From the NCBI RefSeq assembly GCF_030643805.1, contig NZ_CP094656.1, positions 2,170,001 to 2,234,000 on the forward strand: DNA of 64,000 nucleotides. Reading direction: 5' to 3'. This DNA is from Alkalihalobacillus sp. AL-G (GTDB taxonomy: Bacteria; Bacillota; Bacilli; Bacillales; Fictibacillaceae). The notes under the pieces were generated by a model that was given only the letters and a program-made list of their open reading frames with translations, ran no database searches and was not told the DNA's origin. Made by a program: the position numbers and the translations under genes. Shown here piece after piece: positions 1 through 64,000 of this stretch. Within the stretch, counting starts at the first letter, position 1. Each line of letters begins with the position of its first letter.

Positions 1-181
1 GTGAATTTATTTCAACAAGTTGATCCGAATGCCGCGAAATTCCTAGAGGCTGAGGGCTGTTTGGATTGATCTCGCTACCTTGGCCTCTTGGAGCCTCAAC
101 TTCATTTGCTGGATAAAAAACGAATACTAGAGCTAATGCGAACAATGATGTCAATATGACCGCGACTGACTTGAATCTCAT
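1..181 (-). CDS. Secreted protein, N-terminal fragment (cut by window edge)
   Basis: The reading frame starts at an ATG at 181 and runs off the left edge. It has a good ribosome binding site (AGAAGGTGAT) just upstream. The 60 visible residues start MRFKSVAVIL and continue with a hydrophobic stretch up to about residue 24, then a polar segment rich in Pro, Asn and Ser, which is a typical signal peptide followed by a mature N-terminus. It lies 29 bp downstream of the phosphodiesterase gene on the same strand and is probably co-transcribed. No catalytic region is visible, so no function is assigned. Confidence 0.7.
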   Translation of the reverse strand, partial: MRFKSVAVILTSLFALALVFVFYPANEVEAPRGQGSEINPNSPQPLGISRHSDQLVEINS

Positions 182-210
182 ACGTATCACCTTCTAAGTT
201 GTCTTTGTAA

Positions 211-1809
211 TCAGGTTTTGTCATTTTCCCCCGTATTATTTTTTTGAATCAATGTCATGATATACTGTTTTAAATCAACATGTCGCATTGAGTCTGGCGA
301 TTGTTCCGAACCGATAATGATCATTGGTGCTGTTGAATCCAATCGATGAAGCGAGCCATGACCAGCACCACCGATATGAGTTGGCGTCTTTTCTGAAATC
401 AACTCATGTCCAGGTTTTGCATCAACAATAAGAAATCGTGCATCATGGGAAAAGAGTGACCCATAGAGTCGAGAAAATGCATCTGGGTAATTTCCAAACT
501 GTATCTGGTTCTCATTCATTGATACATCTAACACTGCTGGGTCGCCTTGTATCGACCAACTTTGGCCGTAATCATCTTCGTAATCCCCATCATTTTTCAC
601 TAATAAAGCTTCGTTATCTTCTGGGCTTTTGATGATTATTCCATCATTTTCTTTCCATGCCGTAAAACCAATTCGTTCATCTGCTAAAAGTAAATCGCTA
701 ATGTCGTCAAATTTCAATGTCTCATCTAACAAATAAATGTATGCCATCCGTTCATTCACAGCTAGCAATAGTTGGTCATTGGTGTTTATTGGCTGACCAG
801 GTTTTACGAGATCGAAATCATCAAATATTGAACGCAAATCGATCAAAGCGGTTTCCTTTTCATCTCCAATCGGGGATTGACCACTATCTCCCATCACAAT
901 CCATGTCGCATTCTCAATCGCTTCTTCTTTCGAGCCGAATGCTTCTAATACCCGCAGCAATTCTTTGTCCGTTTTTGTAATTCCTTTTAAATCCATAGGA
1001 CCGTTTTTATGAACGGTCTTGTCCGGATCAGGAAAGTATGCGAATGTGAATGAAGGTAGCTGGTCTTTTTCAATCAAGTAAATTAATTCATTTGCAGTAT
1101 ATACATCGTTCAATCCAAACCTTTGCCAAAATCGGTTATGGAGTTTATTTTTCGGATTCAGTTGTGACAGACGACCGAGTGAAAGTAAGGATGGACCCAT
1201 CGTTACAAGGTCTTCGGGTAATAAATTCAGGATTGACGCGAACTTAGGTTTAGATAGCGCGTGAGGAGTATCCCCACGATAAATAAGCCCGTTAATTGAA
1301 GCTGAATCCTGATCTGCTTTTGCAAGCTCCTCATGGATGGTCTTTACATTTTTACTTAAGTGTTGGTTGTTCAGATTGATGATTCCATTCTTTAAGACTT
1401 GTTTGACACCAAGTGCCATGATTTCTTTGTTTCCACTGCCGTAGTTGATGAACCGATTCTCATTATTGTCATACCAAACAAGCCCAGGGAGACTGTGTTG
1501 ATCCGGATAGGTTCCAGTCAAAATGGTACTATCAATCGTTACAGACATAGTTGGGTATGCAGAAATCGCTTCTGGAAAGTATTGTCCCTGGTTCTTTAAA
1601 AATTCAAGGGCAGGGGTTTTTTGGGTTTGTATTGCCTTCTGTAAGGAATTGTCCATCATTGAATCGATGACAATAAGAATAACGGGCTTTTTTGATGATG
1701 AAACAGGTTTTTGGATTCCTTTTCCCTCATAGCCATTTATATAAATGAACACAGCCACTACAAGTAATATGACGAAAATAACAACGATTAACTTTATCAA
1801 TGTTCTCAT
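211..1809 (-). CDS. Membrane-anchored type I phosphodiesterase / alkaline phosphatase superfamily protein
   Basis: This 532-residue protein opens with one hydrophobic segment (about residues 4-23), an uncleaved anchor or signal peptide, placing the rest outside the membrane. The body matches the type I phosphodiesterase/nucleotide pyrophosphatase fold: VILIVIDSM near residue 43 supplies the first metal ligand, AYPTMSVTIDS near residue 84 holds the nucleophile region, GDSGQ near residue 308 and GGAGHGS near residue 480 hold further metal ligands. The natural substrate cannot be read from sequence. Its neighbours, an EEP-family hydrolase upstream and a secreted protein downstream on the same strand, suggest an extracytoplasmic phosphoester-cleaving cluster. 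The ATG follows GAGG and AAAGG elements. Confidence 0.85.
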   Translation of the reverse strand: MRTLIKLIVVIFVILLVVAVFIYINGYEGKGIQKPVSSSKKPVILIVIDSMMDNSLQKAIQTQKTPALEFLKNQGQYFPEAISAYPTMSVTIDSTILTGTYPDQHSLPGLVWYDNNENRFINYGSGNKEIMALGVKQVLKNGIINLNNQHLSKNVKTIHEELAKADQDSASINGLIYRGDTPHALSKPKFASILNLLPEDLVTMGPSLLSLGRLSQLNPKNKLHNRFWQRFGLNDVYTANELIYLIEKDQLPSFTFAYFPDPDKTVHKNGPMDLKGITKTDKELLRVLEAFGSKEEAIENATWIVMGDSGQSPIGDEKETALIDLRSIFDDFDLVKPGQPINTNDQLLLAVNERMAYIYLLDETLKFDDISDLLLADERIGFTAWKENDGIIIKSPEDNEALLVKNDGDYEDDYGQSWSIQGDPAVLDVSMNENQIQFGNYPDAFSRLYGSLFSHDARFLIVDAKPGHELISEKTPTHIGGAGHGSLHRLDSTAPMIIIGSEQSPDSMRHVDLKQYIMTLIQKNNTGENDKT

Positions 1810-2021
1810 CCTTTACCAACCTCAATTGAAGATAATGTTTTTAGTATGGCTAACATTGGATAGGATTATTTTCATATTTCAAAACACACTATTCATGAGG
1901 TTAATTCATACAATTTGGAGGTTTTTTTCATGTGGATCCAATACTGTCATGAACAATTTAAAAAGTGGGTCATGTTAATGTTCGAATATGAGTATGAGGA
2001 CTTTTTGGAGTAGTTCCGATT

Positions 2022-2741
2022 TCAAAACTTAATGGTTGCCAGAAGCGGTAAATGATCAGAGGCTTCAGGCAGATAATCAAACACCTGGATATTCTTAGCT
2101 TTGACATGGTTGTTTCCAAACAGATAATCCAGTTGAACCCTTGGTCTTTTCGAAGGGTAGGTTGGCTGTCCGCTACCAAGATCATTTAACTTTGAATTTA
2201 ATCTCCGCCAGTTTTTTTGACCTGATCTTAAATTGAAATCACCCATGACTAATACAGGGGTATTTTTTAAAGCGGTAGTATGCTTTAAAATAAACTCAAT
2301 TTGTTTCCGTTGCAAAAAAGGGTTGATGCTCAAGTGCGTAACAAAAAAGTGTATTGGTAAAGAGTATGTAGGTTCGATCGTTGCTTGCAGCAAGGATCGG
2401 CCTTCAATTATCCCTGATATAAAATCCATTTGATGAGGTTTCTTTGCAACCAATGGAAACTTTGATAAAAGTGCATTCCCGTACTTTCCTCCATTTTTTG
2501 AAAAACGACATTTTAATGTAAGGGAAGGGGAGAAGCTATACTCGAACTTCAGTTTTTCAGCTAGATACTTAATTTCATCCATATAATCGCTTCGTTGCGA
2601 AAAACTACGATCAACCTCATTTAGGCCGATAATATCAGCATTACTCTCAATAATGACCGTTGCAATCCGATCAAGGTCGAGTCTTCCGTCCGTACCGACA
2701 CCATGGTGAATATTAAACGTCATGATTTTCAATTCTCGCAT
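2022..2741 (-). CDS. Endonuclease/exonuclease/phosphatase (EEP) family hydrolase
   Basis: The protein has 239 residues and begins MRELKIMTFNIHHG, the first signature of the EEP (DNase I/exonuclease III-like) fold. Other family landmarks appear in order: GLNEVD near residue 39 with the metal-binding Glu, THLS near residue 136, MGDFNL near residue 176, and SDHLPL close to the C-terminus with the catalytic His. I chose the ATG at 2741 over one 30 bases upstream because AAGGAGTG sits 8 nt ahead of it and lies inside the longer version. There is no signal peptide. Such proteins cleave phosphodiesters in nucleic acids, lipids or inositides; the target is unknown. Confidence 0.87.
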   Translation of the reverse strand: MRELKIMTFNIHHGVGTDGRLDLDRIATVIIESNADIIGLNEVDRSFSQRSDYMDEIKYLAEKLKFEYSFSPSLTLKCRFSKNGGKYGNALLSKFPLVAKKPHQMDFISGIIEGRSLLQATIEPTYSLPIHFFVTHLSINPFLQRKQIEFILKHTTALKNTPVLVMGDFNLRSGQKNWRRLNSKLNDLGSGQPTYPSKRPRVQLDYLFGNNHVKAKNIQVFDYLPEASDHLPLLATIKF

Positions 2742-3057
2742 ACGATGGACACTCCTTCTCTCTATTATCATTGCATTATTTTTCGGAAACCATTCAGGTT
2801 CCAGATAAACATCCGAAAAATAAACGTAGAAGGATTATAGGCCGTACAAGTGATAGACTTTGGATAAAAGCGTTTAAAGAGTGATGTAGAGAAGCTTGTT
2901 AGTTGAAAATATAATGATTGATTTAGAGAATTATTTAAGAGGAGAAGGGTATGAAGGAGAATTACGAGTAAAGATCGATGGGGTAAACTGATCAAAAATT
3001 AAATTAATCCACACAAATCGAACATGCAAGAGTGTTTAACATGCCTTCCATGTGAAC

Positions 3058-3339
3058 TTATGAGTCGAGAATAACATTATTGCATTCATAACACTTTACA
3101 GCGGCAAGGTCGATCTTTCTTTTCTGTAAATAATCGATGACCCGTTCGTCTGCTAACAATACCTGAACAACAAAACGGTACTTATTCGGGTTATTTAATA
3201 GCTCTTGATCATACGAATGTAGATTCCAGTGGGATTGATCTTCGTACCATTTCATCATCAGAGTATAGAGTCTGCCACTATGAACAAAAGCAAATCGGAT
3301 TTCATCGTTATGAAAGGATCGGATAATGAGTGAACGCAA
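3058..3339 (-). CDS. Hypothetical protein (93 aa)
   Basis: I do not recognise this family. A TTG start at 3339 is preferred over an upstream ATG at 3375 because AGAAGGTG lies 7 nt ahead of the TTG. The protein is soluble and mixed alpha/beta in character, with aromatic-rich segments (WYEDQSHWNLHSY) and a CYEC pair near the C-terminus, which could bind a metal or form a disulfide. It stands alone between the EEP hydrolase and a divergent lipoprotein. The codon use looks like that of its neighbours. Confidence 0.6.
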   Translation of the reverse strand: MRSLIIRSFHNDEIRFAFVHSGRLYTLMMKWYEDQSHWNLHSYDQELLNNPNKYRFVVQVLLADERVIDYLQKRKIDLAAVKCYECNNVILDS

Positions 3340-3805
3340 TGGAACACACCTTCTTTCCTTAAAAATACATATCATTTTTATCGAGTATACTGTAAAAACA
3401 ACTAAGACGGGTTAAAATTTATTCTCAAGTGTATGGCTGTGATGTAATTAATGTTTTCACTTTGGTGTTTCTTGCAGAAGCGTTTTCCTTGATCGAAGCA
3501 TGTGGAAATTGCGGAGTAAAGGCTATCAATCAATTGAGATGAACGTTTGAATTGTGGAAGATTCACGTTGTCTTTCTTCTATTATATATAAAAGGCGATA
3601 AGAAAGATATGATTCATACTCAATTTAACACCCAAATGATATAATCGGTCATATTTTCCTATTTATCGATAATTTTTATAACCGAAAGGGAAGTGACATG
3701 TATACAGCATTAGAAATTTATTAAACAACTACACAATTTGAATCTAGGGTACTTCTTTTAGTCAATATGTGGTAAGTTTAGAAAAAAATGATTTAGAGGT
3801 GTTTC
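3340..3805. other. Non-coding gap, 466 bp
   Basis: This stretch separates the divergent 93-residue ORF and the lipoprotein gene. It must contain both promoters, but I see no convincing -35/-10 pair or terminator. It is AT-rich with stop codons in all frames. Confidence 0.5.
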
Positions 3806-4600
3806 ATGGTAAGGCTGATTTATTTTTCAATTGTTTTATGTTTCACATTTTTAGCGGGGTGCAGCGTTCAAGATAAAGTTAAGCTGGAATTACATATCAA
3901 CAAAGATTCTTTTACGTTAGAGGACAAGATCATCGTAACAGCCAAGGCAACCAATACGAGTGAGGAAGATATTTCATACTTATCGAACGGATCATGTGGG
4001 ATCACCTTGGATATCAGGAGTCCCTATTTTGGCAGGTTTGTTGAAGTTGAATCGAACTGTAATGACACGAATGCAACCCGTAAAACGTTACAAAGCGGTG
4101 AATCTATCGAGATAAAAAAATCTTATATTCCTAAGTTGAACATGACCCTGTTCCGCCATGAAGAAGATACTGAATTAGTACCCGCTCCTTCTGGTGATTA
4201 TCAGGTTGCAGCAAGAATGGGATTCGAAATGGGTGAGCCCGGAATTTCTGTGAAAAAATCGGTACATATTGATGGGGGGAAACAATTATTAACCATTGAA
4301 GAAATCGATAAGGCGGTACATGAACATAATAAGGTCAAAGATTGGATTGAAAATCATACAGGAGACAATGTTGCGAAAGAAGACAATGGGAATTATTATA
4401 TTCGGGAGAATGGAGACTGGGTTCGGGTCAACAAGGATACATACAAGAACTTACCGACTGGCATAAAGGAGCCTGGTCGATTCTTCGAAAACGGACATTG
4501 GAAACTAAAATACACGAACCAGCTTGGAGATGCACCCTATACATTAGAAGTAACGGTTGATGCGTATACCGGTGAGGTGATTGAAGTATCTACAAAGTAA
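3806..4600 (+). CDS. Lipoprotein with C-terminal PepSY-like region
   Basis: This 264-residue protein starts with a lipoprotein signal peptide, with lipobox LAGC and the acylated Cys at residue 19. Residues 25-130 contain a beta-rich segment (KLELHINKDSF, VTAKATNTSEEDI) resembling the BsuPI-type Ig-like fold seen in Bacillus lipoproteins. The C-terminal part (about 160-264) ends with YTLEVTVDAYTGEV, the typical end of a PepSY domain, often linked to inhibition of or attachment to extracellular proteases. It should be anchored on the outer face of the membrane. It is monocistronic. The start has an AGAGGTG ribosome binding site. The domain assignments are by eye and moderate. Confidence 0.75.
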   Translation: MVRLIYFSIVLCFTFLAGCSVQDKVKLELHINKDSFTLEDKIIVTAKATNTSEEDISYLSNGSCGITLDIRSPYFGRFVEVESNCNDTNATRKTLQSGESIEIKKSYIPKLNMTLFRHEEDTELVPAPSGDYQVAARMGFEMGEPGISVKKSVHIDGGKQLLTIEEIDKAVHEHNKVKDWIENHTGDNVAKEDNGNYYIRENGDWVRVNKDTYKNLPTGIKEPGRFFENGHWKLKYTNQLGDAPYTLEVTVDAYTGEVIEVSTK

Positions 4601-4671
4601 AAATCATGAGGAATTATATCTACACGTTCGTTTATAGTTGATATTGCTGTAAAAAAAGATAGGCTGTAGCG

Positions 4672-4731
4672 CGAAACCGGAGAATTTACTGCGGAACTCA
4701 AAAAATTACTGTGAAACATGGAATCTGATGC
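4672..4731. repeat. Three degenerate 20-bp tandem units
   Basis: Three consecutive 20-nt units lie between the lipoprotein gene and the ABC-F gene. Units 1 and 2 share CGRAAC at the start and ATTTACTG/AATTACTG at the end; unit 3 (TGAAAC...CTGATGC) is more diverged. The phase is exact, with no insertions. Function unknown. Confidence 0.4.
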
Positions 4732-4780
4732 AATATTACAAAGTTCGAACGATGAGACTTGCTTCGAGAGCAAAATAGAA

Positions 4781-4824
4781 GGCTGACCCAACATCCAACG
4801 ATGTTCTTGGGTCAGCCTTTTTTT
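4781..4824 (+). terminator. Rho-independent terminator, probably bidirectional
   Basis: An 11-bp stem GGCTGACCCAA/TTGGGTCAGCC is followed by seven T on plus. The minus side has a weaker T-rich flank. It can end the lipoprotein transcript and the converging ABC-F transcript. Confidence 0.85.
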
Positions 4825-4825
4825 A

Positions 4826-7045
<2,220 letters not shown>

Positions 7046-8455
7046 ATGGAAGGGGCAATCAACGAGAATTCGCAAACAGGAAAAAAGCGAAAACATCCTA
7101 AAGGTCTATTTTTATTGTTTATTACTGAAATGTGGGAGCGTTATAGCTACTATGGAATGAGATCTATCCTGGTTCTCTATTTGACTGCTGAACTGATCAG
7201 TGGCGGATTAGGGATGGATAAAGAGTCTGCATTGATGCTATACGGACTTTATACTGGATTAGTTTATTTTACTCCATTAATCGGAGGTTACCTTACAGAC
7301 CGGCTTATGGGACTCCGGACCGCCATAACCATCGGTGGAATTACGATGGCAGCAGGGGACTTTACCTTGTTCGCTGTACAGGAACAGTGGGGACTCTATT
7401 TAGGTTTACTTTTATTGATCATTGGAAACGGTTTCTTCAAACCGAACATTTCAACCCTTGTAGGAGAGCTTTACGACAAGAATGATCCTCGTAAGGACTC
7501 AGCTTTTACCATTTTTTATATGGGAATCAATCTAGGAGCTCTTATTTCTCCACTTGTTGCAGGGTTGATCTACGCGACTTGGTTCCACGATACAACAGCG
7601 AATGGAATCGAAGTTTTCGGATTCAAATATGCGTTCTTAGCTTCTTCGATCGGGATGATCATCGGGCAAGTAACCTTTAACTCCCTATCTAAAAAATACT
7701 TAGGTGATGTAGGTGTAAAACCTGCAGCAACAATGGCAACGCCTGAAGATAGGAAAAACGCAGCGCCTTTAACAAAGCACGAGAAACATCGTACCGCAGT
7801 AATCTTGATTTTGGCATGTTTCACTGTCATGTTCTGGGCTGGATTCGAACAAGCGGGTGCATCTTTCACACTTTATACACGTGATTTCGTTGATCGTACC
7901 GTTTTCGGTTATGAAATACCGGTATCGTTCTTCCAATCACTGAACCCGTTATTCATCTTGTTATTGGCTCCAGTCGTTTCAGCACTCTGGTACAAATTAT
8001 CCAGAACTAAGCGTGGTGACTTTTCGATACCGACAAAAATGTCTTTTGGACTGATCTTACTAGGATTAGGTTTCATGGTAATGGTTCCAGCAGTAATGAT
8101 TACGGGAAGCGATGAGTCCGCTGCAGTTCAAGTTTCCATGTTGTTCATGATCGTTACCTACTTACTTCATACTCTAGGTGAGCTTTCGCTATCACCAATA
8201 GGTTTATCGCTTGTAAGTAAAATGTCTCCAGTTAAGATTGCTTCATTACTTATGGGTGTCTGGTTCTTGAGTAATGCAGCTGCTAACTACATGGCTGGAT
8301 ACATCGCATCATTAACTACTGAATTTGGGTACCTTGAGATCTTCACCTATCTAGGAATTGCTGCGTTTGCACTTGGGTTAGTACTACTTGCCCTCTCAAA
8401 ACCGCTGCAAAAGCTAATGCATGTAGATGAAATTGACAATTCATCTAGGGTCTAA
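7046..8455 (+). CDS. dtpT: POT/PTR family proton-coupled di/tripeptide transporter
   Basis: This is a 469-residue polytopic membrane protein. The N-terminus carries the POT signature EMWERYSYYGM (residues 28-38), whose ExxER charges couple proton movement to peptide uptake. A second family stretch, GNGFFKPNISTLVGELY, lies near residue 130. Its length and predicted 12-14 helices fit DtpT/YclF. I chose the ATG at 7046 because AGGAGGG precedes it by 5 nt; upstream Met codons lack one. It should import di- and tripeptides with protons. It is monocistronic, ending at a strong terminator. Confidence 0.93.
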   Translation: MEGAINENSQTGKKRKHPKGLFLLFITEMWERYSYYGMRSILVLYLTAELISGGLGMDKESALMLYGLYTGLVYFTPLIGGYLTDRLMGLRTAITIGGITMAAGDFTLFAVQEQWGLYLGLLLLIIGNGFFKPNISTLVGELYDKNDPRKDSAFTIFYMGINLGALISPLVAGLIYATWFHDTTANGIEVFGFKYAFLASSIGMIIGQVTFNSLSKKYLGDVGVKPAATMATPEDRKNAAPLTKHEKHRTAVILILACFTVMFWAGFEQAGASFTLYTRDFVDRTVFGYEIPVSFFQSLNPLFILLLAPVVSALWYKLSRTKRGDFSIPTKMSFGLILLGLGFMVMVPAVMITGSDESAAVQVSMLFMIVTYLLHTLGELSLSPIGLSLVSKMSPVKIASLLMGVWFLSNAAANYMAGYIASLTTEFGYLEIFTYLGIAAFALGLVLLALSKPLQKLMHVDEIDNSSRV

Positions 8456-8530
8456 ACTGCATTTGCGTCAATAGGGCTCCTTGACCCTGCTGATGCTATC
8501 GACGAAATTGATGAAAATCATGACATAAAG

Positions 8531-8574
8531 AAAACGGCAGCAAACAGTTTAAGCACTGCGTGTTGCCGTTTTTT
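8531..8574 (+). terminator. Rho-independent terminator after dtpT
   Basis: The arms AACGGCAGCA and TGTTGCCGTT form a stem with one mismatch, followed by a T run. It lies 76 bp after the transporter stop. Confidence 0.8.
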
Positions 8575-8655
8575 CATACTCTTCAATGATCTCCAACCCC
8601 AGCTCCATTTATTTAGGCTGCATTTCCTATTGATTTTCTACTCAATAACGTTTAT

Positions 8656-8720
8656 TGTTGTTACAAATGCATCAACCTAGTATAAGTTGTTGCATTTTTA
8701 TCAACCTATGATTGGTTGAT
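8656..8720 (+). promoter_or_regulatory. Putative promoter with duplicated ATCAACC operator upstream of the SatD gene
   Basis: A perfect inverted repeat ATCAACC-N7-GGTTGAT lies at 8700-8720. The same ATCAACCTA half-site occurs at 8671, 29 bp upstream, there with an imperfect partner (AGTTGTTG). A weak promoter, TTGTTG (8656), 17 nt, TAGTAT (8679), overlaps the first copy. The second copy sits just before the ribosome binding site. The arrangement suggests repression by a dimeric helix-turn-helix protein; the adjacent SatD protein carries such a motif. Confidence 0.5.
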
Positions 8721-8744
8721 AAAAGTCTGAAAGAGGTGGGTCAT

Positions 8745-9443
8745 GTGGACAATCGATGTATGTGTATTGCTTGCGACGTAAAATCATCACGTACGTTCAA
8801 AAAGGATTTTGTTACCATATTGTTAGAAAGTGCTGAACAAATTAATCGGAACTATCAAGGAGATCTCCTTATCCCATTTGATGTCCGTAATGGAGATGAA
8901 TTGATTGGAGTTGTGAGGGATTTTTCAAAAGGGTATGAACTCACGAAAAAGCTTAAGGATTCCTTGGCTGAAAAAAATGTCTTTTTATACATAGGCATTG
9001 GTCTAGGACAATTAGAATCCAATGAGTTGTCGACGATCCACACGATGAATGGATCTGCAGTATTATATGCACTCGATGCACGAGACCGATTTTTAAAGAA
9101 AAACCATCCAGAAGCACGAAACTGGCTTGTTGACGAGAAGCGATCGTCCATATTTATTTATTCGAATGATTATCCGTATCAAGCCCTCAATGCTCTCATT
9201 TATTCCATAGAGGATAAGATTCATAATCGAAGTGATAAGCAAAAAGAAGTCGTTCAAGTTGTGAATGAAAACCCGAAACTTACATATGAACAAATCGGGA
9301 AACAAATGGGCTACAAATCTCCGAAATCGACCGTAAGCTATTTGCTTTCACGAGCAAGCTTCAATACCGTGAAAGCGATGGAGGAAAGTCTTGTGAATTT
9401 ATTGGAAGAATTACAGCAACGGTATAAAAAAGAGGGGTCATAA
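8745..9443 (+). CDS. SatD family protein with C-terminal helix-turn-helix
   Basis: The product has 232 residues from a GTG start at 8745, preceded by AGAGGTGGG at 5 nt. The N-terminal 150 residues (CDVKSSRTF, LIPFDVRNGDELIGVV, ALDARDRFLKK) match the SatD family, named from the streptococcal secretion and acid tolerance locus. The C-terminal part (LTYEQIGKQMGYKSPKSTV, about residues 180-200) reads as a helix-turn-helix, so DNA binding is likely. It is soluble. The stop is followed 3 nt later by a DUF3307 membrane protein, the common partner of SatD in Firmicutes. The molecular role is unknown; a cytoplasmic regulator for the membrane partner is my inference. Confidence 0.83.
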   Translation: MDNRCMCIACDVKSSRTFKKDFVTILLESAEQINRNYQGDLLIPFDVRNGDELIGVVRDFSKGYELTKKLKDSLAEKNVFLYIGIGLGQLESNELSTIHTMNGSAVLYALDARDRFLKKNHPEARNWLVDEKRSSIFIYSNDYPYQALNALIYSIEDKIHNRSDKQKEVVQVVNENPKLTYEQIGKQMGYKSPKSTVSYLLSRASFNTVKAMEESLVNLLEELQQRYKKEGS

Positions 9444-9446
9444 CAT

Positions 9447-10340
9447 ATGTTTCAATTATTCCTTGTATTTGTGCTCGCTCATTTGATGGCAGACTTCATT
9501 TTTCAACGAAGCAATATTATAGAACTAAAGAAAACAAACTTTCACAAAGGGTTACTGCGACATGTTTTTTGTCACTTTGTTCTTTCGCTAGCTGGTGTTC
9601 TCAGTTACTATTTCGTAAATGAAGATTGGTCCTTAAGCGTAGTCATTAAAAGTTTGATCGCTGTATTGGCAATCACTGTGGGGCACTATTTTATCGACTG
9701 GTTGAAGGAAACGGTAAAAAAGAAATATGACCATGTTTTCGTTTCCGGAAGTCTGTTCGTTTTTGATCAACTCCTTCACTTGATTTTAATTTTACTCATA
9801 TTGAATGTCCTCGGAATGGTGACCTATTCGATGGAACAGTGGAACAGGGACATTGTTCAATTTCTGTTTGAAGGGATCGAGTTTACAAACGTAACGAAAC
9901 TTTTACTCATTCTAAATCTTTTAATCCTATCAACGGAGGGAGCAGGTTACTTCTTAGGTATCGTACTGAAAAACCTCGGGCCAAATCCGACGTTGAATAA
10001 AGGAACGTACAGCATTACCGATGAAAAGACCGAAATCAAAACACTATTTAACGAAAAAGGGGAAGAGGTCAATGAAGTAACAACCATTAAAACAGAGCAA
10101 TTTTACAAGGATTCCCCAAAGAATATTGGCAGATATATCGGAATGATCGAGCGTCTCCTGATCATCATTTTCATTGTTCAAGGATTTCCGCACGGGTTGC
10201 CATTTTTGATTGCAATCAAATCGTTAACGAGATTTAAGCAGTTTGAAAACAAGCAGTTCTCGGAGTATTATCTGATTGGAAGTTTATTCAGTGCATTGAT
10301 CGCTGTAGTGATCGGGTACCTTGTTTTAAGGATTTTATAA
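9447..10340 (+). CDS. DUF3307 family membrane protein
   Basis: This 297-residue membrane protein has about seven hydrophobic segments. The start HLMADFIFQRS (residues 11-21) and GHYFIDWLKE near residue 73 match DUF3307, a family of integral membrane proteins with conserved His/Asp residues at helix ends. A soluble insert (about residues 185-225, KTEIKTLFNEKGEEVNE) interrupts the helices. It begins 3 nt after the SatD gene, with AGAGGGG in that gene's last codons acting as ribosome binding site, so translation is probably coupled. The function of the family is not established. No terminator with a T run follows. Confidence 0.85.
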   Translation: MFQLFLVFVLAHLMADFIFQRSNIIELKKTNFHKGLLRHVFCHFVLSLAGVLSYYFVNEDWSLSVVIKSLIAVLAITVGHYFIDWLKETVKKKYDHVFVSGSLFVFDQLLHLILILLILNVLGMVTYSMEQWNRDIVQFLFEGIEFTNVTKLLLILNLLILSTEGAGYFLGIVLKNLGPNPTLNKGTYSITDEKTEIKTLFNEKGEEVNEVTTIKTEQFYKDSPKNIGRYIGMIERLLIIIFIVQGFPHGLPFLIAIKSLTRFKQFENKQFSEYYLIGSLFSALIAVVIGYLVLRIL

Positions 10341-10626
10341 AATTCAACTAGGTGAGTTGGCTTCCTCGTTATTACGTTGGACATGCCTCTAAAGAACCAA
10401 CCCAGCGTAAAACTAGATTCCGTCTTCAGACCGAGTCGAAAACCTCCTCCAGAGTGTGTTTTAGATTGAAAAAGTTCGATACCATTATATTGAATTCATA
10501 AAGGGATCGAGCCTGAACAGCGTATACAATGCATGTTGTCGATGTTCAGTAAGTGTCTGTCGACTGGAGGAAACCATTACCTTTTATCGAAGTAAGAAGT
10601 AAATTCAATTTCTGAGGAGGATGATT
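10341..10626. other. Intergenic region with imperfect hairpins
   Basis: The gap holds an imperfect hairpin at about 10369-10413 (TTACGTTGG paired with CCAA and CGTAA) and a separated 7-bp inverted repeat CTGAACA (10513) / TGTTCAG (10543). No T run follows either one. They may be part of a structured leader of the S9 peptidase gene; nothing here matches a riboswitch I know. Confidence 0.35.
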
Positions 10627-12414
10627 GTGTTAACTTTTCCAAAACCAGATATCGAACAGTTTTTTCAAACTCTTTCGGTACAAGACTTTGTCCTAAGTCC
10701 AAATGAAAAACAGCTTGTGGTGAGTTCTAATATTAACGGGCACTATAACCTATGGGGGATGGACCTCCCAAACATGTTTCCGTATCCGTTAACCGCGAAG
10801 AATCAAAAAACGCACGCCTTGCATTATGCAAAGAATGGAGATTTTCTCATTGTCGGCTTCGATCAGGACGGTGATGAAAACATCCAATTATACGCCCTTG
10901 AACCGAGTGGTGGGAGCCTCTTGGATCTAAGACAAAAAGAGGGAGAAAAACACTACTTTGGTGCGTTGACCGATGACGGAGAACGTCTATTTTACACCTC
11001 ATCAAAAGACAATCCATCCTATTTAAACGGCTATTGTTTCGACTTGACAACAGGAGAAGAAACCGTTGTTGTGGAGGGGAACGAGGCCATAATTGAACTG
11101 ATCGATGTTAGTGCAGACGAAAAGAGCATCTTGTATTCAAAGCATTTTTCAAATTCGTTTATGCCTGCCATTGTAAAAACAAACGGAAAGGATTTATCCC
11201 TCACACCACCGACCGATGATGAGTTTACGGTAACTGAAGCCATTTTTACGACAAATGATTCAATATATTTTACGACGAACTATGAAGCTGATTTTTCTTA
11301 CCTGGCCAGGTTCGACATACATACCAACGAGTTCACAAAGGTTCTAGAGCTGGAAGGTGAAGAGCTTTCATCCATTAAATATGATAAAACGAATGGTCGG
11401 TTGTTCATTACGAGTACAAGTAAAGCGGAAGATCGATTATTTGTTTATGACCTTCAAAACAACCAATCTAAACAAATTTCTCTTCCAATACACTTTATTA
11501 AAAAACTGATCGTCTCTACAAAAGGATCTTTATATTTACTTGGTGAAGGGTCCACTCAACTGAACAATATTTACCGACTCGATATTATTGAACGAAATTG
11601 GGAACAACTTACAAACTATAAGATCCCAGGAGTATCAAAGGAAGAGCTCGTTGAACCTGAAGTTGTAACGTATACTTCTTTTGACGGATTAAAGATTGAA
11701 GCATTATTTTACCGGGCAAATGAGGAAAGGAATAATGGTCATGTTATCCATTGGCCGCACGGAGGACCGCAATCGAGTGAACGGAAATACTTCATCTCCC
11801 TTTATCAATTGTTATTAAATAGAGGATATTCGATTTTTGCACCTAATTTCAGGGGTTCAACTGGTTACGGACTAAAGTTCATGAAAATGGTTGAACAGGA
11901 CTGGGGATTCGGTCCACGTCTCGACAATGTTAAAGGAATCGAATGGCTCGTCGAAAACGGATATGTCGATTACGATAAAGTCTTTTTGATGGGCGGAAGT
12001 TTTGGAGGATACATGTCGTTATTGTTGCACGGGAGACATCCTGAATATTTCAAGGCAGTTGTAGACATTTGTGGCCCAAGCAATCTTTTCTCCTTTATCG
12101 ATAGTGTTCCGGAACATTGGAAGCCTGGAATGCATAAGTTTGTTGGGGATCCTGTTGAACAAAAAGACAAATTAATAGAAGATTCACCATCAACCTATCT
12201 CGATCATATGAAAAAACCGATGCTAATGATTCAAGGGGCGAATGATCCACGTGTTGTAAAGGCTGAGTCTGATCAACTTGTTGAAGCACTTGAGAAAAAT
12301 GGAACAGTGGTAGATTACATGGTTCTGGAAGATGAAGGTCATGGCTTTTCAAAAAAGGAAAATGAAATCAAGGTTTACCGGAGGATTTTGGAATTCTTCG
12401 AACAATATCGTTAG
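10627..12414 (+). CDS. S9 (prolyl oligopeptidase) family serine peptidase
   Basis: The GTG at 10627 is taken as start because AGGAGG ends 6 nt before it, whereas the ATG at 10621 abuts the ribosome binding site. The 595-residue protein has an N-terminal seven-bladed beta-propeller (to about residue 350) with WD-like repeats, then an alpha/beta hydrolase domain. The nucleophile Ser lies in GGSFGGYM (about residues 457-464), with the catalytic Asp in GANDPRV and the His in EGHGF near the C-terminus. No signal peptide is present, so it should act in the cytoplasm on short peptides, acylated peptides or amides. It is monocistronic. Confidence 0.9.
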   Translation: MLTFPKPDIEQFFQTLSVQDFVLSPNEKQLVVSSNINGHYNLWGMDLPNMFPYPLTAKNQKTHALHYAKNGDFLIVGFDQDGDENIQLYALEPSGGSLLDLRQKEGEKHYFGALTDDGERLFYTSSKDNPSYLNGYCFDLTTGEETVVVEGNEAIIELIDVSADEKSILYSKHFSNSFMPAIVKTNGKDLSLTPPTDDEFTVTEAIFTTNDSIYFTTNYEADFSYLARFDIHTNEFTKVLELEGEELSSIKYDKTNGRLFITSTSKAEDRLFVYDLQNNQSKQISLPIHFIKKLIVSTKGSLYLLGEGSTQLNNIYRLDIIERNWEQLTNYKIPGVSKEELVEPEVVTYTSFDGLKIEALFYRANEERNNGHVIHWPHGGPQSSERKYFISLYQLLLNRGYSIFAPNFRGSTGYGLKFMKMVEQDWGFGPRLDNVKGIEWLVENGYVDYDKVFLMGGSFGGYMSLLLHGRHPEYFKAVVDICGPSNLFSFIDSVPEHWKPGMHKFVGDPVEQKDKLIEDSPSTYLDHMKKPMLMIQGANDPRVVKAESDQLVEALEKNGTVVDYMVLEDEGHGFSKKENEIKVYRRILEFFEQYR

Positions 12415-12428
12415 AAACGTTTCATTTC

Positions 12429-12458
12429 GGGGGTAGATATTTTTCTACCGCCCTTTTT
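12429..12458 (+). terminator. Rho-independent terminator after S9 peptidase
   Basis: GGGGGTAGA and TCTACCGCCC form an imperfect stem followed by TTTTT, 15 bp after the stop. Confidence 0.65.
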
Positions 12459-12673
12459 AATGTGGAAGGAATTCGAATTTGAATATCGAAATTAAACTAA
12501 TTAGACATAGGTAGAAATTGTATGCAACAAAATATACGCCTGACCGGCTTGGCCAAATGGTGAAACGACTAACTACGGTCTTAGAGAATCATGTCATTTT
12601 CAAAAAAGTGGTGCCGAAATGGTATACTGAAGTCACTCATAAAGTAAACTTTTAAACTATTGTAGGTGAAGAA

Positions 12674-13588
12674 ATGCATCAAAACCCATTACTTAAACTA
12701 TTGAATGTGAGTAAAAAGATAGGTAAACATCAGATACTTTCTAATATCGATTTAGAAATTGGTGAAGGAGAAATCGTAGGGTTACTGGGACCTAATGGAT
12801 CCGGCAAAACAACTCTAATCCGGACAATTGTTGGACTTGTCAAAGCAAATACAGGCAAAATCATAATCGGCGATCGAGACTTATATAAACACTTCAATGA
12901 AGCGATACGACATGTAGGTGCGATTGTTGAAAACCCCGAGTTTTACGGGTATTTAACGGGTTATCAAAATTTGAAGCAATATGCAGCAATGTACAAGGAG
13001 ATTACGGATGAACGGATTGATGAAGTAATTGCACTTGTAAATCTTGAACATGCGATTCATGATAAAGTCCGCACGTATTCACTGGGTATGAGACAAAGGC
13101 TAGGAATTGCTCAGGCGATTTTACATAGACCGAAATTATTAATCCTTGATGAACCTACAAATGGTTTGGATCCGATGGGAATAAGAGAGTTTCGTACTTA
13201 TGTGAAGGCTCTTTGTGAAAAAGAAAACGTCTCCATCATCATTGCTAGCCATCTTCTACGTGAAATCGAAGACGTATGCCACCGGGTCGCGATCATTCAT
13301 TCCGGAGAAATCATTCAGGTCACAGAGTTACATAACCAATTAGATACAGCACACAAAGTAAGATTTGAAATTCCTGAACGCAAAAAAGCGTTGATGCTTA
13401 TTGAAGGTCAAGGAATATCCGGTGAGCTTTTACCCGATGGAGTTGCACTCAGCCTAAAGAAGGAGCAAATTCCGGAAGTCATCTGTCTGTTAGTAAGGAA
13501 TGAAATACCGATATTTGCAGTAAATTCATTACACCCATCACTAGAAGAAGCATTTTTTAATGTGATAGGAGAGACCTATTATGATTAA
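12674..13588 (+). CDS. ABC transporter ATP-binding protein (BcrA-like)
   Basis: This 304-residue single ABC domain has Walker A GPNGSGKTT (about residues 40-48), signature YSLGMRQRLG (about 137-146) and Walker B LLILDEPTNGLDP. A C-terminal accessory segment of about 80 residues follows the D-loop and His switch (ASHLLREIE), as in bacitracin/lantibiotic-type exporter ATPases. The gene overlaps the permease gene by 8 nt, so they are translationally coupled and form one complex. The substrate is unknown. No two-component system sits next to it, unlike Bce-type modules. The ribosome binding site is AGGTGAAG. Confidence 0.9.
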   Translation: MHQNPLLKLLNVSKKIGKHQILSNIDLEIGEGEIVGLLGPNGSGKTTLIRTIVGLVKANTGKIIIGDRDLYKHFNEAIRHVGAIVENPEFYGYLTGYQNLKQYAAMYKEITDERIDEVIALVNLEHAIHDKVRTYSLGMRQRLGIAQAILHRPKLLILDEPTNGLDPMGIREFRTYVKALCEKENVSIIIASHLLREIEDVCHRVAIIHSGEIIQVTELHNQLDTAHKVRFEIPERKKALMLIEGQGISGELLPDGVALSLKKEQIPEVICLLVRNEIPIFAVNSLHPSLEEAFFNVIGETYYD

Positions 13589-14348
13589 GTTGATTCAAAA
13601 CGAGCATATAAAAATTTTCAATAAAAAAAGCAATCGAATTTTGTTCTTAATATTAGGAATCATATGCTTATTATTAGCTCTTATGGTGAAAAATCTACTA
13701 TCATCGTCTGGATCAGATGAAAGCTTTCTCGATTATGTTTTGTTCAGTACAAATTTCCTGATTCTGATGCCGTTCTTTCTTATTATTTTAGCCGGATCGA
13801 TCGTATCGAATGAATTCGATTGGGGAACGATCAAATTATTACTGATTCGGCCTGCACAACGCTCGAAGGTTCTACTTTCCAAATACATAACGGTTCTATT
13901 AATCGGGATATATATTCTCTTGATCTATCTAATACTGGCCTTCATATTTGGAATGCTGTTGTTCGGATTCTCGGACATCACAGGTGATTTTGAAATTTTA
14001 AACAGGTTGCCGATGCTATATTTGAATCGTCTCATCGAAATAGAAGTGATGGCTACCCTTGCGTTTTCAATATCAACGGTATTCCGAAGTAGTGTATTTG
14101 CAACAGGTACTGCAATTTTCCTTGTTCTAACAGGAAGATCTTTTGTAGAGGTGTTGGCTCATTTCAACATTGAGTGGGGAAAATATGTACTTTTCGCCAA
14201 TACGAATTTAAGCCAGTTTATGAATGGAAACCGTCCACTTTTTGAAGGGATGACACTTCCATTTTCCATCACGATATTAAGTGTGTACATTCTGATTTTT
14301 CTTGGTGGAGCATGGCTGACTTTTTGTAAACGGGATGTAACCGTATAA
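13581..14348 (+). CDS. ABC-2 type permease subunit
   Basis: This 255-residue protein has six hydrophobic helices in the ABC-2 pattern: a short N-terminal cytoplasmic helix (LIQNEHIKIFNKK), a first membrane segment, an extracellular loop (SSSGSDESF), then SNEFDWGTIKLLLIRP after helix 2, which is the conserved coupling stretch of this family, and a final helix before the end. It is the membrane partner of the overlapping ATPase. Export of a peptide antibiotic or a lipid is possible but not shown by sequence. GGAGAG lies ahead of the ATG. Confidence 0.88.
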   Translation: MIKLIQNEHIKIFNKKSNRILFLILGIICLLLALMVKNLLSSSGSDESFLDYVLFSTNFLILMPFFLIILAGSIVSNEFDWGTIKLLLIRPAQRSKVLLSKYITVLLIGIYILLIYLILAFIFGMLLFGFSDITGDFEILNRLPMLYLNRLIEIEVMATLAFSISTVFRSSVFATGTAIFLVLTGRSFVEVLAHFNIEWGKYVLFANTNLSQFMNGNRPLFEGMTLPFSITILSVYILIFLGGAWLTFCKRDVTV

Positions 14349-14437
14349 GCGAGAAAAATAATTCGAGAATGGTAAATTATGCATAACTATCTAGTATGTA
14401 ATCCATCCTAACCGTGAAAGTCCTTTACAAAGAAAAA

Positions 14438-14488
14438 CTAGGCAAAGCAAGCCTTTGCGCAGGCTGAGCCTCAGTTACACTTGTACTT
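14438..14488 (+). repeat. Dispersed hairpin repeat, copy A
   Basis: Core AAGCCTTTGCGCAGGCT at 14449-14465 is followed by CAGTTACACTTGTACT. Diverged copies lie near 44548-44616 (minus) and 62510-62580 (plus). The three share a GCCT-N6-AGGC hairpin and a TAGTT(A/G)C(A/G)CTT(A/G)TACT tail. All are intergenic. Confidence 0.7.
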
Positions 14489-14489
14489 C

Positions 14490-14511
14490 AGAAAGCACAT
14501 TAATGCTTTCT
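14490..14511 (+). promoter_or_regulatory. Hairpin in the leader of the 60-residue ORF
   Basis: A perfect 8-bp stem AGAAAGCA/TGCTTTCT with a 6-nt loop ends 12 nt before AAAGGAGGTG. No T run follows, so it is more likely an mRNA-stabilising or regulatory hairpin than a terminator. Confidence 0.45.
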
Positions 14512-14536
14512 AAAGTGTAAAAAAGGAGGTGTTAGG

Positions 14537-14719
14537 ATGACACATAAGCAGAACCAAAATCAAAAAGCGGTGGAGGAATCAGCAAAAGCTGTGAAAGATA
14601 ATGCGGATACGATGTTTGATAACCTCCAAAGTGCGGTTGAGAAAACAGAAAGCGCAGCAATGAATACGGTGGACAAAACAGCAGATGCGATGAATAAAGG
14701 AATGGATAAAAAGAAATAG
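14537..14719 (+). CDS. Small Lys/Ala-rich hydrophilic protein (60 aa)
   Basis: The ORF has an excellent ribosome binding site (AAAGGAGGTG at 7 nt) and ends just before a terminator, so it looks real. The protein is highly charged and helical with repeating alanine-rich turns (ESAKAVKDNAD, KTESAAMNTVDKTADAMNK), similar in composition to small stress or amphipathic helix proteins. It has no Cys, Trp or membrane segment. No function is assigned. It sits in a repeat-rich accessory stretch. Confidence 0.7.
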   Translation: MTHKQNQNQKAVEESAKAVKDNADTMFDNLQSAVEKTESAAMNTVDKTADAMNKGMDKKK

Positions 14720-14733
14720 CAAAGCGAAATGAG

Positions 14734-14768
14734 AACGGGGTGATCGTCAAAGGTCTCCTCGTTTTTAA
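14734..14768 (+). terminator. Rho-independent terminator after the 60-residue ORF
   Basis: AACGGGG pairs with CCTCGTT (one wobble) and is followed by TTTTT, 15 bp after the stop codon. Confidence 0.75.
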
Positions 14769-14970
14769 ATTTATTTTTATTGTATTATGGAAAGTTTTTG
14801 GTGAATTATGGGAAGCTTTTGTGCCGTGGAATTATAAAACCTGCCTGTTAGGAATTTTTGTAGTAACACCAACACCAATACTAATAGTAGTTGCATTTAT
14901 TTTATCGAGCTTGTCTTTTAAGATCATAAAAGCTTCTAATCATTATTAGCTTTTTTAAGAATTTTAATTT

Positions 14971-15072
14971 CACGAACGGGTGAGTTAGTTCAATAAGTTA
15001 TTCCAGAAAAGAGCGCTTTTCTGAAATAAGGAAAGTGTCTTTCTTCATGAAAAGGGCCACTTTGTTGAATAA
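14971..15072 (+). repeat. Palindromic intergenic element with two hairpins
   Basis: The element starts with CACGAACGGGTGAGTTAG. It contains CAGAAAAG-AGCG-CTTTTCTG (8-bp stem, extended by TTATT and AATAA flanks) and then AAAGTG...CACTTT. I recall similar elements scattered in Bacillaceae intergenic regions, but only one copy is visible here. Confidence 0.5.
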
Positions 15073-15169
15073 AGAATTTTAGCAATCAAGAAGAAATTAT
15101 TGATTGTTATGTGTGCTAAACTTGACTCTGCCAATAACGTTAATAATTCTATCTAAAGGAGGAGAAATC

Positions 15170-15576
15170 ATGTATTTAGAAAATTATCTTTATCCAGTAC
15201 CGGAAGAAAACAAAGAACAATTTTTAAAAATTAATTGAGAAGCTGAACGTATTTACAAAGAATATGGTGCAATCGAGAGCGAAACATATACTGCTGCATC
15301 TATTCAGCCGGAATATGGTTGTGAAGGAATGGTCTCGGTAGTCGAACTACACGAAAGCGAGATACTTATTTAGAAATTAACCGTTATCATAATAAGGATC
15401 ACCTTAGTCAGGTTTTGGAGAAGGTTGATAATCATGAACAGATTGAAAAGTTATATAATCAAATGACAAAGGTGATCGATGTGAATCGAACTGTAAAGTA
15501 TAATGTAGATATCCCTCATGAACAAAGGAGAACTGAAAATGAGAAAACTCGTTCTATTTCTGCACGCATCGCTTGA
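15170..15576 (+). pseudogene. Broken DUF1428-like gene
   Basis: A strong ribosome binding site (AAAGGAGGAG) precedes MYLENYLYPVPEENKEQFL. After 19 residues an in-frame TGA at about 15236 interrupts it, but the frame continues with family-like sequence (EAERIYKEYGAIESETYTA, QPEYGCEGMVS). A second lesion near 15355 shifts the frame to DTYLEINRYHNKDHL and VEKVDNHEQIEKLYN-like sequence (here EKVDNHEQIEKLYNQM). The pieces together cover a normal DUF1428 protein of about 110 residues. The shifted frame runs on over the start of the next gene. It is inactive as written. Confidence 0.8.
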
Positions 15577-16114
15577 CGGTTTTGTAGAAGGGCCGAATGG
15601 TGAAATGGACATTGGCTGGGTTTCCTACGATGCTGATTTGGAGAAACACGCGAAAGAAATTCTGAGTACTGCCGACACTGTCATTTGGGGACGTGGGACT
15701 TATCAGATGATGCACAGTTACTGGCCATCTGTGCCTTCGAACCCATCAGCTTCGCAGCATGAACGGAACCATGCCGAGTGGATCGAAAAGACAGCCAAAA
15801 TCGTTTTTTCCACGACGCTGGAGAAAGTCGAATGGAACAATTCCAGACTGGTGAAAGAAGATGTAGAGGAAGAGATCAAGAACCTCAAACAGCAGCCAGG
15901 CAAGAATATGGTCATCCTCGGCAGTCCTAGGTTCGCACACTACCTTATGCAGCTTGATTTAATAGATGAGTATAAAATTACGGTTTCTCCCGTCCTGATC
16001 GGCAGCGGATTGCCGTTATTCCAAGGCCTCAAGGAGAAGATCAATCTTAAACTTATCGAAAACAAGACATTTGATTCTGGAGCCATAGGCCTCGTTTACC
16101 AGACGGTTAGATGA
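15539..16114 (+). CDS. RibD C-terminal / dihydrofolate reductase-like family protein
   Basis: The 191-residue protein starts MRKLVLFLHASLDGFVEG, the typical opening of the stand-alone RibD-C/DHFR-like reductases common in Bacillus. VIWGRGTYQMM (about residues 48-58) and MVILGSPRFAHYLMQLDLIDEY (about 123-144), where the Gly-Ser loop binds the nucleotide, fit NADPH binding. The ATG at 15539 has AAAGGAG 8 nt upstream. It overlaps the tail of the decayed DUF1428 gene. The physiological substrate is unknown; an annotation as true dihydrofolate reductase would be unsafe. Confidence 0.87.
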   Translation: MRKLVLFLHASLDGFVEGPNGEMDIGWVSYDADLEKHAKEILSTADTVIWGRGTYQMMHSYWPSVPSNPSASQHERNHAEWIEKTAKIVFSTTLEKVEWNNSRLVKEDVEEEIKNLKQQPGKNMVILGSPRFAHYLMQLDLIDEYKITVSPVLIGSGLPLFQGLKEKINLKLIENKTFDSGAIGLVYQTVR

Positions 16115-16164
16115 CCTTGTCTCCTAAAGTAGATTACGCTAACCGGATTACGTTAGTACAATAA

Positions 16165-16217
16165 AAGCTGCGGTAGTCTAGGTCTTTCGAGTTCCTAGTC
16201 CGTCACTGCTTTTTTTA
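16165..16217 (+). terminator. Rho-independent terminator after the reductase gene
   Basis: An imperfect stem (AAGC..GCGGTAGTCTAGG with CCTAGTCCGTCACTGCTT) is followed by a seven-T run. Confidence 0.6.
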
Positions 16218-16280
16218 CGAGTCAGTCTAATTCAGTTTGTCGGGTGATCGTGTCGTTTGAGCTTAGAGTAAGGGGAAACG

Positions 16281-16485
16281 CCAAGTCGGACGCAATTCAG
16301 GGCTTAGCGTATATTTTCGTTAAACTGTTGGCGGTACCCCTAATGGGGTGGCTTCAATTAAAAGCAACCCCTTTTTCTTATTTTTAAGAAACAGGGGAAC
16401 GATGGAAATTGTAATTGTATTATACTTGAAATCAAGTCTTCCATATAAGGGCGCAAATCTGGAGTAAGATTTGCGCTCTCTTTTT
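16281..16485 (+). repeat. Repeat-like intergenic stretch ending in a terminator hairpin
   Basis: The gap before the GNAT gene holds no ORF. GGACGCAATTCAGGG at 16287 and CTTCCATATAAGGGCGCAA at 16437 resemble CTTCCATAATCGGGCGCAATTCAG at 17113, so related repeat pieces flank the GNAT gene. GCGCAAATCT/AGATTTGCGC (16451-16476) followed by TCTCTTTTT is a good terminator structure. Confidence 0.5.
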
Positions 16486-16605
16486 ATGATTGTTGAAGGA
16501 AGACTTATTGAGCTAAACTGAAAGGATAGTTTAAAAAAGCATTTCTTGAAAGTGTGCAAATGGTATTTAACCTGTTAAACAATTATTGAGGGGTAGGAGA
16601 AAAAT

Positions 16606-17082
16606 ATGGATTTATCCATTCGAAAGGCTAATAAAGATGATTACAAATCTTTATTGTCTTTATTCAGACAAGTTCATGATTTACACGTTTACGAAAGACC
16701 AGATTTGTACAAAGAGAATTCCACTCCAGTAAGTCAAGAGTTCTTTGAAAGTCAGTTAAATGATGTTAAACAACACATTTTTGTGGCTACCATTGGTAAT
16801 GAACTAGTCGGAGTCGTTGTGATGAAGGAAGAAGAAATAACTGAAAATTCATTTGTGAAAGTAAGAAATGTATTATTTATAAACAGTTTATGCATTGCCG
16901 ATGCCCAGCGAAAAAAGGGGATCGGAAAAAGACTTATGAAATATGTTTTTGATTTTGGGAGAAGCCTGAAAGTTGATTGTATTGAATTGGGAGTATCAGA
17001 GAAGAATCCTTATGCAATTGAATTTTATGAGTCAATTGGTATGACAACAAAGGGTAGAAAAATGGAGATTATATTAAATTAA
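16606..17082 (+). CDS. GNAT family N-acetyltransferase
   Basis: This 158-residue protein has the GNAT order: an N-terminal strand and helix (LSIRKANKDDYKSL), the central strands with VGVVVMKEEE, then the acetyl-CoA pyrophosphate loop in AQRKKGIGKRLM (about residues 101-112; Q/RxxGxG/A), and a final ELGVSEKNPYAIEFYESIGM block. The acceptor substrate is unknown. It stands alone within a repeat-rich segment, with repeat pieces on both sides. The ribosome binding site is GAGGGGTAGGAG, slightly far from the ATG. Confidence 0.9.
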   Translation: MDLSIRKANKDDYKSLLSLFRQVHDLHVYERPDLYKENSTPVSQEFFESQLNDVKQHIFVATIGNELVGVVVMKEEEITENSFVKVRNVLFINSLCIADAQRKKGIGKRLMKYVFDFGRSLKVDCIELGVSEKNPYAIEFYESIGMTTKGRKMEIILN

Positions 17083-17224
17083 CGGGTTCTTATCTTTAAT
17101 AAGATAACATAAATGATCTTCCATAATCGGGCGCAATTCAGAAGTACAGGAATGTGTTCATTATTCAAGAATAAGGGGGTTTAGTGAAAGACACGAGAGA
17201 ATAACAAGAAATGAGGGGGTATAA

Positions 17225-17644
17225 ATGAAAATAAATGAAGTACAAAGTCCATATATCAAAGAAACCATCAATGATAGAAAATACAGTTCATTAAGTCACT
17301 GGGGACACCCATTATTGAAACTGTAGGTGACAGGATATGTATTCATTTTATTTATTTTGGTGATAGTGAAACCAAATCCGTTCATGTCTTGGGCAGTTTT
17401 CCAGGATGGGAGTAAGACAAAAGGGGAAGATGACATCAAAGTTAAAATTACTGGGGTTTCATACTTCTCGGTTAATGAGTCGCTTTCATCTTTGGATATA
17501 AAAATTAAAAACCCCAATATATACAAAAAAGTTTTTACCAGTAACCTATTGGATAACCAAAGGAATCTATGGATTTATGACCCCATCAATGCCTTTGATA
17601 CACCCAAAAATCTATTAATTATTTTTGAAGGCTTTCCCGTTTAG
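17225..17644 (+). pseudogene. Amber-interrupted small membrane/secreted protein gene (or two short ORFs)
   Basis: An ATG at 17225 behind GAGGGGGTAT opens a 33-residue frame that ends at TAG (17324-17326). The same frame continues immediately with GTG and 105 more residues: one hydrophobic segment (YVFILFILVIV) and a soluble beta-rich part (IKVKITGVSYFSVNESLSSL). Because both halves share the frame with no gap, the simplest reading is a 139-codon gene with one nonsense mutation. The alternative is a GTG-started 105-residue protein at 17327 with only a weak GTAG ahead. I do not recognise the family. Confidence 0.4.
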
Positions 17645-17727
17645 TTTTATGAATGAGTCAGTTCTTCTTTGACGAAAGGGGCTTTAATGGAAGAAGTTGG
17701 TCAAGGTCCGGTCACGCTAAAGACAAG

Positions 17728-17757
17728 AGACTCGTCAAATGTGGACGAGTCTTTTTA
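17728..17757 (+). terminator. Rho-independent terminator
   Basis: A perfect 9-bp stem AGACTCGTC/GACGAGTCT is followed by TTTT. It separates the plus-strand ORF from proC. Confidence 0.8.
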
Positions 17758-17850
17758 GCTTTAAACTAAGTCAATTATAAGGGACCTTTGCCGTTAATTC
17801 CTCTAAACAGAATCCTTTAAGAATATATTACGATTCTCCACAACTATATT

Positions 17851-18651
17851 TTATTTCCCGCGTGCATGAGTGTTCGTGGCTTTGACGGCGTTTTGAACAA
17901 GCTCAGTAAAGTGACCTTTTTCAAGCACTTCGACTCCTGCAGCTGTGGAGCCACCAGGTGAGGTTACTTGATCACGTAATTCATTAGCGGTTATCCCTGT
18001 TTCTAACATTTCAGCAGAACCGCTGATCATCTTGGTAACAAGTAACTTCGCTTGTTTCTCATCAAGTCCATAGGATACGGCTGCCTCTTCTAATGCCTCA
18101 CAGAAGAGATACAAAAATGCCGGTGCACTACCCGTAACTGCTGTTAAATCGTGCACCTGTTCTTCGGATAGCTCAGCATAGTCGCCGATCGATTCTAATA
18201 AATGATGAATGATCGTCCGATGGTCATCATTAACAAAGCGACCGCACACATAGGTCGTCATCGACTTTTTTACCTGTGCAGCTGTGTTCGGCATCATCCA
18301 GCAAACCGGTGTACCTTCAGAGATTTTTGATTCCATGAATGTTGGATCCACTCCTGCAGCAACAGTGATAAATAGTTTTTTATAACCAATAGAATCTAAA
18401 TCTTCTAGAATCGTACTATGAGCTTGAGGAGGCACAGCTGAAACAACCACATCTACCTCATTAATTACGTCTCTCCAGTCGGTTGTTGTATGTACGTTAT
18501 ATTTTTTTGCTAAATTGATTAAACGTCTTTCATCCGTTTGGTTTGCAACAGTCACGCTTGAGAACAACGATGGATTTTGATTCTGCAATCCGGATATGAT
18601 CGCTTCAGCCATCCGACCTGCACCGATCATCAGTAGACGATATGATTCCAT
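17851..18651 (-). CDS. proC: Pyrroline-5-carboxylate reductase
   Basis: The protein has 266 residues from the ATG at 18651, behind AAGGAAGTG. It would reduce 1-pyrroline-5-carboxylate to proline with NAD(P)H, the last step of proline synthesis. The N-terminal Rossmann motif is IGAGRMAEAI (residues 9-18); VVSAVPPQ near residue 71 follows. The C-terminal helical domain carries LTAVTGSAPAFLY and the family signature TSPGGSTAAGV. Its length is normal. It is monocistronic, with no proA/proB nearby; Bacilli often have several ProC paralogues (ProG, ProH, ProI), and which one this is cannot be told. No T-box motif is visible upstream. Confidence 0.9.
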   Translation of the reverse strand: MESYRLLMIGAGRMAEAIISGLQNQNPSLFSSVTVANQTDERRLINLAKKYNVHTTTDWRDVINEVDVVVSAVPPQAHSTILEDLDSIGYKKLFITVAAGVDPTFMESKISEGTPVCWMMPNTAAQVKKSMTTYVCGRFVNDDHRTIIHHLLESIGDYAELSEEQVHDLTAVTGSAPAFLYLFCEALEEAAVSYGLDEKQAKLLVTKMISGSAEMLETGITANELRDQVTSPGGSTAAGVEVLEKGHFTELVQNAVKATNTHARGK

Positions 18652-18832
18652 TTTATCCACTTCCTTTCATCCTAACTAACGTACCAGATTTGAAAAAAGA
18701 ATGGAAGAAGGATCGTGTGTTTTGAATCTTTTAAAAGAGGTTACCGTCAGTGTTTGATTTTGTATGGTTTGTATGACACCAATAAAGTACTTCGACTCTC
18801 GGATGATATGCAGTAATACAACTTTTGCGGTT

Positions 18833-18863
18833 GGATCGGTTCGGATCGGTTCGGATCGGTTCG
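18833..18863 (+). repeat. Three perfect 10-bp tandem repeats GGATCGGTTC
   Basis: GGATCGGTTC occurs three times head to tail between divergent proC and the beta-propeller gene. CTCGGAT flanks the block on both sides (18798 and 18868). The 10-bp period would place every unit on the same DNA face. Confidence 0.7.
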
Positions 18864-18917
18864 CTTTCTCGGATCAACAGATTCAGAATTGAATTAAAAG
18901 AGAACGTTCTAACTTTG

Positions 18918-18944
18918 TAACCTTAGCGGGATTAGAAACGTCTA
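18918..18944 (+). promoter_or_regulatory. Putative ECF-sigma promoter
   Basis: TGTAAC (18918-18923), a 17-nt spacer and CGTC (18941-18944) fit the -35/-10 pattern of Bacillus extracytoplasmic-function sigma factors (sigma X/M/V-type). The -10 lies 24 nt before the ATG of the beta-propeller gene. An AGAACGTTCT palindrome lies just upstream at 18902. Confidence 0.55.
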
Positions 18945-18968
18945 TGTTAAAAACGAGGGGGACGTACA

Positions 18969-21182
18969 ATGAAAAAATGGTGGTGGATTTGTGGGGGAAT
19001 GGTACTCATTGTTTGCATTTTATTAGGTACTTACTTTTACTCACAACCAAGGGTGGTAAATAATTGGGCTTCGAATGACAAACCGATTGTACTTAATAAC
19101 AAAGTTTGGAAGGTGGTTTGCTCGAACGAAATTGATCCATTAAGTGTAACCGAGGATCATGTGTATGTGATAAATGCAAAGGGAGAACGGCAGTCCGTTT
19201 CGGTTTCACTAAGCAACGACCAAAAAGCTATAATCGTTCAACCGCCAGAAAATGGATATGAAATGGCCGCTGAATATTACACACTCCATATTCTGGATGG
19301 AATTATGGCCACGAATGGTCGCCAGCTTCAATCAAACCAATCGCTTTCGTTCGTCGTAAAAGAAACGCTTCCATCTATAGGCTCAAAACAAGAGCTGAAT
19401 GCTTATTTTTCAAAAGCTATTAAAGAGATGAAAGAGCGCCGCAGCTTCGATTCTGGTTCTGATGCTAGTGGTGAAGAATCAGCAAATACTGAAGCATTGT
19501 CTATGGATTCTGCAAAATCAGCAGAGAATTCAAATCCTGACTATTCAAAAACGAATAACCAGGTAAGCGGGGTAGACGAAGCAGACACAGTGAAAACAGA
19601 CGGCAATTACCTATACCAGGTGATGGATGGAAGAATCATCATTACAAAGCTTATACCGGCAAACCAAATGAAGGTGATGAAATCAATTACCTATAAGCAG
19701 CCATCATTCTCACCGTCACAGCTTTTTCTATATAAAGAACAAATGGTCGTGATTGGGCACAGCTATGAAGAGATAAAGTCTGAGAAAAAGGCTAGCGATA
19801 GAGCAGATTTGATGATTGCACCAGCTTCTTCTTCAATGAAAGCAATTGTTTATGACGTAAGCGATCGCTCCAATCCAGTGGTTATACGAGAAGTCGAGAT
19901 GGAAGGTCACTACATTTCTGCCCGTCGAATCAACGAGTATGTGTATCTTGTAGCCCAACATCATCCAAACTACTGGCTGCTTGATAAAAATGAAAAGATC
20001 GATCTACGCCCAAGGGTATTCGATACATCCATGTCTGATGAAAAGAAACCGATCAACTATACCGATATTCAATATTTTCCTCAATCAAAGGAAACGAACT
20101 ATACGATAATCAGTTCGTTCAACCTTGAAAAACCGAAAGCGGATGCGACGTTTACAACTTATCTTGGTAGTGGCCGTGACATGTATATGTCTAAAGAAAA
20201 CCTCTTTCTTGCGGTAATGTCTTACCCAGATATCCCGTTCGAAACGAGACGTGATTTTTCACCAGACTCAACCATCTATAAGTTTTCAATCGATGAAGAA
20301 AAGGTGACTTTTGAAGGCTCGGCCGAAGTACCAGGTACAGTCCTGAACCAATTTTCAATGGATGAGCACGATGGAAACTTCCGGATTGTCACTACAAAAG
20401 GGCAAGTGTGGAATGACGAACAGCCATCTGGGAACAACCTTTATATATTTGACGAAAATTTAAAGCAAATCGGGAATCTTGAAGATCTCGCTCGTGGTGA
20501 ACGGATTTATTCAGCTCGGTTCATGCAAGATCGGATCTATGTGGTGACATTTAAACAGGTGGACCCATTGTTCGTTATCGATGCAAGCGATCCTAAAAAT
20601 CCGTCAGTACTTGGAGAGTTGAAAATTCCTGGATTCAGTAATTACCTGCATCCATACGATGAAAACCATCTGATCGGTTTCGGTCATGATACGAAAATCG
20701 TCACCGGAAAAGGGCAGGAGGGGGAGCCGAGAATTCTTACGCAAGGGGTAAAGATTTCACTTTTTGATGTCAGTGATGTCCACAATCCGAAAGAGAAGTT
20801 CAGTGAAATCATCGGTGGCAGAGGAACCCATTCTCCTGTAAATCACGATCATAAAGCACTGCTCGTTCATAAGAAACGAAATCTCTTTGCTTTCCCGATT
20901 TCCGTTTATGAAAATGTGGAAGATGGCAACCACTATGAACAAAACTTTATTTTCCAAGGTGCAATGGTATACAACATTGATTTGAAAGATGGTATTCAGC
21001 TTGAGAAAAAAATATCCCACCTAGAAGGAAACAGTCCATATGAAGAGTGGGAAAGTACAATCAGACGGATGATCTACATTGAAGACAACATATATGCCAT
21101 CTCACCAACAAAGATTTCGGCACACAATATGGACAGTTACAAACAAATTGGAGAGGTAACGATACGTGAAAGTTCGGATTAA
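18969..21182 (+). CDS. Membrane-anchored beta-propeller domain protein
   Basis: This 737-residue protein has an N-terminal hydrophobic segment (about residues 4-24) and is otherwise extracellular. Residues 40-135 look like an Ig-like SbsA-type domain (IVLNNKVWKVVCSNEIDP). A Ser/Ala/Asn-rich linker follows (about 155-195). The rest, starting VSGVDEADTVKTDGNYLYQV, is the signature of the C-terminal-type beta-propeller family (PF09826), with repeats such as ISARRINEYVYLVAQ and YSARFMQDRIYVVTF. Function unknown; envelope-associated. A putative ECF promoter directly upstream suggests envelope-stress control. The start has GAGGGGG ahead. Confidence 0.9.
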   Translation: MKKWWWICGGMVLIVCILLGTYFYSQPRVVNNWASNDKPIVLNNKVWKVVCSNEIDPLSVTEDHVYVINAKGERQSVSVSLSNDQKAIIVQPPENGYEMAAEYYTLHILDGIMATNGRQLQSNQSLSFVVKETLPSIGSKQELNAYFSKAIKEMKERRSFDSGSDASGEESANTEALSMDSAKSAENSNPDYSKTNNQVSGVDEADTVKTDGNYLYQVMDGRIIITKLIPANQMKVMKSITYKQPSFSPSQLFLYKEQMVVIGHSYEEIKSEKKASDRADLMIAPASSSMKAIVYDVSDRSNPVVIREVEMEGHYISARRINEYVYLVAQHHPNYWLLDKNEKIDLRPRVFDTSMSDEKKPINYTDIQYFPQSKETNYTIISSFNLEKPKADATFTTYLGSGRDMYMSKENLFLAVMSYPDIPFETRRDFSPDSTIYKFSIDEEKVTFEGSAEVPGTVLNQFSMDEHDGNFRIVTTKGQVWNDEQPSGNNLYIFDENLKQIGNLEDLARGERIYSARFMQDRIYVVTFKQVDPLFVIDASDPKNPSVLGELKIPGFSNYLHPYDENHLIGFGHDTKIVTGKGQEGEPRILTQGVKISLFDVSDVHNPKEKFSEIIGGRGTHSPVNHDHKALLVHKKRNLFAFPISVYENVEDGNHYEQNFIFQGAMVYNIDLKDGIQLEKKISHLEGNSPYEEWESTIRRMIYIEDNIYAISPTKISAHNMDSYKQIGEVTIRESSD

Positions 21183-21258
21183 GTGCGAGCGTTCAAGTTC
21201 TCAAATGGTTCAATTCCGATTATTATAAGAGTAAAACAAATTAGAAAGGTCGGATTAA

Positions 21259-21690
21259 ATGATGAATGAACCACAGTCCATCCCTCGACCGCTCGTTCGT
21301 GCAAATCAGTGGACTATTTTTATATCAGTTGTTTTGACGTGGATTACTGGAATGGAGTGGATTTTACTTGTGCCATTACTTTCAGGTATACTTGGCTTTT
21401 TCTTTAATTTCAATCCGGTAATCCAGATTGCGAGGAAATTTTTAACCCGACCGTTGAAAGACTATGTTCCAGAAGATAAAGAACAGCAGCAGTTCAACCA
21501 AGCGATCGCTGTGATTTTACTTTCCGTCGGATTCATAAGCTTTCTCTTCGGTTGGTTGATTGCAGCCTACATTGCTACGATTATGGTTGCTTTAGCATCC
21601 TTTGTTGCCATTCTCGGATTTTGCATCGGCTGTTTCATCCGGTATCGCTGGCTAAGGTATCGTCACCGGAAAGCACAGCATCACTCGTAA
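21259..21690 (+). CDS. DUF4395 family membrane protein
   Basis: The protein has 143 residues and four hydrophobic helices. The opening IPRPLVRANQWTIF and the following FNFNPVIQIARKFL fit DUF4395, in which an N-terminal arginine-containing stretch precedes paired helices. The C-terminus is basic and His-rich (YRWLRYRHRKAQHHS), facing the cytoplasm by the positive-inside rule. ATG ATG occurs at the start; AGAAAGG lies upstream. It begins 76 bp after the beta-propeller gene and may share its transcript. The function of the family is unknown. Confidence 0.83.
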   Translation: MMNEPQSIPRPLVRANQWTIFISVVLTWITGMEWILLVPLLSGILGFFFNFNPVIQIARKFLTRPLKDYVPEDKEQQQFNQAIAVILLSVGFISFLFGWLIAAYIATIMVALASFVAILGFCIGCFIRYRWLRYRHRKAQHHS

Positions 21691-21700
21691 ATCTAGATTA

Positions 21701-21743
21701 GACTCCTTTAAGTGCAAGTCTTCTTGAAGGAGTCGTTTCTTTT
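21701..21743 (+). terminator. Rho-independent terminator after DUF4395 gene
   Basis: GACTCCTT/AAGGAGTC stem with an 18-nt loop and a T-rich tail. Confidence 0.7.
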
Positions 21744-21788
21744 ACAGTAAACTCATTAAAGAAAAATTTTGTGGAGAGGAGGGCTCGA

Positions 21789-22094
21789 ATGCATGAAGGC
21801 GATGAAGTTTTCATCACAAAATCTGGTAAGTATTATCACTATTTCGATGATGATTGCCCTACAACGTCGAGGATTTTAAAAGGAGGAACAGCAGCAGAAA
21901 AAATTAAAGAGGAGGAGGCAAAGAAAAGAGGATATTCACTGTGCAAGCATTGTGCCAAAGAGTACGCAGAAGACTCGGCAGAACGAAAAGGGTGTGCCGC
22001 TTCAATCTTTTTGTTTCTAAGCGCCGGAACGACACGACAGTTTTGTATAGCCTGTTTAACAATCTACATATTTAATGAAATGACTCATAGGTAA
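21789..22094 (+). CDS. Small Cys/His metal-binding-like protein
   Basis: The ATG at 21789 is chosen because GGAGAGGAGGG lies 5-8 nt ahead. The 101-residue product carries YYHYFDDDCPTTSRIL (about residues 14-29) and YSLCKHCAKEY (about 49-59). The spacing YHxxxxxC...GYxxCxxC resembles the small zinc-binding unit seen at the ends of some nucleases and Ada-type proteins, so metal binding is likely. A weakly hydrophobic C-terminal tail follows, perhaps a membrane segment. It lies alone between two terminated units. Function unknown. Confidence 0.65.
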   Translation: MHEGDEVFITKSGKYYHYFDDDCPTTSRILKGGTAAEKIKEEEAKKRGYSLCKHCAKEYAEDSAERKGCAASIFLFLSAGTTRQFCIACLTIYIFNEMTHR

Positions 22095-22193
22095 ACTAGA
22101 TCGAAAAGTCTTTAAGTCTTTTTTATTTAGTAAGGAATATGCCCCTTCTCCTAACATATTTATTAATAATTGAGGAAAAAGGAGGGGAAAGCA

Positions 22194-23573
22194 ATGTGGT
22201 TCATTGTGTTAAACATCCTTGTCATGCTTGTCCTGATTCTCAGCCTCTATTCTTTACAAAAGAAGCGTGTCTCGTTTTCAAAGCGTGTGTTTGCGGGATT
22301 AGGTCTAGGAATTGTTTTCGGTCTCGTGTTACAAGCGGTTTATGGGGCAACTTCAGATGTCTTGAGTGACTCGATCGGTTGGTTCAATATTGTCGGACGC
22401 GGATATGTTCAATTACTTCAAATGATCGTCATGCCGCTCGTTTTCATATCTATCCTTTCCGCGTTTACTAAAATGAAACTCAAAAACAACGTCGGCAAAA
22501 TCAGTGGTTGGATCATCGGAATTTTGGTAGGGACGACTGCGATTGCTGCTGCAGTTGGTATTGCTACTACGATTGGCTTTGATTTGGAGGCAATTCAAAT
22601 TGAACAGGGAGATGCCGAAACTGCTCGATCGGAGCAGCTGGAGGAAAGATCAGCTGCAGTTGCCGATTTAACGCTGCCGCAGCAAATATTAAGCTTGATC
22701 CCTGAAAATCCGTTCCATGACTTCACCGGGGCTAGGGCAACTTCAACGATTGCGATCGTGATCTTTGCAGCCATAGTCGGATTCGCTTACCTTGGTGTCC
22801 GCAGGAAAAATGAAGAGCAGGCAGATTTCTTTACCAAAATCGTTGATACCCTTCATTCGATTGTCATGAGAATCGTTACGTTAATCATACGACTTACTCC
22901 ATATGGTGTTCTAGCGTTGATGACACGCGTCACAGCAACGAGTGATTATAATGCAATTTGGAAGCTGGGAGAGTTTGTTGTTGCGTCATATGTGGCATTA
23001 CTGATCATGTTTGCAATCCATTTATTGCTGCTGACATTCTTCGGATTAAACCCGATCACCTACCTGAAAAAAGTGTTGCCTGTCCTTACGTTCGCCTTTA
23101 CATCGCGTACGAGTGCAGGAACCTTGCCACTTAATGTTCGTGCTCAAACACAAGAGCTTGGTGTATCGGAAGGAACTGCAAATTTCGCAGGATCGTTCGG
23201 GCTGTCAATTGGTCAAAACGGCTGTGCTGGTGTGTACCCAGCAATGCTTGCGGTCATGATTGCGCCGACGGTTGGGGTTAATCCTTTAAGTCCATCTTTT
23301 ATCTTCACATTGATCGCAGTTGTTGCGATTAGTTCCTTTGGGGTTGCAGGAGTCGGAGGGGGAGCTACCTTTGCTGCCATCCTCGTTCTATCAGCTATGA
23401 ATTTACCAGTCGGCTTAGCCGGACTCCTTATTTCAATTGAGCCGCTCATCGACATGGGGAGAACGGCAGTTAATGTCAGCGGCAGTATGACAGCAGGAGT
23501 TTTAACCGATAAAGTTACGAATGGATTGGATCAATCGGTCTACGACACACCAACAAATCATGCAGAAGCTTAA
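22194..23573 (+). CDS. tcyP: L-cystine sodium/proton symporter TcyP (DAACS family)
   Basis: This 459-residue protein starts at the ATG at 22194 behind AAAGGAGGGG. It has about eight membrane helices and two re-entrant loops. Family marks are VQLLQMIVMPLVFISIL (about residues 74-90), the serine-rich loop FTSRTSAGTLPLN near residue 305, GQNGCAGVYPA near residue 341, and GVGGGATFA. These match the DAACS (glutamate:cation) fold and in particular TcyP/YhcL, which imports cystine. It is monocistronic. No CymR-like site was recognised upstream. Confidence 0.9.
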   Translation: MWFIVLNILVMLVLILSLYSLQKKRVSFSKRVFAGLGLGIVFGLVLQAVYGATSDVLSDSIGWFNIVGRGYVQLLQMIVMPLVFISILSAFTKMKLKNNVGKISGWIIGILVGTTAIAAAVGIATTIGFDLEAIQIEQGDAETARSEQLEERSAAVADLTLPQQILSLIPENPFHDFTGARATSTIAIVIFAAIVGFAYLGVRRKNEEQADFFTKIVDTLHSIVMRIVTLIIRLTPYGVLALMTRVTATSDYNAIWKLGEFVVASYVALLIMFAIHLLLLTFFGLNPITYLKKVLPVLTFAFTSRTSAGTLPLNVRAQTQELGVSEGTANFAGSFGLSIGQNGCAGVYPAMLAVMIAPTVGVNPLSPSFIFTLIAVVAISSFGVAGVGGGATFAAILVLSAMNLPVGLAGLLISIEPLIDMGRTAVNVSGSMTAGVLTDKVTNGLDQSVYDTPTNHAEA

Positions 23574-23610
23574 TAGAGCTTGAAGATTGCAACTAAAACG
23601 TCAAATAAAT

Positions 23611-23639
23611 AACCGGATCATGGTCCGGTTATTTTCTTT
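23611..23639 (+). terminator. Rho-independent terminator after tcyP
   Basis: Perfect AACCGGA/TCCGGTT stem with a 6-nt loop and ATTTTCTTT tail. Confidence 0.8.
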
Positions 23640-23714
23640 GATTCTCCCATTTTTTCATATTCGTCATTTAGTTTGGTCATGATAGAAAGTGAACATATGA
23701 AAGGGAGGAACCAA

Positions 23715-23942
23715 ATGAACGTCAAAAAAGGAACCATTTATAAGATCGCGAAGCATTCGTTTGGAAATTTCAATTCTGCAGAGACATTAAAGGTTACATC
23801 ACACAGTAGGAGCATTGTGTCTTTTACACTCGGTAATAAGAAAGGCTATGGTTCAATGCCGCTCCAACATTTGCGATACCTTTTAAAGAAAAATGAATTA
23901 GCGGAAGTGCTTGATGAGAAATTAATGGACGACGGCAGTTAA
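23715..23942 (+). CDS. Hypothetical protein (75 aa)
   Basis: The ATG at 23715 has AAAGGGAGG ahead. The protein is basic and soluble, with beta-rich character (MNVKKGTIYKI, SFTLGNKKGYGSM) and a short helical end (LRYLLKKNELAEVL). It resembles small Bacillus proteins of unknown function. It is not recognised. It stands alone between tcyP and the acyl-CoA dehydrogenase-like gene. Confidence 0.65.
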   Translation: MNVKKGTIYKIAKHSFGNFNSAETLKVTSHSRSIVSFTLGNKKGYGSMPLQHLRYLLKKNELAEVLDEKLMDDGS

Positions 23943-24087
23943 TCTCATTCAAAATTTTTCGACCCCCACATCCTACTAAATAAAAGACGGTTCACCATTT
24001 TAGTGGTGCGTATTAGTTGATTAAATTCCGACTACTTCTGTATGCTTTTAATAATGATGATCGGTGTTATATAGGAGTGAATAAAAG

Positions 24088-25257
24088 ATGTGGGATATAC
24101 ATAAACCATTAATTCAAAACGACCGACAATATAATTTGTATAAAATTGCGGAAGAATTATCCGGAAAAGTAAAACTACGAGCCACTGAAACGGACCAACA
24201 GGCTGCATTCTCGCAGGAAAACCTTTACGACTTGAAAGAAGCCGGTTATTTAAGCTTAACCTTACCAGGACAATATGGCGGACAGAATCTTTCGTTATAT
24301 GAGTTTGTCCTTTTACAAGAAAGACTTGCGGTCGGAGATGGATCGGTGGCTTTATCAATCGGATGGCATCTTGGGATCGTAATGGAGTTAAGGGATGAAC
24401 AACTGTGGAAACCTGAAACATTAAAATGGTTGGCAAACGAAATCAGCAAACAAAAAAAGCTGGTAAACCGGGCAGCGACTGAACGTGCAACCGGGAGTCC
24501 GACAAGGGGAGGAATTCCTGAAACTCGAGCGGTTCCAAGTGAAGGTAGCTATCTAATCAATGGACGAAAAACGTTTACAACAATGGCGGATGTTTTAGAT
24601 TATTTTATCGTTTCAGCTTTTATTGAAGAGGAGGAGTCGATCGGCTGGTTTATCATCGAAAAAGGCCAGGACGGTGTTGATGTTGATTACACGTGGGATA
24701 CGCTCGGAATGAGAGGAACAGGGAGTGATGACCTCGTTTTAACGAATGTAAAAGTGCCTGTCGATCGACTCGTTGAAATAAAGGATCCAACGAAAAAAGA
24801 GCCTGCTCTGCCTAAAGGGTGGCTATTGCATATTCCAGCGTGCTATTTAGGAATTGCAATTGCAGCACGAAATGAAGCGCTCGAATTTGCTAAAAGCTAT
24901 CAACCGAACAGTCTGACTACCACGATTTCCAAAGTCCCACATATCCAGCAAAAAATCGGTGAAATGGACCTTGAGCTATTGTATGCACGCCACTTTATGT
25001 ATTCAATTGCGGAAAAGTGGGATAAAGAACCTGAAAATCGAATGGCTCTTGGTCCAGAACTGGCTGCTGTCAAGACTATTGCAACAAATGCTGCACAGCA
25101 TGTTGTCGATTTGGCTATGAAAATAGCTGGCGGAAGAGGTTTATCAAAAAATGCAAACTTCGAACGATATTACCGGGATGTGAGAGCAGGTTTACACAAT
25201 CCCCCTATGGACGATGCAGTCATCGGAATGCTTGCCGCAAGAGCAATCAATGATTAA
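24088..25257 (+). CDS. Acyl-CoA dehydrogenase-fold flavoprotein lacking the usual catalytic Glu
   Basis: This 389-residue protein has the three-domain acyl-CoA dehydrogenase layout: an N-terminal helical domain, a middle beta domain (about residues 130-225, with RKTFTTMADVLDYFIVSA and WDTLGMRGTGSDD), and a C-terminal helical domain. The last region reads RDVRAGLHNPPMDDA, where ordinary enzymes carry a YEGT stretch with the catalytic Glu. A Glu at that place is absent. The pattern is closer to DszC/NcnH-like flavin monooxygenases and to B. subtilis YdbM. The reaction is therefore uncertain, either dehydrogenation with another base or flavin-dependent oxygenation. It is monocistronic with a terminator. 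Confidence 0.88.
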   Translation: MWDIHKPLIQNDRQYNLYKIAEELSGKVKLRATETDQQAAFSQENLYDLKEAGYLSLTLPGQYGGQNLSLYEFVLLQERLAVGDGSVALSIGWHLGIVMELRDEQLWKPETLKWLANEISKQKKLVNRAATERATGSPTRGGIPETRAVPSEGSYLINGRKTFTTMADVLDYFIVSAFIEEEESIGWFIIEKGQDGVDVDYTWDTLGMRGTGSDDLVLTNVKVPVDRLVEIKDPTKKEPALPKGWLLHIPACYLGIAIAARNEALEFAKSYQPNSLTTTISKVPHIQQKIGEMDLELLYARHFMYSIAEKWDKEPENRMALGPELAAVKTIATNAAQHVVDLAMKIAGGRGLSKNANFERYYRDVRAGLHNPPMDDAVIGMLAARAIND

Positions 25258-25263
25258 GAAAGG

Positions 25264-25295
25264 GAGAGTGCAGTTCAGATTGACTGCGCTCTTTT
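25264..25295 (+). terminator. Rho-independent terminator
   Basis: GAGAGTGCAGT and ACTGCGCTC form a stem followed by TTTTT. Confidence 0.75.
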
Positions 25296-25445
25296 TCAAT
25301 TTTTCCTGAAACAAGAAATTAATCCTCTCCATCACTCCTCATCGATTTGAAATCTCATCCACTTTCTAGTACAATGCATCACTGTGTGCCTTTTTTATAG
25401 GTATTTTGTACGGAGTTTTTTATAATAGGGGAGAGGAGGGAGCAC

Positions 25446-25952
25446 ATGTCGTCAGCACTCAGAAAACCATTCACTCAGGAACGGAAAAAGGACCCAGAAG
25501 AGTTGGAATTTCAGGTTTTCCGTATGCAAGAGGATATGAAACGAATCGCAAAAAAGTGGGACGTCGTCGGAATCGATCAGACCAACGATGAGAATCTCGT
25601 CATTGTCTACAAGTCAGACTCGGAACAGCGTTGTAACATAATGTTGAACGATTGTGAAACTTCCTTTAGAGGTGATTGGGACTTTTCGCTTCAGGCGTTG
25701 TTCCCTGAAGATGACACGATTCACATTGGCGACATCAAAGGCCCTGCAAATAAGGGATATGGTTCAATTTGTATCAATTATTTAAAAGAGCTAGCTAAAG
25801 ACAAAAACATCCCTTACATTACAGGAGACATCGCTGAACGGGATTGGGATCACGTTGAACGTCTCATCCACTTTTACGAAAAGCATAACTTTAATGTTGA
25901 AATCGATTACGAAGATAAAACCGGAAGCATCGTCTGGAATGATTCATACTAA
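25446..25952 (+). CDS. GNAT-like hypothetical protein
   Basis: This soluble 168-residue protein has a good ribosome binding site (GGGAGAGGAGGG). Residues 90-160 look like the second half of a GNAT fold: IGDIKGPANKGYGSICINYL contains a Gly-rich turn in place of the R/QxxGxG/A loop, and LIHFYEKHNFNVEID matches the final helix-strand of acetyltransferases. The first half is poorly conserved. Either a diverged acetyltransferase or an inactive relative. Monocistronic. Confidence 0.7.
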   Translation: MSSALRKPFTQERKKDPEELEFQVFRMQEDMKRIAKKWDVVGIDQTNDENLVIVYKSDSEQRCNIMLNDCETSFRGDWDFSLQALFPEDDTIHIGDIKGPANKGYGSICINYLKELAKDKNIPYITGDIAERDWDHVERLIHFYEKHNFNVEIDYEDKTGSIVWNDSY

Positions 25953-25972
25953 ATTCATTTGATAAAATCAAG

Positions 25973-25991
25973 AAGAGTCCCAGGGCTCTTT
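25973..25991 (+). terminator. Short Rho-independent terminator
   Basis: AGAGTCC/GGGCTCT stem followed by TTTT and later T-rich sequence. Confidence 0.55.
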
Positions 25992-26164
25992 TACTTTTTA
26001 TAAGCGGTATTTTGCAATGGGGAAGCAAAAAAACTTCCTTTTTAGACTTAACATGCGTACTGTAGAATTCAGCTCCTTTTTCTTTTGAGCAAGAAAAAGG
26101 AGAATGGAAACCGACTATTGAAATTGTGACTATATGTTTTACAAGATGTTGTTACTCATGACGC

Positions 26165-26367
26165 AATTACAAAGGGTTGGAACGAGATCCCTATAGTGTA
26201 GATCCATCTGAATCCGCTAAATGGTATGCTGAAAAGCTCGGTGCAGTTGTCAATTATCATGATGAAAGCAAAGCAATTCTTGACTTGGAAAACCAAAGCT
26301 TTTTTTCTTGTAAAAGCTGAGGCAAACCAATTCTCAAACTTTTTAGATCGTAAGGGGGAAAATCCCG
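26165..26367 (+). pseudogene. VOC (glyoxalase/bleomycin resistance) gene remnant
   Basis: A frame reading VDPSESAKWYAEKLGAV, then ILDLENQSFF, is the core of a VOC-family protein (metal-binding glyoxalase/dioxygenase fold). A stop precedes it at about 26160, so the N-terminus is missing. It is also frameshifted at a seven-T run (26300-26306): with six T the frame would read on as FFLVKAEANQFSNFLD. The remnant ends where the NRDE gene begins. Not functional. Confidence 0.65.
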
Positions 26368-27134
26368 ATGTGTGTATTGTTTTTCGCTTACAAAATTCAT
26401 CCAAACTATCCTTTGATTGTTGCTGCAAATCGAGACGAGTTTTACAAACGACCTACTGAAAAAGCTCACTTTTGGGAGGAAAACACTAAGATTCTTGCCG
26501 GAAGAGATCTAAAACAAATGGGAACATGGCTCGGGATATCTAAAAATGGGCGTTTTGCTGCGATCACCAATTTTAGAAATCCAGGTGAAACAAAAGAAAA
26601 TAAAAAATCCAGAGGGCATATTATCAGAGATTTCCTAAATAGTCATTGTGATTCCGATTTATTTCTCAATCAACTACAAGAAAATCGCATGCTATACCAA
26701 GGGTTCAATTTAGTGCTTGGGGATACAGATTCCCTCTGGTACTATTCAATGTACAAAACGATGTTGACAAATTGAACCCAGGTATTTATGGATTAAGCAA
26801 TCACTATCTCGATACTCCGTGGCCAAAAGTCTCTATTGGCAAAAAACTCTTCCGAAACTGTCTGAAGAATGCAGACGAGGTTAACACTGAATGCTTATTT
26901 CAAATGCTTAGCCGAACAGAAGAAGCTGTACCCGAGGAATTACCGAATACAGGTATTAGTATCGAATGGGAAAGGAAGCTTTCTCCTATCTATATCACGA
27001 CTGAACAATACGGAACACGATCTTCTACTGTGTTAACCATAGACAAAAATCAAAATGTTAATTTCACCGAAAAAAGTTTTATCAATCAGAACGAAGAACA
27101 GATTCATTATGAATTTGAGATTTTTAAAGGATAA
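26368..27134 (+). pseudogene. NRDE/TANGO2 family gene with a -1 frameshift
   Basis: The first 125 codons give MCVLFFAYKIHPNYPLIVAANRDEF in overlapping pieces, with the NRDE motif (residues 21-24), GRDLKQMGTWLG and ITNFRNPG typical of the NRDE/TANGO2 family. After TATTCA at 26743-26748 the frame is lost and ends at 26775. One extra A there would restore NVQNDVDKLNPGIYGLSNHYL and carry the protein to 27134 (about 255 residues, the family's normal length). So one base has been lost from a short A run, or the assembly has an error. A good ribosome binding site (AAGGGGG) precedes the ATG. Family members have been tied to haem or lipid handling, but the role is unclear. Confidence 0.8.
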
Positions 27135-27279
27135 TCATTTTTATTTTTTGCATATAATTAGCACTATCAATTGTTACTACCTTTTAACGAGAATTGTTAA
27201 AAATGAATGTTTTCGAATCAAAGGCCCGAATTACAGCAATCGGTACATAAAGGATTCTAGCAAATCGCGACATAAAAAA

Positions 27280-27399
27280 ATGGAAACAAACGATGAATGG
27301 TTGTTTACAGGACTGGTGCTCAGGATAGAAGAATTGCTTCAGAGGATGAATTTACATGATCAGTTCTGGAAAAACGATTTGCGGGACTTAACCTCCTAA
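27280..27399 (+). CDS. Doubtful 39-residue ORF running into the tandem repeat
   Basis: METNDEWLFTGLVLRIEELL and the following residues look protein-like (amphipathic helix), but there is no convincing ribosome binding site. The last 12 codons (FWKNDLRDLTS then stop) are the first unit of the 52-bp tandem array. It may be a gene fragment whose 3' end seeded the repeat. Confidence 0.2.
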   Translation: METNDEWLFTGLVLRIEELLQRMNLHDQFWKNDLRDLTS

Positions 27400-27580
27400 T
27401 TTTTAGGATAATGAGTCCTGGAAAAACGATTTGCGGGACTCAACCTCCTAGTTTTTAGGATAATGAGTCCTGGAAAAACGATTTGTGAGACTCAACCTCC
27501 TAGTTTTTAGGATAATGGGTCCTGGAAAAACGATTTGTGAGACTCAACCTCCTAGTTTTTAGGGAAATGGGTCCTGGAAC
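27362..27580 (+). repeat. 52-bp tandem repeat array, about 4.2 units
   Basis: The string TGGAAAAACGATTTG recurs at exactly 52-bp steps (AAAAACG at 27370, 27422, 27474, 27526), with a fifth partial copy at 27578. Each unit can fold: GGACTCA pairs with TGAGTCC, and inside it TCCTA pairs with TAGGA. Units 1-2 carry GCGGGACT and units 3-4 carry GTGAGACT, showing stepwise duplication. There are no unique spacers, so it is not CRISPR. Confidence 0.9.
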
Positions 27581-27602
27581 GTGATCACATAGACGTCACC
27601 TA

Positions 27603-28526
27603 CTATTTAGCATTCTTTTTTACATAATAAGAGGACCGACCTACTCCTTTCATATTAAAGTGATAGGAGAGAATTCGTTGGATGTTCTTCTTTGATTTAA
27701 TAACTTGGCACCAATCATACAATATGCTCGTTGTAATTTTTATATCTGGGAAAAGAAGCTTGAGTTCATCCGCATTTCGCAAAACGGCTACCACCATCCC
27801 TTCTGACGTTCCGCACTTGTTACATATGATGAAGTCGTTTTTCTGTTCCACCATAAAAGAACAGCAGCTTTTACAAGAAACCCCTTTTTTTAGTTGTCCA
27901 TAGCTATATTCGGGTAATCGTAGGTTTTGTGGTCGGCTAGAATGCAGTGAAACTATTTTTTCTGCTAGATTCTTATGCGTATGGGATATTTTTGAGGGTG
28001 AATTGGAAATTTGATGTATAAAACGATTGATTTGAGTTGGAAAAACCATAGGTAGCTTTAGTGGAGCTTGATATAGGTGAAATTCGGGGTTTATAAAAAC
28101 AAGATACTTTTCCAAGCGAAAGTTTTTGTAACCGAGTTCATTAAGCAATAGCCTTAATAATGATTCACTCCGATCCAATTGGTGGAACGGATTATTAATT
28201 TCTTTTCCGGATTTGGTAAACCACTTTTCCCCGTCAATATAATAGTCACCTTCGAAATTTTTTACATTGATGTTGAAGATCGTCTTTTGACAAATGATCG
28301 ATGAATCAATCTGGAATTGGGAGTTCTTGTGTTCTAACAGCAAATCATTTAATATGAGGTGAGTGCTGGGGAGGGTTACTAGCCATTCATCAAATTTCCG
28401 TTCTCCTTCAAATCCTTTCTCCAAATTAGAATATTGTAGCATCCATTTACCCGTTAACTTCATTCGGCCATTCAACGAGCTCAAAGTCAGTAGCTCTGGA
28501 CTTTCCGTTCGTTTTTTGACATTCAT
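27603..28526 (-). CDS. NERD-domain protein with C-terminal zinc ribbon
   Basis: This 307-residue protein has a nuclease-related (NERD) domain at about residues 37-150: GFEGERKFDEWL, FQIDSSIICQKT with the conserved Asp at 74, then INVKNFEGDYYI. The usual ExK reads N-V-K here, so the metal-binding Glu is replaced. A zinc-ribbon-like group (CKSCC at 218-222, CNKCG at 235-239) follows, and a C-terminal helical region ending in SYHFNMKGVGRSSYYVKK may bind nucleic acid. No membrane segment. The ATG at 28526 follows AAAGGAAGTGG. Family function in Bacilli is unknown. Its 3' end adjoins the tandem repeat array. Confidence 0.82.
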   Translation of the reverse strand: MNVKKRTESPELLTLSSLNGRMKLTGKWMLQYSNLEKGFEGERKFDEWLVTLPSTHLILNDLLLEHKNSQFQIDSSIICQKTIFNINVKNFEGDYYIDGEKWFTKSGKEINNPFHQLDRSESLLRLLLNELGYKNFRLEKYLVFINPEFHLYQAPLKLPMVFPTQINRFIHQISNSPSKISHTHKNLAEKIVSLHSSRPQNLRLPEYSYGQLKKGVSCKSCCSFMVEQKNDFIICNKCGTSEGMVVAVLRNADELKLLFPDIKITTSILYDWCQVIKSKKNIQRILSYHFNMKGVGRSSYYVKKNAK

Positions 28527-28653
28527 CAAATACCACTTCCTTTATTAAATTTTTCATCGTTTATGTGTTATTGGAACTAGATATAAAAAGGGGAGACGGA
28601 CACCGTGGAGAAGAGGATAATGTCCGCGATAATATGAGGTTATTCACAATACA

Positions 28654-29094
28654 TTATTCAATAGTCGGTTTCAATTCAATGATTACATTCCCTTTTAGTG
28701 CCCGTGAAATCATACATGACCTTTCCGCTTTCTCTGCTAGCTTAAGTACTAGCCGTTTATCGTTTTCAGTAGTATCTGCCTTCAGAACAATATAAGGGCG
28801 ATGAATGATTTTTTTGTATGTGATTACGCCGTTGGTCACATCCACAAGCCCTTCAGACTCCATGGTCAATTGTCTTTTCTCCAACTTACTACGTTCCATC
28901 ATAGCTGCAAGGGTTATGATATAGCAGGTTGCTGCTGCACCTAGCAGCATTTCATCTGGATTCGTTCCGACACCAGGACCATCCATCTCCTTGGGGATCG
29001 AAACCTTCGTCTGTAAATTCTCTGATTCAATCTCTCCTACATCATTTCGAAGTCCCGGCCAACTTGCTATAAGAAAAAAGCTATGTACTGCCAT
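28654..29094 (-). CDS. OsmC/Ohr family thiol peroxidase-like protein
   Basis: The 146-residue protein starts at the ATG at 29094 behind ATAGGAGGTAA. The OsmC fold is indicated by NPDEMLLGAAATCYI with the first redox Cys at residue 57, and AERSCMISRALKG with the second at residue 127, the pair that reduces organic hydroperoxides. It is closest to YhfA/SACOL1771-type OsmC proteins by eye rather than to Ohr. Cytoplasmic. It stands between NERD and the divergent CBO0543 genes and is probably transcribed alone. Confidence 0.87.
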   Translation of the reverse strand: MAVHSFFLIASWPGLRNDVGEIESENLQTKVSIPKEMDGPGVGTNPDEMLLGAAATCYIITLAAMMERSKLEKRQLTMESEGLVDVTNGVITYKKIIHRPYIVLKADTTENDKRLVLKLAEKAERSCMISRALKGNVIIELKPTIE

Positions 29095-29235
29095 CTTATT
29101 ACCTCCTATCTGATATTCCACCTCAATTTTAACCTGTCCGATTTTCCTTGTACATTAGAAAATGCAAGATTTCTCTATACTGTTTTAAAACATTCCGAGT
29201 TGGTTAGTATAGATAAAAAACGGCGGTAGTTTTAT

Positions 29236-29760
29236 ATGCATTTGATCTTTATCAGTATTTTTCTGATGGCAGCATTAAAGTGGGGAGATTGGAAACGATG
29301 GCGAGATTATTATCCGACCATCTTATTTTTAATTACTGGGGATCTTCTTTATAACTTCCTTTTCTTTAATCATAGTATGTGGGCCTATCAAGAAACGATT
29401 TTTTTGGAGGATATCTTAACCAAACACACTATCATTTCACTTATGATCATGTTCATTGTATACCCATCAACGGTATTGATATATCTTGGGAAATTCCCAC
29501 ATGAACAAGGGAAGCAAATACTTTGGATTATGTTCTGGATTCTAATTTATGTTGTAGTTGAATTTATCAATTCACGTTTTTTACATTTAATCAATCACCA
29601 AAATGGTTGGAATAATTGGTGGTCGCTTGCATTTAACGTAGTGATGTTTGTAATGTTGCGAGTCCATCATAAAAATCCATTAATCGCTTGGGGATTATCT
29701 TTGCTATGGATCCTATTCTTATGGAACATGTTTAAAATTCCATTTGAAATATTAAAGTAG
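29236..29760 (+). CDS. CBO0543 family membrane protein (first of three)
   Basis: The protein has 174 residues, five or six helices, and is rich in Trp and Phe. The opening (MHLIFISIFLMAALKWGDW) and the motif FVEFINSRF-like stretch (here VVVEFINSRFLHLINHQNGW) near residue 110 match the CBO0543 family of small membrane proteins found in sporeforming Firmicutes. No ribosome binding site of good strength is seen. It is the first of three consecutive genes of the same type and size, 9 bp before the second. Function unknown. Confidence 0.75.
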   Translation: MHLIFISIFLMAALKWGDWKRWRDYYPTILFLITGDLLYNFLFFNHSMWAYQETIFLEDILTKHTIISLMIMFIVYPSTVLIYLGKFPHEQGKQILWIMFWILIYVVVEFINSRFLHLINHQNGWNNWWSLAFNVVMFVMLRVHHKNPLIAWGLSLLWILFLWNMFKIPFEILK

Positions 29761-29769
29761 GGTGTAGAT

Positions 29770-30270
29770 ATGAAAAGCATCGCATTTGCAATTTCTCTGT
29801 TTATAGTTATAAGTTGGTTGGTATTGAATGTTTATTGGTATTCCAAGAAATCATTATCATTTGTACAAAACATGATCGTGTATATGGTTCTCTCAATTTT
29901 CATTATGAACTACTTTACAATCTTATCTCTTCAATTAAAATATATTGAGTTTACCAGCAATAAAGCATTGTTTCTTTCCTTGCTTTTTGAGCGAGGAATA
30001 ATGTCACCCATTTCCATCCTATTTTTTGTAAACCTCTATTTGTTGTCGAGCACAAACTTGATGAAAGGTCTGCTTACCGCAGCTGCTTTAATCATACTTA
30101 CCGTTTTTGACTATTTAATGGTTACGCTAGGTATTCTTTCATATCCTCATTGGAACTATTTTTATGCAATGTTGATCAATTTAGTGTTGTTATTTGTAGG
30201 ACTGTGGTTGGCTAAGCTTACGATCGTCGTAAAAAAATGGGAGACTCAAAAAAATGAAGGTAATTTATGA
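29770..30270 (+). CDS. CBO0543-like membrane protein (second of three)
   Basis: This 166-residue protein has five hydrophobic helices and a short charged C-terminus (KKWETQKNEGNL). It is less conserved than its neighbours but shares size and helix order, with a short FDYLMVTLGILSYPHW loop in the position where the others have EFIN or EWIALKVGLF. It overlaps the next gene by 17 nt, so translation is coupled. Probably a diverged paralogue. Function unknown. Confidence 0.7.
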   Translation: MKSIAFAISLFIVISWLVLNVYWYSKKSLSFVQNMIVYMVLSIFIMNYFTILSLQLKYIEFTSNKALFLSLLFERGIMSPISILFFVNLYLLSSTNLMKGLLTAAALIILTVFDYLMVTLGILSYPHWNYFYAMLINLVLLFVGLWLAKLTIVVKKWETQKNEGNL

Positions 30271-30763
30271 AAATTCATTTGATATAAACGAATGGTATGT
30301 GTTGACTACTCTTACTGTTCTAATTGTTCTCGTTTGGATTACACCGAAGATCCTCCCCCTGACAGAAGCAATCGTTTATTTATTATACGGGATTTTTGTT
30401 GGTATGTTTTATGACCACACGGTTAGCGTAAAACCGTGGGATTTTTACGATGTAAATGATAGCTCCGCCTATCAGGTGATTGATTTTATAAGCTATTTGG
30501 TATATGGACCACATAGTTATTTTTTCATTTACTTTTATGTTAAGTTTCGTATTAAGGGATTTAAAAATATTTTATATGTATTTATCTGGGTTCTTTTTTC
30601 GCTCGTTAACGAATGGATTGCATTAAAAGTGGGATTGTTCCATTACGAAAAAGGGTTCTCAATGTATTGGTCAGTATCAACATATGTACTGGCTCAAACC
30701 TCACTTATTTTGTTGTATCATATCATTCGTCTTAATAGAACGTTCGTAGAAAAACAATTTTAG
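30254..30763 (+). CDS. CBO0543-like membrane protein (third of three)
   Basis: The product has 169 residues and about five helices. NEWIALKVGLFHYEKGFSMYWS near residue 115 parallels the EFINSRF region of the first protein, and VKPWDFYDVNDSS near residue 60 is an exposed loop. The start lies inside the previous gene behind GGGAGACT. The three genes likely make a hetero-oligomeric or functionally redundant membrane set. No catalytic motif is evident. No terminator is visible before the MFS gene, which may be co-transcribed. Confidence 0.72.
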   Translation: MKVIYENSFDINEWYVLTTLTVLIVLVWITPKILPLTEAIVYLLYGIFVGMFYDHTVSVKPWDFYDVNDSSAYQVIDFISYLVYGPHSYFFIYFYVKFRIKGFKNILYVFIWVLFSLVNEWIALKVGLFHYEKGFSMYWSVSTYVLAQTSLILLYHIIRLNRTFVEKQF

Positions 30764-30856
30764 CGAGATGAATTTAAGCAGATTTCTCCAAAGGTACACT
30801 GTTTTCATGTAACATAGGATAGGTGAATGCTACTAAGGAGAAAGAAGGCTTCCAGT

Positions 30857-32047
30857 ATGAAAAATACAACCTTGATTTCCAAGGATAAAATATGGACTCG
30901 GGATTTTATATTCGTATGTATTTCGAACTTTTTTATTTTTGCCGGTTTTCAAATGACCCTTCCAACACTTCCGCTTTTTGTAAACGAACTTGGTGGAAGT
31001 AACCAGTTGATCGGGCTAGTAGTCGGTATTTTTACTTTTTCCGCTTTACTTATCAGGCCTTGGTCTGGCCATGTGCTAGAAACGTTAGGAAGGCGGTTTG
31101 TCTACCTTACCGGCTTGGCTATTTTTGTGATTTCAGTAGCTACTTATTCCTTTACTTCGAGTATCATTTTTTTATTTTTGATGAGGATCGTCCAAGGATT
31201 AGGGTGGGGGATGTCAACCACTGCTGTCGGTACAATTGCAACAGACCTTATTCCTGCAAAACGTAGAGGGGAAGGGATGGGCTACTTCGGTTTGGCTGGT
31301 AACCTAGCAATGGCTTTTGGACCGGCATTAGGATTAATACTCGTCGTAGTACTCGATTTTTCATGGACATTTATGATTGCAGCATTTGCCGGACTAGCTG
31401 CATTCGGTATTGCAGCATTAATTCGTTACACACCAGGTGAAAAATCAACGGGTCCAAAAAAGAAGTGGGATATCTATGAAAAATCCGCACTCGTACCCGC
31501 AGTTCTTTTATTTTTCATCACGATGACATTCGGTGGAATCACATCGTTTTTACCACTTTATGCTGAACAACAGCACGTGAGCGGAATAGAATGGTATTTC
31601 TTCGTTTTTGCCATTTCACTCATGATTGTCCGTGCGTTTGCAGGCAGGGTGTACGATAAAAGGGGTCATCGGGCGATCTTTATTCCTGGGACCCTACTCA
31701 TTTTACTAGCAATGATCGATTTATCGTTTTTAGAAAATGAGTGGATGCTACTGTCTGCTGCAATGTTTTTCGGTATCGGATTCGGTGCCGTCCAACCGGC
31801 TTTGCAAGCATGGGCAGTCCAGGAGGCACCAAAGAATAGAAGAGGGATGGCGAATGCGACATTCTTTTCTTCATTTGACCTCGGAGTAGGGTCGGGAGCG
31901 ATTTTCTTCGGTTTCATCGCTTCATGGTTCGGTTATAGTCAAATTTATCTGGTGTCAGCAGTTTCTGTAGTTATTTCCATGTTGCTTTACATTGTACTGA
32001 CAAAAAATACTGGACATGAAACAAGACAAAAAGAAGCAATCGGATAA
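30857..32047 (+). CDS. MFS transporter
   Basis: This 396-residue protein has 12 predicted helices. The start at 30857 is preferred (AGAAGG 8 nt ahead); an ATG at 30827 sits too close to its AGGTG. MFS motif A occurs as GHVLETLGRRFVYLTG (loop 2-3), and a related GRVYDKRGHRAIFIPG occurs in loop 8-9. RIVQGLGWGMSTTAVG in helix 4 is typical of drug:H+ antiporter-type members (YwoG-like). Substrate unknown; efflux of small molecules is the usual role of this subgroup. It ends at a strong shared terminator. Confidence 0.88.
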   Translation: MKNTTLISKDKIWTRDFIFVCISNFFIFAGFQMTLPTLPLFVNELGGSNQLIGLVVGIFTFSALLIRPWSGHVLETLGRRFVYLTGLAIFVISVATYSFTSSIIFLFLMRIVQGLGWGMSTTAVGTIATDLIPAKRRGEGMGYFGLAGNLAMAFGPALGLILVVVLDFSWTFMIAAFAGLAAFGIAALIRYTPGEKSTGPKKKWDIYEKSALVPAVLLFFITMTFGGITSFLPLYAEQQHVSGIEWYFFVFAISLMIVRAFAGRVYDKRGHRAIFIPGTLLILLAMIDLSFLENEWMLLSAAMFFGIGFGAVQPALQAWAVQEAPKNRRGMANATFFSSFDLGVGSGAIFFGFIASWFGYSQIYLVSAVSVVISMLLYIVLTKNTGHETRQKEAIG

Positions 32048-32054
32048 AGATAAG

Positions 32055-32085
32055 AAAGAGGGATGACACGGATCATCCCTCTTTT
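32055..32085 (+). terminator. Bidirectional Rho-independent terminator
   Basis: AGAGGGATGA/TCATCCCTCT perfect 10-bp stem followed by TTTT; A-rich upstream arm allows termination of the converging DUF3817 transcript. Confidence 0.85.
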
Positions 32086-32104
32086 CACACATCAAACTTA
32101 TGCT

Positions 32105-32389
32105 TCAACTTTTTACTAGTTTTGCATCAAATATAAACGGACCGAACGGAAGGACAGAAGCGATCAATCCGAGTAAAGCCTTTGTTACACTCCACTTATA
32201 AGCGAATTTCAAATAGACGACCATCATTACATAGAGGACAAACAATCCACCGTGAATCGATCCAACAACTGTAACTGCTAATGGGTAATCCAGCATGTAT
32301 TTTAATGGCATGGCAATGCCTAACAGTACGAGGAAAGATATCCCTTCTGAATAGCCTACAATTTTAAAAATAGCAAGAGGGTTTCTCAT
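32105..32389 (-). CDS. DUF3817 family membrane protein
   Basis: The protein has 94 residues and three helices. The start (FKIVGYSEGISFLVLLGIAMPLKY) and VGSIHGGLFVLYV match DUF3817 (YdzA-like) proteins, small integral membrane proteins of Bacilli and Actinobacteria with a conserved Glu in helix 1 and a His in the middle. The C-terminus (LPFGPFIFDAKL) is also typical. Function unknown. Monocistronic. Confidence 0.85.
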   Translation of the reverse strand: MRNPLAIFKIVGYSEGISFLVLLGIAMPLKYMLDYPLAVTVVGSIHGGLFVLYVMMVVYLKFAYKWSVTKALLGLIASVLPFGPFIFDAKLVKS

Positions 32390-32549
32390 TATGAATTCAA
32401 CTCCTAAAACTATACATATAATAATAGCTTTGCATATTTATATACTTGGTTTATTATAACAGGACCTAACGATGATAGACTTCCTAAAGTGTAACCGTTT
32501 TATGACAATTTCAGATCTACTATGGACCAACAAATTAACATTGTGAACG

Positions 32550-32714
32550 CAAAAAAGAGAACAGACCTGCTATCTGTTCTCTTCATATTTGTTAAAATTT
32601 TAAGATTGTATCAACAATGGATTTGTGCTATCATATATCTTATTGTGTGCATAAATATTATAAGGCTATAAAAATACCCACTATAATCTTATAATAAAAT
32701 CCTTTGATTGTCAA
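32550..32714 (-). ncRNA. Predicted small RNA with its own promoter and terminator, about 130 nt
   Basis: On the minus strand, TTGACA (32714-32709), a 17-nt spacer and TAAGAT (32691-32686) form a near-consensus vegetative promoter. Reading left from about 32679, a perfect 10-bp stem AGAGAACAGA/TCTGTTCTCT (32582-32556) is followed by six T on that strand, a textbook intrinsic terminator. No protein gene lies between. The longest ATG frame is 13 codons with no ribosome binding site. The promoter points away from helD, so the region looks like an independent small RNA. No known family was recognised. Confidence 0.5.
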
Positions 32715-32738
32715 CTATTTTTTGGGGAGTGATTTTAT

Positions 32739-35078
32739 TTGACTGAAAATAATAAAGAACGGAAACAGGAACAACAGCGAATCGACTTGATACTTAGTTT
32801 GATTAATAAAAAAATGCTTGCTCTTAGCACTAATGTCGGTAGTTTGAAACAGGATATCGTCTCAATACGTAAAAGTTTTTGGGATGACGTCAAGATTAAC
32901 ATCGATAATCCGGATGAAGTGATAGAAACAGTCACGAGCATCAGACAGCAAGCCGAATTTCTTTCTGAGCGAGAAAGAAGCCATCGTCAATCCTATAACC
33001 ACCATAAAAATCTTAACAGATTGAAATACTCCCCTTATTTTGGACGTATCGACTTCAAAGAGGATCAGCACAGCAAATCTGAACCTATTTATCTTGGAAT
33101 TACCTCATTAATGGATGAAAAGGAAGAGGATTTCCTCATCTATGATTGGCGAGCGCCGATTTCAAGTTTGTATTACGATTATTCACCAGGTCTTGCGAAA
33201 TATGAAACACCCGGAGGAACGATTTCTGGAAAGATGGAATTAAAACGTCAATATATCATACAAGACGGACGAATCAACAGCATGTTTGATACGGATATAA
33301 CGGTTGGAGATGAATTGTTACAAGAGGTTCTCGGGAATAATGCCAATACGAAAATGAAGAGTATTGTAGCCACCATTCAAAAGGAACAAAACCAAATCAT
33401 CCGAAACGAAAAAAGTAAGCTCCTTATTGTACAGGGAGTTGCCGGAAGCGGCAAAACCTCTGCTGCACTTCAGCGTATTGCTTACTTACTTTACCGGTAT
33501 CGTAAAACAATGAATTCCGAAAATATTATGCTGTTTTCTCCTAACGATCTCTTTAATAGCTATGTTGCTACCGTACTTCCTGAATTAGGAGAAGACAATA
33601 TGATTCAAACGACATTTCAGAAATACATTGAAACCCGGCTCCAAAAACAGTTTGAAATTGAGGATCCGTTTCAGCAAATGGAGTATTTGCTTACCTCTAT
33701 GGACGATCCAAATTTTAAAACAAGAATGGACGCAATTAAATATAAGGCTAGCCTTGATTTCAAGCAACTTATCGATCGATATGTCGAATCTCTTGCACAA
33801 AAGAATCTAATTTTCAATTCAATTACGTTTAAAGGAGATACGCTGATTTCAGCCGAACAGGTTCACGATTATTTTTATTCTCTTGATCCATCGATTTCAA
33901 TCCCGAATCGGATCCAGCTGGTATCGGAATGGTTATCAAAAGAAATCGCCAAGTTCGAACACGTCGAACAGAAAAAAGACTGGGTAATTGAAGAATGTGA
34001 ACTGTTAGAGAAAGAGGATTATCTAGAAGCCTATAGTAAACTACAGAAAGGTAAGCGATGGAATGAGGACACGTTTGATGATATAGACCGTGAACAGGAA
34101 CTTCTAGCGAAGGAGCTCGTGAAAAGATATTTTAGACCAGTCAAAAAAACGATCAAGCAATTGAAATTTATCAATATGACAAAAATTTATCAGCAGCTAT
34201 TTGAACAATGGGAGTTGAACAGCCTATCGTTTCCGACAATACCATCGAATTGGAATGATATTTGCAAACATTCTTTAAGGAACTTATCTCATAATCGATT
34301 ATTATACGAAGATACAACTCCATATCTATATTTACAAGATCAACTCGAAGGTAGAAAGTCGAATACAATGATACGTCATTTATTTATCGATGAGGCTCAG
34401 GATTATTCGCCATTCCAGTTTGCCTTTCTTCAACAAATCTTTCCGAATTGCAGAATGACCATATTGGGTGATCTCAACCAAGCGATCTATGCTCATACCC
34501 TGAACGCCCCGACACTTTTGAACAACACCTTATTCGAATTGGAAAAACAGGAGAAGATCACACTGACACGGAGCTATCGTTCAACACGTCAAATTGTCGA
34601 ATTCACCAAAGGCTTGATTGACGGCGGTGAAAGAATTGAAGCATTCAATCGAAATGGGCAGAAACCCTCAATTACTATTGTTGAAGGCAAACAGTCTCTG
34701 CATTCAAAAATCATGCAACGGTTACAATCTCTTAAGAATGATAATCATCCAACGATTGCAATAATCTGTAAGACAGCTCAAGAGTCTATCAACGCATTTA
34801 ATGATCTTTCACATATAGCCAAGGTCCAGCTCATGGTGAATGAAACTGATTCCTATACGAAGGGGATTTTGATTCTTCCTGCCTATTTGGCAAAAGGAAT
34901 CGAATTTGATGCGGTAATTATTTACAATGGATCAAAAGAACAGTATTGTCGCGAGTATGAACGTAAGCTTTTTTATACAGCATGTACAAGAGCGATGCAT
35001 GAGCTCCACATTTTTTCGATTAGTGAAAAAAGTCCGTTCATGGACAATGTATCCGAAGAAAAATATAGTTTAACTTAG
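32739..35078 (+). CDS. helD: HelD-type RNA polymerase-associated helicase-like ATPase
   Basis: This 779-residue protein starts at a TTG behind GGGGAGTG. The N-terminal charged coiled region (residues 1-95) corresponds to the arm that enters the RNA polymerase secondary channel; IYDWRAPISSLYYDY near residue 134 is a HelD hallmark. The UvrD/Rep-like ATPase has Walker A GVAGSGKT (233-240), DEAQDY as Walker B, and late motifs TLTRSYRST and FYTACTRAMHEL. HelD recycles stalled RNA polymerase and is linked to rifampicin tolerance in some species. Lengths fit. It ends at a strong terminator. Confidence 0.92.
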   Translation: MTENNKERKQEQQRIDLILSLINKKMLALSTNVGSLKQDIVSIRKSFWDDVKINIDNPDEVIETVTSIRQQAEFLSERERSHRQSYNHHKNLNRLKYSPYFGRIDFKEDQHSKSEPIYLGITSLMDEKEEDFLIYDWRAPISSLYYDYSPGLAKYETPGGTISGKMELKRQYIIQDGRINSMFDTDITVGDELLQEVLGNNANTKMKSIVATIQKEQNQIIRNEKSKLLIVQGVAGSGKTSAALQRIAYLLYRYRKTMNSENIMLFSPNDLFNSYVATVLPELGEDNMIQTTFQKYIETRLQKQFEIEDPFQQMEYLLTSMDDPNFKTRMDAIKYKASLDFKQLIDRYVESLAQKNLIFNSITFKGDTLISAEQVHDYFYSLDPSISIPNRIQLVSEWLSKEIAKFEHVEQKKDWVIEECELLEKEDYLEAYSKLQKGKRWNEDTFDDIDREQELLAKELVKRYFRPVKKTIKQLKFINMTKIYQQLFEQWELNSLSFPTIPSNWNDICKHSLRNLSHNRLLYEDTTPYLYLQDQLEGRKSNTMIRHLFIDEAQDYSPFQFAFLQQIFPNCRMTILGDLNQAIYAHTLNAPTLLNNTLFELEKQEKITLTRSYRSTRQIVEFTKGLIDGGERIEAFNRNGQKPSITIVEGKQSLHSKIMQRLQSLKNDNHPTIAIICKTAQESINAFNDLSHIAKVQLMVNETDSYTKGILILPAYLAKGIEFDAVIIYNGSKEQYCREYERKLFYTACTRAMHELHIFSISEKSPFMDNVSEEKYSLT

Positions 35079-35107
35079 CTTAGACTTTTGTTAGAGAAGC
35101 GAAATTG

Positions 35108-35147
35108 AAAAGAAGCGTAGTGCGTCTCAAAGCACTACGCTTCTTTT
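35108..35147 (+). terminator. Bidirectional terminator overlapping a coding 3' end
   Basis: A perfect stem AAAAGAAGCGTAGTGC/GCACTACGCTTCTTTT (16 bp) with a short loop. On minus, its right arm also encodes the final Lys-Glu-Ala-stop of the membrane protein at 35135-35557. Confidence 0.9.
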
Positions 35148-35557
35148 GGTATTTCTTTAATAAAATGACCAGAGCCCAACCAAGCAGAAAGTGCAAACAT
35201 GAGATAAACAGCTTGGGTCGCATGGTTGCCTTGAAGGATAAGCTGAAGTCCAACACCTAACCCAAGAGCTGGAATGACGATCAAAAGTGTACGCATGATC
35301 CGTTCAATCCCTTTACTTTGAGGGAGTGGCCAAATACGGGAAAAAATGACACCTAAGGCAACACCTAGAGACGAGACGATGATGATTTGAAAAATGATTT
35401 GCGGTCCTGGAAATGGCCAATCTGTAAAATAATGTCCGATCAGGTAAAAGAGTTCAAGAAAAAGAGCAATACCCAATGCTTTACGAATAGCCTTCAAATC
35501 AAGATAGGGCTGAAACACATATAGACCCAAAGTAACGATTCCGAAAAAAACTGTCAT
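35135..35557 (-). CDS. Hypothetical membrane protein (140 aa)
   Basis: The start at 35557 follows AAAGGAGGTC at 6 nt. Four hydrophobic helices are predicted (MTVFFGIVTLGLYVF, KALGIALFLELFYLIG, IIVSSLGVALGVIFS, and a C-terminal AVYLMFALSAWLGSG). It is not recognised as a named family. Its stop codon lies inside the terminator stem shared with helD, so the two genes converge head-on with zero spacing. It stands alone between two terminators. Confidence 0.75.
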   Translation of the reverse strand: MTVFFGIVTLGLYVFQPYLDLKAIRKALGIALFLELFYLIGHYFTDWPFPGPQIIFQIIIVSSLGVALGVIFSRIWPLPQSKGIERIMRTLLIVIPALGLGVGLQLILQGNHATQAVYLMFALSAWLGSGHFIKEIPKEA

Positions 35558-35625
35558 TTCCGACCTCCTTTTTATGTAAATGAGCTGGAACCATTTCATC
35601 GGTCCAACCCAATTTTACATCTAAC

Positions 35626-35669
35626 AAAAGAGGTTGGACTTACAAGAGTGAAAATTCCAACCTCTTTTT
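35626..35669. terminator. Bidirectional terminator between membrane protein and symporter
   Basis: AAAAGAGGTTGGA and TCCAACCTCTTTTT pair over 13 bp. On minus this ends the symporter operon. Confidence 0.85.
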
Positions 35670-35685
35670 ACACACATTGATTTCG

Positions 35686-37371
35686 TTAACTTGTTTTGTC
35701 CAGTACTTTTGGTACTCGGATATCTTCAACCATTTGCTGAATTTCTTCAGGTGGAGCTTCAGTTCGTCTTGAAACGATAAACGAAACAACAAAGTTCAAT
35801 AATGCACCTATGACGCCAATACCTTGTGCATTGATCCCGAAGAAGCTTTCCACAACAGCTGCTTCAGTACCGAAAATCTGTGGCGAACGCATAAGCACGA
35901 TCATCACTACTGTAAAAGCCAAACCGATCGACATCCCCCAAATCGCGCCTTCTCGATTCATCCGTTTATCAAAGATTCCGAGTAAGATCGCCGGGAATAG
36001 GCTAGCTGCTGCCAACCCGAACGCAAACGCCACAACCTCACCGACAAATCCAGGCGGATTAATGCCAAAATAACCCGCGACAAGTACAGCCAAAAGGATC
36101 ATAAGACGCCCTACTTTTAAACGCTGCTTTTCATCGGCTTCAGGTCGGAATATCCGATAATAGAGATCATGGGAAACGGCACTCGACATAGCAAGGAGCA
36201 ATCCTGATGCTGTAGAAAGCGCAGCTGCAAGACCTCCCGCCGCTACCAATGCGATTACAATCGGTGCGAGTTCAGCTACTTCAGGAGTGGAAAGAACAAT
36301 AATGTCACGGTCAATGACGACCTCGTTCGTTGCAGGATCAGCAGTAAACGAAAGAACACCGTCACCATCTTTATCCTCAAGGGTCAGAAGTCCAGTTTCC
36401 TCCCACTTTGTAACCCAAGCTTCTTGACGTGCTTCCTGAAGGGTTTGATCGTTAAAGCTATTAATTAAGTTGTATTTTGCAAAAACGCCAATTGCAGGGG
36501 CTGTTGTGTAGAGTAGAGCAATGAAAAGTAAAGCCCATCCAGCAGACCATCGAGCGGCACGAACATTTTTCACCGTATAAAAACGGATGATAACGTGAGG
36601 AAGACCCGCTGTTCCGATCATTAAAGCAAGCGTAACGCAAAATACATTTAAGGCCGACATATTCTGAAACGGTGCCAAGTATTCAGTCAGTCCCAATTCA
36701 ATCTGCAACCTGCTTAAGTCTTCTGCTATAGAACCGAAAGTGAGCGCCAGTTGAGGAACAGGGTTACCTGTAAGCTTTAATGAAATAGCTATAGCCGGAA
36801 TTAAGAAGGCAACAATCAGAATTGTATACTGGACAACCTGTGTCCACGTTATTCCTTTCATACCACCAAGGACAGCGAAAAAAGCAACGATCGCCATTCC
36901 GATCAGTACTCCAACAACAATGTCAACCTGTAAATATCGGCTGAAAACGATCCCAACACCGCGCATTTGACCCGCAACGTATGTAAGGGAAATGAACAGT
37001 GTCGCAACCGCAGCGACTGCACGTGCACCATTAGAATAGTAACGATCTCCAATAAAATCGGGAACCGTATAACGACCAAACTTTCTTAGGTATGGAGCAA
37101 GTAATAGCGCTAGGAGCACATAGCCACCAGTCCATCCCATTAAGTAGATCGTGCCATCATAACCAAGGAAGGAAATCAATCCCGCCATTGAAATGAAGGA
37201 TGCTGCGGACATCCAGTCTGCCGCAATTGCTGCACCGTTTGCGACGGCTGGTATTTCGTTCCCAGCGACGAAGAAGTTGCTCGTATCCTTCACCTTAGAC
37301 CGCCAACCGATGTAAAGGTAGATTGCGAACGTAAGGACAACGAGCGTTAACGTAAGGGCTTCAACACTCAT
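35686..37371 (-). CDS. Sodium:solute symporter, large subunit (VC_2705-like)
   Basis: This 561-residue SSS-family protein has 13 or so helices. ADWMSAASFISMAGLI near residue 51, RYTVPDFIGDRY near 100 and AAGGLAAALSTASGLLLAMSSAVSHDLYY near residue 375 are SSS marks, with the last the typical sodium-site region. A soluble loop (about 318-360, with DKDGDGVLSF reminiscent of a calcium-binding loop) is inserted before it. The 4-nt overlap with the upstream small subunit and the presence of that partner place it in the two-subunit group annotated as acetate or short-chain carboxylate symporters. The substrate is not established. Confidence 0.87.
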   Translation of the reverse strand: MSVEALTLTLVVLTFAIYLYIGWRSKVKDTSNFFVAGNEIPAVANGAAIAADWMSAASFISMAGLISFLGYDGTIYLMGWTGGYVLLALLLAPYLRKFGRYTVPDFIGDRYYSNGARAVAAVATLFISLTYVAGQMRGVGIVFSRYLQVDIVVGVLIGMAIVAFFAVLGGMKGITWTQVVQYTILIVAFLIPAIAISLKLTGNPVPQLALTFGSIAEDLSRLQIELGLTEYLAPFQNMSALNVFCVTLALMIGTAGLPHVIIRFYTVKNVRAARWSAGWALLFIALLYTTAPAIGVFAKYNLINSFNDQTLQEARQEAWVTKWEETGLLTLEDKDGDGVLSFTADPATNEVVIDRDIIVLSTPEVAELAPIVIALVAAGGLAAALSTASGLLLAMSSAVSHDLYYRIFRPEADEKQRLKVGRLMILLAVLVAGYFGINPPGFVGEVVAFAFGLAAASLFPAILLGIFDKRMNREGAIWGMSIGLAFTVVMIVLMRSPQIFGTEAAVVESFFGINAQGIGVIGALLNFVVSFIVSRRTEAPPEEIQQMVEDIRVPKVLDKTS

Positions 37372-37679
37372 GTCGATACCCCCTTATCCTTTGGATCTTT
37401 CGTTAAGATGACTTCTTGAACATCGTACTCCTCGTCAAGCTTATCCATTTTTTTTGCATAGTAGAAGATTAAAATTAAAAAGATGAGAATAGAGCCTTGC
37501 TGTGCAAACCAAAAGGAGAGAGGAACACCAAAAAATTGCACTTTACTAAGTGGTACTGCCAGGATGATGGCTGCAACCAATGACACGAGCGCCCAAATGA
37601 CTAAAAGAGTCCGAATCAACCGAATGTTTTTCTTCCAGTATTCTTGCTGTTTGCGAGTTGTTTCTTGCTGACCAGCCAT
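37368..37679 (-). CDS. Sodium:solute symporter, small subunit (DUF4212)
   Basis: The ATG at 37679 has AGGAGGTGTAG ahead. The 103-residue product has a soluble N-terminus ending in YWKKNIRLI, then two helices (IWALVSLVAAIILA and SFWFAQQGSILIFLILIFYY) and a charged tail (DKLDEEYDVQ). YWKxN and FWFAxQGS are the conserved pieces of the DUF4212 small-subunit family. It overlaps the large-subunit gene by 4 nt (ATGA), so stoichiometric synthesis is likely. It probably stabilises or regulates the transporter. Confidence 0.87.
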   Translation of the reverse strand: MAGQQETTRKQQEYWKKNIRLIRTLLVIWALVSLVAAIILAVPLSKVQFFGVPLSFWFAQQGSILIFLILIFYYAKKMDKLDEEYDVQEVILTKDPKDKGVST

Positions 37680-37859
37680 TTTTCTACACCTCCTGAAAAT
37701 GTTCCAAGGACAGGGGGAAATCGGTAAAGGACATAGCTGCATTTTTTGTCCACATCACCACCTTTCGTTTAATAATATGCATGTAGGTGGTTAACTATTT
37801 TATTTTATTAAGTCGAATATTTTGGATCCTCGAATAAAATAGTTCTGCAATCACAATTT

Positions 37860-37898
37860 AAAAAAGCAATCGAATCTCCGAAGAGAATCGATTGCCTT
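37860..37898 (-). terminator. Rho-independent terminator after prfC
   Basis: GGCAATCGATTCTC and its partner (GATTCGATTGC) form an imperfect stem followed on minus by TTTTTT. It ends the RNase J-RF3 transcript. Confidence 0.8.
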
Positions 37899-39467
37899 TT
37901 AACGTTTTTCATACAATTCAATATCTGGGTTTTTGTTTTGGAACCACCTTAAAGCAAAATCATTTTCAAATATAATTAAGGGATTTCCTTGTTGATCATA
38001 AGCCTTGTAATTTGTACTTTCAATTTTCAAAGACTGATCGTTCGATATCCACCGTGCACAGGTGTGGGGGAGGGGTTGAATTTCAAGAACCACTCCATAT
38101 TCATTTTTTAAACGACTCTCGAATACTTCGAATTGAAGGACTCCTACTACACCAATGATCGTTTCTTCCATCGCAGCTGTTTTATATACTTGAATAGCAC
38201 CTTCTTCGGATAATTGTGCAACACCTTTATAAAAATGTTTTTGCTTCATCGCATTCTTTGCTCGAACTTTTGCAAAATGCTCTGGCGGGAATTGAGGGAG
38301 CTTTCCGTAAGAAAACGTATCTTTCGTACCGCAAAGTGTATCTCCGATTTGATACAAACCTGGATCATACAATCCTACGATATCTCCTGGGTAAGCTTCA
38401 TCAATATTTCCTCTTGATGCTGCAAAGAACTGTTGACCCTGCGCTAACTTGACGGATTTTTGCGTTCGGTCGTTCCAAGCGTCCATTCCTTTTTTGAACG
38501 TACCTGAACATATTCTCATAAATGCAATCCGGTCACGATGGGCTGGGTTCATGTTCGCTTGAATTTTAAAAACAATACCCGAAAAATCTAGCTCAGATGG
38601 CGCAATATAGCCATTATTACTCTCACGTCCTTGTGGCTCAGGGGCTAGCTCCAGAAAATGTTCCATAAAGGCGGGGATACCGAAAGACGATATTGCACTT
38701 CCAAAGAATACTGGAGTTTGCTTACCTTGTTTAATAGCTTCTAAATCCATTGAATCTCCTGCTTCATTCAAAAGGGAAATGGTCTCTTGCAGCTCAAATA
38801 GTTGATCCGGGTCAATCAATTCTTTTAATGTGTGGCTGGTAAAATCTTCGTTTTCTAACGTATAGGTTTGATGTTCTTTTTGTTCATTATATAGATGGAT
38901 CTTGTGCCCATTCCGATCATAGACTCCTTGGAAGGTAGTCCCCATTCCAATCGGCCAATTCATCGGAAAGGATTGTATGCCAAGAACTTCTTCAATATCT
39001 TCAAGAAGTTCATAGGGATCCCGCCCTTGTCGGTCCATTTTGTTAATAAACGTGAAGATGGGGATTCCACGGTCGCTGCAAACTTTAAATAGCTTTTTCG
39101 TTTGCGCTTCAACCCCTTTGGCTGCATCTATGATCATGACAACACTATCGACAGCCATCAATGTACGGTACGTATCCTCACTGAAATCCTGGTGACCTGG
39201 GGTATCGAGAATATTGATGTTATACCCATCGTACGTAAACTGCATGACACTTGATGTAATCGAAATCCCGCGTTGTTTCTCCATTTCCATCCAGTCTGAG
39301 GTAGCAAACTTTTCAGATTTCCGTGATTTTACCGTACCGGCAGAACGGATGGCTCCACTCAAAAATAAAATCTTTTCTGTCAGGGTGGTTTTACCTGCAT
39401 CTGGATGAGAGATGATTGCAAACGTTTTTCGTTTATTGATTTCCGTTTCTAGTTGTGATCGTTTCAT
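37899..39467 (-). CDS. prfC: Peptide chain release factor 3
   Basis: The 522-residue GTPase begins KRKTFAIISHPDAGKTT with G1 at residues 20-28; later G motifs DTPGHQDFSEDT and FINKMDRQGRDP follow, with the RF3 C-terminal part (LPQFPPEHFAKVRAKN, GVVGVLQFEVFESRLKNEYGV). RF3 recycles class I release factors from the ribosome. The start at 39467 matches the family N-terminus; an ATG at 39497 with GGGGCAGG ahead is an alternative. It follows the RNase J gene with a long hairpin across the junction. RF3 is not universal in Bacilli. Confidence 0.93.
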   Translation of the reverse strand: MKRSQLETEINKRKTFAIISHPDAGKTTLTEKILFLSGAIRSAGTVKSRKSEKFATSDWMEMEKQRGISITSSVMQFTYDGYNINILDTPGHQDFSEDTYRTLMAVDSVVMIIDAAKGVEAQTKKLFKVCSDRGIPIFTFINKMDRQGRDPYELLEDIEEVLGIQSFPMNWPIGMGTTFQGVYDRNGHKIHLYNEQKEHQTYTLENEDFTSHTLKELIDPDQLFELQETISLLNEAGDSMDLEAIKQGKQTPVFFGSAISSFGIPAFMEHFLELAPEPQGRESNNGYIAPSELDFSGIVFKIQANMNPAHRDRIAFMRICSGTFKKGMDAWNDRTQKSVKLAQGQQFFAASRGNIDEAYPGDIVGLYDPGLYQIGDTLCGTKDTFSYGKLPQFPPEHFAKVRAKNAMKQKHFYKGVAQLSEEGAIQVYKTAAMEETIIGVVGVLQFEVFESRLKNEYGVVLEIQPLPHTCARWISNDQSLKIESTNYKAYDQQGNPLIIFENDFALRWFQNKNPDIELYEKR

Positions 39468-39491
39468 ATTGTAATTGCCTTTCTGTATACT

Positions 39492-39536
39492 GATCATCCT
39501 GCCCCTTAAACTTCCATAATAATGGGCAGGATCATC
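39492..39536 (-). promoter_or_regulatory. Long hairpin across the RNase J stop / prfC start junction
   Basis: On minus, GATGATCCTGCCC pairs with GGGCAGGATGATC with one mismatch (12 of 13 bp), leaving a 19-nt loop that contains the RNase J stop codon. The right arm contains GGGGCAGG and the ATG at 39497. Ribosomes finishing the RNase J gene would open it. No T run follows, so it is not a normal terminator. Confidence 0.65.
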
Positions 39537-41167
39537 GGATTCCGTTTTGTTTGTTCAAAAAAGTAAGAGGTGAGAAGATCAGATATTTTTTTCTTGAGGT
39601 CCGTCCACTGTGTTACACCCTCGTCCAACAGAGCTTTAACTTCCTTTTCAACAAGCCGTTCAGCTTCACTTAATAACTCGACGGATTCTTTCATATAAAC
39701 AAATCCCCGTGAGACAAGTGCTGGACCAGATAGCAGCTGTGCACTTTTTGAATCAATCGTAACCGTTACAATGACTGTGCCACACAACGAAAGAAGACGA
39801 CGATCCCGTAAGACAATATTTCCGATATCACCGATTCCAGTTCCATCTACATAGACCGGATTAGCAGAAAATGATTCTGCTACTTTTCCACTCTCATTGT
39901 TTAGTTCGAGGATATCCCCGTTATCTAAGATAAAGGTATTTTCTTCGTGTACACCACAGTTGATCGCAGATTTTACATGATGGACGAGCATCCGATATTC
40001 CCCATGGATTGGCACGAAATTTTTCGGCTTTAATAAACGTATCATCAACTTCTGTTCATCTTGGGTTCCATGTCCGGATGTATGGATGTCACTCATTTTG
40101 TTATGTATGACATTCGCCCCGATCCGTTCAAGTTGATCGATAAGCTTGTATACTTTCGTTGCGTTACCAGGAATGGGAGAAGAGGAGAAGATTACCGTAT
40201 CCCCAGGTATGACTTGAATCTGACGATGTACCCCATTGGCAATTCGGCCCAATGCAGCCATAGGCTCACCCTGACTGCCTGTACATAAAATCGTAACTTG
40301 ATTTGAAGGGTACTTGTTTAATTCATGTCCTGAGATGAACGTATCGTCGGATGCTAGGATATATCCTAGCTCCCGGCCAATACGAATAGACCGTTCCATG
40401 CTCCTGCCAAACACTGCTACTTTACGATTAAAAGCAATGGAAGCTTCAATGGCTTGTTGCAACCGGTAGATGTTTGATGCAAACGTTGCAAAAATAATCC
40501 TGCCATCAATATGATCAACAATATCAAACAATGTTTCTTTTACTGCTGCTTCAGATAAGGAAAAACCAGGAATTTCACTGTTTGTGCTATCTGACAGTAA
40601 ACAGAAAACACCTTCGTTTCCAATTTCAGCGATTTTTCCGATATCATAAGAACCGCCTTCAGGAGTTAAATCAAACTTGAAGTCCCCAGTATGCACAATG
40701 TTTCCATACGGGGTCGTTACACTGATTGCAAACGAATCTGGGATACTGTGACTCGTTCGAACGAACCGTACCGATAAATTGTCAAATTCAATTCTAGAGT
40801 GTTCATCAACAGTTGTCAGCTTTGCATTTCGAAGTAAATTATGTTCTTCGAGTTTTGCTTTAATGAATCCGACAGATAATTTCCCACCGTAGATAGGTAC
40901 ATTTAAACGCTTTAATAGAAAGGGGATCGATCCGATGTGATCCTCGTGTCCATGGGTGATGAATACACCTTTGATAAGGTGTTTGTTTTTTTCTAGGTAC
41001 GTAAAATCAGGAATGACATAATCGATTCCACGTAATTCTTCATCGGGAAATTTGATTCCACAATCAATTATAATCATTTCATTTTCATATTGCAGTCCAT
41101 ACATGTTTTTCCCTATCTCACCAAGTCCACCGAGTGCAAACAACTTAATAGGGGAAGCTTTTTTCAT
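39506..41167 (-). CDS. Ribonuclease J (J1-like)
   Basis: The 553-residue protein has the beta-lactamase/beta-CASP layout: HGHEDHIG at 72-79 with all metal ligands (unlike J2, which from memory has lost part of this motif in B. subtilis), HTGDFKFD near 164, the beta-CASP segment (FATFASNIYRLQQAIE, CTGSQGEPMAAL), and a C-terminal domain ending RNPMILPIIMEV like B. subtilis J1. It should carry 5'-3' exo- and endoribonuclease activity. No rpoY precedes it, as is usual for rnjA, so it may be an extra paralogue; whether the genome has another copy cannot be seen. CGGAGGTC precedes the ATG. Confidence 0.92.
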   Translation of the reverse strand: MKKASPIKLFALGGLGEIGKNMYGLQYENEMIIIDCGIKFPDEELRGIDYVIPDFTYLEKNKHLIKGVFITHGHEDHIGSIPFLLKRLNVPIYGGKLSVGFIKAKLEEHNLLRNAKLTTVDEHSRIEFDNLSVRFVRTSHSIPDSFAISVTTPYGNIVHTGDFKFDLTPEGGSYDIGKIAEIGNEGVFCLLSDSTNSEIPGFSLSEAAVKETLFDIVDHIDGRIIFATFASNIYRLQQAIEASIAFNRKVAVFGRSMERSIRIGRELGYILASDDTFISGHELNKYPSNQVTILCTGSQGEPMAALGRIANGVHRQIQVIPGDTVIFSSSPIPGNATKVYKLIDQLERIGANVIHNKMSDIHTSGHGTQDEQKLMIRLLKPKNFVPIHGEYRMLVHHVKSAINCGVHEENTFILDNGDILELNNESGKVAESFSANPVYVDGTGIGDIGNIVLRDRRLLSLCGTVIVTVTIDSKSAQLLSGPALVSRGFVYMKESVELLSEAERLVEKEVKALLDEGVTQWTDLKKKISDLLTSYFFEQTKRNPMILPIIMEV

Positions 41168-41288
41168 TTGGAGACCTCCGTCATTTAGTTTCGTTTATGA
41201 TTTGTTTATTTTGTTCCGTTTGTTGACTCCGCTTCAGCAGGTTAACATGTTCACCTGTATTTTCTAACACGAAGAGTCACTAGGTTGA

Positions 41289-41480
41289 TTAAATTCTTTC
41301 ACCGTTCTTTAATTTTTCAATGAAAATAGCTAAATCATCTTTTTTCACTCGCCAATGACGACCGATTTTAAAACCAGGGATTTTGTTTTCTTGAACCAGT
41401 TTATAGGTTGTCACTTCGCTGATTTGCAAGTACTCGGCAACCTGTGAAACTGTCATGATTTCAGGATATTTATCATCCAC
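41289..41480 (-). CDS. Excisionase-type helix-turn-helix protein
   Basis: This 63-residue protein is one MerR/excisionase-like DNA-binding domain: MTVSQVAEYLQISEVTTYKL forms the helix-turn-helix and IPGFKIGRHWRVKKDDL the wing. Nothing else is present, so partner proteins or dimerisation must provide specificity. The 121-bp gap to the RNase J gene carries no terminator, so co-transcription is plausible. No integrase or phage gene is nearby, so a regulatory rather than excision role is more likely. Confidence 0.85.
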   Translation of the reverse strand: MDDKYPEIMTVSQVAEYLQISEVTTYKLVQENKIPGFKIGRHWRVKKDDLAIFIEKLKNGERI

Positions 41481-41606
41481 AAAAGATCGCTCCTCTATAG
41501 AAATCTATTCTCGATTATAACAGATTTAAATCGTGTATAAAAGGAACACATAATATTGAGTTATAAATGATTATAAATGATTTAACTTAAAATTGATTCA
41601 CGATTA

Positions 41607-41639
41607 CAAAAAGGACCAACGTATTCAACGTCAGTCCTT
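41607..41639 (-). terminator. Rho-independent terminator after the SulP gene
   Basis: AAGGAC/GTCCTT arms enclose an inner ACGT self-pair; on minus a T run follows. Confidence 0.75.
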
Positions 41640-41655
41640 AATGTTAATGATTTGT

Positions 41656-43107
41656 TTAAGGCTTATCGTACACTGCTAACTTTTTTATAAGTGTATGACT
41701 TTCTGGATTAAGTCCGATTACTTTTACATTCTTATCATTTTCTTTGTACTTCAGTACAACCTTATCGACGGCACCGACCGCTGAGTCATCCCAGCAATGT
41801 GCGTGCGTAAAGTCGATAACGACTGTATCAACTTCATCTTTAAAATCAAATCTCGATACGAATTCAGTAACGGAAGCGAAGAACAATTGACCTCGTACAT
41901 GATACGTCTTCATGCTGCTTGCTTCATCTATTGTACTATTAAGGTGAACCTTGGATATCTTTGCAGCAAAGAAGATTGCACTTAATATCACGCCTGCAAT
42001 GACACCTTTAGATAAATCGTGTGTCACGACAACGGTAACAACCGTTACAACCATGACAGACGCATCTGTCTTTGGCATAACATGCAACCTTGTCAGTGAT
42101 GACCAATCAAACGTACCGATCGATACCATGAACATGACTCCGACAAGGGCAGCCATCGGGATTTGTACTAATAGATCATTAAAGACGAGAATGAGCAGCA
42201 TCAGGACGATTCCGGCTACTAACGTTGAAAGACGACCACGTCCTCCAGATTTCACATTAATGACAGACTGTCCGATCATCGCACAACCAGCCATTCCCCC
42301 GAAGAATCCTGCAATAATGTTCGCTGTTCCTTGACCTTTAGCTTCTTTATTTTTATCACTTTCGGTATCGGTCATATCATCGACGATTTGTGCAGTCAAA
42401 AATGATTCAAGCAAACCGACAATCGACAATGCGAACGCATACGGAAAAATGATTTTTAGTGTTTCGAAGTTCAATGGAATTTCGGGAATCAGGAACATCG
42501 GCAAAGCTTGTGTTAATTCCCCCATGTCACCAACTGTTCGTACAGAGGCTCCCGTAGTAACCGCGATAATCGTGATCACAATAATTGCAATAAGTGGGGA
42601 AGGGACTGCTTTCGTAAATCTCGGTAAAAGATAAATGATAGCTAGTGCACCTGCGACCATTACATACATGATCCACGTTTCGCCTACAAAGTGTTGAAGC
42701 TGCGCCATAAAGATTAGGATAGCAAGAGCATTAACGAAGCCGACCATAACCGATTTCGGTATAAATTTCATCAGTTTCCCAAGCTTAAAAACACCCATTA
42801 ACACTTGGATAATTCCTGTCAAGATCGTTGTAGCTAACAGGTATTTAAGCCCATGATCCGCCACAAGTGTAACCATAAGCAGAGCCATAGCACCAGTAGC
42901 AGCGGAGATCATTCCTGGACGTCCTCCCATAAAAGCAATCACGACTGCAATACAAAATGACGCGTAAAGACCCACCATCGGATCTACACCAGCGATTATT
43001 GAAAAAGCAATCGCTTCAGGTATTAATGCAAGGGCAACTACTGTACCAGCAAGAATATCTCCGCGAATGTTTCCAAACCATTCCTGTTTTAAGTTTTGTA
43101 CGTTCAA
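41656..43107 (-). CDS. SulP family inorganic anion transporter with STAS domain
   Basis: I set the start at a TTG at 43107 (10 nt after AGAGGTG), giving 483 residues; a longer frame to 43206 adds an unlikely polar N-terminus. [34 protein letters not shown] is the SulP opening (here spread over residues 9-42). About 11 helices follow, with [11 protein letters not shown] near residue 65 in the substrate-binding half-helix region. The C-terminal cytoplasmic STAS domain (about 390-483) contains [22 protein letters not shown], with Ser/Asp at the phosphorylation-site position. Substrate may be sulfate, bicarbonate or another anion. The divergent universal stress gene lies next to it. Confidence 0.87.
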
Positions 43108-43313
43108 AGCAATAATGCACCTCTCTTGTTGTATTTTTTGATGACTTTCAACTCTCATGAAAGTCGGGGCCGTTGTGAACATACGGATTATAACATCATT
43201 TCCCAAAAGCTGAGAATCGCATGAAAACGCGTTCTTGCCTTATTTACTACTCGATTCGTTTAAATGCTCCATTTTTTGATGATATGCGATAAATGTTTAC
43301 AACATAAAAAGTC

Positions 43314-43325
43314 TTACAATTGTAA
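43314..43325 (+). promoter_or_regulatory. TTACAATTGTAA palindrome between sulP and the usp gene
   Basis: A perfect 12-bp palindrome lies in the divergent intergenic region, 76 bp ahead of the usp start. It could be an operator, but I do not match it to a known regulator with confidence. Confidence 0.35.
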
Positions 43326-43400
43326 AAAATTAAAAATAGTGAGAAAATTAGAAGCATAAGTTATAAACTTTCTTTGATGAGGCAGCTTAAGGAGGATCCT

Positions 43401-43820
43401 ATGTTTACAAAAATTTTATTAGCAACCGATGGCTCAGAACATTCATTAAGGGCAGCTGAAAAAGCGGCGGGAATCGCCCAGTCCAATTCCAATTCAAAGG
43501 TAACCATTCTTTACGTTGTCGACGGGGATTCCTCCAAGTCAGACGTTTTATCCGCTGGTGGTAAAGAAGCGATTGAAGAAAAAAGGAAGAAAAAACTACA
43601 CAAAGCAGAAGAATTTTTTTCACTAGATGATATCGCTTATGAAAGTAAGATTCTAAAAGGGGAACCCGGTCCAACCATTGTAAAATTCGCGAATGAAAAA
43701 GGTTATGATTTAGTTGTTATTGGAAGCAGAGGCTTGAATTCCTTTCAAGAAATGGTACTCGGAAGTGTAAGCCATAAGGTCGCAAAAAGGGCGAATTGTC
43801 CAGTGATGATTGTGAAATAA
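43401..43820 (+). CDS. Universal stress protein, UspA family
   Basis: This 139-residue protein begins MFTKILLATDGSEHSLRAAE, the ATP-binding strand and loop of the UspA fold, and ends GSRGLNSFQEMVLGSVSHKV...CPVMIVK, the GxRGxxxxxxxxLGS(V/T) nucleotide-binding motif. Thus it is of the ATP-binding type. TAAGGAGGATCC precedes the ATG. In Bacilli UspA proteins next to SulP transporters recur, and a regulatory link is an inference. Monocistronic, with a terminator. Confidence 0.93.
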   Translation: MFTKILLATDGSEHSLRAAEKAAGIAQSNSNSKVTILYVVDGDSSKSDVLSAGGKEAIEEKRKKKLHKAEEFFSLDDIAYESKILKGEPGPTIVKFANEKGYDLVVIGSRGLNSFQEMVLGSVSHKVAKRANCPVMIVK

Positions 43821-43894
43821 TCTCCATAATGACTATTTGGTCCGTTCCGCTTCAAACCCTTGCTATGAACAACTTGAATTTGAAGCGTAATGTA

Positions 43895-43935
43895 TAGCTA
43901 AGAGGGAAAGTATTTTCCTGTCTTAGCTTTTTTAT
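43895..43935 (+). terminator. Rho-independent terminator after usp
   Basis: AGCTAAGAGGGAAA and TTTCCTGTCTTAGCT form a stem with small bulge, followed by TTTTTT. Confidence 0.85.
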
Positions 43936-44076
43936 TTTGACTTTACAGATTTAAAGAAGTTTTCGAACAGGATAATTTTCAGTTGGAGTGTGTAAATGCC
44001 GTGCCCTTCCCAGTTTAAATGACGTAAACTAGACCATCTGCAGGGATAATAGTAAACAGATCGGAGGAATGCAGTG

Positions 44077-44427
44077 ATGTACCCAAATAACTTTTTTAAC
44101 GGGTATGCACAAGGTGGAGAAGAATTTTCTGAAACACAACATTACGACATCTATGATCAGCAAGGCTTTAACCACCCAATCTTTCATCAACATGGTGAAT
44201 CAATTACTCAACAAGAGTTTGATCCAGACCGCCAGCCACAGATTCGCCAACTAGAGCGAAGGGTCAACCAGCTTGAACGACAAGTCAACCAACTTAGACG
44301 AGATGTGAATCGTCTAGATCAAACCGTGAGTCGCCATACCGGTCGACTCAATAGATTGAATCAGAGACTTCGAATCGTGGAAAACAGGTTAGCAATACCA
44401 TTCTCCCCTCAGTTTGACGGATTTTAA
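44077..44427 (+). CDS. Coiled-coil protein (116 aa), possibly spore-associated
   Basis: The ATG at 44077 (or GTG at 44074) follows CGGAGG. The N-terminal half is rich in Asn, Gln, His and Tyr (NNFFNGYAQGGEEF, IYDQQGFNHP). Residues 50-105 form a regular heptad coiled coil: RQLERRVNQLERQVNQLRRD, continuing with VNRLDQTV and LNRLNQRLRIVENRL, with Leu/Val every seven residues and Arg between. The composition resembles small coat or exosporium-associated proteins of Bacilli, but no named family is recognised. It ends at a strong terminator. Confidence 0.75.
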   Translation: MYPNNFFNGYAQGGEEFSETQHYDIYDQQGFNHPIFHQHGESITQQEFDPDRQPQIRQLERRVNQLERQVNQLRRDVNRLDQTVSRHTGRLNRLNQRLRIVENRLAIPFSPQFDGF

Positions 44428-44440
44428 TAGCAAAACCATA

Positions 44441-44484
44441 AGGGCATTCCAGTAAATAATTCAGAATCTGGAATGCCTTTTTTT
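44441..44484 (+). terminator. Rho-independent terminator after the coiled-coil gene
   Basis: AGGGCATTCCAG and CTGGAATGCCT pair over 11 bp, followed by TTTTTTT. Confidence 0.9.
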
Positions 44485-44547
44485 ACACGTTAGGAAAGCA
44501 TAATTTTTCAGCAAGAAGAATTACCGACTTTGGAGAAAGGTTTGCGT

Positions 44548-44616
44548 CCCAAGTATAAGTGCAACTAAGGCGATCGCCTACACTAAGGCTTGGCGCTAGC
44601 CAAGTTTTCTTTACTT
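44548..44616 (-). repeat. Dispersed hairpin repeat, copy B (minus)
   Basis: Read on minus: ACTTGGCTAGCGCCAAG, then CCTTAGTGTAGGCGATCGCC, then TTAGTTGCACTTATACT. It has two consecutive hairpins (CTTGGC/GCCAAG and GGCGATCGCC, plus the GCCT-N6-AGGC shared with the other copies). This is the most complete copy. Confidence 0.7.
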
Positions 44617-44775
44617 AATCTACTTATTTACATATGAGTCGAGTTCTTTAAATCTCCTAAAATCCGCATTTAATGGCACCCTAGTTAATATAGTAATAGT
44701 AATGAGAAAATCTAATATATTTCCGGTATTTAGTACCAACAAAAAAACGATTTCCGTAGTAAAGGAGAGAGTGAA

Positions 44776-45606
44776 ATGCTGCATATCGTCGCTTGCATTA
44801 AGCAAGTGCCTGATACGAAAATCATCAAGATGAACCCGAAAACGAACACCATGGATCGTGCCAGCGCACCAGCAATTTTAAATCCATATGATGCTCATGC
44901 CGTCGAAGAAGCTGTTCGCATTCGTAATCGGTATGGGGGGATCGTTTCTGTCCTGACGATGGGGCCACCACCTGCAGTAAAAGCGATTAAAAAGTGTATC
45001 GAAATCGGAGCAGATGAAGGATATATGATTTCAGACCGTAAATTTGCCGGTGCGGATACACTAGCAACGAGCTATGCGCTGACAAAAGCAATAGATAAAA
45101 TTTCGCAAATCACACCAGTGGATCTTGTCATCTGCGGAAAGATGACGATTGACGGTGATACCGGACAAGTTGGCCCCGGTATCGCGAGACGACTGGATAT
45201 CCCACCACTTACATCTGTAAAAAAAGTCGAAGAAGTGAATACGGAGGATGGATACATCATCGTTCATCGAAAAATTGAGGACGGCCATGAAGTCATTCAA
45301 TCCTCGTTGCCGTGCCTACTTTCGGTTGAAAAGGAAATCAATGATGTTCCATATTCAACCTTTCCGAATATGCTGAAGGCTACTCGTTATGAACCACATA
45401 TTTGGGGTGTCGCTGATTTGGAAGATGTCGACATTAAACAGCTCGGATTAAAAGGATCCCCAACCATTGTGGCAAAGGTTTGGGCACCACCAAAGCCAGA
45501 GGGTGGGAAAATGCTTGAAGGAAAGCCTGCAGAGCAAGTCAACCAACTGCTTTCCGTCATTCTCGAAAAGAAGGAACTATTCGAAGTGAAGGGGGGAGCT
45601 GAATGA
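44776..45606 (+). CDS. fixA: Electron transfer flavoprotein beta subunit FixA
   Basis: This 276-residue protein starts at an ATG behind AAAGGAGAG. It has the ETF-beta fold: ACIKQVPDTKIIKMNP at the N-terminus, NPYDAHAVEEAVRI near residue 36, the loop VLTMGPP, and DLVICGKMTIDGDTGQVGPGIA near residue 115, which holds AMP or FAD. It is the first gene of a four-gene fixABCX unit with a 4-nt overlap to fixB. In bifurcating ETFs, FixA/FixB oxidise NADH and split electrons between quinone and ferredoxin. The start of the operon has no recognisable promoter. Confidence 0.93.
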   Translation: MLHIVACIKQVPDTKIIKMNPKTNTMDRASAPAILNPYDAHAVEEAVRIRNRYGGIVSVLTMGPPPAVKAIKKCIEIGADEGYMISDRKFAGADTLATSYALTKAIDKISQITPVDLVICGKMTIDGDTGQVGPGIARRLDIPPLTSVKKVEEVNTEDGYIIVHRKIEDGHEVIQSSLPCLLSVEKEINDVPYSTFPNMLKATRYEPHIWGVADLEDVDIKQLGLKGSPTIVAKVWAPPKPEGGKMLEGKPAEQVNQLLSVILEKKELFEVKGGAE

Positions 45607-46637
45607 ACTTTGAGGAATACAGCGGTGTTTGGGTGTTCATTGAAGAAAACGATAGGAACATTGCTCAAGTATCCCTTGAGTTATTGGGAGCTGGTCGACG
45701 TCTTGCAGATAAACGGGGATGTGGCCTTGCCGGAGTTCTGATTGGAGAAAATGTTACAAGCTTATCAAGTGTTATATTCGAAAATGGGGCAGATACCGTT
45801 TATGTCTATGATCAACCCATTTTTAAGGATTATCGGACGGAATCGTTTATGAAGGCCTTACTCCACTGTTGTGAAAAACACAAGCCGGAAATCATTTTAT
45901 ATGGTGCGACTTCAACAGGGAAAGATCTGGCGAGTGCTGTCGCAACCGACCTTCCAACCGGCTTGACTGCAGATACGACGGAGCTTGATGTTGAGGAGGA
46001 TTCCGGGTTGCTGCTTGCCAGCCGTCCTGCGTTCGGCGGTAACATCATGGCAACGATTTTATGTAAAAAATACCGACCACAAATGGCAACGGTACGTCCT
46101 AAGGTGATGAAGTCACCCATACCGGAGCCTGGTCGAACCGGAGAATTAATTGAAGAGAACATACAATTAGATGAGAGCGATATCCGAACAAAAGTGCTTG
46201 AGATCGTGAAGGCAACAACAAAAAAAGTTCGGATTGATGAAGCAGATATCATTGTCGCAGGCGGTAAAGGCTTAGGGAGTTCAGAAGGATTCGTGCTCAT
46301 CCACCACTTAGCCGAAACGCTCGGTGGGGCGGTAGGTGCAAGTCGCGATGTAGTTGAGGCTGGCTGGATCGAGCATCATCATCAGGTTGGTCAAACCGGC
46401 GTAACCGTTACGCCGAAGATCTATTTTGCAGTTGGAATATCTGGCGCAATCCAGCACCTTGTAGGGATGCGGAACTCCAGTCTGATCATAGCGATCAACA
46501 AAGATCCAAACGCTGCAATTTTCGAAGCGTGTCATTATGGAATTGTCGGGGATGCATTTGAAATCATACCATTACTCATTGAACAATTTAAACAAGCTAT
46601 GGCTGGAGAGGAGGTCAAGCATGCCGGAAAAGTTTGA
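45603..46637 (+). CDS. fixB: Electron transfer flavoprotein alpha subunit FixB
   Basis: The 344-residue protein overlaps fixA by 4 nt. The N-terminal part holds YSGVWVFIEEND and the C-terminal FAD-binding domain carries the ETF-alpha signature VAGGKGLGSSEGF, GASRDVVEAGWI, QVGQTGVTVTPKIYFAVGISGAIQHLVGM, and INKDPNAAIFEACHYGIVGD. These bind FAD in the mobile domain. It partners FixA; together with FixC and FixX they form a membrane-associated complex. The gene overlaps fixC by 17 nt, so coupled translation is likely. Confidence 0.93.
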   Translation: MNFEEYSGVWVFIEENDRNIAQVSLELLGAGRRLADKRGCGLAGVLIGENVTSLSSVIFENGADTVYVYDQPIFKDYRTESFMKALLHCCEKHKPEIILYGATSTGKDLASAVATDLPTGLTADTTELDVEEDSGLLLASRPAFGGNIMATILCKKYRPQMATVRPKVMKSPIPEPGRTGELIEENIQLDESDIRTKVLEIVKATTKKVRIDEADIIVAGGKGLGSSEGFVLIHHLAETLGGAVGASRDVVEAGWIEHHHQVGQTGVTVTPKIYFAVGISGAIQHLVGMRNSSLIIAINKDPNAAIFEACHYGIVGDAFEIIPLLIEQFKQAMAGEEVKHAGKV

Positions 46638-47916
46638 TTGTGTCGTCGTCGGGGCAGGTCCAGCAGGAATATCCTGTGCGCTTGAGTTAGCGAAGGGTGG
46701 CGCTAGCGTTTTACTTTTGGAGCGAGGTGAATATCCAGGATCAAAAAACGTTATGGGAGGCGTTTTATATCGTAAAATGATGGAGGACGTAATCCCTGGA
46801 TTTTATAAAGAAGCCCCTCTAGAACGTCCAATTGTTGAACAACGGTTTATGATGATGGATAAGGAATCCGCGGTTACATTCGGTTATAAAGGGATGGAAT
46901 GGGGGCAGGAGCCTTATAACAACTTTACCGTATTACGGGCGAAATTCGATCAGTGGTTCGCTTCTAAGGCTGTTGAGCAGGGGGCGGTCCTGGTCAATGA
47001 AACGGTTGTGACACAGTGTATCGTTGAAGATGGAAGAGTTGTAGGAGTACGAACAGACCGCCCGGATGGAGATATATATGCAGATGTAGTCGTTTTAGCA
47101 GATGGCGTCAACTCACTGCTTGCGAAATCGCTCGGCTTTCATAAAGAATACCGCCCGGACGAAGTAGCACTCGCCACGATGGAAATTGTAAAGCTTGATA
47201 AAAAAACGATAGAAGAACGTTTTAACCTTGAACCAAATCAAGGATGTACGATCGAACTGTTCGGTGACGCAACAAAGGGTATTCTCGGAACGGGTTTTTT
47301 ATATACGAACAAAGACACATTAAGCATCGGGGTCGGTACGTTACTTTCTGGACTGATCAAGCATAAGATAAAACCATATGAATTACTTGAATACGTAAAA
47401 AACCACCCGATGATCCGACCATACCTTCAAGGGAGTGAACAACAGGAGTATTTGGCACACCTGATTCCTGAAGGCGGCTATAAATCGATGGGGAAGGTTG
47501 TCGGGAATGGTGTCATCGTCGTAGGGGACGCGGCGCAACTCGTAAATGCGATACACCGTGAAGGGTCTAACCTCGCAATGACGTCAGGACGGATTGCAGC
47601 AGAAACGATACATTTAGCCAAGCAGGCAAACGATTTTTCCGAGCCAATGTTGGATCGCTACCGTGTAAAGTTAATGCAGAGCTTTGTCGGCCAGGATATG
47701 AAGAAATACAAGGATTCTACCCATCATTTTGATAAATTCCCTCAATACTTTGATCAATATATTCCGATGATGAACCGCGCTGCAAGTCAAATGTTCACTG
47801 TGGATGGATCGTCAAAATGGGAGAAGCAAAAGAAAATTTGGAGAGACATCGGTCCAGCCAGGGAGAAAATCAAAATTGCTCGTGATGCTTATCGAGCTTG
47901 GAGGGTGATGAAATAA
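46621..47916 (+). CDS. fixC: FAD-dependent oxidoreductase FixC (ETF:quinone oxidoreductase-like)
   Basis: The start at 46621 lies inside the fixB end, with GGAGAGGAGG ahead. The 431-residue flavoprotein has the GxGxxG dinucleotide site VVVGAGPAGISCALELA (residues 8-24), EGSNLAMTSGRIAAETI near residue 320 that closes the FAD site, and DKFPQYFDQYI near the C-terminus. It lacks the iron-sulfur domain of mitochondrial ETF-QO, which is supplied by FixX. It passes electrons from FixAB to quinone. The stop overlaps the FixX start (TAATG). Confidence 0.92.
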   Translation: MPEKFDCVVVGAGPAGISCALELAKGGASVLLLERGEYPGSKNVMGGVLYRKMMEDVIPGFYKEAPLERPIVEQRFMMMDKESAVTFGYKGMEWGQEPYNNFTVLRAKFDQWFASKAVEQGAVLVNETVVTQCIVEDGRVVGVRTDRPDGDIYADVVVLADGVNSLLAKSLGFHKEYRPDEVALATMEIVKLDKKTIEERFNLEPNQGCTIELFGDATKGILGTGFLYTNKDTLSIGVGTLLSGLIKHKIKPYELLEYVKNHPMIRPYLQGSEQQEYLAHLIPEGGYKSMGKVVGNGVIVVGDAAQLVNAIHREGSNLAMTSGRIAAETIHLAKQANDFSEPMLDRYRVKLMQSFVGQDMKKYKDSTHHFDKFPQYFDQYIPMMNRAASQMFTVDGSSKWEKQKKIWRDIGPAREKIKIARDAYRAWRVMK

Positions 47917-48212
47917 TGAGTGAGGAGAAGAAAGGGCAATCAATTGAAGAGAAACAGTATCTCGTCCGTTTCAATGCCGATACGAAATCCCATCTTCATG
48001 TAAAGGATACGGATATTTGTCTGACGAGTTGTCCCGATAAAATATGTACAATTTTCTGTCCAGCAGAAATCTACAAATGGGAAGACATCCGGATGCATAT
48101 CGGGTACGAAGGCTGTCATGAATGCGGCAGTTGTCGGATCGGATGCCCACACGAAAATATCGACTGGGTTTATCCGAAAGGCGGGCACGGAATCGTTTTC
48201 AGGTTAGGGTAA
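47916..48212 (+). CDS. fixX: Ferredoxin-like protein FixX
   Basis: The ATG at 47916 overlaps the fixC stop. The 98-residue protein contains CLTSCPDKICTIFCP and CHECGSCRIGCPHENIDW; the CxxCxxCxxxCP run in the second block, with the earlier cysteines, can ligate a [4Fe-4S] cluster, and the arrangement matches FixX/ETF-QO C-terminal domains. It completes the FixABCX set and would pass low-potential electrons to or from the FixC flavin. A strong terminator follows. In nitrogen fixers FixABCX feeds nitrogenase; no nif gene is seen in this window. Confidence 0.92.
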   Translation: MSEEKKGQSIEEKQYLVRFNADTKSHLHVKDTDICLTSCPDKICTIFCPAEIYKWEDIRMHIGYEGCHECGSCRIGCPHENIDWVYPKGGHGIVFRLG

Positions 48213-48243
48213 AGTTTTTTTATTGTGAGCTAATACTAATAGG

Positions 48244-48279
48244 GAGTGGCTGACTCGATTTGAGGTCGGCCACTTTTTT
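48244..48279 (+). terminator. Rho-independent terminator after fixABCX
   Basis: AGTGGCTGAC and GGTCGGCCACT pair, followed by six T. Confidence 0.85.
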
Positions 48280-48489
48280 CATGAAAGGAATTAGGCCTAT
48301 TTTACTATCATCTAAGTGTTAAGGGGTGAGTATCCAACGTTAAAATAGGGGTTTTTACTCTGAAGTTCACTTTATTCAAAAAAACTGAGACTTAAGGAGT
48401 TAAAATGAAGGAGGTGGGGTACAATTCGAAGTTTAAATGATGATTTTTTGAGTTTTTTTGTATGTACATTCTTTCACATAAACGTCTAA

Positions 48490-48515
48490 AAAGAGAATCG
48501 AATGAATCTATTCGA
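48490..48515 (-). terminator. Rho-independent terminator
   Basis: AGAATCGAAT/ATTCGATTTT stem; on minus it is followed by a T-rich tail (CTCTTTTTAG). It ends the 115-residue ORF transcript; the gap to fixX on its other side holds nothing else that I can name. Confidence 0.7.
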
Positions 48516-48523
48516 TTTTCTTT

Positions 48524-48871
48524 CTATTCAGATATAGCGGCAACCGTGCAAAACATATCTCCTTTTGCTTTCAATTCCAACTCTTTCACAAAATCAATCG
48601 CTTCATGAATACTTTGGAATGCATCAGACACCAAAAACGGATGTTTATAGTCGAAACCACCACAGCTTTTCGACGGATATACGGAAACATTCCAATCATA
48701 TCTGCCAGTCGCCTTTTCGGCTTCGAACCCTTCAAGAGTGAACAACCAGTGCGTAAATTTTTCAATATGCTCTTTTTCTGATGTGTTCTCAACTACACAC
48801 AATCGATCCGCCTCACCAATTAGTACGAGAGACCGCTGATAAAACTCATTAAAGTTAGGGATTTCCCTCAT
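48524..48871 (-). CDS. Hypothetical protein (115 aa)
   Basis: The start at 48871 follows AAGGAGTG. The soluble protein has mixed alpha/beta character (LVLIGEADRLCVVEN, HIEKFTHWLFTLEGF, AIDFVKELELKAKGD). It is not recognised. Its C-terminal AAIS and Cys pair are unremarkable. It is alone between two terminated units. Confidence 0.65.
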   Translation of the reverse strand: MREIPNFNEFYQRSLVLIGEADRLCVVENTSEKEHIEKFTHWLFTLEGFEAEKATGRYDWNVSVYPSKSCGGFDYKHPFLVSDAFQSIHEAIDFVKELELKAKGDMFCTVAAISE

Positions 48872-49085
48872 GAGCATCACTCCTTATAAAATTAGAACCT
48901 GTACCAATAAAATTACATAAGGTTTATACCAGTATATGTAGGTGTACCAGATAAGATATTTTTTTTTTTGAATTTTCTCGAAAAATAAATACCGCTTGAA
49001 ATCAATCAAGCGGCTACGTTCATATGAAAGGTGTCTCGAATGAATGTCTAGCTTTAGTACCCAGGTGCTTCACCTTTTCCGGCAA
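48872..49085 (-). other. Intergenic region with terminator hairpin
   Basis: CCGCTTGA/TCAAGCGG (48992-49013) forms an 8-bp stem; on minus a TATTTATTTTTC tail follows, so it ends the Rieske-protein transcript. A 13-T run lies at 48958. GTCTAGCTTTAGTACC at 49047 resembles the common Bacillaceae intergenic repeat beginning GTCTAGCT; the similarity is short. Confidence 0.55.
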
Positions 49086-50852
49086 TTATTCATCCTCAAA
49101 TAATTTTTCCCCACGGTGGAGGCGCATCGCAATCCGTGCTGTGTGTGGAAGTTCGCGAGCAGTGGGAGCATGACCAGCCAGATACCGGGTTGCAGCAAGA
49201 ATCAATGTCTCCTGTGCTCGATTTCCAAGTTCAGAGTGCTCTTTTTCCCAATGATCGTGTTCAGCCATCGCTGCTTCATACATTTGGAACGAATGAAACT
49301 CGGCATCCTCCCTAAGTAAAGCGTGACCCAGCGTATTAAACAGATCTCTTTTATCACCGCCGCGCGCAAGATAGTTCACGACCCATCTTGCAGATTCTGC
49401 GACTTGCTGTTGTTGGTTCATCATAATCAACAATTCAGAAGGATCCTTTGGTTCAGCTTCTACATCAACAGGCTCTGGTCTTCGTGCAGAAGGTGTATTT
49501 AGAAACCGATCCAAATAGACACTCATCGCACCATGGAAGACGGCCCGAGTTAATTCGGGTGTTGTCGATCGACGTAATGACTCGTGGACGGCATGTGCAT
49601 GGGTAAACGTGTGAAGGACAGTAATCCAATCACTGAAATCATTCTGCACATGAAAACGGGCAATCCTTTCTGCAGCTGCCAATGCTACGAGCTGTGCTAA
49701 TCGAGCAGGGGAGATACCGGTTTTAAGTGCTTCCAACATCGAATCGACAGTTATCAGCACATCATCCGATAAAATTTGCTCAACTAATGCGGCTTCATCC
49801 AATTCGACGGTTCCTTCAGAAGAGGCAGATGAAAGAATTTCGGGTAGTTTCTCAAACGCTGCCATCAATGGGTTGACCAAGTTCACCGGTGATTGCCAGC
49901 TATGGGATTCCTCACTACGCGATATATCACCAATGCCAGGCAGTAATGAAGATAAAACAAAAGGACGGTGCTCAATACCGATCTGATCAATTATCTCAAA
50001 TGCTTTATTATGAAAATCGAGTGAATGACCTGTGTTTACATAAAAGTGATCCGTAATCGCTGTCATCATCATATTTGCAAGCTGCTCGTTCGAGAAATCG
50101 GATTCAACTGCGGTTAACAATACTCGCTCTGCACCCTGTGAATCACGAACCTCTACACAATGGCGATACCATTCAGATAATTGCTCGAATGATTGTGCTT
50201 TCATTTCATCGGTGTTAGGAGGAAGTGCCCCTAGTAAAAATCGTGTACCCATCCCTGAACTTTCTCTGGCAACATGAACGAGTCCTTGGAACAACGCTAA
50301 AATTTGACCGGTTTTATCTAATTTAGGAAGTACATTCGTCATTGCAGATAGGATAGTCAAACCCGAACGCCAGCCGCTTTGACGATGGGTCGTTCCGAAT
50401 TCAACACCGATCTTTGCGATTTCAGCCACAGGAAAACCAGCCTCTATTAATCCTACAACAGCTTTGGCGATTACAAGACTTAAACTTTGCTCAAGACCTT
50501 CCCGTAAACGTCGCGTTAGTTTTTCGACTGTAACCTTATTGTAAGGGACGGGATAAACCCAAACCTCACCTTCATTAATGTCAACAGGGTAGGTAGGGAC
50601 GTCATCTGCCCACGGATCCAATGTTCCACCGCTTTTCACATCAAAACGAGCATGATGCCAGTGGCACGTCAGGATTCCATCACATAAACTCCCGGTGTGC
50701 AGAGGGAAACCCATATGCGGGCAACGATTATCGACAGCATAGACCTGATTTTCATGTACAAATACTGCAATTGCATGACTACCGCCTTTAATAACCTTGG
50801 CACCCTCATCTTTCAGGGCATCAAGTGAACCTACGTAAACCATCTCAGTCAA
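49086..50852 (-). CDS. Rieske [2Fe-2S] domain fused to a large helical domain
   Basis: The TTG at 50852 lies 6 nt after GGGAGAGTG, giving 588 residues. The N-terminal ~100 residues are a Rieske domain with both cluster boxes intact: CPHMG (Cys44, His46) and CHWHH (Cys63, His66), as in soluble ferredoxin-type Rieske proteins. The remaining ~490 residues are helical, with Ala/Leu/His-rich stretches (TVLHTFTHAHAVHESL, EFHSFQMYEAAMAEHDHW); the two His-rich parts suggest a metal or redox site. I do not know the fold with confidence. A weak resemblance to questin-oxidase-type helical proteins is only a guess. Monocistronic. Confidence 0.8.
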   Translation of the reverse strand: MTEMVYVGSLDALKDEGAKVIKGGSHAIAVFVHENQVYAVDNRCPHMGFPLHTGSLCDGILTCHWHHARFDVKSGGTLDPWADDVPTYPVDINEGEVWVYPVPYNKVTVEKLTRRLREGLEQSLSLVIAKAVVGLIEAGFPVAEIAKIGVEFGTTHRQSGWRSGLTILSAMTNVLPKLDKTGQILALFQGLVHVARESSGMGTRFLLGALPPNTDEMKAQSFEQLSEWYRHCVEVRDSQGAERVLLTAVESDFSNEQLANMMMTAITDHFYVNTGHSLDFHNKAFEIIDQIGIEHRPFVLSSLLPGIGDISRSEESHSWQSPVNLVNPLMAAFEKLPEILSSASSEGTVELDEAALVEQILSDDVLITVDSMLEALKTGISPARLAQLVALAAAERIARFHVQNDFSDWITVLHTFTHAHAVHESLRRSTTPELTRAVFHGAMSVYLDRFLNTPSARRPEPVDVEAEPKDPSELLIMMNQQQQVAESARWVVNYLARGGDKRDLFNTLGHALLREDAEFHSFQMYEAAMAEHDHWEKEHSELGNRAQETLILAATRYLAGHAPTARELPHTARIAMRLHRGEKLFEDE

Positions 50853-51049
50853 AATTATCACTCTCCCAACAATATTTTCCCCATAATAGAAGGGGAGTAT
50901 CAATTAAAATTCTATATTATTGAAAAGAATAGAGAATCCTTCATTCGTAGAATCTTTTCTCATCCAAAAGTCTGATATCCCATTTTATCAGTCGGGGATG
51001 GATACGAAAGGTGAGTGTTTTTATTGTGAATTAACAACTATCCTGTAAT

Positions 51050-51079
51050 GAAAAAGACACCGCGCAAAGGAGTCTTTTA
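51050..51079 (-). terminator. Terminator after the ger operon
   Basis: AAAAGACACC pairs with GGAGTCTTTT across a 7-nt loop; on minus a T run (TTTTTC) follows. Confidence 0.75.
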
Positions 51080-51102
51080 TCTATATTTGTTGGTCACAGT
51101 GA

Positions 51103-52191
51103 TCATGACGATATTCCGGTCTCAACGATTTCAACATTGACTTTTACATCAATTTGAGCATTTGGATATTGCTGTTTCCATTTTTTATTATCAAAATTCC
51201 TGATCCGGCTTTTCAGCACGTTACCAAGGCCTAGTGGGTCGACATTGTATTCTTGGAACTCCTTGACCATTAATGAGCACTGTTCTTTATAAAATTGTTC
51301 AAAAGCTTTTTCCATTTTTTTAACTACTTTCGGACCTTGTTGTTTTTTTAATGACGATACTTCATTTATAATTCCTGTCAAGTGAATATCAATGAGAAAT
51401 TTAGGAGTCTGGTGATTACCTTTTACATGATACTTGACCGTTGATCCGATATTCTCCATTACAACATGGCGATCCTTAAACTCAATATCCTGAATTCCTT
51501 GTGAAAAGTTTTCATTCATTATCTTAAAATTGAAGCTCTTCGAATAGGGGATGGTATATACTAAACGTCCTTTTTTGAAAAAAGCAATGCCTGTTATCTT
51601 GGCATGATCCTTCGCGGTTTTCATTATTGGAAGGAATCCATCCATCCCTTCTGCATAGTAGGCATATAAATATTCATGGAGATTCGTCGTTGGGAAATTA
51701 CTTTCATTATTATGCTTTATAATTCCTGTCAAATATTTGGCAGTCGTTTCAGTTTGCGAGTACCTTTTCTGAAGGAACTGCTCCGTACTTCCATCAACAA
51801 TTACAAGAAAGATATTCCTCCCGATCCTTGCATCTCGACCTAGGTTATCAATCACATCAGCCAGATCTTTCCGCGCTAACTCTTCGCTATACATGGACAC
51901 TGATAATTTTCCAATTACTAATGGTTTGGAGGATTTAGATTGTAATCTTGCATGAACTTCTCTAACTGTATTTGCAGAAGCTGTCAACTTTTTCTCCTGC
52001 ATCGTTCCACCAGTTTCCTGCCTACCAAACTGGGGAATTGAAACAGTTCCCTTTATTTTGTCTTCCTCAACATAATCATAGCCCGCGGCTGAAATCATTG
52101 CCGCATCTTCCACACTATAATTAGGTACACAACTTGTCAGCATTATGAGAGAGCCAAAAAACATTATTATCCTGACCACTTTTGTTCTCAT
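51103..52191 (-). CDS. Spore germination receptor lipoprotein, Ger(x)C family
   Basis: This 362-residue lipoprotein has the lipobox Cys at residue 21 (LTSC), then EDAAMISAAGYDY and VSIPQFG, the opening of Ger(x)C family proteins. Later FFKKGRLVYTIPYSK and a C-terminal half (about 200-355) correspond to the family's third domain. It is the C subunit of the nutrient-germinant receptor anchored to the outer face of the spore inner membrane. The ATG overlaps the GerB stop by 4 nt (ATGA). It completes a normal GerA-B-C order. The germinant is unknown. Confidence 0.9.
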   Translation of the reverse strand: MRTKVVRIIMFFGSLIMLTSCVPNYSVEDAAMISAAGYDYVEEDKIKGTVSIPQFGRQETGGTMQEKKLTASANTVREVHARLQSKSSKPLVIGKLSVSMYSEELARKDLADVIDNLGRDARIGRNIFLVIVDGSTEQFLQKRYSQTETTAKYLTGIIKHNNESNFPTTNLHEYLYAYYAEGMDGFLPIMKTAKDHAKITGIAFFKKGRLVYTIPYSKSFNFKIMNENFSQGIQDIEFKDRHVVMENIGSTVKYHVKGNHQTPKFLIDIHLTGIINEVSSLKKQQGPKVVKKMEKAFEQFYKEQCSLMVKEFQEYNVDPLGLGNVLKSRIRNFDNKKWKQQYPNAQIDVKVNVEIVETGISS

Positions 52192-53303
52192 CTGCGATTC
52201 CTCACTTTAGTTACGATTTTTAACAAAAGAAAAAGCACGGGTATATAAAGAAGAACATATAAACCGACTTTGCCGGTAAGATTGTTCAATTGATCAATTG
52301 TTTCACGATCCTTGATCAAACAAGTTGCAATATATACAAGGATAAAGTAAAACCATAAAACCTTCCGCTGTTTAAATTGGAACACTCGCTTTATTATTCT
52401 AGTAGCTGCCCATAATGTTATACATACATTTGGTATCATAACGTATACCCACATTGCTATTCCTACATATTCAAAACGCTCAACGAAAGGGAATTCAACG
52501 ATTTTCCAAAGAGAGATCGTTGCCCAGATGACATGGCGAAGCTGTTCCTCACTGTAATAAATAAATGCGACTATTGCAGTTCCCATATAAAATAACGTAG
52601 TGTAAAACATACCGAAATGTGCCCATTTTTTTGATGATTGAGGGTTTTTAAGAAACGGATAGTACACGAACAATAATTCGATCCCCAAAAAACTCAACGT
52701 AGCAGTCTTCGTACCTTTTAAAATTTCAGGTACGCTATGATTGATGACCGGGAAAAGGTTTTCAACACGAGCTAGCTGTATCGGAAAGAAGTCCAACAGG
52801 AGTAAAGGAAGTCCTAAGATGACGCTGAACATACAAACTCCCACTACAATCCTGAAACCACCAGAAACTAAATAATGAATCAAAAGCATGAAGATGAAGG
52901 TAAATACCCATACGTTCAGTCTAGGGAAAATCCATACTTGAATAACCTCAATATAAGTACGTAGAATGACCACACATATGAATAGGAAGTAGAGGCTGAA
53001 TATAATATTTAGAAAGTTCCCCAAATATTTCCCTGCGACATAAGTATGAACAGAAACTATGTCACCGCCGCTTTCCTGTAGAATCTGATAAATCATCCAT
53101 AGTAAAATATGCATGATCAATCCACCGACTAAAATCGATATCCAACCATCATATCCAGCGTCACGGGCAATGTATCGCTGGAACCCAAGTACCCCAATGC
53201 CGATCAGCATTGCAGTGATTGTAAAAAAGGCCATTGTTGGTGGGACCATATGATTTTCAGGGACATAGGCAGATTCCGTTGTTGTGCCACGATTTTTATT
53301 CAT
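52188..53303 (-). CDS. Spore germination receptor permease, GerAB family
   Basis: The 371-residue protein has ten predicted helices, related to the APC transporter fold, and is the B subunit expected to sense the germinant. The opening MAFFTITAMLIGIGVLGFQRYIAR and the stretch FLGIELLFVYYPFL near residue 200 are typical of GerAB. It overlaps gerA by 8 nt and gerC by 4 nt. The ribosome binding site is AAGAGGG. Length is normal. Confidence 0.9.
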   Translation of the reverse strand: MNKNRGTTTESAYVPENHMVPPTMAFFTITAMLIGIGVLGFQRYIARDAGYDGWISILVGGLIMHILLWMIYQILQESGGDIVSVHTYVAGKYLGNFLNIIFSLYFLFICVVILRTYIEVIQVWIFPRLNVWVFTFIFMLLIHYLVSGGFRIVVGVCMFSVILGLPLLLLDFFPIQLARVENLFPVINHSVPEILKGTKTATLSFLGIELLFVYYPFLKNPQSSKKWAHFGMFYTTLFYMGTAIVAFIYYSEEQLRHVIWATISLWKIVEFPFVERFEYVGIAMWVYVMIPNVCITLWAATRIIKRVFQFKQRKVLWFYFILVYIATCLIKDRETIDQLNNLTGKVGLYVLLYIPVLFLLLKIVTKVRNRR

Positions 53304-54807
53304 CTATATCCCTCTTTTCATTGGCACGCTTCGGATTAAAACGGACAGAATCAATGGGTCGGGTTTGCATCGGACGTTTAGATTGTTTATTGAATGGTAG
53401 CCGTACAAAGGCATCCTTCAGATCACGGATACGAAGAGGGTACAATGGTGCAAAGACGGGTCTACCCAGTGAACTTAACTTTGTCAGATGACCGATAAAA
53501 AAAGCCATACACATTGAAATACCGATCAACCCCCACATTTGTGCTCCCATTAAAAATGGAAAACGGATCAACCGAATTGTATTACCGATTTGATAGACTG
53601 GTGTTGTAAAAGAGGCTAAAGCAGCCAAAGCAACGATGATAAGTAATACGTTACTTGTCAAACCTGCATCAACGGCAGCCGTCCCGATTACGATACCACC
53701 AACAATACCGATTGTCTGACCGACTTTTGAGGGTAATCGTGCACCAGCTTCACGAAGTAATTCAATGGTCAACTCTAGTATGATTACTTCAAGTACTGGG
53801 GGAAAAGGAATGTCCGCTCTTGAGGTTATGATTGTTGACATCAAGTCCTCAGGGATCATTTCATGGTGATACGTCAAAATTGCAACATACAACGGTGTTG
53901 TCAATACGGAAAAGATAACCGCAAATAATCGGACAAGACGTAATGATGACGCCAAGTGCCAAGTTAAATAATAGTCGTCGGAAGCTGAAAAGAATTCAAC
54001 AATCGTAGTTGGACAGGTAAGCGCATGTGGTGATCCATCCACAAGAATGCCAATTTTCCCTTCAACGAGCACTCCTGTTACACGATCTGGTCGTTCTGTA
54101 TCCAACAACTGCGGAAATGGAGAATTCGAGTTATCCGCGATCATTTGTGTAATGAACGAACTGTCTATGATTTGGTCATATTCGATATCATTTATTCTTT
54201 GTACAACTGTATTTACGTTTTCCAAATTTGCTATGCCATCGATGTAAAAAACGGCTACCCTAGTTTTAGTGATTTTACCTACTACAAGTTCTCGAACAGT
54301 CAATTCAGGCAGTGGTAAACGCTTACGGATCAGGTTTAAATTCGTGTCTAACGACTCAACAAAAGCTTCCTTCGGCCCGACAACACTAAATTCCACCTCA
54401 GGAATAGATACTTTACGAGTTTCAACTGTAGTGGCTGGAATGAGAAGCACCTCTTGAGCTGTTTCCTTGAGCTGAATCATGATAGAGCCATTCATGACTT
54501 TTTTTCGAATTTCCTCTAAATCCGTAGTTATTAAAATATTTTCGACAGGAATCTCTTCTTTCATCTCTTCTAGTGTTTTCAATGAATTGTTTTTAAGCAC
54601 TGGAAGAACAGATTGATGAAGAAACTTTGGTTGTGTCATCGTTTTTATATAAGAAATTACACAATTTGTTGAGCCCGTCAGACTGAAACTCAAATAGTCC
54701 TTGGATTGTGTAAGTGTTAAGATCAATGAATCGACTGACTCCACTTGTTTCATGCTTTTTTGTCTTGTTCTAATATTGTTTTGGCTCTTTTTCAACCTTC
54801 TCCACAT
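53296..54807 (-). CDS. Spore germination receptor subunit, GerAA family
   Basis: The start at 54807 lies behind AAGGGG; 503 residues. GerA family marks: a soluble N-terminal domain (about 1-230) with LILTLTQSKDYLSF, DGIANLENVNTVVQRI, and a membrane domain starting near residue 240 with VEGKIGILVDGSPHALTCPTT, PFPPVLEVIILELTIELLREAGARLP (the family signature), and GGIVIGTAAVDAGL. It is the A subunit, essential for signal response. The operon would be transcribed in the forespore; no sigma-G promoter was clearly identified. Confidence 0.92.
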   Translation of the reverse strand: MWRRLKKSQNNIRTRQKSMKQVESVDSLILTLTQSKDYLSFSLTGSTNCVISYIKTMTQPKFLHQSVLPVLKNNSLKTLEEMKEEIPVENILITTDLEEIRKKVMNGSIMIQLKETAQEVLLIPATTVETRKVSIPEVEFSVVGPKEAFVESLDTNLNLIRKRLPLPELTVRELVVGKITKTRVAVFYIDGIANLENVNTVVQRINDIEYDQIIDSSFITQMIADNSNSPFPQLLDTERPDRVTGVLVEGKIGILVDGSPHALTCPTTIVEFFSASDDYYLTWHLASSLRLVRLFAVIFSVLTTPLYVAILTYHHEMIPEDLMSTIITSRADIPFPPVLEVIILELTIELLREAGARLPSKVGQTIGIVGGIVIGTAAVDAGLTSNVLLIIVALAALASFTTPVYQIGNTIRLIRFPFLMGAQMWGLIGISMCMAFFIGHLTKLSSLGRPVFAPLYPLRIRDLKDAFVRLPFNKQSKRPMQTRPIDSVRFNPKRANEKRDIDE

Positions 54808-54920
54808 ATGTAAAGTCCCCTTACTCAAACACACTGATGCTTTCATTTTTCACAGTGGAGTTATATATTATACCTGCTCTGGAAATGATATAGAGACTGA
54901 AAAGGAGGGAGGATCATCAT

Positions 54921-55160
54921 ATGTTCTATGTTCTCGGATACGCAAGCCCGCTGTTGTTAATATTATTTTTTTTCCTGGCTGCGTTTTTTTTGATGACTGA
55001 TGCAGCTAAACTAATATTATTTATCTATCTGTTATGGATCATAGCTCTTCCGTTCGTTTTGTTATATAAAGAGGAAGTAATCGACTATAGAAAAAGAACC
55101 GATTCACATGAAAATGAGCGATCTATACATACTGGAAAGAAGAAGGTGCAACGGTGGTAG
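54921..55160 (+). CDS. Small membrane protein (79 aa)
   Basis: An ATG behind AAAAGGAGGGAGG starts a protein with two hydrophobic helices (ASPLLLILFFFLAAFFLM, LILFIYLLWIIALPFVLL) and a highly charged tail (YRKRTDSHENERSIHTGKKK). It overlaps the cyanophycinase gene by 7 nt, so they are probably one operon. Not recognised. Confidence 0.7.
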   Translation: MFYVLGYASPLLLILFFFLAAFFLMTDAAKLILFIYLLWIIALPFVLLYKEEVIDYRKRTDSHENERSIHTGKKKVQRW

Positions 55161-55930
55161 GTAAGCTGATGATAATTGGCGGGCATGAAGATAAAAAAGG
55201 GGAAAAGCAAATCCTTAAAGCATTTGCTATGCTATGTGACTTTAAAAAGATCGGTATTTTGACTACTGCGAGCAATGTTCCAGATGAGGTGTTTGCAGAT
55301 TATAAAAACGTGTTTGAAACGATTGGTGTTCAAGAAGTTATCCATTTCAAAATTGAATCAAAAAACGATACCGACCACTATATACACCATTTAGATCAAA
55401 TTAGTGGTTTGTTTATATCTGGAGGTGATCAACGTCAACTTGCCGATATTTTACTAGAAAGTACAATTCTTGAATTAATTAAAGAGAAGCGGAAAACCGG
55501 CTTAATGATCGGAGGAACAAGTGCGGGAGCAACAATTATGGGGAAGAAAATGATTCTCGAATCAAAAGAAGAAAATGACCAAGTTAATGAGTTGACCATA
55601 GGTGATGGTTTTGGTTTTGTCGAGAACCTGATTATTGATCAACACTTTTCACAAAGGGGAAGGTTTGGACGACTGGTTTATGAAGTAGGATTAACAGCAG
55701 AAATGATTGGAATCGGCATTGACGAAAACACAGCGATCATTTGTGATGAAAATCAATTAAGTGTAGTGGGAAGTAATGTCGTTGCAATTATGGATGGTCG
55801 TGATCTCGATTTTATTGTCAAGAAAGACGAACAAAATGAAATGACGATATCAGGAATAAAACTTCACTTACTATCAAGTGCGTACAAATACTCCTTAAGT
55901 ACTGGAAAAGTAACAGAAGAGAAAATATGA
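55154..55930 (+). CDS. cphB: Cyanophycinase-family serine peptidase (S51)
   Basis: The GTG start at 55154 lies behind AAGAAGGTG. The 258-residue protein shows the S51 fold: IIGGHEDKKGEKQIL at the N-terminus, LFISGGDQRQL near residue 87, the nucleophile Ser123 in GGTSAGA, and a conserved IIDQHFSQRGRFGRL near 170 that shapes the substrate site. Cyanophycinases cut beta-Asp-Arg dipeptides from cyanophycin; close relatives cut other beta-aspartyl peptides. No cyanophycin synthetase is in the window, so the substrate is unproven. It ends 1 bp from the convergent next gene. Confidence 0.87.
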   Translation: MVGKLMIIGGHEDKKGEKQILKAFAMLCDFKKIGILTTASNVPDEVFADYKNVFETIGVQEVIHFKIESKNDTDHYIHHLDQISGLFISGGDQRQLADILLESTILELIKEKRKTGLMIGGTSAGATIMGKKMILESKEENDQVNELTIGDGFGFVENLIIDQHFSQRGRFGRLVYEVGLTAEMIGIGIDENTAIICDENQLSVVGSNVVAIMDGRDLDFIVKKDEQNEMTISGIKLHLLSSAYKYSLSTGKVTEEKI

Positions 55931-55931
55931 A

Positions 55932-57278
55932 TTAAGTTTTGTTCGACACAAGCTTAGCCGCATTGATACCTGATGCGACTGCTCCTTCCATTGTTGCAAA
56001 ATAAGGTTGTCGAGTGTAATCCCCCGCTAGAATGAGACCCTTTACAGATGTTTTCTGATCAGGTCGGTATTGCTCGTTACCAGGGGCTAAACTATAAAAA
56101 TCATTAGGGTGATCAATTTTCCGGTAGTCAAGGACCTGATCCATATTTATGTCGATGTTCAGTCGGTGTAAATCATGAAGAACATACTCCAATGTTTGTT
56201 CAGCTGACATTTCGATAAACTTTTCGGGTGGTGTCAAGATTATCGACAAACGTCCTTTTGAACCCTGGAAGGTTGTTCTTGATTGTTCACTGAAACTGCC
56301 AAGACATGTGTTCGGACCAAAGGTAGTGATATCCTTTGGCAGGACTGGTGAAGTTAGTTCGATCTGAAAGGTTGAAGCATCCATCATTTTTAAATTTTTG
56401 AGCTTTCCGAACCACCCCTCATTTGCAAAGTCATTTTCCAATACAGTTTTTGCGATATCTACCGAAGTTGCCCAAACTACATCATCAGTATGGATCTCTT
56501 CCCCTTTGGAGGTTTTAATACCCAGAACCCGATCCTTTGAGGCAGATAACAATAATGATTGAACCGGTTCACCCAAATAAATCTCTCCACCTAATTGCTT
56601 TATTCGATCTGCAATCGGGTTACACATCACTTCAGACATTCCTCCGAGAAAGGCACCGATACGCATTTTATAAAACTTCGGGATTCCTGGGGCAAAGAGA
56701 CCGAAAAACACATAGGCCGAATACCGTTGTGGCGGCAAGAAGAATATCCCCGCAGAAAGAGGTATAAGCAAGTGATTGATAGCATCTTCACTGACATCAT
56801 AGAGGTGAGCGTACTGTTTAACACTGACGAGATCTAGTTTTGATGGGTTCAGTAGATAGTCCTTAAACCCATATATAAAGAAAGAAAGGAGCGATAGCTT
56901 ATCTTTTAACGTCAGGGACGGATGGTTTGCAATAATCCCCCGCACCATCTTTAACGGACCGAATAAAGGTGAAACCCCCATAACAACCGATTTTTCTTGA
57001 TCGGGAACACGTATTTCTACTTGCTCTTCCCAAGTAACAATCTTATTCAAATCAATTCCTGCCTTATGTAGCATTTTTGGCATCTTAGAATAATAGCCTA
57101 TATAACGATGGAATCCAGATTCAACATGCATACCATATTCATTCCACGAAGCTGTCCTTCCACCGATATAATCTTTTGCTTCTAAAAGTGCAACATGTTT
57201 CCCTTCATAAGTCAGTTCTAACGCACAGGTCAGTCCAGCAAGGCCGCCTCCGACCACAATACAATCGTAATGTTTCAA
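55932..57278 (-). CDS. FAD-dependent amine oxidase/phytoene-desaturase-like protein
   Basis: A TTG at 57278 with AAGGGTGTGG ahead is taken as the start (448 residues). The N-terminus KHYDCIVVGGGLAGLTCALEL and YIGGRTASW is the dinucleotide-binding and GG motif of the amine-oxidase/carotenoid-desaturase superfamily; LILAGDYTRQPYFATMEGAVASGINAA at the C-terminus closes the FAD site. Members act on carotenoids, squalene derivatives or amines; a role in terpenoid modification is an inference. No isoprenoid genes are adjacent. It converges with the cyanophycinase gene with 1 bp between the stops and no terminator. Confidence 0.85.
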   Translation of the reverse strand: MKHYDCIVVGGGLAGLTCALELTYEGKHVALLEAKDYIGGRTASWNEYGMHVESGFHRYIGYYSKMPKMLHKAGIDLNKIVTWEEQVEIRVPDQEKSVVMGVSPLFGPLKMVRGIIANHPSLTLKDKLSLLSFFIYGFKDYLLNPSKLDLVSVKQYAHLYDVSEDAINHLLIPLSAGIFFLPPQRYSAYVFFGLFAPGIPKFYKMRIGAFLGGMSEVMCNPIADRIKQLGGEIYLGEPVQSLLLSASKDRVLGIKTSKGEEIHTDDVVWATSVDIAKTVLENDFANEGWFGKLKNLKMMDASTFQIELTSPVLPKDITTFGPNTCLGSFSEQSRTTFQGSKGRLSIILTPPEKFIEMSAEQTLEYVLHDLHRLNIDINMDQVLDYRKIDHPNDFYSLAPGNEQYRPDQKTSVKGLILAGDYTRQPYFATMEGAVASGINAAKLVSNKT

Positions 57279-57395
57279 TGTTGACCACACCCTTCAGCAG
57301 TATAGCTGTATTATTTACGCATTGAGTGCATATGATTACTATTTTTCATAAAAATTGTGTTAGGTAAATGCCTAGTACAGATAAGGAGGAAGACG

Positions 57396-58460
57396 ATGAA
57401 GTTTATTCCAGTAGTAAGACCTTATTTGACCACGAGGAGTATATTACCTGAAAATCAAGAAACACCTATTTCATTTACTGAAGGTGAACTGATAAGTGAC
57501 CTTCTTTTTTACAGACGGAATCACTTTGCTTACCCGAATTTCATATCAAACTTTTATTCGATACCGATAAGCGGAGCAGTAGGATTGCCTAAAAGCTTTA
57601 CCCTGCAAGAAATCTTGACTTTACCAGCAAAGACGATCAAGGTCGTTCTGGAATGTGCCGGTAATAAAAGAGCGTTCTTTGACCCAAAGGTGTTTGGCGA
57701 ACAGTGGGAAAAAGGAGCAATCAGCCAAGGATATTGGAAAGGAGTGCCGTTAAGGAGTTTATTTCAGCATACTGGATTAAGGGAAAGCGCTACGGAAGTT
57801 GTCTTTGAGGGATACGATTTTGGAAAAAGGAAAGATTCCAATTCAATTCATAATTTTGTACGTAGCCTGCCGATTGGGAAAGCTCTACATCCCGACACTA
57901 TAATCGCTTATGAATACAACGGAAAACCAATTCCATTTAAACATGGCTATCCGTTCAGGCTGATTGTGCCAGAGTGGTATGCGATGGCATCGGTAAAATG
58001 GATCAAACAACTAATTGTAATCAAAAACAAATTCACGGGACCCTTTCAATCAGTCGATTATGTTTACTATCCTGATAAAGAGAAGGATGATGGAAAATTC
58101 CCTGTGACAACGATGAATGTAAACTCTACAATACAAAAGCCATTGGATATGGAAATTTTAGATACTGGTTCTTATGAAGTAAAAGGCATCGCTTGGACAG
58201 GTAAAGGGATGATCGCGAAGGTAGAAATAAGCATGGACGGTGGGGAGAATTGGAACACCTGTGACTTTCGGGCTAATTCTTCCGACAAGTATGGTTGGGT
58301 CTCGTGGAATTATCATTGGAGCATACATCAGAAGGGTGAATATACGATCATGGTACGAGCGACTGATTCAGAAAATCGAATGCAACCGGAGACACCGCTA
58401 TGGAATAGAAAAGGCTATGGGTATAACGCGATGGATCGAATTAAAGTAAAAGTAGAGTAA
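57396..58460 (+). CDS. Sulfite oxidase-like molybdopterin enzyme
   Basis: The start at 57396 follows AAGGAGGAAG. The 354-residue protein contains VVLECAGNKR with Cys87 as the Mo ligand, then QGYWKGVPLRSLF, GYPFRLIVPEWYAMASVKWI, matching the oxidoreductase molybdopterin-binding domain, and a C-terminal Mo-co dimerisation domain (about 245-350, VKGIAWTGKGMIAKVEISMDGG). No signal peptide or haem-binding domain is present, so electrons must go to another partner. The substrate may be sulfite or another oxoanion; many stand-alone homologues are uncharacterised. Confidence 0.88.
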   Translation: MKFIPVVRPYLTTRSILPENQETPISFTEGELISDLLFYRRNHFAYPNFISNFYSIPISGAVGLPKSFTLQEILTLPAKTIKVVLECAGNKRAFFDPKVFGEQWEKGAISQGYWKGVPLRSLFQHTGLRESATEVVFEGYDFGKRKDSNSIHNFVRSLPIGKALHPDTIIAYEYNGKPIPFKHGYPFRLIVPEWYAMASVKWIKQLIVIKNKFTGPFQSVDYVYYPDKEKDDGKFPVTTMNVNSTIQKPLDMEILDTGSYEVKGIAWTGKGMIAKVEISMDGGENWNTCDFRANSSDKYGWVSWNYHWSIHQKGEYTIMVRATDSENRMQPETPLWNRKGYGYNAMDRIKVKVE

Positions 58461-58463
58461 TAA

Positions 58464-58499
58464 GGACTGGCCAGTTTAAGTATCGGCCAGTCCATTTTT
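58464..58499 (+). terminator. Rho-independent terminator
   Basis: GGACTGGCC and GGCCAGTCC pair perfectly; the tail is ATTTTTAT. Also faces the coat gene on minus. Confidence 0.8.
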
Positions 58500-58506
58500 A
58501 TTTGTA

Positions 58507-58767
58507 TTATTGTTGTTGTTGGGGGGCTGTCAATTCTGATTTGACCTGCTGGATCTGAGTAGGGTTTGCTTGGGCTGCTGGCTTATAGTAGCCCTTTTGT
58601 GTTGCAGCTTGATAAAGTGAAAATTGCCGTTGTTCGTCTTCATTTCTAATTTGTTGTAAGGCTTGGCGCAACTGGGGGTTTTCTGTTTCAGCAATGATCT
58701 TTCCGTAATTCCCAATGCTCCCATTCAATGCAGCTAAGTAATCATTTACCATATCTTTTTCATTCAT
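58507..58767 (-). CDS. CotF-like spore coat protein (86 aa)
   Basis: A small, Gln/Asn-rich helical protein of the Coat F family: MNEKDMVNDYLAALNGSIGNYGKIIAETENPQLRQ appears over residues 1-35 and the C-terminus is Pro/Gln-rich (KSELTAPQQQQ). The ATG has GGAGGTTCC ahead. It follows a related coat gene by 17 bp on the same strand; they probably form one sporulation operon. Confidence 0.78.
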   Translation of the reverse strand: MNEKDMVNDYLAALNGSIGNYGKIIAETENPQLRQALQQIRNEDEQRQFSLYQAATQKGYYKPAAQANPTQIQQVKSELTAPQQQQ

Positions 58768-58784
58768 AATGGAACCTCCTTCGC

Positions 58785-58967
58785 TTATCCTAAAAATGTC
58801 ATTAGTTGTTGTTTATGAGCTTTAGCGTCTTGGGCATCCTTTTGCAGCATCTGCTTCAACTGTGGATCTGTACATTGTTGGGCATATGCTTCTAGCTTAT
58901 TTGCAGTCGTTTCATGTCCTCCAATCAGGTGACGAAGGTTTTGCAATTCTAATTCACTTAATGGCAT
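58785..58967 (-). CDS. Small CotF-like spore coat protein (60 aa)
   Basis: The ATG at 58967 lies behind GAAGGGAG. The product has ELELQNLRHLIGGHETTANKLEAYAQQ over residues 4-30, a pattern of helices with conserved LRHLIGGHE found in CotF-type coat and ferritin-like small proteins of Bacilli. It is the upstream gene of a two-gene unit, probably sporulation-specific. Confidence 0.75.
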   Translation of the reverse strand: MPLSELELQNLRHLIGGHETTANKLEAYAQQCTDPQLKQMLQKDAQDAKAHKQQLMTFLG

Positions 58968-59123
58968 GTTCAAATCTCCCTTCTGATTTAATTACATATA
59001 TCATTATTGATTTAATCCGAAGTTTTATGCGTAAAAAAATTTTCCTTACTATTCGTATTTTTGTTGTCTTTATTATGGAAGATAGTATTGGATGAACTGG
59101 TCTGAACCCATTTGGAGGTAAAA

Positions 59124-60083
59124 ATGATAAGGATTCTAGCAGAAACAACTGAAGGAACTTGCCTTAAGGATATTAGGCTTGATCATCTAGAACAACACGA
59201 TATCAAATCTTTATGGCTTGACCTGAATCAACCGAATGAAGAAGAAGTGAACGTATTGGCGGATTACTTTCATTTTCATCCACTTGCTATTGAGGATTGT
59301 CTTCATGCTTTACAGAGACCAAAATTAGAATATTATGACCAACACAACTTTTTAGTCATGCATGCCATTGATCCTGAAACACTTGAAGCCAAGGAAATCA
59401 ATGCATTCATTGGAGAGAACTTTATTGTCACTTTTCATTTTTCAGATTTAATAGAAGTTGAGCAAGCATGGGAGAAATTCAATACGTCGACTAGCACCTT
59501 GTTAAAACCTATGGACGTATTACAACAATTGATGGATAAATTAGTAGACGCATATTTCCCCATTCTTTATCATTTGGAGGATCGATTAGGTAAAATCGAG
59601 ACTGACACGTACGAAAAGAGTATGGAGGTCATGATTAACGAGGTATTTGATATTCGCGGGAATTTACTGAAACTGCGTCAATCAATCGTACCTATGCGGG
59701 ACCTGTTATACCGTGTCCTAGAATCACGCCGGTTCTTAATGGAGGATGATAAGGAGGAGCGTGCATATTTTCAAAATGTGTACGATCATTTACTGAAATT
59801 ATCTAATATGATTCAATCAAATCGTGAAATTTCCTCCGATTACAGAGACAGTTATATTTCACTTAACTCCTATCGGATGAACAACATTATTAAGACATTA
59901 ACAGTAATCACAACGATTTTTATGCCATTAACCTTTATTGCAGGTATTTATGGCATGAATTTTGAATATATGCCAGAGCTTCGGTGGAAGTATGGATATT
60001 TTCTTGTTCTCGGCTTAATGTTCGGAATAGGTATCGGGATGTACATCAGCTTCCGTAAAAGAGGGTGGTTTAAGAAAGACTGA
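59124..60083 (+). CDS. corA: CorA family magnesium/divalent-cation channel
   Basis: The start at 59124 has TTTGGAGGT ahead. The 319-residue protein has a soluble N-terminal domain (to about 255), with LDLNQPNEEEVNVLADYFHFHPLAIEDCLH and RPKLEYYDQHNFLVMHAI, then two C-terminal helices. The channel signature GMN is at 277-279 (IYGMNFEYMPEL). CorA is a homopentamer mediating magnesium uptake. No M-box riboswitch was seen upstream. It is monocistronic. Confidence 0.93.
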   Translation: MIRILAETTEGTCLKDIRLDHLEQHDIKSLWLDLNQPNEEEVNVLADYFHFHPLAIEDCLHALQRPKLEYYDQHNFLVMHAIDPETLEAKEINAFIGENFIVTFHFSDLIEVEQAWEKFNTSTSTLLKPMDVLQQLMDKLVDAYFPILYHLEDRLGKIETDTYEKSMEVMINEVFDIRGNLLKLRQSIVPMRDLLYRVLESRRFLMEDDKEERAYFQNVYDHLLKLSNMIQSNREISSDYRDSYISLNSYRMNNIIKTLTVITTIFMPLTFIAGIYGMNFEYMPELRWKYGYFLVLGLMFGIGIGMYISFRKRGWFKKD

Positions 60084-60118
60084 AGAAAACAATTGTATAT
60101 TAATTTTGAAAAAAATGT

Positions 60119-60169
60119 TTGAAAGGGCTTACATTAGATGTTAATATTTTAGTTAACGTAAACGTTTAC
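60119..60169 (+). promoter_or_regulatory. Promoter and LacI-type operator of the regulator gene
   Basis: TTGAAA (60119-60124), 17 nt, TAATAT (60142-60147) is a good vegetative promoter. GTAAACGTTTAC at 60158-60169 is a perfect 12-bp palindrome lying at the expected start of transcription, matching the operator form of LacI-family proteins. The same sequence precedes the binding-protein gene. Confidence 0.7.
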
Positions 60170-60191
60170 TTAAAAAAGAAAGGAAATATTC

Positions 60192-61196
60192 ATGGTAACT
60201 ATTAAAGACGTTGCACGAAAAGCCAACGTTTCTACAGCAACCGTATCAAGAATACTCAACAATCAACCAGGATTTTCAGAAAAGACAAAGATAAGAGTTC
60301 TGGAGATTATCGACGAGCTTTCGTACAAGCCGAATGCGGTCGCCCGTAGCTTGATCAGCCGAAACACACAAACAATTGGGGTTTTGTTCCCGAACGTTTC
60401 CAGTATGCTTTCATCAGAGATCCTACACGGGATAGAGGATGTTGCGCACAATCATGATTCGAGTGTGATTGTCTGTCATACAGCCTCGGATGGAATACGA
60501 ACAAACAAATATTTAAAGCTGCTACATGAAAAGAGAGTAGACGGATTAATATTTGTAAGTGAAACGTTAAAAGAGGATTACTATGAGACCATACAGCACA
60601 TGAATATCCCACTGGTACTCGTTTCAACGATGTCTTACCAGCATGATGTACCATACGTAAAAGTAGATGATCGTCACGCGGCATTCACTGGTACTAAATT
60701 CTTAATTAACAAAGGGCATCAAAGGGTTGGAATGATTAGCGGTCCTATCCGAGATCCAATTGCGGGTACACCACGTATCGCAGGCTTTCAAGACGCATTA
60801 ATTCAGCATAATTTCTCTGTGAGCCAATCGGACATCGTACACGAAAATGGATTTTCATTTCAAAATGGGAAGAATGCAATCCCAAAGCTATTAAAACAAG
60901 CACCTGATCTGACCGCGATTTTTGCTGCAAGTGATGAAATGGCAATCGGTGCGATATCAGCGTTGAATCAATTGGGAAAGAGAGTACCTGAGGATGTTTC
61001 CATCATCGGTTACGATAATCTCCAAACCTCTGAGATGACGATTCCGCCACTTACGACTGTAGCACAACCGTTTTCTGAAATGGGAGCGAATGCATCTGAA
61101 ATGATTTTTGATATGTTGGATAACGGAACTCATCAAACGCAAAACCGGATCATGAGACATGAGATAATTGAACGTGAAAGTGTGCGTTCTATCTAA
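60192..61196 (+). CDS. LacI family transcriptional regulator
   Basis: This 334-residue protein has the LacI helix-turn-helix at residues 3-25 (VTIKDVARKANVSTATVSRIL) with the hinge helix SYKPNAVARSL following. The sugar-binding core contains IGVLFPNVSSMLSSEILHGIE and ASDEMAIGAISALNQLGKRVPEDVSIIGYDN. It probably represses the ABC sugar importer downstream and itself through GTAAACGTTTAC operators. The inducer sugar cannot be told from sequence. Confidence 0.92.
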   Translation: MVTIKDVARKANVSTATVSRILNNQPGFSEKTKIRVLEIIDELSYKPNAVARSLISRNTQTIGVLFPNVSSMLSSEILHGIEDVAHNHDSSVIVCHTASDGIRTNKYLKLLHEKRVDGLIFVSETLKEDYYETIQHMNIPLVLVSTMSYQHDVPYVKVDDRHAAFTGTKFLINKGHQRVGMISGPIRDPIAGTPRIAGFQDALIQHNFSVSQSDIVHENGFSFQNGKNAIPKLLKQAPDLTAIFAASDEMAIGAISALNQLGKRVPEDVSIIGYDNLQTSEMTIPPLTTVAQPFSEMGANASEMIFDMLDNGTHQTQNRIMRHEIIERESVRSI

Positions 61197-61224
61197 TTTT
61201 TTACGCGTTTACGTAAACGTTTAC
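61168..61224 (+). promoter_or_regulatory. Promoter and operator of the sugar-binding protein gene
   Basis: TTGAAC (61168-61173), 18 nt, TCTAAT (61192-61197) form a promoter overlapping the end of the lacI gene; GTAAACGTTTAC at 61213-61224 follows it, 23 bp ahead of the ATG. Two identical operators 1.05 kb apart would permit DNA looping by a LacI dimer of dimers or cooperative binding. Confidence 0.65.
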
Positions 61225-61246
61225 TAAAAAGGGGAAGGAATGAAAA

Positions 61247-62476
61247 ATGATGTTTAAACGATCTAAAAAAGTATTGATGACTTCTTTACTTACCTTAACA
61301 GGAGCAATTGTTCTTACAGGCTGCTCTGGAGATGATGATTCAATCGAGATTTTCTCCAACAAATCTGAAAGTGTCGAAACGTACAAGGCTATTATTAAGG
61401 ATTTTGAAGAAAAGTACCCTGAAATCAACGTCGAGCTTAATGCACCACCTGAAGCAGAAACCGTTTTGAAAACACGAATGACGAAGGATGATATGCCTGA
61501 AATCATGTCCATCGGTGGTAACGCAACGTACGGTGATCTTGCTCGTGCTGGCGTACTTCACGATTTCTCTGAATCCAAACTGGTCGATAAGATTCAACCA
61601 GCTTACGTTAAGATGGTTGGTGACCTTGTTGGGGAAGAAAAGGATGGAGTATACGGTCTTCCTTATGCGACCAACGCAAATGCTGTTATTTATAACAAAG
61701 ACATTATGAACGAACTTGGACTCGAAGTACCAAAAACTTGGGACGAGTTCATCAATACACTTGAAGTAGCAAAAGAAAACGATGTGACACCAATCTACTT
61801 CACGTTGAAGGATGCATGGACAGGTATGATCGCTTGGAACTCGATCGCAGCAAACGTAGCTGGTGAAGAGTTCGCGAAACAGAAAAACGCTGGACAAACA
61901 ACATTCCAGGAAAGCTATGATAAAGTAGCAGACAAGATGTTAAAGCTTCTTAACTACGGTCATGAGGATAACTTTGGACTTGGTTATGGAGATGGAAACA
62001 AAGCATTCGCAAATGGTAAAAGTCTTTATTACTTGCAAGGAAACTGGGCAATTCCCGAAATCAAAAAAATCAACTCTGACATCAACCTTGGCGTATTTGC
62101 CATGCCTGTCTTAAATGACCCAGCGAAAAACGAACTCGTATCTGGTGTCGATGTACTATTGACCGTTTCAAAAGAAGCGGCTGAAAATAAAGATGTGATG
62201 AAGTTCTTCGAATTTATGATGAATGAAGAGCGTGCACAAAAATACATTGATGAACAAAAAGCATTTTCTGCTGTGAAAGGTGTTTATCAAGAAGATCCTG
62301 TATTTGAAGGTATCAAATCAAACTTCGAAGAAGGTAAATTGACAAGCTTCCCTGATCACTATTATCCATCTGGTATGCAAGCAGCAAATCTAATTCAAGA
62401 ATTTTTAATCAATAAAAACAAAGAAGATTTCTTGAAGAATATGGATGAAGAGTGGGATAAAGTCCTGAATCGATAA
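61247..62476 (+). CDS. Carbohydrate ABC transporter substrate-binding lipoprotein
   Basis: The 409-residue lipoprotein has the lipobox LTGC with Cys26, and then a family-1 solute-binding fold: SVETYKAIIKDFEEKYPEI near residue 41, YGLPYATNANAVIYNKDIM near residue 143, and GKSLYYLQGNWAIPEIK near residue 265. It resembles MsmE-type and other oligosaccharide-binding proteins. It precedes two permease genes, with about 360 bp between, a gap that holds a repeat and an attenuator-like terminator that may lower permease levels relative to the binding protein. AAGGGGAAGG precedes the ATG. Confidence 0.92.
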   Translation: MMFKRSKKVLMTSLLTLTGAIVLTGCSGDDDSIEIFSNKSESVETYKAIIKDFEEKYPEINVELNAPPEAETVLKTRMTKDDMPEIMSIGGNATYGDLARAGVLHDFSESKLVDKIQPAYVKMVGDLVGEEKDGVYGLPYATNANAVIYNKDIMNELGLEVPKTWDEFINTLEVAKENDVTPIYFTLKDAWTGMIAWNSIAANVAGEEFAKQKNAGQTTFQESYDKVADKMLKLLNYGHEDNFGLGYGDGNKAFANGKSLYYLQGNWAIPEIKKINSDINLGVFAMPVLNDPAKNELVSGVDVLLTVSKEAAENKDVMKFFEFMMNEERAQKYIDEQKAFSAVKGVYQEDPVFEGIKSNFEEGKLTSFPDHYYPSGMQAANLIQEFLINKNKEDFLKNMDEEWDKVLNR

Positions 62477-62509
62477 AGAAAACTTGGTCCCTAATGGGAT
62501 CTAAAGGTA

Positions 62510-62580
62510 TGACCAAGGCCTCCCTAGAGGCCTCTAGCCAAGCCTTTGTGCAGGCTGAACCATAGTTACGCTTATACTAG
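62510..62580 (+). repeat. Dispersed hairpin repeat, copy C
   Basis: GCCTCTAGCCAAGCCTTTG at 62529-62547, then CAGGCTGAACCATAGTTACG and CTTATACT. It shares the GCCT-N6-AGGC hairpin and the TAGTTACGCTTATACT tail with copies A and B. Here it lies between the binding-protein and permease genes of one likely operon. Confidence 0.7.
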
Positions 62581-62654
62581 AGGCTTAAACTTTTCCACGA
62601 CGTCTATAGACTAGTTGTTGAAAATTTATTCATTTCTTGCTTGTAAGGGTAGCG

Positions 62655-62687
62655 GGGCATCATATCGGTGCCCTCTCTCTTTTTTTA
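62655..62687 (+). terminator. Intra-operon terminator-like hairpin
   Basis: GGGCA/TGCCC with a 9-nt loop followed by TCTCTCTTTTTTT. Between the binding protein and permease it probably permits partial readthrough. Confidence 0.65.
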
Positions 62688-62835
62688 TTGTAAAGTGAGC
62701 TTCAAAAAGGAAGAGGAAAAGAGCCCTCATAAAGGAAGTTCGATTAAACCTATCACGTCCTGTAATAACGTCGAACTGACTCACATCGGGTGAACCTCCG
62801 GACTTTTTGAACAACCTCTGAAAGGAGAATTGGCT

Positions 62836-63696
62836 ATGAAGAAAGAACGTGCATACATCTGGATGGCAGTACCTGCACTCATCATTTTCTTTGTTTTTCA
62901 TACGTACCCTGCTTTACAGGGAATTTTCTACAGTTTTACCGATTGGAAAGGATACGGAGACTGGAACTTTGTCGGGTTCAAAAATTATTTGAATGTCTTT
63001 CAGGATGATCGTGCTGGTAGCGCCTACCTATTTACATTCAAGTTTGCGATCGTATCTACCATTCTCGTAAATATTTTCAGTCTGTTTATTGCTGTAGGGC
63101 TTAACACTAAAATCAAGTTTCAAAAAACTCTCCGTGCTGTCTACTTTTTACCCAATATTCTAAGCATCCTGATCGTAGGTTATATTTTCAATTTTATTTT
63201 TGCTCATTTTCTACCTCAAATAGCGGATTCATTAGGAATTACAGCACTTTCGAAAAACATTCTTGGGAATCCAGATCTGGCATGGATCGGGATTGTCATT
63301 GTCGCAGTTTGGCAGGCTGTAGCTTTTAATACTATTCTTTATTTAGCTGGTCTTGCTACGATTTCAGAGGATTTGTACGAAGCAGCGAGTATTGACGGAG
63401 CAGGGGCATGGAAGAAGTTTTGGAAGATTACTTTCCCTATGATCGCACCATTTTTCACGATCAATATGGTACTTGCGATGAAAAACTTCCTGATGGTATT
63501 TGACCATATTATCGCGTTAACCGGGGGAGGGCCGGGACAGGCGACTGAATCAATATCACTTTTAATCTATCGAGGCGGTTTCCAAGGTGGCGAATTCGCT
63601 TACCAATCAGCAAACGCCGTCATTTATTTCATTGTCATTCTGGTTGTCTCTGTGGTGCAAATTAAAATATTGCAACGAAGAGAGGTGCAAGCATAA
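62836..63696 (+). CDS. Sugar ABC transporter permease (MalF/MsmF type)
   Basis: The ATG at 62836 lies behind AAAGGAGAA. The 286-residue protein has six helices; the coupling-helix signature of binding-protein-dependent permeases is EDLYEAASIDGAGAWKKFWKITFPMIAPF (about residues 178-206). It pairs with the following permease to form the channel for the sugar importer. The expected ATPase is not encoded in the visible part and may be an unlinked MsmX-type subunit. It overlaps the next gene by 1 nt. Confidence 0.92.
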   Translation: MKKERAYIWMAVPALIIFFVFHTYPALQGIFYSFTDWKGYGDWNFVGFKNYLNVFQDDRAGSAYLFTFKFAIVSTILVNIFSLFIAVGLNTKIKFQKTLRAVYFLPNILSILIVGYIFNFIFAHFLPQIADSLGITALSKNILGNPDLAWIGIVIVAVWQAVAFNTILYLAGLATISEDLYEAASIDGAGAWKKFWKITFPMIAPFFTINMVLAMKNFLMVFDHIIALTGGGPGQATESISLLIYRGGFQGGEFAYQSANAVIYFIVILVVSVVQIKILQRREVQA

Positions 63697-64000
63697 TGTT
63701 CGGCAAACGAATCAATTGGCCGGTAACGGTTCTTCTAATGCTAGGTTCTCTACTGATTTTGTTTCCATTGTATTTAACGATTACGATTGCATTGAAAACA
63801 CCGAAAGAATTGGCAAATAGTCTCTGGGCTTTACCGAAAGAATGGAAATGGCAAAACTTTTTAGATGCGATTGAATTGACAAACTTCTTTAGTGCATTGA
63901 CGAACAGTTTAATCATTACCGTTTCAGTAGTTATTTTGACGTTGTTAACCAATTCACTTGTTGCATACGCAATCGCACGTAACATGCACAAGCGATTCTA
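63696..64000 (+). CDS. Sugar ABC transporter permease (MalG/MsmG type), 5' part
   Basis: The ATG at 63696 overlaps the previous stop (TAATG). The visible 101 residues start MFGKRINWPVTVLLMLGSLL and continue with a first helix, ALKTPKELANSLWALPKEW, the typical loop between helices 1 and 2 of MalG-type permeases, and the next helix region (FSALTNSLIITVSVVI). The gene is cut by the right edge. It completes the core of the importer. Confidence 0.9.
   Translation, partial: MFGKRINWPVTVLLMLGSLLILFPLYLTITIALKTPKELANSLWALPKEWKWQNFLDAIELTNFFSALTNSLIITVSVVILTLLTNSLVAYAIARNMHKRF

Follow-up and report, generated by a model that had tools for sequence, protein, structure and literature searches.

A probable PhelD/Panti-helD-type convergent promoter switch upstream of helD in a Pseudalkalibacillus strain

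Opposing promoters upstream of rifampicin-responsive genes

In Bacillus subtilis, the promoter pair PhelD/Panti-helD and the antisense RNA ashelD sense sub-inhibitory rifampicin by transcriptional interference (Sudzinova et al., January 2026, PMC12802891). The layout was established by 5'RACE, Northern blot, mutation, and in vitro transcription. Transcription of helD begins 98 nt upstream of its start codon, the two start sites lie 39 bp apart, and the ashelD RNA comprises approximately 90 nt and has two terminators. In the presence of rifampicin, ashelD falls and helD mRNA rises. This induction is abolished by mutation of the antisense -10 element, by a promoter swap, by 17-bp gap shortening, or by a rifampicin-resistant RNA polymerase. 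The sense promoter shows slow escape, and the authors' model holds that interference is relieved once polymerase carrying rifampicin is arrested at the antisense promoter, the busier of the two. Antisense transcription is reported to be GTP-initiated. A 19-bp spacer, stressed as unusual, was assigned to the antisense promoter, with an alternative -10 element (TAAAAT) yielding 18 bp; the authors' own search accepted spacers of 16-20 bp and promoters located 45-100 bp apart and at most 300 bp upstream of the gene, free of overlap with other genes, and called for a summed FIMO motif score of at least 30 (PMC12802891).

Two further systems are related in principle. The B. subtilis pair Panti-pps/Ppps is likewise convergent and lies upstream of a rifampicin-resistance gene, albeit a different one (PMC12802891). 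The actinobacterial rifamycin-associated element (RAE) also confers rifampicin-responsive control on helD-type genes (PMC12802891), but it consists of a palindromic 19-bp sequence within the 5' UTR, whereas the element described here is a promoter pair. The locus presented below would add Pseudalkalibacillus to the range of this antibiotic-sensing promoter switch, which has been defined by experiment.

Architecture of the helD upstream region

The window analyzed is a stretch of 64,000 nucleotides from Alkalihalobacillus sp. AL-G (NZ_CP094656.1, positions 2,170,001 to 2,234,000), a strain that belongs with Pseudalkalibacillus. It encodes a HelD protein that scores 1284.9 bits against the equivalog model HelD_BACSU (cutoff 419) and matches the B. 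subtilis HelD structure 6wvk over its full length (E 3e-278). Of the three acidic N-terminal tip residues, D56 and E60 are kept, and N57 replaces D57. The elements upstream of the gene are summarized in Table 1; start sites were set, by assumption, 7 nt past each -10 element.

Table 1. Features at the helD locus, numbered as in the window
Feature	Position	Strand	Description
Antisense promoter (Panti-helD equivalent)	32714-32686	-	TTGACA (32714-32709), 17-bp spacer, TAAGAT (32691-32686), read from the sequence; predicted start ~32679 (G)
Predicted antisense RNA (ashelD-like), ~129 nt	32679-32551	-	Inferred from promoter and terminator
Intrinsic terminator of the antisense RNA	32584-32551	-	13-pair stem and six T (32556-32551)
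Predicted helD sense promoter (PhelD)	32606-32634	+	TTGTAT (32606-32611), 17-bp spacer, extended -10 TG-C-TATCAT (32626-32634; TG 32626-32627, TATCAT 32629-32634)
helD ribosome binding site	32724-32729	+	GGGGAG, from the sequence
helD, Class I HelD RNA polymerase recycling factor	32739-35078	+	NCBIfam HelD_BACSU; TTG start, 779 aa
DUF3817 membrane protein gene	32389-32105	-	TIGR03954, 101.5 bits; next downstream on the antisense strand

An initial annotation of this interval had proposed an independent RNA of approximately 130 nt, transcribed divergently from helD and bounded by its own promoter and terminator. The minus-strand promoter is present exactly as described there, and so is the hairpin followed by six T. 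The latter consists of AAGAGAACAGA-TAGCAGG-TCTGTTCTCTT, the 3' end of the unit reading GAAGAGAACAGATAGCAGGTCTGTTCTCTTTTTT on the minus strand, and folds with a minimum free energy of -17.2 kcal/mol (z -5.4); for the whole predicted RNA, the fold z is -2.6. Read on the plus strand, the hairpin lacks a T-tract, a point absent from the initial annotation, and the terminator therefore serves the minus strand only. Since the DUF3817 gene points away as well, the antisense unit is the sole annotated feature in need of it. As had been stated, no credible reading frame is found: the ORF list contains none of at least 50 aa between 32550 and 32714. In this interval, Rfam yields nothing at or above a family's gathering score; the sole match in the window is a Bacillaceae-1 RNA (RF01690) at 62728-62794 on the plus strand (54.2 bits, gathering score 35). 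The proposed RNA, which had not been recognized as a known family, is thus absent from Rfam, but its counterpart in B. subtilis is ashelD/Panti-helD (PMC12802891).

The interval additionally contains a predicted plus-strand promoter of helD that had not been noticed before. Transcription from it would start at approximately 32641, 98 nt 5' of the helD TTG codon (32739). Its -35 element is a weak match, and its position is less sure than that of the antisense -35. This sense promoter faces the minus-strand one; the distance between the predicted start sites is 39 bp with both included, and approximately 51 bp separate the two -10 ends. The pair is located 25-133 bp before helD, within the gap at 32390-32738, and overlaps no other gene. 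The antisense terminator lies beyond the sense -35 (32606), as in the dual convergent-promoter layout. The description as divergent from helD consequently is probably wrong, since the predicted RNA starts inside the helD leader: its first ~39 nt are perfectly complementary to the leader, and the remainder crosses the helD promoter. The hexamer matches, ten of twelve in the antisense promoter and fewer in the sense promoter, agree with the former being predicted as the stronger one.

In both B. subtilis and the strain studied here, the convergent promoters precede the same gene with a Class I HelD product, 39 bp separate the start sites, and the helD start lies 98 nt upstream of the gene (predicted values in the present case). 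A strong antisense promoter, here predicted to start with G, and a short terminated antisense RNA are further common traits. The structural hallmarks of the PhelD/Panti-helD type, i.e. spacers (17 bp in both promoters), convergent orientation, distance, position, and a Class I HelD encoded downstream, are all found. The differences concern the antisense spacer, which measures 17 bp instead of 19 bp (or 18 bp with the alternative -10) and falls into the 16-20 bp accepted in the authors' search, so that a 19-bp spacer is not required; the length of the predicted RNA (~129 versus ~90 nt); and the neighboring gene, which is DUF3817 on the antisense strand here and yvgT there, with its terminator facing the other way.

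Conservation within Pseudalkalibacillus and across Bacilli

P. decolorationis DSM 14890 (G002) is the closest of the examined congeners that carry this helD. Its unit, measured from promoter to terminator, shows 74% identity, and the DUF3817 neighbor is also present. The two antisense hexamers are unchanged, the sense promoter reads TTGTTA-N17-TGCTATCAT, and the terminator stem displays an A-T to G-C compensatory change plus one mismatch. The internal block conserved between the two genomes corresponds to the opposing helD promoter. In the congeners G004, G005, and G007, the antisense promoter takes the form TTGAC(T/G)-N17-TAAAATTA(T/A)AATAGGG, and the leaders are longer. A DNA search of 34 genomes of the family returned convincing E-values for P. 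decolorationis only; the remaining matches, 27-38 bp in length and A+T-rich, were disregarded.

For a broader comparison, approximately 100 helD upstream regions were collected, mostly from Bacillaceae, Brevibacillus, Aneurinibacillus, and their relatives, with approximately ten loci of no assignable orientation excluded; B. atrophaeus (L125) is included in the set, B. subtilis is absent from it. A pair of convergent promoters was counted when it scored at least 19 under a scheme of our own and its start sites were 30-52 bp apart. Such a pair occurs in 74 of 99 regions, compared with 2.3% of dinucleotide shuffles and 0.3% of random window stretches, and at a score of at least 21 in 46 of 99 (0.1% of shuffles), counts that describe conservation and not independent trials, as the helD loci share ancestry and comprise a few near-duplicates. 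The 25 regions failing the criterion include some with a leader exceeding the scanned stretch. The median spacing of the start sites in such pairs is 38.5 bp. In 42 of the 74 dual-promoter loci (2.7% of shuffles), the next 220 nt contain a terminator. The rule applied was strict and overlooks mismatched or long-looped stems; the stem sequences are unrelated between genera.

The antisense promoter itself follows the consensus TTGACA-N17/18-TAAAATTATAATAGGG in 89 of 100 upstream regions, including other Pseudalkalibacillus with longer leaders. Taking the TAAAAT-type -10 element, the spacer measures 17 bp in 73 and 18 bp in 16 of the matched loci. This conserved TAAAAT/TATAAT-type -10 at 17-18 bp favors the 18-bp alternative for the B. 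subtilis antisense promoter and suggests that the 19-bp spacer is not general. When 63 loci were aligned on the antisense -35, information dropped to background past the first transcribed bases; conservation is confined to the promoter and these first bases, leaving the RNA body, alignable among close relatives only, almost without conserved sequence. The predicted first bases of the antisense RNA carry a conserved GG, and this G-rich start fits the GTP-initiated transcription reported in B. subtilis. The comparison of ~100 Bacilli helD regions thereby supplies a comparative definition of the element: the above antisense consensus, a distance of ~39 bp between the starts, and a terminator preserved in its presence but not in its sequence. 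The link to helD suggested in the initial annotation proved correct, the layout being conserved with this gene across Bacilli, and the check it had recommended in related genomes found promoter, geometry, and terminator preserved, but not the RNA body.

Proposed mechanism and rival explanations

The antisense promoter and its RNA are probably real, and together they very probably represent the antisense component of a switch built from two convergent promoters, of the PhelD/Panti-helD type. Both promoters, the 39-bp geometry of their predicted start sites, the terminator, and the conservation with helD can be read from the sequence and the comparison of genomes; promoter strengths, interference, and induction by rifampicin in this host we infer from the B. 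subtilis experiments. Without rifampicin, polymerase from the strong minus-strand promoter would transcribe ~129 nt across the weak helD promoter and displace polymerases there, before halting at the 32551 terminator, which would guard the DUF3817 gene from read-through. Low rifampicin would arrest polymerase preferentially at the busier antisense promoter, so that interference ceases; drug-free polymerase at the sense promoter could then transcribe helD, and HelD would protect RNA polymerase. Promoter interference, not a separate regulatory RNA, is the likely mechanism; the process of transcription would be what counts, with the antisense RNA most likely as its by-product. There is a slight chance that this RNA is functional in addition, either by pairing of its 5' ~39 nt with the helD leader or by reporting polymerase or GTP status through its level to other targets in this lineage.

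A stand-alone small RNA that base-pairs in trans with other mRNAs or in cis with the helD leader would account for the dedicated promoter and terminator, for the perfect complementarity to the leader, and for the 74% match of the unit to that of P. decolorationis. It is nevertheless an unlikely explanation, because the body is nearly devoid of conserved sequence past the first bases in the 63 aligned loci, the internal block kept in the close pair is the opposing helD promoter, and in B. subtilis a promoter swap or a rifampicin-resistant polymerase abolishes regulation, which argues for interference (PMC12802891). As the predicted minus-strand RNA starts in the helD leader and its body is unconserved while promoter, geometry, and terminator are conserved, the initial picture of an independent RNA is retained in part: a terminated non-coding minus-strand RNA is well supported by the conservation in Bacilli, whereas its role as a stand-alone regulator is probably wrong.

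Less probable still is that the minus-strand promoter drives DUF3817 and the hairpin acts as a regulated terminator in the leader of that gene. DUF3817 does lie downstream on the same strand, here as well as in P. decolorationis, but across many genera it is helD that the antisense promoter accompanies, with no common sequence beyond the promoter, the fold shows no antiterminator alternative, and the gene has a separate extended -10 (TG-T-TATAAT) just upstream. That promoter-like sequences and a hairpin occur by chance in this A+T-rich intergenic DNA can practically be dismissed. Single sigma-A-like hexamer pairs are indeed common in this A+T-rich region (20 found, 16.7 expected), yet the combined unit, defined as a promoter with at least ten of twelve matches followed within 200 nt by a perfectly paired stem (9 bp or longer) and a T-tract, is found just once in the window, both strands counted, namely at helD, and in none of 40 dinucleotide shuffles, and it is conserved across helD loci.

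Some additional features were observed near the switch candidate and elsewhere in the genome. A 13-pair terminator at 32055-32084, with A/T tracts on both sides, separates the DUF3817 gene from a convergent MFS transporter gene (30827-32047, +) and may serve both. Three consecutive ORFs for small membrane proteins (166-174 aa) at 29236-30763 (+) look like tandem paralogs. At ~820043-822181 (L128, G000:C1), beyond the window, lies a gene for another HelD-like protein, which is shorter (~709 aa) and passes the HelD_BACSU cutoff only with its pieces summed; no comparable promoter pair stood out at this gene on inspection by eye. A rifamycin-inactivating phosphotransferase gene, rph/pps, is likewise located outside the window, at ~3515488-3516838 (L126, G000:C1; NF041857, 1400 bits). 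No high-scoring promoter pair was found in its upstream region, where the antisense strand has an extended -10 kept in one congener (G007).
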